A DNA stretch of 37,205 bases, taken from NCBI RefSeq assembly GCF_000834015.1, contig NZ_JXQI01000033.1:1-37205 (forward strand), in the 5' to 3' direction. Origin of the DNA: Prevotella pectinovora. Lineage in GTDB: Bacteria > Bacteroidota > Bacteroidia > Bacteroidales > Bacteroidaceae. Below the pieces are notes generated by a model. The model did not search any database and was not told the origin of the DNA. It worked only from the letters and a program-made list of their open reading frames with translations. Below are positions 1-37,205 of the stretch, piece by piece (position 1 is the first letter of the stretch; every line of letters begins with the position of its first letter). Both the position numbers and the translations under genes were made by a program.

Positions 1-14
1 ACTGTTATTTTTTG

Positions 15-22
15 CAAAGATA
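15..22 (-). promoter_or_regulatory. Possible -7 box of a leftward promoter
   Basis: Read on the minus strand this is TATCTTTG, a perfect match to the Bacteroidota -7 element TAnnTTTG, followed by CA as is common. It points out of the window to the left, so a divergent gene probably begins before position 1. I see no convincing -33 TTTG at the right distance. Confidence 0.35.
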
Positions 23-58
23 CATATTTATCATAAAGTATAAAAAAACACTAGTTCA

Positions 59-90
59 TTTTGTAATTTACTATATTATTTTTATATTTG
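59..90 (+). promoter_or_regulatory. Promoter of the GH73 glucosaminidase gene
   Basis: TTTTG ends at 63 and TATATTTG occupies 83-90, separated by 19 bp. This is the spacing and sequence expected for the Bacteroidota primary sigma factor (TTTG / TAnnTTTG). The box ends 21 bp before the ATG at 112, so the mRNA leader is very short. Confidence 0.75.
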
Positions 91-111
91 TAGAATAAAT
101 AAAAATGCAAC

Positions 112-1032
112 ATGACCAAGAAACTTATCATCATATTGACTTTCATACTGAACGTGCTGCAATTGTCAGCGCAAATGAAATGGAATCAACGTTATCAGAC
201 ATATATTAATCAATACCGTGACCTCGCTATTGAGCAAATGCTCAAATACAAAATACCTGCAAGTATCACTCTAGCCCAAGGACTCCTGGAAAGTGGGGCC
301 GGATATAGCGAACTTGCAATGAAGGGCAATAACCACTTCGGCATCAAGTGTCATGGATGGACAGGCAGAACAACATACCATGACGATGATGAAAAGCAAG
401 AATGCTTCAGAGCATACAACAATGTTTTCGAAAGTTATGAAGACCATAGTCTATTGCTTACAAAGCAGCCTAGATATAAAGGTCTGTTCTCTTTAAATCC
501 AAAAGATTACGTAGGATGGGCAAAGGGACTAAAAAAATGTGGCTATGCCACAAGTCCTACGTACGCCCAGAAACTTATTGGTATAATTGAACTCTATAAA
601 CTTCATGAATATGACAAAGCGAAGAAATTTGACAGATTTATGGAGAGAAGATCCTTTAAAGACGACAAGTCGGCTAATGGAGGATTAGAACATCCTATCC
701 ACATGTATAACAAGAACTATTATGTAATCGTACGCTCTGGTGACACATTTAAATCTCTTGGCAGGGAACTTGGATTGTCATATAAGAAGATTGCCACTTT
801 TAATGAACGTGGAAAGAATGACAAATTAGAAAAAGGTGAGGTGATATACCTTAAGAAGAAGCAAAAGAAAGCAGAAAAACAATACAAGCGCCGCCCACAT
901 CGTGTAAAAGCAGGCGAAAGCATGTATAGTATAGCCCAATTATATGGCATAAGGCTAAAGAGTCTTTATAAAATGAATGGTTTGACACCTGATTACTCAA
1001 TAAAAGTGGGTGACAAACTGAGAGTGAGATAA
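112..1032 (+). CDS. Secreted GH73 glucosaminidase with two LysM domains
   Basis: This is a peptidoglycan hydrolase expected to cleave beta-N-acetylglucosaminyl bonds of the wall in the periplasm. Residues 1-21 form a signal peptide ending in SAQ. Residues about 40-170 are the GH73 (mannosyl-glycoprotein endo-beta-N-acetylglucosaminidase-like) domain with the LLESG motif, whose E60 is the likely catalytic acid, and the NNHFGIKC segment. Two LysM peptidoglycan-binding modules follow, at about 203-250 (IVRSGDTFKSLG) and 263-306 (HRVKAGESMYSIAQ). Length of 306 aa and this domain order are usual for Bacteroidales. The gene stands alone with its own promoter. An ATG at 105 is in another frame and is not used. 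Family assignment is firm. The precise bond cleaved is inferred from the family. Confidence 0.9.
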   Translation: MTKKLIIILTFILNVLQLSAQMKWNQRYQTYINQYRDLAIEQMLKYKIPASITLAQGLLESGAGYSELAMKGNNHFGIKCHGWTGRTTYHDDDEKQECFRAYNNVFESYEDHSLLLTKQPRYKGLFSLNPKDYVGWAKGLKKCGYATSPTYAQKLIGIIELYKLHEYDKAKKFDRFMERRSFKDDKSANGGLEHPIHMYNKNYYVIVRSGDTFKSLGRELGLSYKKIATFNERGKNDKLEKGEVIYLKKKQKKAEKQYKRRPHRVKAGESMYSIAQLYGIRLKSLYKMNGLTPDYSIKVGDKLRVR

Positions 1033-1050
1033 AAAAAATCATTATTTAGC

Positions 1051-1079
1051 TTGTTGCATCTATTTTTTTATTACTTTTG
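1051..1079 (+). promoter_or_regulatory. Promoter of ilvA
   Basis: TTG at 1051-1053 and TACTTTTG at 1072-1079 are 18 bp apart, matching the Bacteroidota promoter pattern. The leader to the ATG at 1130 is about 45 nt and A-rich, without a Shine-Dalgarno sequence. Confidence 0.7.
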
Positions 1080-1129
1080 CATCGTTTAAAACTAATACAA
1101 TATAATACACACATTAAATATCAAACTAT

Positions 1130-2323
1130 ATGTTGAAGTTAGATAATTTCTACAAAGCCCGTTATGAGCTTAGTAAAGTAATCAGACAAACTGAAGTTGT
1201 CCAAGCGCCTCAAGTAAATCCAGAGTGTGATGTTTATCTCAAATTGGAATGTCTGCAGCGTACAGGATCTTTCAAAGTACGTGGCGCATGCTATAAGATC
1301 TCACAGCTTAGTGATGAGGAAAAGGCACACGGAGTAATCGCTTGTTCAGCCGGTAACCATGCTCAGGGCGTGGCTTTGGGAGCTACAGCACATGGAATCA
1401 AGTCTCTTATCTGTCTGCCAGCAGGAGCACCTATCAGCAAGGTAGAAGCTACAAAAGGATATGGAGCAGACGTTTGTCTTGTTCCTGGAGTTTATGACGA
1501 TGCATACCAGAAGGCTATCGAATTGAGAGATGAAAAGGGATACACATTCGTGCATCCGTTTGACGACCCGAATGTAATTGCAGGCCAGGGAACAATTGGT
1601 CTTGAGCTTATCGATCAAGTGAAAGATATGGATGCAGTAGTAGTACCTGTCGGTGGTGGTGGACTTATCAGTGGAGTTGCCTTCGCATTGAAGACACTTA
1701 ATCCGCACATCAAAGTATATGGCGTTCAGGCGGCCGGTGCTGCTAGCATGGTTCAAAGTCTGCATGTTCATAAGAGAGAGTGTCTGTCTTCCGTTTCAAC
1801 CATAGCGGATGGAATCTGCGTTAAAGAGCCTGGTGAATTGACTTATGAAATCTGCAGCAAGTATGTTGATGACATTGTTACTGTATCTGAAGACGAGATT
1901 TGTGCAGCTATCCTTCAGTTGCTTGAGAAGGAAAAGGTTGTAGCAGAAGGTGCTGGTGCGACAAGCGTTGCTGCAGTGATGTTTAACAAGGTACCTGTTA
2001 AAGGTAAGAAAGTAGTTTGCATTGTGAGCGGTGGCAACATTGATGTCACTATTCTCAATCGTGTTGTTGAACGTGGACTCGCAAAGAGTGGACGAATTGC
2101 AATCATCAATGTCGAGCTTGATGACAAACCTGGCAAATTAGTAGAGGTGGCTTCAGTTATCGCTAAGGCAGGTGCTAACATCACAAATGTTTATCACGAC
2201 AGGAATAGCGATAGCGAGAAGGTTAACAGCTGCATCTTGAGAGTAATCTGCGAGACTCGTAACCAGGAGCATGTCGCAGCTATAAACAACGCACTGAGAG
2301 AAAGTGGATTTAAACTTGTTTAA
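1130..2323 (+). CDS. ilvA: Threonine ammonia-lyase (threonine dehydratase) with ACT domain
   Basis: Pyridoxal-phosphate enzyme that deaminates L-threonine to 2-oxobutanoate, the first step towards isoleucine. The PLP-binding lysine is K49 in the motif GSFKVRGA. SAGNHAQGVA and the glycine-rich phosphate loop VPVGGGGLISG follow. The last 75 residues (IAIINVELDDKPGKL onwards) form a single ACT domain, the usual amino-acid-sensing regulatory unit. At 397 aa it belongs to the short form with one C-terminal ACT, unlike the roughly 510-aa E. coli IlvA with two. The gene is monocistronic: own promoter at 1051-1079 and a strong hairpin at 2384-2424. Whether its role is biosynthetic or catabolic cannot be decided from sequence, because the short form occurs in both. 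Confidence 0.92.
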   Translation: MLKLDNFYKARYELSKVIRQTEVVQAPQVNPECDVYLKLECLQRTGSFKVRGACYKISQLSDEEKAHGVIACSAGNHAQGVALGATAHGIKSLICLPAGAPISKVEATKGYGADVCLVPGVYDDAYQKAIELRDEKGYTFVHPFDDPNVIAGQGTIGLELIDQVKDMDAVVVPVGGGGLISGVAFALKTLNPHIKVYGVQAAGAASMVQSLHVHKRECLSSVSTIADGICVKEPGELTYEICSKYVDDIVTVSEDEICAAILQLLEKEKVVAEGAGATSVAAVMFNKVPVKGKKVVCIVSGGNIDVTILNRVVERGLAKSGRIAIINVELDDKPGKLVEVASVIAKAGANITNVYHDRNSDSEKVNSCILRVICETRNQEHVAAINNALRESGFKLV

Positions 2324-2383
2324 GGTTTACACTATTATGTAATTATAGGATAATTATTGAAGCATCATGACTATCCTTTTAAA

Positions 2384-2424
2384 TTTTAAAGGGGGAAAGC
2401 TTTGAAAACTTTCTCCCTTTAAAA
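2384..2424. terminator. Hairpin between convergent ilvA and serS
   Basis: The arms 2384-2399 and 2409-2424 pair over 16 bp with one G-T pair around a 9-nt loop. It lies between the convergent ends of ilvA (plus) and serS (minus). The stem begins and ends in runs of T and A, so it could stop transcription from either side. There is no separate U-run beyond the stem. Confidence 0.7.
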
Positions 2425-2459
2425 ATGTCTCAATCTTAAGTTATCTAACTCTCAATTTT

Positions 2460-3749
2460 TTAGAAGTTTTTGTCATCAAGAATGTCGAATCCACAATAAG
2501 GTACCAATGCCTTAGGTATTCTTATACCTTCTGGTGTCTGATTGTTTTCTATCAAAGCGGCGACAATTCGCGGCAATGCAAGAGCCGAACCATTTAATGT
2601 GTGGCACAATTCTGTCTTTTTGGTCTGAGAATTTCTAAATCGACATTTCAAGCGATTTGCTTGATAGCTTTCAAAGTTGCTGACAGAAGATACTTCCAAC
2701 CATTTTTCTTGAGCAGCACTCCATACTTCAAAGTCGTAGCATATTGAAGATGTGAAACTCATATCTCCGCCACAAAGTCTGAGAATATGATAAGGGAGTT
2801 CAAGCTTAATGAGCAGATTCTCTACATGATCTAACATTTCCTTAAGTGACTCATATGAGTGTTCTGGCTTGTCGATACGTACGATCTCTACTTTGTCAAA
2901 CTGATGAAGTCGGTTCAATCCTCTCACGTCCTTGCCATAAGAGCCAGCCTCACGACGGAAACATGCAGAATAGGCACAACGCTTGATTGGCAAATCATTT
3001 TCATCAAGAATGACATCTCTGAAAATATTCGTCACCGGCACCTCTGCTGTAGGAATAAGATACAAGTTGTCCAGGTTACAATGATACATCTGACCTTCTT
3101 TATCTGGAAGCTGTCCGGTACCAAAACCAGAAGCTTCATTTACAACGTATGGAGGTTGTACCTCGAGATAGCCACTTTTCCTTGCTTCTTCAAGAAAGAA
3201 TGCTTCTAAAGCCCTTTGCAAACGAGCCATCTTTCCAATGTATACAGGGAATCCTGCTCCTGTGATTTTTACTCCAAGGTCAAAATCAATAAGGTTGAAT
3301 TTCTTGCAAAGATCCCAATGGCACATAGCATCTTCAGGAAGGTTCGGTTTTTCTCCACCCTCCTTAACTACGACATTGTCAGAAGCGTCTTTTCCTTCAG
3401 GAACTTCATCGCAAGGGATATTCGGAATTGTTCGCAGAAGATCGATTAATTTCTGCTGTATATCGTTTAATTCTCGTTCAAGTAATTTTGACTCTTCCTT
3501 CAATGCGGCTACGCTTTCTTTTATAGCATTTGCCTCATCTTTTTTACCCTCTTTCATCAGAGCGCCTATCTGGGCAGCTTTCTTTTTACCCTCTTGGAGT
3601 TCTTTGTCAAGTTTCTGTTGAGTTTCGCGTCTCATCTTGTCTAGAGCCAAGACATCATAAATTGCTTGTTTGGCACCAGGGAAATGTTTTTTCTCCAGAC
3701 CTTTAATTACACGTTCAGTTTCTTCACTGACAAGTTTAAGTGTAAGCAT
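2460..3749 (-). CDS. serS: Seryl-tRNA synthetase
   Basis: Class II aminoacyl-tRNA synthetase that charges tRNA-Ser (and tRNA-Sec where present) in the cytoplasm. The first roughly 110 residues form the long antiparallel coiled-coil arm, rich in Lys and Glu, that grips the tRNA variable loop. The catalytic core carries motif 2 (FRREAGSYGKDVRGLNR) and motif 3 (LNGSALALPRIVAALIEN). Length of 429 aa is typical. The ATG at 3749 starts the conserved MLTLKLV N terminus. It is downstream of relA on the same strand with a 91-bp gap that contains its own -7 box, so it can be transcribed separately. Confidence 0.96.
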   Translation of the reverse strand: MLTLKLVSEETERVIKGLEKKHFPGAKQAIYDVLALDKMRRETQQKLDKELQEGKKKAAQIGALMKEGKKDEANAIKESVAALKEESKLLERELNDIQQKLIDLLRTIPNIPCDEVPEGKDASDNVVVKEGGEKPNLPEDAMCHWDLCKKFNLIDFDLGVKITGAGFPVYIGKMARLQRALEAFFLEEARKSGYLEVQPPYVVNEASGFGTGQLPDKEGQMYHCNLDNLYLIPTAEVPVTNIFRDVILDENDLPIKRCAYSACFRREAGSYGKDVRGLNRLHQFDKVEIVRIDKPEHSYESLKEMLDHVENLLIKLELPYHILRLCGGDMSFTSSICYDFEVWSAAQEKWLEVSSVSNFESYQANRLKCRFRNSQTKKTELCHTLNGSALALPRIVAALIENNQTPEGIRIPKALVPYCGFDILDDKNF

Positions 3750-3807
3750 ATTTTTATGTATTAAATTAATGTTTTATCATTCTGAGAATAAGCACGTATT
3801 CTTTATG

Positions 3808-3815
3808 CAAAATTA
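3808..3815 (-). promoter_or_regulatory. -7 box upstream of serS
   Basis: On the minus strand this reads TAATTTTG followed by CAT, a full match to TAnnTTTG. It is 58 bp upstream of the serS ATG, just after the relA stop codon. The -33 region is only T-rich with no clear TTTG. Confidence 0.5.
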
Positions 3816-3840
3816 ATGTTTTTGATTAAAAAAACGTTAT

Positions 3841-6054
3841 TTATAATCTTATAATTTGTTTTACGCCTTTTATAATGCGCAATTTTTTTATTAACTGGTT
3901 CAATTTGGAAGTATCTTCGACGTTTATTTCAAGATTTCCACTGAACAGTCCGTCATGGCTATCAATATTAATGCTTCTCATCATTATGTTCTCCTCCTTG
4001 GATATAACACTTGTAATGTTATTGACAATGCCAATATCGTCATTGCCTATTATCTTTAATGTTATGGTGTATTTAGAGTCTGCTTTGCCACTCCATCTGG
4101 CTTGTAAAATTCTATACCCAAAACGTTTGCGCATCTCCAAAGCATTTGGACAATCTTTTCTGTGGATTTTTATTCCACCGCTTACTGTTACAAAGCCAAA
4201 GACATCATCACCATATATCGGATTGCAACATTTTGACAATTGATAGTCTATGCCTTTCAGATTGCGGTCAATGACAAGTACATCTCCATTGGATTTTGTA
4301 AAATTCTTGATTGAATTCTCAAAGCTATATTCGTCTGCGCTTCTTGTCTGCTGTTGACCTTGGAGGTTGTTGTCATAAGCTTGAATCTCCTGATATTTTT
4401 CAATTACATGATTGATATCCAATGTCTCATCAGCAATCTGCCTGTAGAAATCATTTGTTTCTTTGAAACCGAGCTTTTTGATCAAATGGGACATAGTGCC
4501 CTCATCCATTTCTATCTTACGGTTCTTCATCCTTCTTTCAAGCATTTCCTTTGCATATAGCCCGTCTTTCACTTGTGTCTCCTTAAGTGCAAGGCGTATC
4601 TTTGCCTTAGCTCTGCTGGTTTTAACGATGTTGAGCCAATCTTGTTTAGGCTTCTGTACGGTTGATGTCATTACTTCTATTTGATCTCCACTCTTCAGGA
4701 TATGTCTGAAAGTAACAACTTTACCATTTATTTTGGCACCGACACAGTGATTGCCTATGTTAGAATGAATGCGATAAGCGAAGTCAAGAACCGTTGCGCC
4801 CTTAGGAAATTTCATCAAATCTCCTTTGGGGGTAAAGACATATATCTCGTCTTCATACAAGTCCATTTTGAATTGATCTATGACCTGCATGTCGTCATTG
4901 TTTTCCAAAGCTCTACGAATACTCGTAAGCCATTCGTCCATGCCCCCTTCACTTTTTATCCCTTTGTATCGCCAGTGAGCTGCAAGTCCACGTTCTGCGA
5001 CTTCATCCATTCTTTCTGTTCTTATCTGAACTTCAACCCATTTGTTTTCAGGTCCTTTCACCGTTATGTGAAGACTTTCATATCCGTTAGATTTGGGCAC
5101 ACTCAGCCAGTCACGCAATCTCTTTGGATTGGGTTGGTACATATTTGTTATCAAAGCGAAGACATGCCAACATTGTATCTTTTCCAATTCTAAAGGAGCG
5201 TCAATAATAATACGTATGGCGAAAAGATCATATATTCCTTCGAATTCACATTTCTGCTTTTTCATCTTTTGCCAAATGCTATGGATACTTTTGGTACGCC
5301 CCTTCATGTGGAATTTGTATCCGTCGGCTTCCAACTTTTCCCTTATAGGCTTGATAAAGTTTTCTATATATTTATCGCGACTTTTTTTCGTTTCGTTGAG
5401 CTTGTCTTTTATCATATAGTAAACATCATGCTCAAGATATTTAAGACTAAGATCCTCTAACTCGCTTTTGAGTTTGTAGAGTCCTAGTTTGTGGGCAAGT
5501 GGAGCATAGAGGTAGCTTGCTTCTTCACTCACGCGTTTTTTTTCTTCTTCACATTCAGTATTGCGAATCTGTCTCATCAGATTTACCCTGTCGGCAATCA
5601 TGATAAGGATCACACGCATGTCTTCTGCAAATGAAAGAAGAAGGTTACGGAAATTTTCGCTTTCTATTACGGGATTTTTCTTGTATAACTCTTGTATGTG
5701 TACAAGTCCTTTAAGAATGCTTACTACTGTCTTGCCGAATTCTTTTTCGTATTTATCATAATCATTTTCCGTTTCTTCCGTAAAACACGAATAAAGCAAA
5801 ACAGCTACAACTCCATCCCGTTTTAGTCCAATTTCTTCAATGGCTATTAATGCTGTCTGTATGCTTGACAATATTGGATTAAGTCCAAAAATATCTCTTT
5901 GTATTCTTTTTTGTATTATAGCCTGCTTCAAAGACTGAAAGACTTTCAATTCATCAGACTTTGTCAATACATAGTTTTGCGAATTTCTTAATTCCTTTAT
6001 GGCTTCAAGAACTTGAGATTTCTCGTTATTCGTAAAAAACAGTTTTTTGTCCAT
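3841..6054 (-). CDS. relA: RelA-type (p)ppGpp synthetase with degenerate hydrolase domain
   Basis: Long RelA/SpoT-homologue, expected to make (p)ppGpp from ATP and GDP/GTP during starvation. Order: HD-type hydrolase region (about 50-165), synthetase (about 225-350, with GRTKSIHSIWQKMKKQ, NGYESLH and EVQIRT), TGS (IYVFTPKGDLMKFPKG), a Cys-containing zinc-finger-like region (SKCCNPIYGDD) and a C-terminal ACT. The hydrolase metal site is lost. The first His position is Ser (LSSIQTA), the HD pair is Tyr-Ser (residues 88-89), and the Asn after ADR is gone (ADRVNLM). Yet the synthetase has RLRD, closer to the RxKD of bifunctional enzymes than to the ExDD of E. coli RelA. I start at the ATG at 6054. 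A TTG two codons upstream is possible but less likely. A separate SpoT-like hydrolase should exist elsewhere. Confidence 0.88.
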   Translation of the reverse strand: MDKKLFFTNNEKSQVLEAIKELRNSQNYVLTKSDELKVFQSLKQAIIQKRIQRDIFGLNPILSSIQTALIAIEEIGLKRDGVVAVLLYSCFTEETENDYDKYEKEFGKTVVSILKGLVHIQELYKKNPVIESENFRNLLLSFAEDMRVILIMIADRVNLMRQIRNTECEEEKKRVSEEASYLYAPLAHKLGLYKLKSELEDLSLKYLEHDVYYMIKDKLNETKKSRDKYIENFIKPIREKLEADGYKFHMKGRTKSIHSIWQKMKKQKCEFEGIYDLFAIRIIIDAPLELEKIQCWHVFALITNMYQPNPKRLRDWLSVPKSNGYESLHITVKGPENKWVEVQIRTERMDEVAERGLAAHWRYKGIKSEGGMDEWLTSIRRALENNDDMQVIDQFKMDLYEDEIYVFTPKGDLMKFPKGATVLDFAYRIHSNIGNHCVGAKINGKVVTFRHILKSGDQIEVMTSTVQKPKQDWLNIVKTSRAKAKIRLALKETQVKDGLYAKEMLERRMKNRKIEMDEGTMSHLIKKLGFKETNDFYRQIADETLDINHVIEKYQEIQAYDNNLQGQQQTRSADEYSFENSIKNFTKSNGDVLVIDRNLKGIDYQLSKCCNPIYGDDVFGFVTVSGGIKIHRKDCPNALEMRKRFGYRILQARWSGKADSKYTITLKIIGNDDIGIVNNITSVISKEENIMMRSINIDSHDGLFSGNLEINVEDTSKLNQLIKKLRIIKGVKQIIRL

Positions 6055-6195
6055 AAGCAAAGGTCAAATTAAATATTGTTGAAATTCAAATATGTAAATC
6101 AAGTATGCCGTATTTTGATTAAAAACCTGTTATAACCAAGCGACAAGAACTGATAGGGTATGAAATTGATTTCCCTGCATTCTGATAATTATTTG

Positions 6196-6229
6196 CAAAG
6201 ATAATGCAAAACTCATAGAAAATATCAAC
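6196..6229 (-). promoter_or_regulatory. Likely promoter of relA
   Basis: On the minus strand GTTG (6227-6230) precedes TATCTTTG (6196-6203) by 23 bp. The -7 box is perfect and followed by CA. It lies 142 bp upstream of the relA ATG, leaving a long AT-rich leader in which I see no strong structure. It sits after the rpmA terminator, so relA is independent of the ribosomal operon. Confidence 0.6.
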
Positions 6230-6285
6230 GGAATAAAGATTTTCTACTTATAACTTGTTAAAAAGACAATCTAAATTGCCTATAT

Positions 6286-6314
6286 AAAAAAAAAGAGCCT
6301 CTAATGAGACTCTT
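6286..6314 (-). terminator. Rho-independent terminator of rplU-rpmA
   Basis: On the minus strand AAGAGTCTC pairs with GAGGCTCTT (9 bp, one G-U) around the loop ATTA, followed directly by a run of at least eight T. It is 30 bp downstream of the rpmA stop codon. This is a textbook intrinsic terminator. Confidence 0.9.
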
Positions 6315-6343
6315 ATGTTTGTTTGGAATAAGTTTGTTTTTAT

Positions 6344-6607
6344 TTAAGCTTCAGCTTCTGGAAGTACTGAAACGATGCTTCTGTCCTTGCGACCTTTGCG
6401 GAAGTTTACTACTCCGTCAACAAGTGCATAAAGAGTATCGTCTTTACCAATACCGACATTCAAGCCTGGGTTGTGCTTAGTACCACGCTGACGAACAATA
6501 ATGTTGCCTGCGATGACTTTCTGACCACCCCAAATTTTCACGCCCAATCTCTGTGAAGCTGACTCACGGCCGTTCTTAGAACTACCTACACCTTTTTTAT
6601 GTGCCAT
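6344..6607 (-). CDS. rpmA: 50S ribosomal protein L27
   Basis: Component of the large ribosomal subunit near the peptidyl-transferase centre. The 87-aa sequence begins [18 protein letters not shown] and contains [17 protein letters not shown], both diagnostic of L27. There is no N-terminal extension of the kind that is cleaved in Firmicutes. It follows rplU by 21 bp and ends before the terminator at 6286-6314, forming the universal rplU-rpmA pair. Confidence 0.97.
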
Positions 6608-6628
6608 TTCTACTAGTCCTCCTTTGTT

Positions 6629-6946
6629 TTAAGCGATTACTTGTTTAACTGCGATTTGTGTGAAGTGTGTACGATGACCATTGCGTTTGCGCTCGTCTTT
6701 ACGACGCTTCATCTTGAAGACAATCACCTTGTCACCTTTAACAAGTGGGTTAACCACTTCACAAACAACTTTCGCACCCTCTACTGCAGGTGCTCCTACT
6801 TTAACAGCTCCCTCGTTGTCTACGAGAAGCACTTTGTCAAACTCTACAGTCTGACCTTCTTCAGCATTTTGGATATGGTGAACGAACAATTTCTTGCCCT
6901 CTTCAACCTTAAACTGCTGACCGTTAATTTCTACAATTGCGTACAT
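6629..6946 (-). CDS. rplU: 50S ribosomal protein L21
   Basis: Large-subunit ribosomal protein that binds 23S rRNA. The start is set at the ATG at 6946, giving [17 protein letters not shown], the conserved L21 N terminus, and 105 aa. An in-frame TTG ten codons upstream would add [10 protein letters not shown], which is not conserved and would run into the leader hairpin at 6974-7013. C-terminal residues are rich in Lys and Arg ([14 protein letters not shown]), as in the family. First gene of the rplU-rpmA operon, probably controlled by the structured leader. Confidence 0.96.
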
Positions 6947-6973
6947 TTTGTTATATAAAACGGGTTTGGTCTG

Positions 6974-7013
6974 CAAGGCGCATAACCTCGTGTTATGTCT
7001 TATTTGAGCCTTG
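6974..7013 (-). promoter_or_regulatory. Nested two-stem RNA leader of rplU-rpmA
   Basis: In the minus-strand transcript CAAGGC (7008-7013) pairs with GCCTTG (6974-6979). Inside it CATAAC (6992-6997) pairs with GTTATG (6981-6986) around the loop ACGAG. Both 6-bp stems are perfect and are separated by a 10-nt bulge on one side and one C on the other. The structure ends 27 nt before the rplU ATG, about 12 nt after the likely transcription start. Its position and form suggest an autoregulatory ribosomal-protein leader. I cannot match it to a named family from memory. Confidence 0.55.
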
Positions 7014-7031
7014 ACAGATAAAAATCGGATG

Positions 7032-7039
7032 CAAAATTA
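7032..7039 (-). promoter_or_regulatory. -7 box of the rplU-rpmA promoter
   Basis: Minus-strand TAATTTTG followed by CATC, a full match to TAnnTTTG. It is 86 bp upstream of the rplU ATG and just upstream of the leader hairpin. The -33 region is AG-rich with no clear TTTG. Confidence 0.6.
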
Positions 7040-7118
7040 CTCATTTAAAATTAATTTCCTTTCTCTTGAATGTATTTTTATATCGTTAGTTAAGCAATAT
7101 TAACTAATATTAGAAAAA

Positions 7119-8021
7119 CTAATGCTTACTAAAGTTGACTTGTCTTTTTACGAATTTAATCATAGCCCAATTATCTGAAGAGTTTCTCTTTTCTTCAACT
7201 AGCCCCAACGCACGAGCCTTTGCAATAAGAACAGATTCATCTTCTTTATAAAAGCCACTAATTATGAGAGTGCCATTGTCTGCCATTGAATTTGCTAATG
7301 TTGGCAAATCGTTTAAAAGAATATTGCGGTTTATGTTTGCCAAAACAACATCATATTTCCCCATTAATTCCTCATACAATAACGTTGAATCCCCTTTCAA
7401 CGCTGAAACATTCTCCAGGCTGTTCAGTTTGGCATTATGTATCGTATTGCTAACACTCCATTCGTCAATATCATATCCATATGCAGCTACTGCACCGCAT
7501 TTTGCTGCGGTAACCGATAAAATACCAGTTCCACATCCACAATCCAGCACACGTTTGTCTTGCAATGTCATTTTCAGCAATTCTTCAACAATCATCCTTG
7601 TGGTGTTGTGTGTACCGGTGCCAAACGCCTGGCATGCATCTATTGTAATATCTATGGAATATGATTTGTCTGAAGGGTGCTTCAAGTCATGTATAATACA
7701 TTGGTCACCGATTATAATCGGATTGAACCCTCCTTTTTCCCATTCCTCATTCCAATTCTTGTCTATTACTTCTTCTGTTTCAAAAGAAATGGAGAAGGTG
7801 TCCAAAGGAAAATCCTCCAAAGTCTTTTCCAAAGACGAACGGTCGTATAGCTCTTTCTGGATGTATCCGGAAATTCCACCTTCGTTTTCTTCAAATGACT
7901 CATATCCTACCGTACCGCATAAGGCGGCGCAGATATCGCATGCCATGGAAAAAGACGGCCCCTGTATTGTTTTTTTCCCATCAGTATTTTTTATGAAAAA
8001 AACAGTCTTGTAATATTTCAT
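7119..8021 (-). CDS. prmA: Ribosomal protein L11 methyltransferase
   Basis: S-adenosylmethionine-dependent enzyme that methylates ribosomal protein L11. The SAM-binding motif I is at about residues 157-172 (VLDCGCGTGILSVTAA). The acidic motif II (YGYDIDEWSV) follows, and then the substrate-site motif DVVLANINRNIL. The N-terminal 110 residues form the L11-recognition region and contain FETEEVIDKNWNEEWE. Length of 300 aa matches the family (E. coli 293). ATG at 8021 begins MKYYKTVFFI. It is probably monocistronic, with its own promoter at 8085-8092 and a perfect 7-bp hairpin in its leader (8050-8056 with 8062-8068, 5-nt loop). Confidence 0.93.
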   Translation of the reverse strand: MKYYKTVFFIKNTDGKKTIQGPSFSMACDICAALCGTVGYESFEENEGGISGYIQKELYDRSSLEKTLEDFPLDTFSISFETEEVIDKNWNEEWEKGGFNPIIIGDQCIIHDLKHPSDKSYSIDITIDACQAFGTGTHNTTRMIVEELLKMTLQDKRVLDCGCGTGILSVTAAKCGAVAAYGYDIDEWSVSNTIHNAKLNSLENVSALKGDSTLLYEELMGKYDVVLANINRNILLNDLPTLANSMADNGTLIISGFYKEDESVLIAKARALGLVEEKRNSSDNWAMIKFVKRQVNFSKH

Positions 8022-8084
8022 TATTTGAATTGTTAGTTGTATTCTTCTGAAGAGAATTTGTTTCTCTTTCCGTAAATTTTATTG

Positions 8085-8092
8085 CAAAATTA
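8085..8092 (-). promoter_or_regulatory. -7 box of the prmA promoter
   Basis: Minus-strand TAATTTTG followed by CAA, 63 bp upstream of the prmA ATG. No clear -33 TTTG. The inverted repeat at 8106-8130 occupies the expected -33 position. Confidence 0.5.
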
Positions 8093-8105
8093 TAAAAAAT
8101 AGGAG

Positions 8106-8130
8106 AAAACCTATCATGATATAGGGTTTT
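8106..8130. repeat. Inverted repeat between divergent promoters
   Basis: AAAACCTAT (8106-8114) pairs with ATAGG plus TTTT (8121-8125, 8127-8130), with one bulged G and the six-base centre CATGAT. It lies exactly between the leftward -7 box of prmA and the rightward -7 box at 8135-8142. This is the place for an operator acting on either or both genes. No regulator can be named. Confidence 0.45.
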
Positions 8131-8134
8131 TCCG

Positions 8135-8142
8135 TATTTTTG
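8135..8142 (+). promoter_or_regulatory. -7 box upstream of the Tyr/Trp/Gly-rich protein gene
   Basis: TATTTTTG followed by CAT matches TAnnTTTG. It is about 98 bp upstream of the ATG at 8240. There is no clear TTTG at -33, which falls inside the inverted repeat at 8106-8130, so this promoter may need an activator. Confidence 0.45.
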
Positions 8143-8239
8143 CATTTGAAAGTAATCTATTTTTGCATTTAGTAATTATTAACGACAACACTTGTGGATA
8201 TATATATCCCAAGCAATATAAGAATTAGGAGATAAAAAC

Positions 8240-9202
8240 ATGAAAAGATTAGTTTTCACTTTATTATTGTCTGTAGTTTTACCTTCAGTATCAATGGCAC
8301 AGGACGACATGTATTTTTCACCCAAACAAAGCAAGAGGGAGAAAACTACGATTGTCATGGGGGATAAAGCCCCAAAATACGACGCTGGCTCCACCCGGGA
8401 TGTTGACGAATACAATAGGAGAGGATTAGGCAACACTTATAAATATGTGACCAATGACTCTTTGACTAATGACATCATTAATATTGACGGTGTTGATACG
8501 GATTCTGCATATTTTTATGATGATGCCCCTTGTGATATTGACTATAATGGAGAAGGGGACTACTATTCAAGATTAAACAGATGGCGTTATTTTGACGACC
8601 TATGGTTTTATGACCCGTGGATAACAGGAAGTCCTTTGTATTATGCCTCTTGGTATGACTATTATGGATATAGATGGGGATGGCCTTATAGATACGGATG
8701 GTATGGAGGATGGTATAGCCCTTGGTATTCTACTTATTGGACTGGCTGGTATGACCCTTGGTTAGTTGGTTGGCACAAGCCGTATTTTGGAGTAACTGTT
8801 GCTCATAATCCCTACAATGGAGGAGTTGCAGGAACGACAAACCACGGATGGGTCGGTAATCCTCGCAATAACAGAACCAACTTTAGCGGGTACAGAGGAA
8901 GCACCAGCACAAACAGAAGGAATACAGATGCTTATAACAGGCAGGGAATGAGGAACACCAATAACTCTGGATATCGTCGCAACAACCGCAACAACAATGA
9001 ATTTGGAGAGAATAGAACCATAAGGACACGGGAATATGATAGCAATTCTACGTACCGTAACAACTCGTCTTTCAACACAGGATCTTCCGTAAACAGAGGA
9101 GGTGGCTTCACTGGCGGAAGTAACTTTGGTGGCGGTCGCTCTGGTGGTTTCAGTGGTGGCGGTCGCTCCGGCGGTGGCGGACACTTTGGAGGAAGGAGAT
9201 AG
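8240..9202 (+). CDS. Secreted Tyr/Trp-rich protein with Gly-rich tail, function unknown
   Basis: I do not recognise a characterised family. Residues 1-21 are a signal peptide ending SMAQ. Residues 22-112 are mixed and acidic. About 113-188 are extraordinarily aromatic, with a Trp or Tyr at every second to fourth position (for example WGWPYRYGWYGGWYSPWY). Residues 190-280 are rich in Asn, Arg, Ser and Gly. From about 285 the tail is glycine with repeated GGGRSGG units, ending HFGGRR. A real Shine-Dalgarno-like AGGAGA sits 7 bp before the ATG, unusual in this phylum. The outer-membrane protein gene begins 43 bp downstream, so the two are probably co-transcribed and may act together at the envelope. 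The low-complexity tail resembles RGG or cell-surface adhesive proteins only in composition. Confidence 0.8.
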   Translation: MKRLVFTLLLSVVLPSVSMAQDDMYFSPKQSKREKTTIVMGDKAPKYDAGSTRDVDEYNRRGLGNTYKYVTNDSLTNDIINIDGVDTDSAYFYDDAPCDIDYNGEGDYYSRLNRWRYFDDLWFYDPWITGSPLYYASWYDYYGYRWGWPYRYGWYGGWYSPWYSTYWTGWYDPWLVGWHKPYFGVTVAHNPYNGGVAGTTNHGWVGNPRNNRTNFSGYRGSTSTNRRNTDAYNRQGMRNTNNSGYRRNNRNNNEFGENRTIRTREYDSNSTYRNNSSFNTGSSVNRGGGFTGGSNFGGGRSGGFSGGGRSGGGGHFGGRR

Positions 9203-9245
9203 CAAATACACGTTTTTATTGGACTTTACAAAATTATATTTGATT

Positions 9246-10844
9246 ATGAAAAAAATAGCTTTGTTTTCTGCTGCAGCATTGTTCGCATATTCTAGTGCCA
9301 TGGCACAGGAGACATATGAAAATGCAAAAATTGCAGATCAGGATTTAAATGGCACTGCAAGATATATTGGTATGGGAGGTGCTCTGGATGCGTTGGGGGC
9401 TGATATATCCACCATATCTTCAAACCCTGCTGGCATTGGACTATTCAGACACTCTTCTGCCAATGTTTCATTCGGCATCGTATCGCAACAAGACTGTAAG
9501 ACCTTTGCAAATGGTAAAAAGACAAATCTCAGCTTTGACCAGATTGGATTCGTGTATTCCAAGCGTACAGGTCGTAGCTCATTCATGAATTTCGCATTCA
9601 ATTATCACAAAAGTAAGAATTTTGACTTTATATTGTCTGCAACCGGCAAATTGGATGGTTTGTCTTCGCAAAACAAGCAAACATTCCTGAAGAGTCAAGA
9701 CCAGTACTTTGACCTTTCTGACAAGGGTGGGGCTTATGTCGGAAACGACAACTCGTTCAACCAAGTCGACTACCTTTATGCAAATACCCTTTTGCCTGTT
9801 GCTTTTGACGATAAGAACAAGGGGTACATCGACGGTTATTTAGGAGCTTCAGACTTTGATTTCAACAGGACTCACAGTGGATATATCGGAACATACGATT
9901 TCAACTTGAGTGGCAATATAAATGACCGTGTGTATTTGGGAATAACATTTGGAATTCATGACGTTCACTACAAATCGTATGGAGAATACACGGAGGCGTT
10001 ATTAGATAGTTCGGACAAGAGTATTGGTAAAACATCATTGTCGGACAACAGAAAGGTGACTGGTACAGGATTTGATGTCAAAGCTGGTATTATATTCCGT
10101 CCGGTAGAAAGTTCGCCCTTCCGTATAGGTCTATCGATAGCTACTCCAATTTGGTATGATCTGACTACAACAAATTACACCACTATTGACAACCGCTCAT
10201 TAGCTGACAATTTCGGCTATTACGACACGGGAAATATCGGGGAGTCATATGATTTCAAATTGTACACTCCTTGGAAGTTCGGCTTGAGCCTTGGTACTAC
10301 CTTCGACAATTATCTAGCCATAGGTGCAGGTTATGAATATTCGGATTACAGTACGCTCGATTCAAGAATTAACGATGGTGGCGATTATGACTGGTATTAT
10401 GATACTTACTATTCGAACAGTTCGTCAGATGGAGAGATGAACGACCATACAGAAAGCACTCTGAAAGGCGTAAGTACCTTGAAACTCGGAATGGAGTTCA
10501 AGGCTGATGATAATTTGGCAATACGCCTAGGCTACAATTATGTTTCCCCTAAATACGAGAGTGTGGGTTATAAGGACGGAACAATCAACTCTCCAGGGTC
10601 TTATTATGCGTCTACAACGGATTATACCAATTGGGAGTCCATCAATCGTGTAACTTGCGGAATTGGCTATACATTGAACAAATTCTCGCTTGATCTGGCA
10701 TATCAGTATTCTGTACAGAATGGAAAATTCCATGCTTTCACAGATTATATATCAGAAGTAAAAGACATGTCTAATCTATGTGATGCCGTAAAGGTAAGCA
10801 ACAAGCGGCATCAGCTGCTGTTGACATTGGGCTATCATTTCTAA
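9246..10844 (+). CDS. FadL/OmpP1-type outer-membrane beta-barrel protein
   Basis: Predicted outer-membrane channel for hydrophobic or other small molecules (OMPP1/FadL/TodX family). Residues 1-21 are a signal peptide ending SAMAQ. The segment ARYIGMGGALDALGAD followed by SSNPAGIGLFR is the conserved N-terminal hatch region of this family. The rest alternates short aromatic strands with polar loops, and the protein ends in Phe (LLTLGYHF), the usual barrel C terminus. I set the start at the ATG at 9246, because longer readings into the upstream gene would lack a signal peptide. Length 532 aa. Substrate is unknown. The close neighbour upstream is the Tyr/Trp-rich secreted protein, and maf starts 9 bp downstream. 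Confidence 0.85.
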   Translation: MKKIALFSAAALFAYSSAMAQETYENAKIADQDLNGTARYIGMGGALDALGADISTISSNPAGIGLFRHSSANVSFGIVSQQDCKTFANGKKTNLSFDQIGFVYSKRTGRSSFMNFAFNYHKSKNFDFILSATGKLDGLSSQNKQTFLKSQDQYFDLSDKGGAYVGNDNSFNQVDYLYANTLLPVAFDDKNKGYIDGYLGASDFDFNRTHSGYIGTYDFNLSGNINDRVYLGITFGIHDVHYKSYGEYTEALLDSSDKSIGKTSLSDNRKVTGTGFDVKAGIIFRPVESSPFRIGLSIATPIWYDLTTTNYTTIDNRSLADNFGYYDTGNIGESYDFKLYTPWKFGLSLGTTFDNYLAIGAGYEYSDYSTLDSRINDGGDYDWYYDTYYSNSSSDGEMNDHTESTLKGVSTLKLGMEFKADDNLAIRLGYNYVSPKYESVGYKDGTINSPGSYYASTTDYTNWESINRVTCGIGYTLNKFSLDLAYQYSVQNGKFHAFTDYISEVKDMSNLCDAVKVSNKRHQLLLTLGYHF

Positions 10845-10853
10845 ATTGTGTTT

Positions 10854-11429
10854 ATGATCAAACAATATAATATCATATTAGGCAGTGGAAGTCCGCGCCG
10901 CAAGGAACTCCTTAGCGGTTTGGACCTCCACTTCAGAGTTTTAGTACGTGACGGGATAAAAGAGACATACCCTCAAGACCTGCCGGCCAAGGAAGTTGCC
11001 CGCTATATTGCCGAAGAGAAGGCTTCTGCTTATACCGACCTCCTGTCAGGTGACACTATGGTTATAACGGCAGATACTATAGTCGTTTGTGATGATACAA
11101 TACTTGGTAAACCCCACGACATAAATGATGCAGTCAGGATGCTAAAAATGTTAAGTGGGAAAACCCATCAAGTAATCACAGGGGTCTGCATATCAACTAA
11201 GGAAAAGAAAAAAGTTTTCTCCGTTAACACCAATGTGACATTTAAACGACTTCAAGACACTGAGATAGACTATTATGTCTCTAAATACAAACCGTTTGAC
11301 AAGGCAGGAGCCTATGGCATACAGGAATGGATAGGACATGTGGGAGTGGAACATCTTGATGGCAGTTATTTCAATGTGATGGGATTACCGGTGCAGCGTA
11401 TTTATCAGACGCTAACTGAAGAGTTCTAG
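10854..11429 (+). CDS. maf: Maf family nucleotide pyrophosphatase
   Basis: Cytoplasmic nucleoside-triphosphate pyrophosphatase of the Maf/HAM1 superfamily, usually acting on dTTP, UTP or modified nucleotides. The N-terminal LGSGSPRRKELLSG motif binds phosphate. ADTIVVCDDTILGKP carries the catalytic Asp region. KAGAYGIQEW is the C-terminal motif. Start is taken at the ATG at 10854 (191 aa), two codons after a GTG in the same frame. It lies 9 bp after the outer-membrane protein gene and 33 bp before mnmA, consistent with one transcript. Exact substrate subclass (YhdE-like is most likely from the motifs) is inferred. Confidence 0.9.
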   Translation: MIKQYNIILGSGSPRRKELLSGLDLHFRVLVRDGIKETYPQDLPAKEVARYIAEEKASAYTDLLSGDTMVITADTIVVCDDTILGKPHDINDAVRMLKMLSGKTHQVITGVCISTKEKKKVFSVNTNVTFKRLQDTEIDYYVSKYKPFDKAGAYGIQEWIGHVGVEHLDGSYFNVMGLPVQRIYQTLTEEF

Positions 11430-11462
11430 TAAAATGTACGCAAATATCTGTATAGCATAATA

Positions 11463-12539
11463 ATGGAAAAATTAGAGGATAAGAAAATAGCAGTATTATT
11501 GTCTGGTGGTGTAGACAGTTCTGTCGTTTTATATGAACTGGCGGAAAAAGGTCTGACACCAGACTGTTTTTACATAAAAATCGGCCCAGAAGAGAAGGAA
11601 GAATGGGATTGTTCATCAGAAGAAGATCTGGAAATGGCAACCTCTGTAGCTCATAAATACGGATGTAAACTTGCTGTGATCGATTGCCATAAAGAATACT
11701 GGAATGAGGTTACTCGTTATACGATGGAAAAAGTCAAGGCAGGTCTTACGCCTAATCCTGACGTGATGTGCAACCGTTTGATCAAGTTCGGTGCATTTCA
11801 TGAAAAGATTGGTTACAAATATGATCTGATTGCAACAGGACATTACGCACAGACTGAGATTGACGAGAATGGAAGAAAATGGCTTGTCACCAGTCCAGAC
11901 CCTGTAAAAGACCAAACAGATTTTTTAGCACAACTATATTCATGGCAATTACGGAAAGCTATATTCCCAATAGGTCACTTCCAGAAAGACGAGGTAAGGA
12001 TAATCGCTGAAAAAGAACAACTTGTAAATGCAAAGCGAAAAGACAGTCAGGGAATCTGTTTCTTAGGTCAGATCAACTATAATGAATATATACGCAGGTA
12101 TTTAGGTGAAAACATAGGCGACGTAATAGAATTTGAAACCGGAAAAATAATTGGCAAACATCGCGGATTGTGGTTCCACACAATAGGCCAACGTAAAGGT
12201 CTTGGATTTGGAGGTGGACCATGGTTCGTTGTCAAGAAAAATGTGCAAGACAATATCCTCTATGTCAGCCATGGCTATAACCCTCAGACTGCATACAAGA
12301 AAGAATTCCCCGTTATGGATTTTCATTATTTGACAGAAAGGGTCAATATGGATAAAATAACTTTTAAAATACGCCATACACCAGAGTATCATAAAGGAAG
12401 AATTGAGATAACAGGCGATTCGGATTTTGTTGTTCATGCAGAAGAATTCATCCATGGTGTTGCACCAGGACAGTTTTGTGTCATCTATGACGAAAATCAC
12501 CATAGGTGTTACGGTAGTGGTGAAATCACAGCCATTTGA
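11463..12539 (+). CDS. mnmA: tRNA-uridine 2-sulfurtransferase MnmA
   Basis: Catalyses ATP-dependent 2-thiolation of uridine 34 in tRNAs for Lys, Glu and Gln. The PP-loop LLSGGVDSSV is at residues 12-21. The two catalytic cysteines are C103 (NPDVMCNRLIKFG) and C199 (SQGICFLG), nearly identical in position to E. coli C102 and C199. The C-terminal beta-barrel domain ends RCYGSGEI. Length of 358 aa is normal. It is the last gene of the probable run from 8240. I see no clear intrinsic terminator after it, only a small 6-bp hairpin at 12576-12590. Confidence 0.95.
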   Translation: MEKLEDKKIAVLLSGGVDSSVVLYELAEKGLTPDCFYIKIGPEEKEEWDCSSEEDLEMATSVAHKYGCKLAVIDCHKEYWNEVTRYTMEKVKAGLTPNPDVMCNRLIKFGAFHEKIGYKYDLIATGHYAQTEIDENGRKWLVTSPDPVKDQTDFLAQLYSWQLRKAIFPIGHFQKDEVRIIAEKEQLVNAKRKDSQGICFLGQINYNEYIRRYLGENIGDVIEFETGKIIGKHRGLWFHTIGQRKGLGFGGGPWFVVKKNVQDNILYVSHGYNPQTAYKKEFPVMDFHYLTERVNMDKITFKIRHTPEYHKGRIEITGDSDFVVHAEEFIHGVAPGQFCVIYDENHHRCYGSGEITAI

Positions 12540-12757
12540 CAAATTGTAAATTTTTAAATACTTTTCAAGCCTTAACAATCATTTTGATTGCGCATTCTGA
12601 AATCGTCTAGAGTGTTTTTCGTGGTGTCTCAACAGTTTTTACTTTCCATTAGGATTACCTTACAATCATTATGTGTTGTTTCTGATACAATCATCCCACA
12701 TTATTATATAAATAAGATGAAGTCTTTATCAGTTTAAACGAAATTTCCTTCAAAATA

Positions 12758-12789
12758 TTTTGCGAGTTCGAATAAAAGGCGTAACTTCG
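12758..12789 (+). promoter_or_regulatory. Promoter of the serC-serA region
   Basis: TTTTG at 12758-12762 and TAACTTCG at 12782-12789 are exactly 19 bp apart. The -7 box differs from TAnnTTTG at one base (C for T) and is followed by CA. It ends 36 bp before the serC ATG at 12826. Its position rules out a TTG start at 12760 for serC. Confidence 0.7.
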
Positions 12790-12825
12790 CAATTGAAAAA
12801 CATTAACCTAAAACTATTATTTCGA

Positions 12826-13893
12826 ATGAAGAAGTACAATTTTAACGCAGGTCCATCAATTCTTCCAAGAGAAGTAATTGAAAACACTGCAAAGCAGATT
12901 CTGGATTTTAACGGTATTGGTTTGTCTTTGGCAGAAATCAGCCACAGATCAAAGGATTTCCAGCCAGTTATTGACGAGGCAACAGCTTTGATTAAAGAGT
13001 TGCTTAACGTTCCAGAAGGATATTCAGTTCTGTTCCTTGGTGGTGGTGCTTCATTGGAATTCTGTATGATTCCATGTAACTTCCTGAAGAAGAAGGCTGC
13101 CTATCTGAACACTGGTGTGTGGTCAAAGAAGGCAATCAAAGAGGCTAAGCATTTTGGAGAGGTTGTTGAAGTAGCTTCTTCTGCTGATGACAATTACACC
13201 TTTATTCCAAAGGGTTGGACTTGTCCTGATGATGTTGATTATCTTCATATCACAACGAATAATACTATCTACGGTACTGAGCTGCGCGAGGAGCCAAACG
13301 TAAACGTTCCTCTGATTGGTGATATGTCATCAGATATCTTCAGCCGTCCTGTAGATGTTGCAAAGTATGATTGTATTTACGCTGGCGCTCAGAAGAACCT
13401 TTCTATGGCTGGTGTAACATTGGTTATCGTTAAGGATGAAGCTCTGGGCAAGGTAGAGCGTGAGATACCTACGATGTTGAACTATCAGACTCATGTTGAC
13501 AAGGGCAGTATGTTCAATACTCCTCCAGTAGTTCCTATCTATACATGCCTTGAGACTCTTCGTTGGATCAAGAAGAACGGTGGTGTTGAAGAAATGGACA
13601 GAAGAGCGCACGAAAGAGCAGAACTTCTGTATGCAGAGATTGACCGCAACAAGTTGTTCCGTGGCACAGTAGCAAAAGAAGACCGTTCACTCATGAATAT
13701 TTGCTTCGTTATGAACGATGAGTACAAGGAACTTGAGAAAGCGTTCTTTGATTTCGCAACATCTAAGGGCATGGTCGGCATCAAGGGTCACCGCTCAGTA
13801 GGTGGTTTCCGTGCAAGCTGCTACAACGCAATGAGCGTAGAGGGTGTTAAGGCTCTCGTTCAGTGCATGCAGGAATTCGAAGCACAGAACTAA
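12826..13893 (+). CDS. serC: Phosphoserine aminotransferase
   Basis: PLP enzyme that converts 3-phosphohydroxypyruvate and glutamate to phosphoserine, the second step of serine synthesis (also used in pyridoxine synthesis). Begins [14 protein letters not shown], the conserved N terminus. The PLP lysine is K190 in [12 protein letters not shown], close to K198 of E. coli. LGGGASLEF and the C-terminal [15 protein letters not shown] contact cofactor phosphate and substrate. Length 355 aa. It precedes serA, with a strong hairpin (13913-13952) between them, so serA may be expressed partly by read-through. Confidence 0.95.
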
Positions 13894-13912
13894 TTCTGAA
13901 TAAAACAATATC

Positions 13913-13952
13913 AATCAAACCCGTGCTCCATACTGAAGCATGGGTTTTGATT
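13913..13952 (+). terminator. Hairpin between serC and serA
   Basis: Arms 13913-13927 and 13937-13952 pair over 15 bp with one bulged T and one G-T pair around a 9-nt loop. It begins 20 bp after the serC stop. There is no U-run directly after the stem, so it may be a partial terminator or an mRNA-stabilising hairpin that sets the serC:serA ratio. Confidence 0.65.
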
Positions 13953-14020
13953 TAAAAAAATACTTTCGACTATTTAATCATAAGTCAACCTTAAAGTGTA
14001 ATAATTTAAACTTTATAATT

Positions 14021-14941
14021 ATGAAAATTCTAGTAGCAACAGAAAAACCATTCGCACCAGTAGCAGTTAATGGAATCAAGGCAGAGCTTGACAATGCAGG
14101 CCATGAACTTGTATTGCTGGAGAAATATACAGAAAAGCAGCAGCTTCTTGACGCAGTAGCCAATGCAGACGCACTTATCGTGCGTTCAGACAAGATTACT
14201 CCAGAAGTGCTTGATGCAGCTAAGGAGCTTAAGATTGTAGTACGTGCAGGCGCTGGCTATGACAATATTGATACTGCTTACGCAAAAGAAAAGGGTATTG
14301 TTGTTGAAAATACTCCAGGACAAAACTCAAACGCAGTTGCTGAGTTGGTATTTGGTCTATTGGTTTACGCTGTCAGAAACTTCTACAACGGCAAGGCTGG
14401 TACAGAGCTGAAGGGTAAAAAACTTGGTATCTTAGCTTATGGCAACGTAGGAAGAAATGTTGCTCGCATTGCTAAGGGCTTTGGTATGGATATCTATGCT
14501 TATGACGCATTCTGTCCTAAGGAAGTAATTGAGCAGAGTGGCGTTCATGCTGTTGACAACCAGGAAGAGTTGTTCTCTACATGTGATGTCGTTTCACTAC
14601 ACATCCCTGCTACAAACGAGACCAAGAAGAGCATAAACAAGGAGTTGGTTTCCAAGATGAAGAAGGGTGGTATCCTTGTTAACACAGCTAGAAAAGAAGT
14701 TATCAACGAAGAGGAACTTGTAGCACTTTTGCAGGAGCGCACAGACCTCAAGTTCGTTACAGATATCAAGCCTGATCTTGATGCAGAATTTGCAGAGAAG
14801 GCAGAAGGTCGTTATTTCAGCACCCCTAAGAAGATGGGCGCTCAGACAGCAGAGGCTAACATTAATGCAGGTATAGCAGCCGCTAAACAGATCAATGCTT
14901 ATTTTACTGAGGGTTGTACAAAGTTCCAGGTTAACAAATAA
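14021..14941 (+). CDS. serA: Short-form D-3-phosphoglycerate dehydrogenase
   Basis: NAD-dependent oxidation of 3-phosphoglycerate to 3-phosphohydroxypyruvate, the first step of serine synthesis. Start is the ATG at 14021 (MKILVATEKPFAP). The reading frame is open further upstream, but that part runs into the serC hairpin. The 306-aa length means no C-terminal ACT or ASB domains, so it should lack classical serine feedback. The Rossmann motif is GILAYGNVG (residues 136-144 region). The substrate Arg is R224 in NTARKEV. The usual catalytic His of TPHIG is replaced by Lys (TPKKMGAQT, K270/K271), as in the 'type IIIK' enzymes described, as I recall, for Entamoeba and Bacteroides relatives. Between serC and the DUF1015 gene. 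Confidence 0.92.
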   Translation: MKILVATEKPFAPVAVNGIKAELDNAGHELVLLEKYTEKQQLLDAVANADALIVRSDKITPEVLDAAKELKIVVRAGAGYDNIDTAYAKEKGIVVENTPGQNSNAVAELVFGLLVYAVRNFYNGKAGTELKGKKLGILAYGNVGRNVARIAKGFGMDIYAYDAFCPKEVIEQSGVHAVDNQEELFSTCDVVSLHIPATNETKKSINKELVSKMKKGGILVNTARKEVINEEELVALLQERTDLKFVTDIKPDLDAEFAEKAEGRYFSTPKKMGAQTAEANINAGIAAAKQINAYFTEGCTKFQVNK

Positions 14942-14985
14942 TATTTCCTAACATATTTGTAATAATTCAAATTTGACATAAAGAT

Positions 14986-16233
14986 ATGGCAACAATAAAA
15001 CCATTCAAAGGCATCAGACCTCCGAAAAACCTCGTTGAGAAGGTAGAATCAAGACCATATGATGTTCTTAATTCAGAAGAGGCAAGAGCAGAAGCTGGCG
15101 ATAATGAAATGAGTCTATATCATATCATAAAGCCAGAGATAGACTTTGAGCCAGGTACAAGTGAGTATGACCCACGTGTTTATGATAAGGCAGCTGAGAA
15201 TTTCAAGAAATTCAAGGATAACGGCTGGCTGGTTCAGGACAACGAAGAGCACTACTACATTTATGCTCAGACAATGGGCAACAAGACACAATATGGTATT
15301 GTGGTTGGTGCTCGTGTAGAGGATTATATGAACGGCACAATCAAGAAGCATGAGCTTACACGTAGAGATAAAGAGGAAGACCGTATGAAGCATGTTCGCG
15401 TAAACAACGCTAACATTGAGCCGGTTTTCTTTGCATATCCTGATAACGAAAAGCTTAATGCCCTGCTTGAAAAATATGCGAAGACAGAGCCGGAATACGA
15501 TTTCATAGCTCCTATTGACGGCTTCGGCCATAAATTCTGGGTGATTTCAGACAAGGAAGACATAGATCTCATTACCAATGAATTTGCTGCAATGCCGTCT
15601 TTGTATATTGCAGATGGTCACCACCGCTCTGCAGCTGCAGCTCTGGTTGGTGCAGAAAAAGCAAAACAGAATCCTAACCACACAGGCAATGAGGAGTACA
15701 ACTACTTCATGGCTGTTTGTTTCCAGGCTTCTCAGTTGACAATTCTTGATTACAACAGGGTTGTGACAGATTTGAACGGTTACTCATCAGAGGATTTCCT
15801 CAAGGCCTTAGAGAAGAACTTTATCGTTGAAAACAAGGGAACTGACCAGTACAAGCCGACAGCATTGCACAATTTCTCTATGTACCTTGACGGAAATTGG
15901 TATAGCCTGACTGCTAAGGAGGGTACTTATAATCCAAATGACCCAATTGGTGTTCTCGACGTTGATGTGTCAAGCAGACTTATCTTCGACGAACTTCTTG
16001 GAATTAAGGATTTCCGCTCAGACAAGAGAATTGACTTTGTCGGCGGTTTGAGAGGATTGGAAGAGCTTAAGCGCAGAGTCGACTCAGGTGAGATGAAGAT
16101 GGCTTTGGCACTTTATCCTGTAACAATGAAGCAAATAATGGATATCGCAGACAGTGGCAAGATCATGCCACCTAAGGCAACATGGTTTGAACCTAAACTC
16201 AGATCAGGACTTATCATCCATGAATTAGCATAA
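14986..16233 (+). CDS. DUF1015 family protein
   Basis: Conserved protein of unknown biochemical function (DUF1015, also called HipA-unrelated SpoOJ/ParA/ParB-associated in some annotations). Residues about 8-40 (FKGIRPPKNLVEKVESRPYDV) and the motif YIADGHHRSAAAA at about 204-216 identify the family. The ADGHHR segment resembles a metal or nucleotide site. Length 415 aa is usual. The start at 14986 is 44 bp after serA, and the serC-serA-DUF1015 order recurs in Bacteroidetes as I remember it, suggesting a role linked to serine or phosphoserine metabolism. A strong terminator follows. No signal peptide or membrane segment. Confidence 0.88.
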   Translation: MATIKPFKGIRPPKNLVEKVESRPYDVLNSEEARAEAGDNEMSLYHIIKPEIDFEPGTSEYDPRVYDKAAENFKKFKDNGWLVQDNEEHYYIYAQTMGNKTQYGIVVGARVEDYMNGTIKKHELTRRDKEEDRMKHVRVNNANIEPVFFAYPDNEKLNALLEKYAKTEPEYDFIAPIDGFGHKFWVISDKEDIDLITNEFAAMPSLYIADGHHRSAAAALVGAEKAKQNPNHTGNEEYNYFMAVCFQASQLTILDYNRVVTDLNGYSSEDFLKALEKNFIVENKGTDQYKPTALHNFSMYLDGNWYSLTAKEGTYNPNDPIGVLDVDVSSRLIFDELLGIKDFRSDKRIDFVGGLRGLEELKRRVDSGEMKMALALYPVTMKQIMDIADSGKIMPPKATWFEPKLRSGLIIHELA

Positions 16234-16255
16234 GAAACAAGGAACACACTAAATA

Positions 16256-16289
16256 AGGCGCACTCAATAATTTTATTATTGGTGCGCCT
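16256..16289 (+). terminator. Terminator after the serC-serA-DUF1015 genes
   Basis: AGGCGCAC (16256-16263) plus CAATAAT (16265-16271) pair with ATTATTG and GTGCGCCT (16275-16289): 15 bp with one bulged T and the loop TTT. It is followed by ACTTTTG. GC-rich base and position 22 bp after the stop codon support termination. Confidence 0.8.
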
Positions 16290-16345
16290 ACTTTTGATTA
16301 AAACAGAGTAAGGATAATCGTCATCAAGAAATTACAGTATTAAAA

Positions 16346-16933
16346 GTGGAAGATAAATACACGACAATTACAAAAACAATAGGGGAGGGCTTCTACAGTG
16401 AGAAACGCAGCAAGTTTCTTGCTTTTGCCCATCATGTAGAATCACAAGCACAAATAAGAGAAATATTATCCGTCTATAGAAAAAAATATTATGACGCAAG
16501 ACATGTCTGTTATGCATATGTATTAGGGGCTGATAAGGCAGACTATAAAATGAATGATGACGGAGAACCAAGCAGCACCGCAGGAAAACCGATTTATGGA
16601 CAAATAGTATCAAATGACCTCACTGACATTCTTATAGTCGTCATAAGATATTATGGAGGTGTAAATCTTGGCACCGGAGGATTGATTGTAGCGTATAGAA
16701 CCGCAGCTGCAGATGCATTGTCACATTGCGTTATTGAAGAGAAGTACATTAAGGAAAAAATAACATTCACTTTCCCATATGTCATGATGAACGGGGTCAT
16801 GAAAGTAGTAAAAACAATGGAACCACAGATTATATCGCAAGAGTTTGACAACACCTGTACGATTACACTCTCAATAAGGAGATCGAAGGCAGAGGAACTG
16901 AAAAATAAGTTGAACAGCTTGTCCTTTGAATGA
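16346..16933 (+). CDS. yigZ: YigZ/IMPACT family protein
   Basis: Conserved cytoplasmic protein related to eukaryotic IMPACT; the biochemical role in bacteria is not settled. The N-terminal UPF0029 domain contains YYDARHVCYAYVLG, NDDGEPSSTAGKPI and IRYYGGVNLGTGGL, all family signatures. The C-terminal 65 residues match DUF1949 (ferredoxin-like). Length 195 aa. The start is a GTG at 16346, because the first in-frame ATG lies beyond conserved residues. It follows the terminator at 16256-16289, whose last base begins a TACTTTTG -7-like box (16289-16296) without a good -33. Confidence 0.9.
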   Translation: MEDKYTTITKTIGEGFYSEKRSKFLAFAHHVESQAQIREILSVYRKKYYDARHVCYAYVLGADKADYKMNDDGEPSSTAGKPIYGQIVSNDLTDILIVVIRYYGGVNLGTGGLIVAYRTAAADALSHCVIEEKYIKEKITFTFPYVMMNGVMKVVKTMEPQIISQEFDNTCTITLSIRRSKAEELKNKLNSLSFE

Positions 16934-17290
16934 TATTTAGGCACACTTCTATCAAAGTCATTGGATATGTTGGTCTTTAAAACAATGTCGTCGCAATATG
17001 CATTCTTTGGCGTATAAAAACAGCTGTTCTGCACATTTAAAACAGTTACTTATATCCACAATATAGGTTACTTTTCATTTAAATGTAAGCTACTTTTAAT
17101 AGAATAATTACCAATGTCGTACATTTGTCGCATATTTTCCAGCGTAAAACTTCCGCGAAAAGCGAATTAATGTTTTGTTTTCTTTATTATTTAACCTAAA
17201 ACTTTGTACCTTTGCACGATTAATGCAGTTCGATAGGTAAATACATATAGGTTTTAGACTGCACATTTAAAGAATAAAATAACGAACGAA
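16934..17290. other. 357-bp non-coding region upstream of yycJ-like gene
   Basis: AT-rich stretch in which I find no credible gene on either strand. It holds the -7 box at 17207-17214. A 13-base direct repeat, CTGCACATTTAAA, is at 17029-17041 and 17259-17271. A spaced 6-bp inverted repeat in the leader pairs TGCAGT (17224-17229) with ACTGCA (17258-17263). Confidence 0.5.
17207..17214 (+). promoter_or_regulatory. -7 box of the yycJ-like gene
   Basis: TACCTTTG followed by CA is a perfect -7 element. The -33 region is T-rich, and the nearest TTTTG (17173-17177) is too far away at 29 bp. The leader to the ATG at 17291 is about 70 nt. Confidence 0.6.
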
Positions 17291-18097
17291 ATGCTAAAAT
17301 TTATATCTTTTGGCAGCGGTAGCAGCGGAAACAGTTATCTGTTAATGTCGGATAATACTATATTAATGTTGGATTCTGGCGTTGGTATAAGATCCATGAA
17401 AAGATATTTCCAGGAATATGGATTGTCCTTTACTAAAATCAACGCTATACTTGTGACACATGACCATGCAGACCACGTCAAGTCAGTAGGGGCAATAAGT
17501 AATGATTTCAAGATTCCTGTTTACGCTACAGAAGCAGTCCACAAAGGAATACAAAAAAACTATTGTGTACGAAAGAAAATTAATGCGGCAAACAAACGGG
17601 TTTTCTTACCTGGAGATGACACCATAGAGATTGGTGACTTCAAGATCACTCCTTTTGACGTTCCGCATGACAGTTGTGGTAATGTGGGCTATACAATAGA
17701 ATATCATGACGTCGTTTTTGGCCTCATGACAGATATTGGACATATTACAGATACTATCCGAGACAATATAAGAAAATGCAATTATCTGGTTATGGAAGCC
17801 AACCATGACGAATCGATGTTACAGAATGGTCCATATCCACAATATCTTAAAGATAGAATAGCAGGCGGGAATGGACATTTGAGCAATGTAAAATGCGCTC
17901 AGACTATATGTGAATGCTATATGAAAGGCTTGAAGCACATTTGGCTCTGCCATTTAAGTGAAGAGAACAATCATCCTGAGCTATTGAGAAAGACAATAGA
18001 AAAGGAATTTCAAGAAAATGGCTTGCGTATGGGAGGCGATATAGAAGTAGATATTCTTCGACGCAGACAGCCAACCGGCATTTTCAACTTGTTATGA
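17291..18097 (+). CDS. Metallo-beta-lactamase-fold hydrolase, YycJ/WalJ-like
   Basis: Probable metal-dependent nuclease-type hydrolase of the metallo-beta-lactamase fold. The start MLKFISFGSGSSGNSYLL is typical of YycJ-like proteins. THDHADH (residues 56-62) is the HxHxDH di-zinc motif. Further ligands are likely in VPHDSCGNVGY, LMTDIGH and the C-terminal CHLSEENNHPEL. Length 268 aa fits the family. In Firmicutes the homologue sits in the walRK operon; here it is followed 83 bp later by a DUF4923 gene and no two-component system is nearby. Substrate unknown. Confidence 0.88.
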   Translation: MLKFISFGSGSSGNSYLLMSDNTILMLDSGVGIRSMKRYFQEYGLSFTKINAILVTHDHADHVKSVGAISNDFKIPVYATEAVHKGIQKNYCVRKKINAANKRVFLPGDDTIEIGDFKITPFDVPHDSCGNVGYTIEYHDVVFGLMTDIGHITDTIRDNIRKCNYLVMEANHDESMLQNGPYPQYLKDRIAGGNGHLSNVKCAQTICECYMKGLKHIWLCHLSEENNHPELLRKTIEKEFQENGLRMGGDIEVDILRRRQPTGIFNLL

Positions 18098-18180
18098 TAC
18101 ACTGGCGAGAGCAAGCAATGAATTCTGCAGGACAAGGACTATAACATATATTATTTAGTTAATTTAACAACAAAACGAAC

Positions 18181-18855
18181 ATGAGGAATTTATTTATCAA
18201 GACCATGGTAGTCGCTTCTTTGTGGTTTGGAGGGGCATCAGTTGCATCATCTCAGAATATTCTAGGTGGAATCTTGGGTAACGTAGCTGACAGAATGTCA
18301 AACAAGCAAAACGGCAGTAAGACAGAAGGAAGTAAGGTTTCAGATATTTATGAGGGGCTTACATCTATTTTCCAAAACAGCAAAGTCGCTACTGCTGACA
18401 AGATTGTCGGAACGTGGGTTTATAAAGAACCAGCTGTGGTGTTTGAAAGCTCAAGCCTTCTGAAACAAGCAGGAGGAAAGCTAGTTTCAACAGCTATTGA
18501 GAATAAACTTAACACTGTATTTAACAAATATGGCATTAAGGCAGGGAAGTTCAAGATAACCTTTGACAAGAAAGGCAATTTCACACAGGCAATTGCCAAG
18601 AAAACTGTCACCGGGACCTATACCATTGAAGGCAAGAATGTGAAACTGACATATTCAGGTGGAATTCAGCAGATAATGGGAACCACACAGATTGACGGTA
18701 ATTCATTGCTGATTGTCATGGATGCGACAAAGCTCCTTAAATTTGCAAGTGCTGCAGGAGCAATGTACAATAATTCTATGCTTGGCACAATCAGTTCATA
18801 CCTGTCAGGTGTTGAGGGAATGGAATGCGGAGTAAGATTAGAGAAGTCGAAATAG
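18181..18855 (+). CDS. Exported DUF4923 lipocalin-like protein
   Basis: Envelope protein of unknown function, restricted to Bacteroidales as far as I know. Residues 1-25 are a signal peptide ending ASSQ, with no lipobox Cys at the cleavage site. Residues about 75-220 form the DUF4923 domain, starting DKIVGTWVYKEPAVVFES and containing short beta-strands (GTYTIEGKNVKLTY) as in lipocalin-like barrels. 224 aa. Downstream of the yycJ-like gene on the same strand. No obvious promoter of its own in the 83-bp gap. Confidence 0.82.
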   Translation: MRNLFIKTMVVASLWFGGASVASSQNILGGILGNVADRMSNKQNGSKTEGSKVSDIYEGLTSIFQNSKVATADKIVGTWVYKEPAVVFESSSLLKQAGGKLVSTAIENKLNTVFNKYGIKAGKFKITFDKKGNFTQAIAKKTVTGTYTIEGKNVKLTYSGGIQQIMGTTQIDGNSLLIVMDATKLLKFASAAGAMYNNSMLGTISSYLSGVEGMECGVRLEKSK

Positions 18856-18925
18856 TTAATTTTAATCAACGCTTGATGTTTTTTAGTGATATTTGTTAAA
18901 ATATACTCAAAATTACGAAACAACA

Positions 18926-18956
18926 TTCGACAAATCATATTATTTTATTAACTTTG
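18926..18956 (+). promoter_or_regulatory. Promoter of rpsP
   Basis: TTCG (18926-18929, one mismatch to TTTG) and TAACTTTG (18949-18956) are 19 bp apart, with CA after the -7 box. The leader to the ATG at 19010 is about 47 nt and holds a small AT-rich hairpin, TTAAT/ATTAA (18971-18983). Confidence 0.65.
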
Positions 18957-19009
18957 CACGCCACTACGAGTTAATGGCATTAAATTCAAACCTAAAAATA
19001 AAAATTTAA

Positions 19010-19537
19010 ATGGCAACAAAAATCAGATTACAGCGCGGTGGTCGTAAGGGCTATGCTTTTTACAGCATCGTAATCGCTGACGTTAGAGCTCCACGTGATG
19101 GAAAGTTTACTGAAAAGATTGGTACTTATAATCCAAACACTAATCCAGCCACAGTAGATTTGAATTTTGATCGTGCTCTTTATTGGGTAGAAGTTGGTGC
19201 ACAGCCAACTGACACTGTTCGTAACATCTTGAAAGGCGAGGGCGTTTATTTGATGAAGCACTTGCGCGGTGGTGTTAAGAAGGGTGCATTTGACGAGTCT
19301 GCTGTACAGGCTAAGTTTGACGCTTGGAAGTCAGAGAAGGCAGCCAAGCTCGATTCAGTTCGTAATGGTGTCGCCAATGAAAAGAAGGCAACTTACGAGA
19401 AGAATTTGGCCGAGGAGAAGAAAGTCAATGAAGCTATCGCCAAGAAAGTTGCAGAAAAGAAAGCTGCAATTGAAGCTGCTAAGGCAAGCGAAGCATCTGA
19501 AGCCCCTGCTGAGGAGACTTCAAACGAGGCAGAATAA
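19010..19537 (+). CDS. rpsP: 30S ribosomal protein S16 with long C-terminal extension
   Basis: Small-subunit ribosomal protein needed for 30S assembly. Residues 1-80 are the S16 core ([19 protein letters not shown], then [16 protein letters not shown]). The remaining roughly 95 residues form a Lys/Ala/Glu-rich tail, strongly helical or coiled-coil in character, ending in an acidic stretch ([11 protein letters not shown]). Most bacteria stop at 80-90 aa. Extended S16 is known in Bacteroidetes, and the tail's role is not known to me. Unlike in E. coli, rimM, trmD and rplS are not adjacent: the gene has its own promoter and terminator. Confidence 0.95.
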
Positions 19538-19562
19538 ATTATTCTTTTCTGCAAAACGACTT

Positions 19563-19589
19563 AAGGAAGCCACATGGCTTCCTTTTTTT
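19563..19589 (+). terminator. Rho-independent terminator of rpsP
   Basis: AAGGAAGCC (19563-19571) pairs perfectly with GGCTTCCTT (19576-19584) around ACAT, followed by a run of T to 19589. It is 26 bp after the rpsP stop codon. Confidence 0.92.
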
Positions 19590-19602
19590 ATTGACTTTCC
19601 GT

Positions 19603-19635
19603 CATTAGTGTCCCGTTAAAATAGGGACACTAATG
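19603..19635. repeat. Perfect 12-bp inverted repeat between rpsP and rho
   Basis: CATTAGTGTCCC (19603-19614) and its exact complement (19624-19635) flank the 9-base centre GTTAAAATA. No T-run follows on either strand, so it is not a standard terminator. Either it helps stop rho transcription coming from the right, or it is the scar of a small transposable element whose two ends now abut. Confidence 0.6.
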
Positions 19636-19656
19636 TTGACGAGTGTATAAAAGGAA

Positions 19657-19745
19657 AGACGAGAAAACAAGGAAAATTGTCTTCTTGAATAGTTCCAGAT
19701 ATTCTGAAAACTCTCACATCAACTCTTCTGCTTGTTTTCTCGTCT
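19657..19745. repeat. Palindromic intergenic repeat, copy 1
   Basis: AGACGAGAAAACAAG (19657-19671) is matched exactly by its complement at 19731-19745, a 15-bp inverted repeat with a 59-base centre. The centre includes a weak CAGA/TCTG hairpin near 19697-19707. The arm shares GACGAG-xAxA-CAAG with the arm of the element at 23911-23982 (12 of 14 bases). It lies 34 bp downstream of the rho stop codon, so it would form the 3' end structure of rho mRNA. Confidence 0.6.
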
Positions 19746-19778
19746 ATTGTGAAGTATAATCAGTTTTGATAAGTCCTT

Positions 19779-21830
19779 TTACGAATTGATAGCCATTAGG
19801 AATTCTTCGTTGGATCTTGTTTTCTTCATATATTCTCCGATAGTGTTCATTGCTTCTACGGAAGTCATGTCGGCAATGGAATTTCTTACTACCCACAGGC
19901 GTTCCAGTGTAGTAGAGTCGTGTAGCAGGTCGTCACGACGTGTACTTGACGCAACAAGGTTTACTGCAGGGAATATACGTTTGTTGCTCAAGCTGCGATC
20001 GAGTTGGAGCTCCATGTTTCCTGTACCTTTGAACTCTTCAAAGATTACTTCGTCCATCTTGCTGCCAGTGTCAATAAGAGCTGTTGCAATAATGGTCAGC
20101 GAGCCACCATTTTCGATGTTTCGTGCTGCACCGAAGAAACGTTTCGGTTTCTGCAGGGCATTTGCGTCAACACCACCGGTGAGAACTTTTCCACTTGCAG
20201 GAGCAACAGTGTTGTATGCACGTGCTAGTCGTGTTATTGAATCGAGGAATATCACTACGTCGTGGCCACATTCCACCATACGCTTGGCCTTCTCCAATAC
20301 GATGCCTGCTATCTTTACGTGTCTTTCTGCTGGCTCGTCGAAAGTAGAGGCGATTACTTCTGCATTTACAGTTCTGGCCATGTCGGTAACTTCCTCCGGA
20401 CGTTCATCAATAAGCAGCATCATGAGGTAAGCTTCTGGATGGTTAGCTGCTATAGCGTTGGCTATATCTTTCATGAGTACGGTCTTACCGGTTTTTGGTT
20501 GTGCCACGATCAAGGCTCTCTGACCTTTACCTATTGGAGCGAAGAGATCTACAATTCTCGTGCTTAGATTTGTTGTTGCAGGGTTGCCGCATAATGTGAA
20601 CTTCTCTTCAGGGAATAGTGGAATGAGGTGTTCAAAAGGCATTCTGTCTCTCACTTCTGATGGAGTCCTTCCGTTGATTTTATCTATTGATGTCAGAGGG
20701 AAATACTTTTCTCCATCGTGTGGTGGTCGCACATGGCATTCTATCACGTCACCAGTCTTCAGTCCGTTGTTCTTAACCTGTGCGTTCGAGACGTATATGT
20801 CGTCTGGCGATGACAAATAGTTGTAATCGCTGGATCTTAGGAAACCATATCCATCAGGCATAATTTCTAATACGCCGTTTGCCGTTATTATGTCGTCAAA
20901 ATTGTATTGAGTCTCCTGTTTCTCGTCAACTGCAAACATGTTGTCATTTGTAACCGATGCGGTTAGATTGTCAAACATGTCGTAGTTGGGCATTGCTGTT
21001 TGGTCTTCTATTGGCAAGTCTACTATAGTTATGAAGTCGGTACCATCACCAGGATCTCCTTCCCACACTTCGTCAATTTTATTTTCTGCAATCCCTGCTT
21101 CATGTGACTCATCAATTTTCTCGTTGTGGGCATTCACTTTCGCCTGAAGCTGTGCAATAAGGTCAGCCTGTATATCACCGTCTTCGCTGTCGTTGTCGCT
21201 TAATGCGAACTGTGCCTCAGGTGTGGCGGTCATGATGTCGTCTGTGTTATCTGTTTTCTTAGATATTGAGGGCTCTTCCATGCTTGGTTCTTCGTTTGCT
21301 GACAAAGGGGCGATGGTTTCTGTTGTCTCACCTATATTTTGATTTTCTTCAGTCTCGGTTGATTCTGGAGTTGGCTTCATTTCTGCAATTTCCTGAATGG
21401 TCTCAGCAGCTTCTTTTGCTAGTTCATCAGCTTGTTTCTGGGCTTTTGTCCTTCTTGTCCTTTTTTTAGGAGTGGCCTCTTCTGCCGATTCTGTTTCTGC
21501 AGACTTAGAGTCTTTGCTGTCGGCAACAGGCTCCTCAAAAAGCGGCAATTGGCTGGTTGCTGGTGTCGTCTTGCTTTTCTTTAAGTCGAAGTTTTCCCCA
21601 GTAGCACCTTTGACTGAATAAACTTTGTCAGTTTCCTTTTTCGTTATCCTTGTTCTTTTGCGTTTTGTGCCAAGAGGATTCTTGTTGCCTTCCACTTCAG
21701 CCTGTTTGTCCAGGATAGTGTATACAATAACCTCTTTTGAGTCAGACGGATTGGTCTGTGCTCCAATATTGTTAGCAATATCCTCCAATTCGGAGATATC
21801 CTTCGATAGTAATTCGTCTTTGCTATACAT
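19779..21830 (-). CDS. rho: Transcription termination factor Rho, long Bacteroidota form
   Basis: Hexameric RNA-dependent ATPase that ends transcription. Residues 1-45 form the N-terminal helical (SAP-like) Rho_N domain ([16 protein letters not shown]). Residues about 75-310 are a low-complexity, very acidic insert (Glu, Thr, Asp, Gln) with a basic cluster [12 protein letters not shown]. The cold-shock-like RNA-binding domain starts at about 315 ([16 protein letters not shown]). The ATPase core has Walker A near 441-449 ([10 protein letters not shown]) and Walker [15 protein letters not shown]. At 683 aa it is much longer than E. coli Rho (419), as usual in this phylum. ATG at 21830. Leader structures and upstream dyads (21878-21972) suggest regulated expression. 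Confidence 0.95.
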
Positions 21831-21877
21831 AATAAATTATGTGTGAAAAAATTATATGATTTTCGTTTCAAAAAAAC

Positions 21878-21914
21878 AGAAACAAAGGGTGTTTCTAATG
21901 ATTTTGCAAATATA
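21878..21914 (-). promoter_or_regulatory. rho promoter -7 box and leader hairpin
   Basis: Minus-strand TATATTTG (21907-21914) followed by CA is a perfect -7 element, 76 bp upstream of the rho ATG. Directly after it the leader can form AGAAACA/TGTTTCT, a perfect 7-bp stem (21878-21884 with 21890-21896) with a 5-nt loop, probably at the very 5' end of the mRNA. No good -33 TTTG is visible at 19 bp. Confidence 0.55.
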
Positions 21915-21945
21915 CAAAACATTCTTCAAACATTTGCTTTGTTAA

Positions 21946-21972
21946 TTGGTAATTTACCTATTGGTTAACCAA
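21946..21972. promoter_or_regulatory. Two tandem dyads upstream of the rho promoter
   Basis: GGTAATTTACC (21948-21958) is a dyad of 5-bp arms with a single central base. TTGGTTAACCAA (21961-21972) is a perfect 12-base palindrome. Each begins with the half-site TTGGT. They lie 32-58 bp upstream of the rho -7 box, a position suited to a dimeric transcription factor. Confidence 0.4.
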
Positions 21973-22083
21973 ATTTAACTTGCGGTTCCTTGTCATGTCG
22001 TAAATATCATTATATTCAGACGCGACTTGAAATCAATTTATAGAATCCTCTATGTTTGTCGTGTTGAAATCTATATTTTTGTT

Positions 22084-23877
22084 TTATCCTTCTATCTCAG
22101 CCAATTCGAGCCATTCTAATGACTTTTGGTCAATTATCTGTTTAATTTCAGAGAATCTGATGCTCTTATTGGTCAGTTCATCCACAGTTAGTGTGCCTGA
22201 GTTGAGAGCTTCTTCTATGTGTCTCTGTTCTTTTTCCAACTCTGTAATTTCTTTTTCCAGTTGTTCATATTTGCATTTCTCCTTGTAAGTCATTTTCCTT
22301 TTCCCTCCTTGTTGGCTTTCTTTATGTTTTGAGGGTACGGTGACTTTTTTCTCTTTTTCCTTCTTTTCTCTTTCTTCAGATGTTATTATGCTGTTCCAAT
22401 CACGGTATTGGGTGTAGTTTCCTGGAAAATCCTTTATCTCTCCATTTCCTTTGAATACAAGTAGATGGTCTACGGTTTTGTCGAGGAAATAACGGTCATG
22501 GCTTACTACGATAACGCAACCGGGGAAGTCCACAAGGTATTCTTCAAGCACTTGTAGTGTCTGGATGTCAAGATCGTTTGTTGGCTCGTCGAGTACGAGA
22601 AAGTTGGGATTTGCCATCAGTATCGTGCAAAGATATAGTTTTCGCTTTTCTCCTCCACTTAGCTTATACACGTAGTTGTGTTGCTGTTCTGGTGTGAAAA
22701 GGAAATATTGCAAGAATTGTGATGCTGACAAATGTTTCTTGCCTCCCACGTCTATATAGTCAGCTATGTTTGTTATGACGTCTATCACCTTCTGTTCTTC
22801 ATTGAATTTGAGTCCTTCCTGTGAGAAGTACCCGAATTTCACAGTTTCTCCAATGTCAAATTTTCCTGAGTCTGGCTGTATTTTTCCTAACAGAAGTTTT
22901 ATGAATGTTGATTTCCCTGCTCCATTGTCTCCGACTATACCCATTTTTTCGTATCTGGCGAAGTTGTAGTAGAAATCTTTGAGTATCACTTTGTCATCAA
23001 AAGCCTTTGACACGTATTGACATTCAAATATCTTGCTTCCTATATAAACATTGCTTGATTTGAGTCGGAGTTGTCTTTCTTCGATTTTCCGTTTTGCCAC
23101 TTTCTCAAGCTCTACAAATGCGTCTTCTCTGTATTTCGCTTTGTGTCCTCTCGCCTGCGGCATTCTTCTCATCCATTCCAGTTCCCTTTTATAAAGGTTG
23201 TTAGCTCTCTGCACTTCAGTTCTCATATTGTCTATCCGCTCTTGTCGCTTTTCCAGATAGTAGCTGTAGTTGCCTTTATATTTATATATGGTGAAGTCGT
23301 CGAGTTCCAGTATTATGGAACATACTCTGTCAAGGAAGAACCTGTCGTGTGTAACCATAAGCAGCGTTTTGTTTCCTCTGCCGATGAATCCTTCTAGCCA
23401 TTCTGTCATTTCTATATCGAGATGGTTGGTAGGTTCATCCAGAATGAGCATGTCGGGTTCGTTGATGAGTATATTAGCTAACGCCACTCTTTTTTGCTGT
23501 CCTCCGCTTAGTTGTCCCATAGGCTGGTTGAGGTCGGCAATCCTCAGTTGTGTGAGGATCTGTTTCGCTTTGAGTATCTTTTCTTCTTTGCCGTCGTGGT
23601 TGAAGCATGCGTCGAGCACGCTTTCGTTTGGGTCGAAGGTCGGCGATTGTTCCAGATATCCTACTTTTATTCCGTTGCTATATACAATGTTTCCCGCATC
23701 GTAGTCTTCTTTGCCTGTCAGTATGGATAGCAGTGTGGATTTTCCTGTTCCGTTTTTTGCTATTAGTCCGACTTTCTGTCCCTCTGCAATGCTGAATGAT
23801 ATATTGTCGAAAATCACCTGTGCTCCGAATGTCTTTGTCAGGTTCTGTACGTCAAGAAAAGGTTTCTGACTTGCCAT
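22084..23877 (-). CDS. ABC-F family ATPase (Uup-like)
   Basis: Soluble protein with two ATP-binding cassettes and no membrane segments, of the ABC-F class that acts on ribosomes. First cassette: GLIAKNGTGKST, signature LSGGQQKRVAL, Walker B MLILDEPTNHLD. Second: GIVGDNGAGKST, LSGGEKRKLYL, FLVLDEPTNDLD. The first Walker A has Ala-Lys where Gly-Xaa is usual. The linker between cassettes has the YKRELEWMRRMPQARGHKAKYR arm-like basic segment. The last 75 residues are a Uup-type coiled coil. Start is the ATG at 23877 (MASQKPFLDV, 597 aa). A longer reading to 23931 enters the intergenic repeat. Could be named uup or an Ettr-like factor; resistance function is not implied. Confidence 0.92.
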   Translation of the reverse strand: MASQKPFLDVQNLTKTFGAQVIFDNISFSIAEGQKVGLIAKNGTGKSTLLSILTGKEDYDAGNIVYSNGIKVGYLEQSPTFDPNESVLDACFNHDGKEEKILKAKQILTQLRIADLNQPMGQLSGGQQKRVALANILINEPDMLILDEPTNHLDIEMTEWLEGFIGRGNKTLLMVTHDRFFLDRVCSIILELDDFTIYKYKGNYSYYLEKRQERIDNMRTEVQRANNLYKRELEWMRRMPQARGHKAKYREDAFVELEKVAKRKIEERQLRLKSSNVYIGSKIFECQYVSKAFDDKVILKDFYYNFARYEKMGIVGDNGAGKSTFIKLLLGKIQPDSGKFDIGETVKFGYFSQEGLKFNEEQKVIDVITNIADYIDVGGKKHLSASQFLQYFLFTPEQQHNYVYKLSGGEKRKLYLCTILMANPNFLVLDEPTNDLDIQTLQVLEEYLVDFPGCVIVVSHDRYFLDKTVDHLLVFKGNGEIKDFPGNYTQYRDWNSIITSEEREKKEKEKKVTVPSKHKESQQGGKRKMTYKEKCKYEQLEKEITELEKEQRHIEEALNSGTLTVDELTNKSIRFSEIKQIIDQKSLEWLELAEIEG

Positions 23878-23910
23878 AGTGTGTGTATTTAGTAAACGAA
23901 TAGTCAAATT

Positions 23911-23982
23911 GACGAGTAGACAAGTTGACACACCATTTTATGTTTTTTGTCGTTTTTCTGAGTAATGTCTTGTCAACTCGTT
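23911..23982. repeat. Palindromic intergenic repeat, copy 2
   Basis: ACGAGTAGACAAG (23912-23924) is mirrored by CTTGTCAACTCGT (23969-23981), 12 of 13 bases pairing, with a 44-base centre. The unit GACGAGTAGACAAG resembles the arm of the element at 19657-19745. Left of it the sequence AACGAATAGTCAAATTGACG looks like further degenerate copies of an 8-base unit (TTGACGAG, TAGACAAG). It lies between engB and the ABC-F gene. Confidence 0.5.
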
Positions 23983-24003
23983 TGTTTGTATGCTCATCAA
24001 ATA

Positions 24004-24615
24004 TTAATCTTCTGTTGTCAATTCCCGGTTTATTCCTTCAATGTAGTCGAGCACTTCGTCTCTTCCCAAAGCCTTGTCGCTGCTTGTCACGAAATAGGGA
24101 GGCAGTTCCTCCCATGTTTCTTTTAGGGTGTCCATATATTTGTTGGCTGCTTTTTGCGCCTTCTGCATGTTTCCTATTTTATCAGCCTTGGTAAAGATTA
24201 TAGAGAATGGTATGCCGCTTTGTCCCAACCATGTTATGAAGTCGGTGTCAATTTTCTGTGGGTCGTGTCTGATGTCTATAAGCACGAATAGATTTACAAG
24301 CTGTTCCCTCTGCAGGATATATGATTGTATCATCTGTTCGAGCTTACGTTGCACGGTCTTGGACCTCTTGGCATATCCGTATCCGGGCAGGTCAACTATA
24401 TACCATTCATTGTTGATTATGAAATGGTTTATGAGCAGGGTCTTTCCTGGTGTGGCAGATGTCTTGGCCAATCCTTTGTGTCTGCAGAGCATGTTTATGA
24501 GACTAGATTTGCCAACGTTGCTTCTGCCTATGAATGCGTATTCCGGCTTGTTGTCGTTTGGACATTTGGTTGTCTCAGCACTGCTTATGACGAATTCCGA
24601 TTTGTTTATTTCCAT
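24004..24615 (-). CDS. engB: Ribosome biogenesis GTPase EngB (YsxC/YihA)
   Basis: Essential GTPase for assembly of the 50S subunit. G1 is [10 protein letters not shown] (residues 29-38), followed by the TSATPGKT switch I region. G3 is [14 protein letters not shown]4 is TKADK and G5 is YFVTSS. Length 203 aa is typical. ATG at 24615 begins [14 protein letters not shown]. No promoter of the usual type is visible in the 137-bp gap to ribE, so it may depend on read-through from ribE. Confidence 0.95.
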
Positions 24616-24752
24616 GTTTATGTTTTTCTCTGTTATTGTCCTGTCATGAAAAAATGTGTAGGGTATGGCAATTTATCATAGACTCCTTCGTATGGTTTTC
24701 ATGATTAGGCTTTATGTGCCGTTTTGCTTCACTTTTTTTGCATGAAACATTA

Positions 24753-25355
24753 TCAGTCAAAATGTTTCAGCCTTGCTATATATTTGCCGAGAATGTCAAA
24801 CTCGATGTTTACCACTGTTCCCACCTGTATATCGCAGAAATTCGTGTTTTCCCTTGTGTATGGTATGATGGCGACAGTGAAGGTATTGTCGGTTGGTTCG
24901 CAAACCGTGAGCGACACTCCGTTCACCGTTACGCTACCTTTGTCCACTGTAAAATATCCACGCTGTGCCATCTCTTTGTTGTTCTTGTATTCAAAGGTGA
25001 AATATGTGCTGCCGTCGGCATCTCTCATGTCGATGCACTTTGCTGTCTCGTCAACATGTCCTTGCACTATATGTCCGTCGAGTCTTCCATTCATTATCAT
25101 CGACCTCTCCACGTTCACTTTGTCTCCCACTTCGAGTAGTGAGAGATTCGTTCTGTCAAGTGTCTCTTTCATAGCCGTCACGGTGTATGTATTGTCCTTT
25201 ATCTCCACTACGGTCAGACATACACCGTTGTGAGATACGCTTTGGTCTATTTTGAGTTCGTTTACAAATGAGCATGTGAGTGTAAAATCGATATTGCCAC
25301 CATATCTGTGTATGTTGGTCACAGTAGCGAATTCTTCTACTATTCCTGAGAACAT
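24753..25355 (-). CDS. ribE: Riboflavin synthase alpha chain
   Basis: Catalyses dismutation of two 6,7-dimethyl-8-ribityllumazine molecules to riboflavin, the last step of the pathway. Two tandem lumazine-binding repeats are visible: residues 1-95 (MFSGIVEEFATV, SHNGVCLTVVEI) and 96-195 (GHIVQGHVDETA, VTVNGVSLTVCEP). Length 200 aa is normal. No other riboflavin gene is adjacent. Upstream, within 300 bp, are a strong hairpin (25393-25433) and the compact RNA at 25441-25649; I see no promoter between that RNA and the ATG, so ribE may be expressed by read-through of those terminator-like structures. Confidence 0.95.
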   Translation of the reverse strand: MFSGIVEEFATVTNIHRYGGNIDFTLTCSFVNELKIDQSVSHNGVCLTVVEIKDNTYTVTAMKETLDRTNLSLLEVGDKVNVERSMIMNGRLDGHIVQGHVDETAKCIDMRDADGSTYFTFEYKNNKEMAQRGYFTVDKGSVTVNGVSLTVCEPTDNTFTVAIIPYTRENTNFCDIQVGTVVNIEFDILGKYIARLKHFD

Positions 25356-25392
25356 ATTTATAAAAGTTTTTATGATTTAAAATTTCAAGAAG

Positions 25393-25433
25393 AAAAGCGG
25401 TGTTTCGTGTCTTGACGAAGTGCCACCGCTTTT
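25393..25433 (-). terminator. Strong two-part hairpin in front of ribE
   Basis: On the minus strand AAAAGCGGTG pairs perfectly over 10 bp with CACCGCTTTT (25424-25433 with 25393-25402). Inside it TTCGT pairs with ACGAA (25415-25419 with 25404-25408) around CAAGAC. The 3' side runs into TTTTCTTCTT. It stands 37 bp before the ribE ATG, so it is either the second terminator of the upstream RNA or an attenuator controlling ribE. Confidence 0.7.
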
Positions 25434-25440
25434 GTATTTT

Positions 25441-25649
25441 AAAAAAAGACCGCACCGATGATGTGATGAAACTCCGAGCTAGAAAGATTTGAGAGTTCTC
25501 CGCCTTTGTAATCCACCGGCTTTACAGCTATCCTCATTGCTGGGGAATGTGGCCCGCCATTAGCAAAAGAAATCATCTCGGTTTTCGTTTTATTATTGAT
25601 GAGTATCCCGATCGAACCGATACGGTCTATTTCTTTTGTATTTCTTTCG
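25441..25649 (-). ncRNA. Structured RNA of about 200 nt upstream of ribE, family unknown
   Basis: Candidate non-coding RNA. Transcription should begin near 25649 from the promoter at 25655-25685. Closing helix P1 pairs 25616-25627 with 25448-25459 over 12 bp (three G-U) and is followed at once by seven U (25441-25447). Going inward there is a symmetric 8 x 8 loop. P2 pairs 25601-25607 with 25468-25474 (one mismatch). A one-sided A-rich bulge of about 19 nt follows. P3 pairs 25577-25581 with 25474-25478 and P4 pairs 25570-25574 with 25486-25490. Two local hairpins are UUGCU/AGCAA (25537-25566) and UGUAA/UUACA (25507-25526). The rod shape and size resemble 6S RNA; the position suggests a ribE leader. 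It does not fit the FMN riboswitch consensus I know. The frame that is open here starts with a TTG inside the -7 box and is not a gene. Confidence 0.6.
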
Positions 25650-25654
25650 TGTTG

Positions 25655-25685
25655 CAAAGATAATGCTATTTTCTCTTATTGCAAA
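25655..25685 (-). promoter_or_regulatory. Consensus promoter of the ribE-upstream RNA
   Basis: Minus-strand TTTG (25682-25685) and TATCTTTG (25655-25662) are exactly 19 bp apart, followed by CA. It is the best full match to the Bacteroidota promoter in the window, implying strong transcription. Confidence 0.85.
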
Positions 25686-25764
25686 TTATTTGCATTAAAT
25701 TTTGCTTTTCATTTACAACAAGACATGAAAATTGTTTTGTCTTCTCTCATGATACACTTATGTT

Positions 25765-26433
25765 TCAATCGCATTTCATCTTTGTTTTTTTAGTCGTGTT
25801 TTCTTGCTTTACATTATCTTTGTTTGTCTTGTTTCCTTGTTTGAGTTTTTTCTTGCATCCTGCAATCATCTTCTGTATCTGAATCACTCTTGCGCTTTTG
25901 TCTTCCGGATATCCGAATTGTTCATAAAATGATAATGCGGAGTCTAGACAATCGAGAGTGTTCTGCCATTCTTTGCTGTTCATATAGCAGTAGGCTAGCC
26001 TGAAGAACACATCGCCTTTTTCTTTGCCATAGCATACGGTAAGCGTTTTCTCATATAGCGGTATGGCCCTGTCGTATTCTTCGAGCAGGAAATGGCTTTC
26101 TGCATCTGCAAAGAAGTACACGCTTCTTTCGTGTGGGGCATAAACTTCCAGGTCTGCTATATACGGGTCAAGGTATCTGCAGGCTTTATCATATTCCCAG
26201 GTATAATAGAAGCATAATCCAATATACGCCTTGAACCTGGGGTTCAGCTTGTATCTTTTATCGAGGCGCGTCAGTATATTTCGCGCCTCGATGTATTTGC
26301 CGCTGCTGAAGTATTCCAGTGCTATTGTCAGCTGTTCTTTGTCAGGCATGCCATTGACTGTTTGTCCTGGCAGTCTTGTGTTGCAGACAGCAGTGATGAA
26401 CATGAAGATGATCAGAGTTCTGATGCCTCTCAT
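25765..26433 (-). CDS. Exported TPR protein coupled to the M64 peptidase
   Basis: Predicted periplasmic or envelope protein-interaction scaffold. Residues 1-24 are a signal peptide (MRGIRTLIIFMFITAVCN...PGQ). Several tetratricopeptide-like helical pairs follow from about 30 to 185, for example IALEYFSSGKYIEARNILTR, EEYDRAIPLYEKTL and KGDVFFRLAYCYMNSKEWQN. The C-terminal 30 residues are very Lys/Asn/Thr-rich. The ATG overlaps the stop of the M64 gene by 4 bp (ATGA), so the two are translationally coupled and probably act together. 222 aa. No specific partner can be named. Confidence 0.8.
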   Translation of the reverse strand: MRGIRTLIIFMFITAVCNTRLPGQTVNGMPDKEQLTIALEYFSSGKYIEARNILTRLDKRYKLNPRFKAYIGLCFYYTWEYDKACRYLDPYIADLEVYAPHERSVYFFADAESHFLLEEYDRAIPLYEKTLTVCYGKEKGDVFFRLAYCYMNSKEWQNTLDCLDSALSFYEQFGYPEDKSARVIQIQKMIAGCKKKLKQGNKTNKDNVKQENTTKKTKMKCD

Positions 26434-27722
26434 TCTCCAGTATAGAATTTAATTAGTTTTGTGAGAGCGTTTTTGCATACGATGCAGAATTCCTTGCAGG
26501 CGTTCGTTCTCATACGGCAGTCCTGCACCCCTCTGTATACACCTTTGGTCCTGTATCCAGCTCCTTCAAAGTATCCCACTTTGTTTTTTGCCTTCTTTTC
26601 GTCTTTTGTCTCAGGTGTAGGTATCGGAGTTCCTTTCTCTATGAGGCTTTCCCATTTGCCTTTGAAGTCGGCAAGGGTGGTGATATTGGCCTCCCATGGT
26701 TCCACGTCGAGAGGATACATCGGAATCTCTTCCCAATCGTAGGCGTATTCATCTGCGAGTCCTGCGAAGCTGTGTCCGAACTCGTGTACGATGACTGGCT
26801 TGAATGATTTGTGTCCTGTGGAACTCAGGTTATAGTAGTTCAGTATACCTCCTCCGCCATAAACATCGGTGTTTACCAATATGATAATATGTTCGTATGG
26901 AGTACCAGCTAGCCAGTCGTGTACCTTTTTCAGGTTCAGTGTCGTAAGGTATCTCTCACTGTGGAAAGTGTCGAAGTTGGATCCCAATGCAGTGTTCTTC
27001 CATATGCCCTTGGACGGTACACTCGTCCCGCTCTCTTCTGATACCGACTTCACAGCAATGACATTGAATCTGTCTTTGTATTCCAAGAATGGTTCGTGAG
27101 CGAAGATTGCGTCAGTCGCAATCTTGACGTCATTGATGTATTTCTCCATTTCGGTTTCTGTATATCCTTCTGCAAGGAAGGCAATGTTGATGCAGTTTGA
27201 GATGTCTGCAGCCTTGTGAATGACGTCGTATGGCGTAGGGTGACTGCCTTTTTTGCTTATCAGCACGTCTTTGGGGGCAATGGTCTCAGTGATTGAAGCC
27301 ACGGTTTCTCTCCTGTTGTTCTTCAGTTTGATGGTCACTTCGGCGGAATCTTTAGGCATAGGCATGAGGATGACATTTTCAAACGATTTGTTTGATGTCC
27401 TGGCCTCGTCGTATGTCTGCCATTCCTGGAAGAGGGTAGAGAGGGAGTTTCTGTAAATCACCTTTCCTGTCTTGTGGTCTCTCATTTCAAATTGAGCGTT
27501 TCCCTCCACCGGAAACTCTCCGAGTCTTGTCTTTCTTCCATACCATCCTGGAATGGAATTCATGTTGTCCACGAAGATATGCTGCTCGTTGGCGTTACCT
27601 CCGAAGATACAGTTTATTCTCAGGGTGTTTTCTGTGAAATACTTGTTGAAGTCTTGTGCCTTCAATGATGTCGTCTGGCATCCAAGAGCCACGACTGAGA
27701 GTAATAATAGCTTTTTGATCAT
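26430..27722 (-). CDS. Secreted M64 (IgA-peptidase-like) metallopeptidase
   Basis: Zinc peptidase of family M64, typical of gut Bacteroidales. Residues 1-22 are a signal peptide ending SLKAQ. Residues 23-150 form the M64 N-terminal beta domain (RINCIFGGNANEQHIFVDN). The catalytic domain contains NIAFLAEGYTETEM and the zinc motif VIVHEFGHSFAGLADEY (about 310-326), an HExxH with the following LADEY as in the family. One M64 member is known to cleave IgA, but the substrate here is unknown. 430 aa. Its start overlaps the folK stop by 4 bp and its stop overlaps the TPR gene by 4 bp. Confidence 0.92.
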   Translation of the reverse strand: MIKKLLLLSVVALGCQTTSLKAQDFNKYFTENTLRINCIFGGNANEQHIFVDNMNSIPGWYGRKTRLGEFPVEGNAQFEMRDHKTGKVIYRNSLSTLFQEWQTYDEARTSNKSFENVILMPMPKDSAEVTIKLKNNRRETVASITETIAPKDVLISKKGSHPTPYDVIHKAADISNCINIAFLAEGYTETEMEKYINDVKIATDAIFAHEPFLEYKDRFNVIAVKSVSEESGTSVPSKGIWKNTALGSNFDTFHSERYLTTLNLKKVHDWLAGTPYEHIIILVNTDVYGGGGILNYYNLSSTGHKSFKPVIVHEFGHSFAGLADEYAYDWEEIPMYPLDVEPWEANITTLADFKGKWESLIEKGTPIPTPETKDEKKAKNKVGYFEGAGYRTKGVYRGVQDCRMRTNACKEFCIVCKNALTKLIKFYTGE

Positions 27723-28132
27723 AGTGTCTTGTCGATAATGAATAATTCCTTGTTGTTGTCATAGTCGTTCATCAGAGTCTTGATATAGTCTCTGTTCCAA
27801 TCGTCTATGTGCAGTTTCGTTTCTCCATACATCAGAATATCGATGTCGAGAGTTATTCTGTTCATCAAGTCATTCTTCTTGCTTCTCTCACATCGTTTTT
27901 CTAGTTGTTTGAATGCTTTCGTGATTTGTGACAACGTATGCTTCGTCGTGGAGAAACAGATGCAGTTGATAAACTTCTCCGATTCTATTCCAATGGGGTC
28001 TGTCCACATTTCTTTGGTAAACACGGTATCGTTGCCCAGCATGAAAGCCAGTTTCCGCTTTGCCAGTGTGATATTCTCCTTGGCGTTGAAGTTGCTGCCT
28101 ATTGAGACGATGATTCTTGTTCCTTTGTCCAT
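27719..28132 (-). CDS. folK: Small HPPK-like protein (dihydropteridine pyrophosphokinase, FolK)
   Basis: Probably transfers pyrophosphate from ATP to 6-hydroxymethyl-7,8-dihydropterin in folate synthesis. IIVSIGSNFNAKENI is the N-terminal HPPK strand and loop. NRITLDIDILMYG holds the Arg and the two Mg-binding Asp. The usual C-terminal P-H-P motif after LMYG is not seen; instead there is HIDDWNRDYIKTLMNDY, so the C terminus is divergent. I start at the ATG at 28132 (137 aa). ATGs at 28180 and 28186 and a TTG at 28192 would add non-conserved residues and enter the inverted repeat at 28168-28234. First gene of a coupled trio with the M64 peptidase and TPR genes. Confidence 0.78.
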   Translation of the reverse strand: MDKGTRIIVSIGSNFNAKENITLAKRKLAFMLGNDTVFTKEMWTDPIGIESEKFINCICFSTTKHTLSQITKAFKQLEKRCERSKKNDLMNRITLDIDILMYGETKLHIDDWNRDYIKTLMNDYDNNKELFIIDKTL

Positions 28133-28167
28133 CCTTTTCGTATTAGTATAAGGTCCTGGAATCGGTC

Positions 28168-28234
28168 CTGTAGATTTCATGTCCATGTTCAAGTGATAAT
28201 TCTATCCTCTTGTCGTTGGATGTGGAATCTACAG
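28168..28234 (-). repeat. Long-armed inverted repeat upstream of folK
   Basis: CTGTAGATTTC (28168-28178) pairs with GGAATCTACAG (28224-28234), 11 bp with one G-T, across 45 bases. Inside it TCCA (28182-28185) can pair with TGGA (28217-28220). In the transcript this would form a long hairpin ending about 36 nt before the folK ATG at 28132. Confidence 0.45.
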
Positions 28235-28277
28235 AACCGCATTTCTCGTTATTGTTTCTTGTCAATCAATTCTGTTT

Positions 28278-29957
28278 TCATTTCTTGTATTTCTCTATCA
28301 GTGAAGTAGCCTGGCTGTTGCCCAGATTTTTTGCCTTGTCGAGGTTTGCCAGTCCCTCCTCCTTTTTGCCGGAGTTTATCTGTGCCAGTCCGAGGATGAG
28401 GTATCCGTCTGAATAGTCAGGAGCTTCTTTCACACATTGTTCAGCAGTCTGCATGGCTTCGCTGATAAGGTTGAGTCTGAGTTGCAGTGATGCTTTTTCA
28501 GCCTTGAAGGATGTTTCATCAGGGGCTAGATATATGGCAATGTCGATATCTGACAGTGCCTGTTTGAAGAGTTTTGCCTTAACTTCAGCTTGTTCTCTGA
28601 CGTAGTAGAATTGGGGAGTTTGTCTTTTTCCTTCAATCACTTCGTAGCGTGTATAGTCGAACACTGCCTGACGGTAGTTCTCCATCCTGTTATATACGTC
28701 GCCTCTCATGATGAAATATTTTGCGCCTTCTTTCACGTTGAGCGTGTCGATGTTGTTCACTGCGCTGTCGAGCAATGCGAGCACTTCTGTGTCTGGAGCC
28801 TTCATCATGTCCTTACATTGAGCTGCATTGTAATACAGATCGCCGTTTTTCAGTTTGCTGTCTGTAAGCGCCATAAATGTATCATAAGCCTTCTGGTAGT
28901 CTTTCTTGGCGAAGAGGATCTGTCCTTCCAGATCTTTGTATATTGGCAGCGCGTTTATGCTGTAAGCCTTTGTCACTTCGTCGATGGCCTTGTCAAGACT
29001 CCATGGGGCGTAGGCGATATCGCTTCTGTACAACTCCTTCATATACATCAGCTTTGCGTAGTTGTAATGGATTTCGTCTTTGGGTTCTGTGCGGTCCACA
29101 GCTGTCTCCATTGTCTTGCGTGCTGCTTCAAAGTCGTTTCTGTTTACCTCAGCTTCAGCCTTTGCCACATAGCCGTCTGCAAGGGTGGGGAAGGCGGTTA
29201 TGAAGTCGCTTGTTGTCGCCTCGCTCTTCACGGAGTCGTTGCTCTGTGTGGCGAGCATCAGAGCCAGCAAGGCTTGATTCTTTTCCGTGGGCAATGCTAC
29301 AGGTATGCCTATCTTCCTGTATGTGTCATCGGTGACCGACAGTCCGCTTGTTGTCAGCTGCATTATGAAGGCTGCATCAGTGGCGTGAGCTTCCGTCGAT
29401 GTCGTTGATGTCTGCAACAGTCCTGCCACTTCACCATTGTCGTTGACGAATGGGCATGCTTCAGTTGTCTCCTTTGCGTAATAGTCGAAGATGTAGTATG
29501 AGAACTTATCCATGAATTTCTCCACACTCTTCACTGTCGCTGCTTCTGGTTTCGTACTTTTGTTGGAGTAGGGCAGAAGCCACAGTTTGCCGCCTGGCGT
29601 AGTTGCAGTGTTGGCGATGGCTGCAGGTTTCGTGTTGCCATCCACTTTGAATTTCACCACATCATAAATATCGTTCAGTCCCAAGATGCGTGTTACGTCC
29701 TTCTTGTTTCCTTTTGCATCGATTACTACAGCTTTGCTGGCGCCTAAGAATGGTTTCAGGTCGCTTATTGCTTCACCGCTTTTGCCTACGAACACTCCAT
29801 GACTTGTGGCATGTATGCTTCCGTCCGCATTGAATGTGGTCAGCGTGAACACGCTTTCCGATGCTTTCTTTACGGCTGCCGACTGTGCTTTTACTGTTGC
29901 TGGCAGAATTAATGCTGCCAATGAGAATATCAGTTTGAAAATTGTTATATGTTTCAT
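28278..29957 (-). CDS. Exported protein: inactive trypsin-like domain plus TPR array
   Basis: Residues 1-25 are a signal peptide ending TVKAQ. Residues about 26-220 resemble the trypsin/HtrA fold (VFTLTTFNADGSIHATSHGVFVG, DIYDVVKFKVDG, FVNDNGEVAGLL). However, the catalytic His position reads SDLKPF where TNNHVV is usual, and the GNSGGP serine motif reads EACPFVND. Only the Asp region looks conserved, so the domain should not cleave. Residues about 280-559 are TPR repeats (for example RGDVYNRMENYRQAVFDYTR, DGYLILGLAQINSGKKEEGL). Start at the ATG at 29957 (559 aa) gives a clean signal peptide. It lies 63 bp downstream of recN on the same strand. A scaffold or chaperone role is inference. Confidence 0.78.
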   Translation of the reverse strand: MKHITIFKLIFSLAALILPATVKAQSAAVKKASESVFTLTTFNADGSIHATSHGVFVGKSGEAISDLKPFLGASKAVVIDAKGNKKDVTRILGLNDIYDVVKFKVDGNTKPAAIANTATTPGGKLWLLPYSNKSTKPEAATVKSVEKFMDKFSYYIFDYYAKETTEACPFVNDNGEVAGLLQTSTTSTEAHATDAAFIMQLTTSGLSVTDDTYRKIGIPVALPTEKNQALLALMLATQSNDSVKSEATTSDFITAFPTLADGYVAKAEAEVNRNDFEAARKTMETAVDRTEPKDEIHYNYAKLMYMKELYRSDIAYAPWSLDKAIDEVTKAYSINALPIYKDLEGQILFAKKDYQKAYDTFMALTDSKLKNGDLYYNAAQCKDMMKAPDTEVLALLDSAVNNIDTLNVKEGAKYFIMRGDVYNRMENYRQAVFDYTRYEVIEGKRQTPQFYYVREQAEVKAKLFKQALSDIDIAIYLAPDETSFKAEKASLQLRLNLISEAMQTAEQCVKEAPDYSDGYLILGLAQINSGKKEEGLANLDKAKNLGNSQATSLIEKYKK

Positions 29958-30020
29958 TTTATATTTGTTGACGGATTGATAAGGGATTCTTCTTGCCAAG
30001 CAAACGGGTTTACGGGCATT

Positions 30021-31682
30021 TCATGCTCCCAACAGGTCTTTGGCATTATGCTTTGCTGCATCGGTAATGTCTGATCCGCTCAGCATCTGCGCTATCTCAT
30101 TTACGCGTTGCTCATCATTGAGTCTTGTCATTGTGCTTTCAGTTCCGTTCTCCGTTTCTTCCTTATACACCTTGTAGTGGGTAGTACCCCTTGCTGCAAT
30201 CTGTGGCAGATGGGTGATGCTTATCACCTGTCTTTCGCTTTGGGCCATTTCCTGCATTATCAGTGCCATTTTTTCGGCAATCTTTCCGCTCACTCCGGTG
30301 TCAATCTCGTCGAAGATGATTGTCGGGAGTTTCACGGCGTTGCTGATCATGGCTTTCAGCGAGAGCATCACTCTTGCGATTTCTCCTCCTGATGCCACCT
30401 GTGAAATAGGCATCATGTCGCTGCTGCTGTTGGCACTGAATAGAAATGCCACGGCATCACAGCCGTCTCTTTGGAACTCTCTCGGTTCGATGCTTATGCT
30501 GAATCTCACCTTTGGTATTCCCAAAGGCACTAACCGGTCTTTCATTCCTCTCTCCACCGTTGTCGCTGCCTTTCGTCTTGTTGCCGTCAGTCTGCCAGCC
30601 ACTTCCTTGCAGTTTGCATTAGCCTCGGAGAGTTTCTGTTCCAGTTCCTTCAGTCTTTCGTCACCATTGTCAATGTTGAGGATCTTCTGTTCCAGTTCGT
30701 CTCTTTTTTCTATGAGCCTGTCCACGGAGTCCGTGTGGTGTTTCTGTTCCAGTGAGTAAATCATGTCGAGGGTTTCGTTTACCTGTTTCTGTCTCTCCGG
30801 ATCTATCTCTATTCCGTCCATGCTTGCCCCCACTTCCTGTGCTATGTCTTTCAGTTCTATATGGCAGTCCTCCATTCTCTCTACCATGCCGGCAGCTTCG
30901 GGATACACGTTGCTGATGCCAGCCAACGTCCTTGCAGCTTCGCGTATGTCGTCTACGAGACTTCTCTCGCCGTTCCCGTTCAGCATGACGTCCACTTGGT
31001 ACAGTGTGCCTTTTATGTCTTCCACATGGTTCAGCTTTTCTTGTTCTGCTTCCAGTTGTTCCTGCATTCCGTGTTGCAGATTTGCAGCCTGCAGTTCATT
31101 TAGCTGGAATCTGTAGAATTCCTCGTTCTCTATGGCTTTCTGCATTTCCCTTTTTGCTTCAGCCACATTGTTGCGCGCTTTCTGCAATTTGTCGTATGCC
31201 GAGTGGTATTCTTCAAGTAATATTGCATTTTGTGCCATAATGTCGAGCACTTTCAGCTGGAAGTCCTCGTTGCCTAGCATGAGGTTTTGGTGCTGGCTGT
31301 GTATGTCGATGAGCTGTTCGCCGAGTTTTCTCGTAATGGCGAGTGATGTCGGTGTGTCGTTGATGAATGCCCTGCTCTTTCCTGAAGCCAGAAGTTCCCT
31401 TCGCAGTATGGTGTCGTTGGCATCATATTCAATGTCATTCTCGTCGAAAAACGCTTTCATGTCGTATCTCGAGAGGTCGAAATGAGCTTCGATTACGCAT
31501 TTGTCAGCTCCTTTCTTTATCTGTCTGGAGTCAGCTCTCTGTCCGAGCAGCAGGTTTATGGCTCCGAGTATGATGCTTTTTCCGGCTCCTGTTTCTCCTG
31601 TTATCACAGAGAACCCAGGAAAGAATTCCATATCGAGCGTGTCTATGAGTGCGAAATTCTTGATATATAGTTGTTTCAGCAT
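30021..31682 (-). CDS. recN: DNA repair protein RecN
   Basis: SMC-like ATPase for double-strand break repair. The Walker A GETGAGKS is at residues 29-36. Two long coiled-coil arms span about 150-400 with a central hinge. The signature SQVASGGEIARVMLSLK is near 425-440 and Walker B IIFDEIDTGVSG near 455-465. 553 aa, normal. ATG at 31682 (MLKQLYIKNFALID). Fifth gene of the conserved order dnaN, exonuclease, coaBC, DUF4835, recN. Confidence 0.96.
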   Translation of the reverse strand: MLKQLYIKNFALIDTLDMEFFPGFSVITGETGAGKSIILGAINLLLGQRADSRQIKKGADKCVIEAHFDLSRYDMKAFFDENDIEYDANDTILRRELLASGKSRAFINDTPTSLAITRKLGEQLIDIHSQHQNLMLGNEDFQLKVLDIMAQNAILLEEYHSAYDKLQKARNNVAEAKREMQKAIENEEFYRFQLNELQAANLQHGMQEQLEAEQEKLNHVEDIKGTLYQVDVMLNGNGERSLVDDIREAARTLAGISNVYPEAAGMVERMEDCHIELKDIAQEVGASMDGIEIDPERQKQVNETLDMIYSLEQKHHTDSVDRLIEKRDELEQKILNIDNGDERLKELEQKLSEANANCKEVAGRLTATRRKAATTVERGMKDRLVPLGIPKVRFSISIEPREFQRDGCDAVAFLFSANSSSDMMPISQVASGGEIARVMLSLKAMISNAVKLPTIIFDEIDTGVSGKIAEKMALIMQEMAQSERQVISITHLPQIAARGTTHYKVYKEETENGTESTMTRLNDEQRVNEIAQMLSGSDITDAAKHNAKDLLGA

Positions 31683-31755
31683 TTCTGTTTTCTGCTAAAG
31701 TGGTTGTATAGAGAGTATATTCGGTAAGAAAATCATTTGAAAATCTTCCTCCTTG

Positions 31756-32664
31756 TCATTCTTTTATCTTTTCCCACGAGTTGTTCTGCGATGGGTTGAT
31801 GGAGAACAGCAGTTCGTATATGGCCTCTTTCTCCTTCTGCGTGCCCTTGCCCTTATAGATGTTTGCCAGCTCGTCTTTCTTGAAGTCAGTCCATATAGCA
31901 GGCAGACTGCTCAGCGGCTTGTCGTCATGAGCCTTCTTGAGATTGGTTTCGAGAGCGGTGGTGATGTTCGTCCTTCCGCGTTCCACATTGTTTGCCATCT
32001 CGTCGAGTCCAGTTCTGTAGTAGTCATACTGCAGTTGTCTGAACGGTTTCATCGCTCCGTCGAGGTAGTCGTTTATGATGGCGAATCTGTTTCTGTCGGT
32101 CTCAAATGATTTCCATCCCGTGAAGTTCAGGTTCTGGGCATTGTTGGTGAGGTTCATACAGCGCTGCAGTATGTCTTCACCTCCCATTGGTGAGAAGCTG
32201 TCGAGGTTGAGTCCGATGATGAGATAGGCGTAATAGGCGAATAGAGCCGTCAGTTGGTTGTCTATCTGTTCTTCATTGAAGTTGAGCTGGTCGAACTGTG
32301 CGAACTCGAAGTTGAAGTCGTTGTCCTTATTATTATATAAGGTAGTGTTATATGCCGAGTTGTATACCGGTCTGTTTGCCTGTATTAGTGCATTGCATGT
32401 GAACTTGTTCGATGACTGGTCGTATTTAGTCACCGTTATGTTGAAGTTGCACACGATTCTTTCGTTTTTCTGGAATTGATAATCCGTCCACTGCCTGTCG
32501 TTGACAAACTGCTCCAGCGTCTCCTTCAGATTGTCGAAGACGCTGGCATCGGTGCCTTGTATCTGGTTGTGGTTGATGGTTATCTTGGCTATCAGCTCCT
32601 GTGCTCCGGCGGATACCGTTGCCACGATGAGCAGTGCATACAGACAAATCAGTCGTATTCTCAT
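31756..32664 (-). CDS. Exported DUF4835 protein
   Basis: Envelope protein typical of Bacteroidetes, found next to coaBC and recN in many genomes as I recall. Residues 1-23 are a signal peptide (MRIRLICLYALLIVATVSAGAQ). The mature start ELIAKITINHNQIQGTD and NFNITVTKYDQSSNKF are characteristic, and LNLDSFSPMGGE is a conserved central motif. 302 aa from the ATG at 32664. An upstream start at 32712 would overlap coaBC and bury the signal peptide. Some databases link this family to the type IX secretion system (name PorD); I cannot confirm that here, and no other secretion gene is in the window. Confidence 0.85.
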   Translation of the reverse strand: MRIRLICLYALLIVATVSAGAQELIAKITINHNQIQGTDASVFDNLKETLEQFVNDRQWTDYQFQKNERIVCNFNITVTKYDQSSNKFTCNALIQANRPVYNSAYNTTLYNNKDNDFNFEFAQFDQLNFNEEQIDNQLTALFAYYAYLIIGLNLDSFSPMGGEDILQRCMNLTNNAQNLNFTGWKSFETDRNRFAIINDYLDGAMKPFRQLQYDYYRTGLDEMANNVERGRTNITTALETNLKKAHDDKPLSSLPAIWTDFKKDELANIYKGKGTQKEKEAIYELLFSINPSQNNSWEKIKE

Positions 32665-32702
32665 GATGTGTAGTGGTTTATGTCTTTTTGTTAGAGAAAT
32701 CA

Positions 32703-33944
32703 TCATTTCCAAAGTTTCTCCATCTCGTCTACGATGTCGCTTGCCACCTCTGTCTTCGGCTTTTTCTGATAATCCTTCTTGCCGTCTGGCGAAATAATGG
32801 AAATCATGTTGTCGTCGCTTCTGAAAGTGGTGCCTTCATTGCGTGTGGAGTTGAGCACTATGAAGTCAAGGTTCTTCTTCGCAAGTTTCTTCTTTGCGTT
32901 CATCTCCTCGTCGTTTGTTTCCAGTGCAAATCCGATCAGCTTCTGTCCAGCCTGCTTTGCCTTGCCGAGAGCGGCGGCAATGTCGTGGGTCGGACTTAGC
33001 GTTATCACGAGGTTGTCGTGCTCACGCTTTATCTTCCTATCGCTCACGTGGCTAGGTTTGAAGTCGGCAACTGCCGCACACAATATCGCTGCATCCTGGC
33101 TGGCGAAGCATTCTGTGGCTGCCTTATGCATTTCATCGCAGCTCTCAACGTCGATTCTTTTTATCATGTCAGAACATTTCATCGTCACTGGTCCGGCGAT
33201 AAGCGTTACTTCAGCGCCTCTTCTCGCACATTCTTCAGCCAGGGCGAAGCCCATCTTGCCGCTTGAGTAGTTGCCTATAAAGCGCACAGGGTCGATTTTC
33301 TCGTATGTAGGTCCGGCGGTAATCATTATCTTCTTGCCCTTGAGTGGCAGTCCTTCCTTGCAGGCAGGAGTGTGGCACGTGTCTTCAAACGCGTTGTCAT
33401 TGTCTTCGAAGAATGCGTCGAGCTGTCTCACTATCTCTTCCGGCTCTTCCATTCTGCCCTTGCCCTCAAGTCCGCTGGCAAGAAATCCGCTCTTGGGTTC
33501 GATGATATGGTTGCCATAGCCCAGAAGCGTATTCATGTTCTGCTGTGTTGACGGATGGCGATACATGTCGAGGTCCATGGCGGGAGCTACGAACACTGGT
33601 GCTTTCATCGAGAGATATGTGGTGATGAGCATGTTGTCGGCAATGCCGTTTGCCATCTTTCCAATCGTTGATGCCGTGCATGGTGCTATGAGCATGGCGT
33701 CGGCCCAGATACCGAGGTCTACGTGTGAGTTCCAGGTGCCGTCTCTCTGAGAGAAGAATTCGCTGATGACCGGTTTGTGGGTCAGTGCCGACAGCGTGAT
33801 GGGAGTGATGAACTCCTTGCCTGCTGGCGTTATCACGACCTGAACCTCTGCCCCGGCCTTTATCAGTCCACGGATGATGTAGCATGCTTTGTATGCCGCG
33901 ATGCTACCTGTTATGCCGAGAACGATTTTCTTTCCTTTCAGCAT
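32703..33944 (-). CDS. coaBC: Bifunctional phosphopantothenoylcysteine decarboxylase/synthetase
   Basis: Makes 4'-phosphopantetheine in coenzyme A synthesis. N-terminal flavoprotein CoaC: GITGSIAAYKA (residues 9-19), HVDLGIWADAMLIAP with the active His, and PAMDLDMYRHPSTQQN. C-terminal CoaB: ITAGPTYEKIDPVRFIGN, NYSSGKMGFALAEE and the SDRKIKRE lysine region. 413 aa. Its ATG overlaps the end of the exonuclease gene by 7 bp, indicating coupling. DUF4835 begins 38 bp downstream. Confidence 0.96.
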   Translation of the reverse strand: MLKGKKIVLGITGSIAAYKACYIIRGLIKAGAEVQVVITPAGKEFITPITLSALTHKPVISEFFSQRDGTWNSHVDLGIWADAMLIAPCTASTIGKMANGIADNMLITTYLSMKAPVFVAPAMDLDMYRHPSTQQNMNTLLGYGNHIIEPKSGFLASGLEGKGRMEEPEEIVRQLDAFFEDNDNAFEDTCHTPACKEGLPLKGKKIMITAGPTYEKIDPVRFIGNYSSGKMGFALAEECARRGAEVTLIAGPVTMKCSDMIKRIDVESCDEMHKAATECFASQDAAILCAAVADFKPSHVSDRKIKREHDNLVITLSPTHDIAAALGKAKQAGQKLIGFALETNDEEMNAKKKLAKKNLDFIVLNSTRNEGTTFRSDDNMISIISPDGKKDYQKKPKTEVASDIVDEMEKLWK

Positions 33945-34801
33945 CCTTGCCCCCTCCTCAGATCTCTCATCTTGATGCGTGTCAGTACCTGCTTGGTGTC
34001 GCTCGTGAAGTCGCTTGTGAGCATCCAGTTGTAGTAACCCGGATCGCGGCGCAATGCTTCTTCAACGGGCACTCCCTTGTATTTGCCGAAGTTGAACACC
34101 TCCTGCTTCATGGGCTTGCCGTCGGCGTCCAGCATAGGCTGTCCGTTGGCGTCTTTCATTTCCTTCCATACTACGCGTCCGGCGAAGTCCACGTTGTCGT
34201 TCTGTTTTGAGAACTGTGCCAGAACGTCCATGTCGTTCTCCAGCTGGCGTTCTTCTTCCTCTTGCTTCCCAGGCGCATACATGTCGAGTTCTCCCATGAG
34301 CACACGATATGTAGCCTCAGTGTCCTGGTCGGCGCGGTGGGCGTCGAAGTCGTCCTCCATTTTCCTTCCGCAATAGAACTTGTACGCTGCAGCCAGATTA
34401 CGGCGCTCCATCTTGTGGAATATCGTCTGGGCGTCGATCAGTCTGCACTGGCTGAAGTCGTAGTTGATGCCTGCACGGTAGAATTCCTCAGCGAGCATCG
34501 GCAGATCAAAGTGGTTGGAGTTAAAACCGGCGAAGTCGCAGTTTGCGAATTTCTCTGCCAGTTCCGGGGCTAGGGCCTTGAATGTGGGCTTGTCTGCCAC
34601 ATCGGCGTTTGATGTGCCGGTCAGTTCAACCACCTCCTGTGGAATCTCCTTTCCTGGGTTCACAAAGATATTCTCCCTCTCTTCTTTTCCGTCGGGATAT
34701 ACCTTTATATATGATAGTTGGAAAATTCTGTCTCTCACTATATCGAGTCCTGTAGTCTCGAGATCGAACACTACGAGTGGCCTTGTCAGATTCAGTTTCA
34801 T
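33938..34801 (-). CDS. DEDDh 3'-5' exonuclease (DnaQ-like)
   Basis: Exonuclease of the DnaQ/PolC-epsilon superfamily. Exo I is VVFDLETTGLD (D13, E15). Exo II is GFNSNHFDLPML. Exo III is HRADQDTEATYRV with the His of the DEDDh subclass. Residues about 230-287 (FGKYKGVPVEEALRRDPGYYNWML) form a short C-terminal module seen in some stand-alone exonucleases. Between dnaN and coaBC, so it may serve as a proofreading or repair nuclease with the clamp; no clamp-binding motif is obvious. 287 aa. Could be annotated as a DNA polymerase III epsilon-like subunit, but the true replicative proofreader may be elsewhere. Confidence 0.9.
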   Translation of the reverse strand: MKLNLTRPLVVFDLETTGLDIVRDRIFQLSYIKVYPDGKEERENIFVNPGKEIPQEVVELTGTSNADVADKPTFKALAPELAEKFANCDFAGFNSNHFDLPMLAEEFYRAGINYDFSQCRLIDAQTIFHKMERRNLAAAYKFYCGRKMEDDFDAHRADQDTEATYRVLMGELDMYAPGKQEEEERQLENDMDVLAQFSKQNDNVDFAGRVVWKEMKDANGQPMLDADGKPMKQEVFNFGKYKGVPVEEALRRDPGYYNWMLTSDFTSDTKQVLTRIKMRDLRRGQGC

Positions 34802-35171
34802 CTCTATATTATGTGTGTTATGGTTAATTTAATATTGTTTTGTCAATGGAATCTACCTGTTTTAGATGGGCAACTCACCATTATTTTATACGCAACCATG
34901 TTGTTTTTTGACAAGCAACCAGCCTTTTTTCTGTTGTCAAAGGGTCTGTACACGTTTTCTGATGGTGTTTATGCCTTATCTGAACCAAGGAACAAGAGAA
35001 GGACGTCATAGTCTTTTGCCATTCAGAATGGTGTCAGGCTGTGTTGATCCCTTTTCTTATTCCTTGTCGTCTGGCATAGGGGAGAGGTGCTCGGCCTTCT
35101 TGGCTTGTCGGTGCTCCCCGGTATTCCCTGCCGTTTTGTTTGTTGCCTATATATGTTTGCCTTTTCTGGTT
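34802..35171. other. 370-bp gap between dnaN and the exonuclease gene
   Basis: No credible gene on either strand. The part nearest the exonuclease is AT-rich; 35000-35160 is richer in G and C than most gaps here. A small hairpin CCATT/AATGG lies near 35019-35031. No TAnnTTTG box is obvious before the exonuclease gene. A 42-codon minus-strand frame from 35009 has no recognisable features. It may be remains of a decayed gene or an untranslated RNA segment. Confidence 0.4.
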
Positions 35172-36296
35172 TTAGTCGTTCAGCAGCATCGGCATGATGA
35201 GCATAAGGATATTCTGCCCCTCAGGCTGCTCTGATGGGAAAATGAGGCACGGACGGCTTGGGTCGGCAAGCTCCATCAACACTTCGTCGCTTGTCAGGCT
35301 TGAGAGGATCTCGACGAGCGAAGGGCCTTTAAAGCCTATACTCATAGGAGTTCCGTTGTAGTCGCATACTATGGTTTCCTTTGCGCTTGTCGCGAAGTCG
35401 ATGTCCTCTGACGACGCCTCCACCTGTCCGATGCCGAGGCGCAGACGGATGGACTGGCTGCTCTCGCTTGCGAATGGCAGGATGCGCTTCACCGAACCGA
35501 GAAGAGCCCTGCGGTCGATGGTCATCTGGCATGGATTGTCGGTTGGAATCACGGAGTTGTAGTTTGGATATCTGCCTTCTATGAGTCTGCACTTCAAGTT
35601 GCCTGCTGCGAATGTCACCTCTGCATTGAGGTTGTCGAAGCGTATCTCTACAGGTGTGTCGTCGTGGGTCAGCGCGTTCTTGAGCAGTGTGGCGGGTTTC
35701 TTCGGCAAGATGAACGACACAGGCTCTTCGTTGGTGATGCTCAGTATCTTGTTTCTCACGAGCTTGTGTCCGTCGCTTGCCACGATTGCCAATGCCTCTT
35801 GGTTGAGGTCAAAATAGAGACCGTTCATCACAGGTCTGATTTCCTCGTTAGCTGTGGCAAACAATGTGCGCGAGATGTTGTCGGCGAGGATGCCGGATGG
35901 TATGGTGATTGTCGTTGCCCCGTCGCCTACTGGCTGTGCCATAGGGAATTCATCGGCATTCTGTGCCGTGAAGGTATAGCCTCCGTTCTGGAATGTAATG
36001 CTCACGGAGTAGGTGTTCAGGTCTACTGTGAGCGTGACTGGCTGCTCCGGCAGGTCTTTAACGGCGTCGATGATGGTGCGGCTGCTGATGGCGAACCTTC
36101 CGTCGGAATCAGCCTCGTCGAGTTCCACACTGGTGGTGAGCTCGTTCTCCTTGTCAGAAGCGGTGAGCGTGAGCACTCCGTCCTTTACATCAAAAAGGAT
36201 GCAGTCCAGAATCTGTAGTGAGTTCTTGCTGTTAAGCACTTTCGACAGTGTAAGAAGGCGGCTGCTTAGCACCGCGCATGACAATGTGATTCTCAT
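35172..36296 (-). CDS. dnaN: DNA polymerase III sliding clamp (beta subunit)
   Basis: Ring-shaped processivity clamp for DNA polymerase. Three repeated domains of about 120 residues. The start MRITLSCAVLSSRLLTLSKV and the segment FAISSRTIIDAVKDLP are typical, as is the late motif IEGRYPNYNSVIP of domain 3 onset and the C terminus LMIMPMLLND, where the usual MP(M/V)R(L) tail is extended by LLND. 374 aa. dnaN is not beside dnaA here, as is common in Bacteroidetes. Preceded by a long A-rich, repeat-bearing leader and a good promoter. Confidence 0.95.
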   Translation of the reverse strand: MRITLSCAVLSSRLLTLSKVLNSKNSLQILDCILFDVKDGVLTLTASDKENELTTSVELDEADSDGRFAISSRTIIDAVKDLPEQPVTLTVDLNTYSVSITFQNGGYTFTAQNADEFPMAQPVGDGATTITIPSGILADNISRTLFATANEEIRPVMNGLYFDLNQEALAIVASDGHKLVRNKILSITNEEPVSFILPKKPATLLKNALTHDDTPVEIRFDNLNAEVTFAAGNLKCRLIEGRYPNYNSVIPTDNPCQMTIDRRALLGSVKRILPFASESSQSIRLRLGIGQVEASSEDIDFATSAKETIVCDYNGTPMSIGFKGPSLVEILSSLTSDEVLMELADPSRPCLIFPSEQPEGQNILMLIMPMLLND

Positions 36297-36301
36297 TATT
36301 G

Positions 36302-36396
36302 TGTATTTTATTGTTGTTTTTTATTGTTGTTTATCGTTGTCCTTGCTTTGCCGGACGCTATTTTCTTCTTATTTTACGACCTGTTGGCGTCTGGCA
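36302..36396 (-). promoter_or_regulatory. dnaN leader: 5' hairpin and ACAACAATAAA repeats
   Basis: In the minus-strand mRNA, TGCCAGACGC (36387-36396) pairs with GCGTCCGGCA (36349-36358) with one mismatch, at the extreme 5' end. Then come ACAACGATAA, ACAACAATAA and ACAACAATAA units, about 12 nt apart (36310-36340), and a last ACAATAATG that contains the start codon. The unpaired A-rich tract probably serves ribosome loading in the absence of a Shine-Dalgarno sequence. Confidence 0.5.
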
Positions 36397-36407
36397 GATA
36401 ACGACTA

Positions 36408-36439
36408 CAAAAATACAAAAAAACCTTGTGGTGAGCAAA
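36408..36439 (-). promoter_or_regulatory. Promoter of dnaN
   Basis: Minus-strand TTTG (36436-36439, within TTTTTTG) and TATTTTTG (36408-36415) are 20 bp apart. The transcription start should be near 36402, giving a leader of about 105 nt. Confidence 0.7.
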
Positions 36440-36478
36440 AAATAAAATGAAATGTTTTTATTTTTAAAACTATTTTGG

Positions 36479-36486
36479 TAATTTCG
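36479..36486 (+). promoter_or_regulatory. Possible -7 box of the DUF3127 gene
   Basis: TAATTTCG followed by CA differs from TAnnTTTG at one base, the same variant as in the serC promoter. It is 29 bp before the ATG at 36516. The -33 position has TGTTTTT rather than TTTG. It is divergent from the dnaN promoter, whose -33 lies 40 bp away. Confidence 0.4.
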
Positions 36487-36515
36487 CAGAACAAACCATA
36501 AAGAAGGAAAAACAA

Positions 36516-36899
36516 ATGGAAATACAAGGAAAAGTTATAGCTGTGCTTGCCCCTCGTGAGGGAACCTCAAAGACGGGCAACCCATGGAAGGTGCAGGAGT
36601 ATGTGATAGAGACAGAGGAGCAGTACCCCAAGAAGATGTGTTTTGAGATCTTCGGCAACGACAGAATCAGCCAGTTTGCCTCCATGCTCGTTGTTGGCAA
36701 CACTGTCAAGGTGTCGTTTGATATCGACGCACGCCAGTGGAATGACCGTTGGTTCAACTCTATCCGTGCATGGAAAGTGGAGCTGCCAATGCAGGAGCCT
36801 ATGGCAGAGATCCCGCAACAGGCAATTCCGGAACCATTCCCGCCTGCACAGCCGGAAGCTGCCGCTACAGGCGAGTCTACTGATGATCTGCCTTTCTAA
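36516..36899 (+). CDS. DUF3127 family protein, possible OB-fold DNA-binding protein
   Basis: Small protein of a Bacteroidetes-centred family (DUF3127). Residues 1-92 form the conserved domain, beginning MEIQGKVIAVLAPREGTSK and containing WKVQEYVIETEEQYPKKMCF, VVGNTVKVSFDIDARQWNDR and WFNSIRAWKVE, a strand pattern like an OB fold. Residues 93-122 are a Pro/Glu/Ala-rich linker, and the protein ends STDDLPF. This layout (OB-like core, flexible linker, acidic tip ending DD-hydrophobic-P-F) is that of single-stranded DNA-binding proteins. An AAGGA lies 8 bp before the ATG. Divergent from dnaN and followed by a strong terminator. DNA binding is inferred, not shown. Confidence 0.85.
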   Translation: MEIQGKVIAVLAPREGTSKTGNPWKVQEYVIETEEQYPKKMCFEIFGNDRISQFASMLVVGNTVKVSFDIDARQWNDRWFNSIRAWKVELPMQEPMAEIPQQAIPEPFPPAQPEAAATGESTDDLPF

Positions 36900-36959
36900 A
36901 GCAGAAAACCGTCGATTGAGCAAACGGCTTTTCCCGTTGTAGTGACAGGGAATTGATAT

Positions 36960-36997
36960 TGCCGCAAGAGGTGTAATGCTTCTTGCGGCATTTTTTT
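36960..36997 (+). terminator. Rho-independent terminator of the DUF3127 gene
   Basis: TGCCGCAAGAGG (36960-36971) pairs with CTTCTTGCGGCA (36979-36990), 12 bp with one G-T, loop of 7, followed by seven T (36991-36997). It is 60 bp after the stop codon; a small AACGG/CCGTT hairpin (36923-36938) precedes it. Confidence 0.93.
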
Positions 36998-37146
36998 GTG
37001 TCCGCAATTGTTCGTTTTTTCCCATATATGTGAATAACCGGACAACGATAGAATTGCAAATTTATTTGAAACAATTAGGAAATATGAGTACTTATTAATG
37101 GAATGGAATATGTAAGTGGTTGAAAATAATTTACAAAATAGTACCA

Positions 37147-37170
37147 AAAGTCCCAAAGTCCCAAAGTCCC
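37147..37170. repeat. Three tandem copies of AAAGTCCC
   Basis: AAAGTCCC is repeated exactly three times with a period of 8 bases and continues with AA. It lies in an AT-rich non-coding stretch (37000-37205) without a visible gene, close to the right edge of the window. Confidence 0.85.
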
Positions 37171-37205
37171 AATATGATTCTTCATTTTCTATAATATATT
37201 ATATA

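Follow-up and report, generated by a model that had tools for sequence, protein, structure and literature searches.

The RNA encoded upstream of ribE (riboflavin synthase) in Prevotella pectinovora is likely the 6S RNA of the cell, and read-through from the 6S promoter likely accounts for ribE transcription in Prevotella. The window, the whole stretch of 37,205 nucleotides analysed here, carries the RNA on the minus strand, 86 nt upstream of ribE and in the same orientation. To judge from its sequence, it represents the 6S RNA of Bacteroidales, a small RNA that is already known and predicted to restrain RNA polymerase.

The RNA upstream of ribE matches the Bacteroidales-1 family

The initial annotation had described a possibly new RNA and proposed a search of Rfam with Infernal. 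This search returned a full-length match to the known family RF01693 (Bacteroidales-1) at 25627–25442 of the minus strand (model positions 1–179 of 179, 146.8 bits versus a gathering score of 60, E 5e-25), so the RNA is not new. It is the sole above-cut-off Rfam match across the window, and Rfam describes the family as "6S-Bacteroidales RNA suggested". The conserved blocks and the middle helices of RF01693 are identical in kind in the window RNA, which itself shows no difference to the family. Because of the low E-value and the covarying closing helix among relatives (see below), the RNA is no chance feature. The finding is thereby settled as a known housekeeping RNA, and the other suggestion of the initial annotation, a 6S-like RNA of Bacteroidota, is borne out by the RF01693 match, the family-wide presence, and a published 6S RNA of Bacteroides.

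The second-best Rfam reading of the stretch is 6S-Flavo (RF01685), full length but weak, with 24.9 bits at a cut-off of 85. The generic 6S model (RF00013) had no match in the P. pectinovora genome at E 0.01 with the stricter Infernal filters, and RF01693 occurs there in one copy, leaving the window RNA as the only 6S candidate found in the genome sequence. A T-box candidate was rejected (16.8 bits versus a cut-off of 93), and the whole window has neither a tRNA nor a tmRNA match.

Of 101 sampled genomes of the same taxonomic family, 98 carry RF01693 (73 of the 74 of good quality), as a single copy in each except genome G065. There, three different copies (loci L142, L143, and L144) lie on three contigs, one of them with ribE downstream; G065 looks like mixed bins. 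Among 247 genomes of the phylum, searched with the stricter Infernal filters at the loss of some weak matches, RF01693 was found in 8 (3 above cut-off), 6S-Flavo in 30 (12 above cut-off), and RF00013 in 44 (none above cut-off). All 44 genomes with an RF00013 match belong to the set from the same phylum and none to that from the same class.

Table 1. Features of the 6S–ribE region, listed in the direction of transcription
Feature	Position	Strand	Remarks
-33 element TTTG	25682..25685	-	exact TTTG-N19-TATCTTTG match spanning 25655-25685
-7 element TATCTTTG (TAnnTTTG)	25655..25662	-	read from sequence; 19-nt spacer to TTTG
Predicted unstructured 5' end of transcript	25628..25650	-	putative start near 25650, from the -7 box
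6S-type RNA, RF01693 full length	25442..25627	-	146.8 bits
Closing helix P1, 5' arm	25616..25627	-	12 bp with 25459-25448; covariation
Helix P2, 5' arm	25601..25611	-	pairs with 25474-25464; 92.6% of cells paired
Central bubble, A-rich 5' side	25581..25600	-	unpaired; conserved ACUCAUCAA runs into bubble
Helix P4, 5' arm	25558..25573	-	pairs with 25508-25495; in Rfam structure
Helix P5, 5' arm	25549..25552	-	pairs with 25516-25513; 99.6% of cells paired
Helix P5, 3' arm	25513..25516	-	covariation counts
Helix P4, 3' arm	25495..25508	-	Rfam structure and covariation
Central bubble, 3' side, conserved CUCAAAUC	25479..25494	-	aligns with 6S-Flavo consensus CCccAAaCuUGUU
Helix P2, 3' arm	25464..25474	-	pairing counts in 68 + 45 sequences
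Closing helix P1, 3' arm	25448..25459	-	U7 directly after, 25447-25441
Putative terminator: hairpin + T tract between RNA and ribE	25393..25433	-	-16.4 kcal/mol, z -5.40 (25391-25435)
ribE, riboflavin synthase	24753..25355	-	NF006767 218.2 bits (cut-off 155); TIGR00187 191.1 (156.6)

The closing helix covaries in relatives

The structure that we tested combines the middle helices of the Rfam structure with the added helices P1, P2, and P3. Whereas the Rfam structure line of RF01693 leaves P1 and P2 unpaired, both are paired in the structure used here. The main alignment holds 68 sequences of <90% identity, selected from a family set of 100 that comprises the window and 99 relatives. In this alignment, 86.3% of cells were paired, compared with 77.3% after shuffling of partners and 40–48% in slid versions, over which the structure is favored by its partial derivation from the same conserved sequences. 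Two-sided changes amounted to 377 in the whole structure, versus 110 ± 12 in the shuffled controls. We repeated the analysis with 45 ribE-linked sequences, of which 44 come from named records (best 80 of 573 ribE loci). Here, 84.9% of cells were paired (80.5% shuffled and 39–52% slid), with 122 two-sided changes versus 48 ± 9.

All 12 pairs of P1 show two-sided changes, and they are formed in 78–96% of the 68 sequences; in the ribE-linked set, 11 of 12 pairs do so, with 79.6% of cells paired. The initial annotation had called for covariation in relatives, which is clear in P1 and in P4 (10 of 12 pairs in the 68 sequences) and weaker in P2 (4 of 10) and P3 (2 of 4). P5 has two-sided changes in three of its four pairs. 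In the 45 ribE-linked sequences, P2 shows them in a single pair of 10, where C-G is replaced by G-C in 9 sequences. Counting against this helix, 25605 and 25470 fail to pair in 32 of the 68 and 42 of the 45 sequences. P3, which would narrow the central bubble, is weak: three of its pairs fail to form in 8–11 of the 68 sequences, and in the ribE-linked set only 74.4% of cells are paired, with two-sided changes in three of four pairs.

The 12-bp closing helix that the initial annotation had drawn (25627–25616 with 25459–25448) thus covaries in relatives, and the run of seven U directly after it (25447–25441) and the A-rich one-sided bulge (25600–25581) were recovered as well. The symmetric 8 × 8 loop is absent from the conserved structure, and in the 68 sequences, pairing in the two apical mini-hairpins reaches no more than 77.0% and 50.3% of cells.

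In a custom covariation test with a tree-based null on 99 distinct sequences, the ten top pairs all fell into the P1, P4, and P5 stems, one of them one base off the P4 register used here, and the two best exceeded all values from 40 null alignments. Independently of any alignment, the first 12 nt of the RNA find a mean of 10.2 partners in its own last 24 nt, versus 7.8 after shuffling and 9.1 with the ends of other species. Folding of the single sequence was unremarkable (z -0.72 for 25442–25649 and z -0.46 for 25441–25627); the minimum-energy fold keeps P1 and loses P2. RNAalifold retained P1, P4, and P5, but not P2 and P3. The local pairs that it gave at 20–22/50–52 and 181–183/206–208 were rejected, as they show no two-sided changes; P2 is preferred over them because it does have such changes.

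By its predicted fold, the RNA has the shape of a 6S RNA, with ∼180–200 nt, a rod closed by a terminal helix, and a central bubble, and it carries the conserved middle helices of RF01693 as P4 and P5. Our analysis adds covariation support for closing helices that are omitted from the Rfam structure.

A predicted Bacteroidota-type promoter precedes the RNA

The promoter proposed in the initial annotation (TTTG, 19 nt, and TATCTTTG) is present at 25685–25682 and 25662–25655, and the pair fits the Bacteroides promoter consensus as given in PMC7366714. Its rating as the best promoter of the window was too strong, as it is one of 6 exact TTTG-N17–22-TAnnTTTG sites in the window, where 1.49 are expected. 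A sigma-70 scan gave 2 sites versus 1.6 expected, nothing useful for promoters of the Bacteroidota type.

The TAnnTTTG box recurs ≤45 nt upstream of 70 of 100 family copies (controls: 45 of 2000 shuffled sequences and 68 of 2000 random places), leaving 30 copies without it in these 45 nt. Within ∼60 nt upstream of the RNA, it is found at 42 of 44 named loci (best 80 of 573 ribE loci) and at 39 of 44 loci within the genus. As read from the sequence, the window RNA has the predicted housekeeping promoter of a 6S gene.

In some genera (loci L070, L081, L124, L125, L132, L133, and L134), the RNA closely follows a coding end that reads like that of ribosomal protein L20, and the 70 nt ahead of the RNA contain no exact promoter box. 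At these loci, the RNA may be processed out of a longer transcript.

Bacteroidales-1 and 6S-Flavo are homologous by sequence

We built a covariance model (R1) from the 68 family sequences only, the E-values of which are rough. R1 matches 29 of 30 6S-Flavo loci over its full length and in the same position (E between 7e-12 and 1.3e-4), missing L255; of ten fetched RF00013 loci, it matched none. Run blind on the 247 phylum genomes, with 11 candidates scored per genome, R1 matched 14: three family members including the window, eight at the 6S-Flavo place, G175 and G293 (both without a 6S-Flavo match), and, weakly, G328 (E 0.028). Of the 30 genomes with a 6S-Flavo match, 22 escaped this search. 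In G112, G152, and G194, both Rfam families match one place, RF01693 with 38–41 bits and thus below cut-off.

In the alignment, the window RNA and 6S-Flavo share the landmarks ACUCA-CA ... CAAA ... GGAGUUU. The window score for RF01685 lies far below the cut-off, which makes the RNA a homologue and not a member of 6S-Flavo. On these sequence comparisons, Bacteroidales-1 and 6S-Flavo are homologous, which ties the two families through direct homology. Places in genomes of family f9, of the same class (L264 in G175; L044 and L045 in G210 and G293), were matched by R1 or weakly by RF01693 (30–36 bits), with no 6S-Flavo match at E 0.01. These loci are possibly 6S RNAs beyond the reach of either Rfam model.

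Could Bacteroidales-1 be a structured RNA with another function in trans? Rfam grades the 6S reading as "suggested", RF00013 has no match, and the table of the 2010 discovery paper carries a "?" for Bacteroidales-1 under cis-regulation and switch (PMC2864571). However, the same paper counts 6S-Flavo, the homologue, among RNAs with a function of a known class; the RNA is a closed rod with a covarying terminal helix; and a 6S RNA with product RNAs is reported in Bacteroides thetaiotaomicron (PMC7366714). We therefore regard another function in trans as highly improbable. The B. thetaiotaomicron RNA, which is presumably RF01693, was detected by dRNA-seq with two product classes, pRNA and pRNA*, and that paper cites an earlier prediction (Wehner et al. 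2014). A 6S RNA is also among the RNAs detected in a flavobacterium, according to PMC9723704.

The position before ribE is mainly a trait of the genus

Among 99 family copies, ribE lies downstream of 6, of which 5 are from the same genus and 1 is on a G065 contig; it follows the RNA in all five other same-genus genomes of this sample. For another 81 copies, ≥1000 nt of downstream sequence was covered and the fetched stretch contains no ribE; for the remaining 12, the downstream sequence is shorter. Because ribE follows the RNA in few family copies, mostly of the same genus, the link is mainly a genus trait.

For the genus itself, we sampled 60 genomes, 53 of them with ribE, and examined 49 of the 52 besides the window (leaving out G345, G376, and G387). 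The RNA stands directly upstream of ribE on the same strand at 45 of 49 loci, with L268, L269, L299, and L316 as exceptions. At L299 (G366), an end-clipped RNA match lies at 2239–2301 downstream of ribE on the opposite strand (20 bits, E 0.0011). In G386 and G389, both of the Segatella copri type, the RNA is located away from ribE. Among the named ribE loci (best 80 of 573), 44 have the RNA upstream, with 43 of 44 gaps within 402 nt and a median of 56.5 nt over the 44. The named set overlaps with the set of Prevotella loci from the genus (L146 and L268), so that the counts are not additive.

Two loci titled Thermoguttaceae (L203 and L222) have a ribE 74–75% identical to that of the window and are probably misbinned contigs. 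Upstream of the RNA in the window, the region 25765–27722 (minus strand) encodes a 222-amino acid protein with weak, below-cut-off matches of the TPR type and a 430-amino acid protein with no NCBIfam match.

The 86-nt distance on the same strand and the order kept at 45 of 49 loci in the genus are also what one would see with a riboflavin- or FMN-sensing ribE leader, that is, a riboswitch of an undescribed kind. Such a leader is hardly credible, given that ribE follows only 6 of 99 family copies, with none in the fetched stretch of 81 copies, and that in two genomes of the genus the RNA and ribE lie at separate places under separate promoters. Moreover, the FMN riboswitch model (RF00050) gave no match up to E 10 within 25300–25800 and none genome-wide at E 0.1, whereas 7 of 14 control genomes do match. 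The initial annotation, which could not fit the FMN consensus, was right in this respect; its undescribed leader controlling riboflavin synthase was wrong as a general function, in view of the 6 of 99 copies and the missing FMN element.

What may be new is the neighborhood, with the RNA placed before ribE: among the open-licence papers listed on 6S RNA in connection with Prevotella or riboflavin synthase, no title or opening of an abstract mentions this arrangement.

Probable read-through from the 6S promoter into ribE in Prevotella

Between RNA and ribE, an exact TAnnTTTG box is found in none of 43 named gaps (best 80 of 573), when L220 (gap of 1430) is set aside and ≥4 nt are required between the end of the box and the ATG; dropping this spacing rule and including L220 gives 1 of 44. 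The box is likewise absent from all 44 gaps in the genus set (L283 was dropped, as the start pattern missed it) and from the seven gaps of the window and six ribE-linked relatives. Among 35 named ribE loci without a linked RNA (again within the best 80 of 573; 36 minus L161, which begins at ribE), the box lies within 60 nt at 13 and within 100 nt at 18, and length-matched trials on these loci found it in 449 of 1505. With one mismatch allowed, box-like sites occur at 10–12 of 43 linked versus 28–31 of 35 unlinked loci (best 80 of 573), a comparison that is confounded by ancestry, as only L146 and L150 of the 35 are titled Prevotella or Segatella. Since ribE lacks an exact promoter box of its own where it directly follows the RNA, we regard read-through transcription of ribE from the 6S promoter as likely in Prevotella.

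In G386 and G389, where the two genes are apart, ribE has a full TTTG-N20-TATCTTTG promoter, and the distant RNA has its own promoter and a downstream hairpin, which is followed by a T run in G386.

The RNA might also be a 6S RNA whose place before ribE is neutral, with ribE served by a promoter of its own in a form other than TAnnTTTG. The box-like sites with one mismatch in 10–12 of 43 named gaps (best 80 of 573) would agree with this, as would terminator-like hairpins in the gap of the window and in 7 of 43 named gaps (best 80 of 573). L299, L316, and L150, which have no RNA upstream of ribE, also have no TAnnTTTG box before it. However, exact boxes in 0 of 43 named and 0 of 44 genus gaps contrast with 18 of 35 within 100 nt of unlinked ribE (named loci: best 80 of 573), and gaps of down to 15–40 nt leave little room for a promoter; 15 of 43 named gaps (best 80 of 573) measure ≤40 nt. 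Altogether, we consider a neutral position rather unlikely and favor read-through.

Where a hairpin and T tract stand in the gap, as in the window and at 7 of 43 named loci, read-through would be partial. A scan for hairpins followed by T downstream of the RNA was positive for 29 of 98 copies versus 16 of 490 shuffled sequences, and omits the hairpin of the window itself because of its interrupted stem.

We lean toward a more specific arrangement, in which the 6S gene of Prevotella is transcribed together with ribE as a single unit, the former promoter of ribE is lost, and the output of the synthase is tied to 6S synthesis and the growth state. This would be an independent counterpart of ssrS-ygfA, in a genus whose representative studied here lacks a detectable FMN riboswitch. 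The initial annotation had the RNA as one that "happens to precede" ribE. The order is confirmed; the wording understates the link, as the RNA is probably the 5' part of the ribE transcript in Prevotella.

Proposed mechanism and comparison with known 6S systems

In the mechanism that we propose, the RNA would imitate an open promoter by folding into a closed rod and, by analogy with other 6S RNAs, would be bound by the housekeeping RNA polymerase holoenzyme. A short product RNA would then be templated by the 5' side of the central bubble (ACUCAUCAA), and its synthesis by the polymerase would release the 6S RNA. In Prevotella, transcription from the 6S promoter would read through into ribE, and the 6S RNA would either end at its own terminus or be cut out of a joint 6S–ribE transcript.

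6S RNAs in general share the size, the closed rod, and the central bubble with the window RNA, of which the same action is expected. In contrast to general 6S RNA, the window RNA comes without an RF00013 match in its genome and has a promoter of the Bacteroidota type. The arrangement with ribE resembles that of ssrS-ygfA in Escherichia coli, where a gene of vitamin metabolism also follows the 6S gene. There, the dicistronic transcript (6S-FAU1) is processed to 6S RNA, according to PMC7641849. The two differ in the downstream gene, which is ygfA in E. coli and ribE here, and the read-through in Prevotella is inferred only. If the read-through unit holds true, the coupling of a global regulator to a vitamin gene arose separately in Proteobacteria and in Prevotella.
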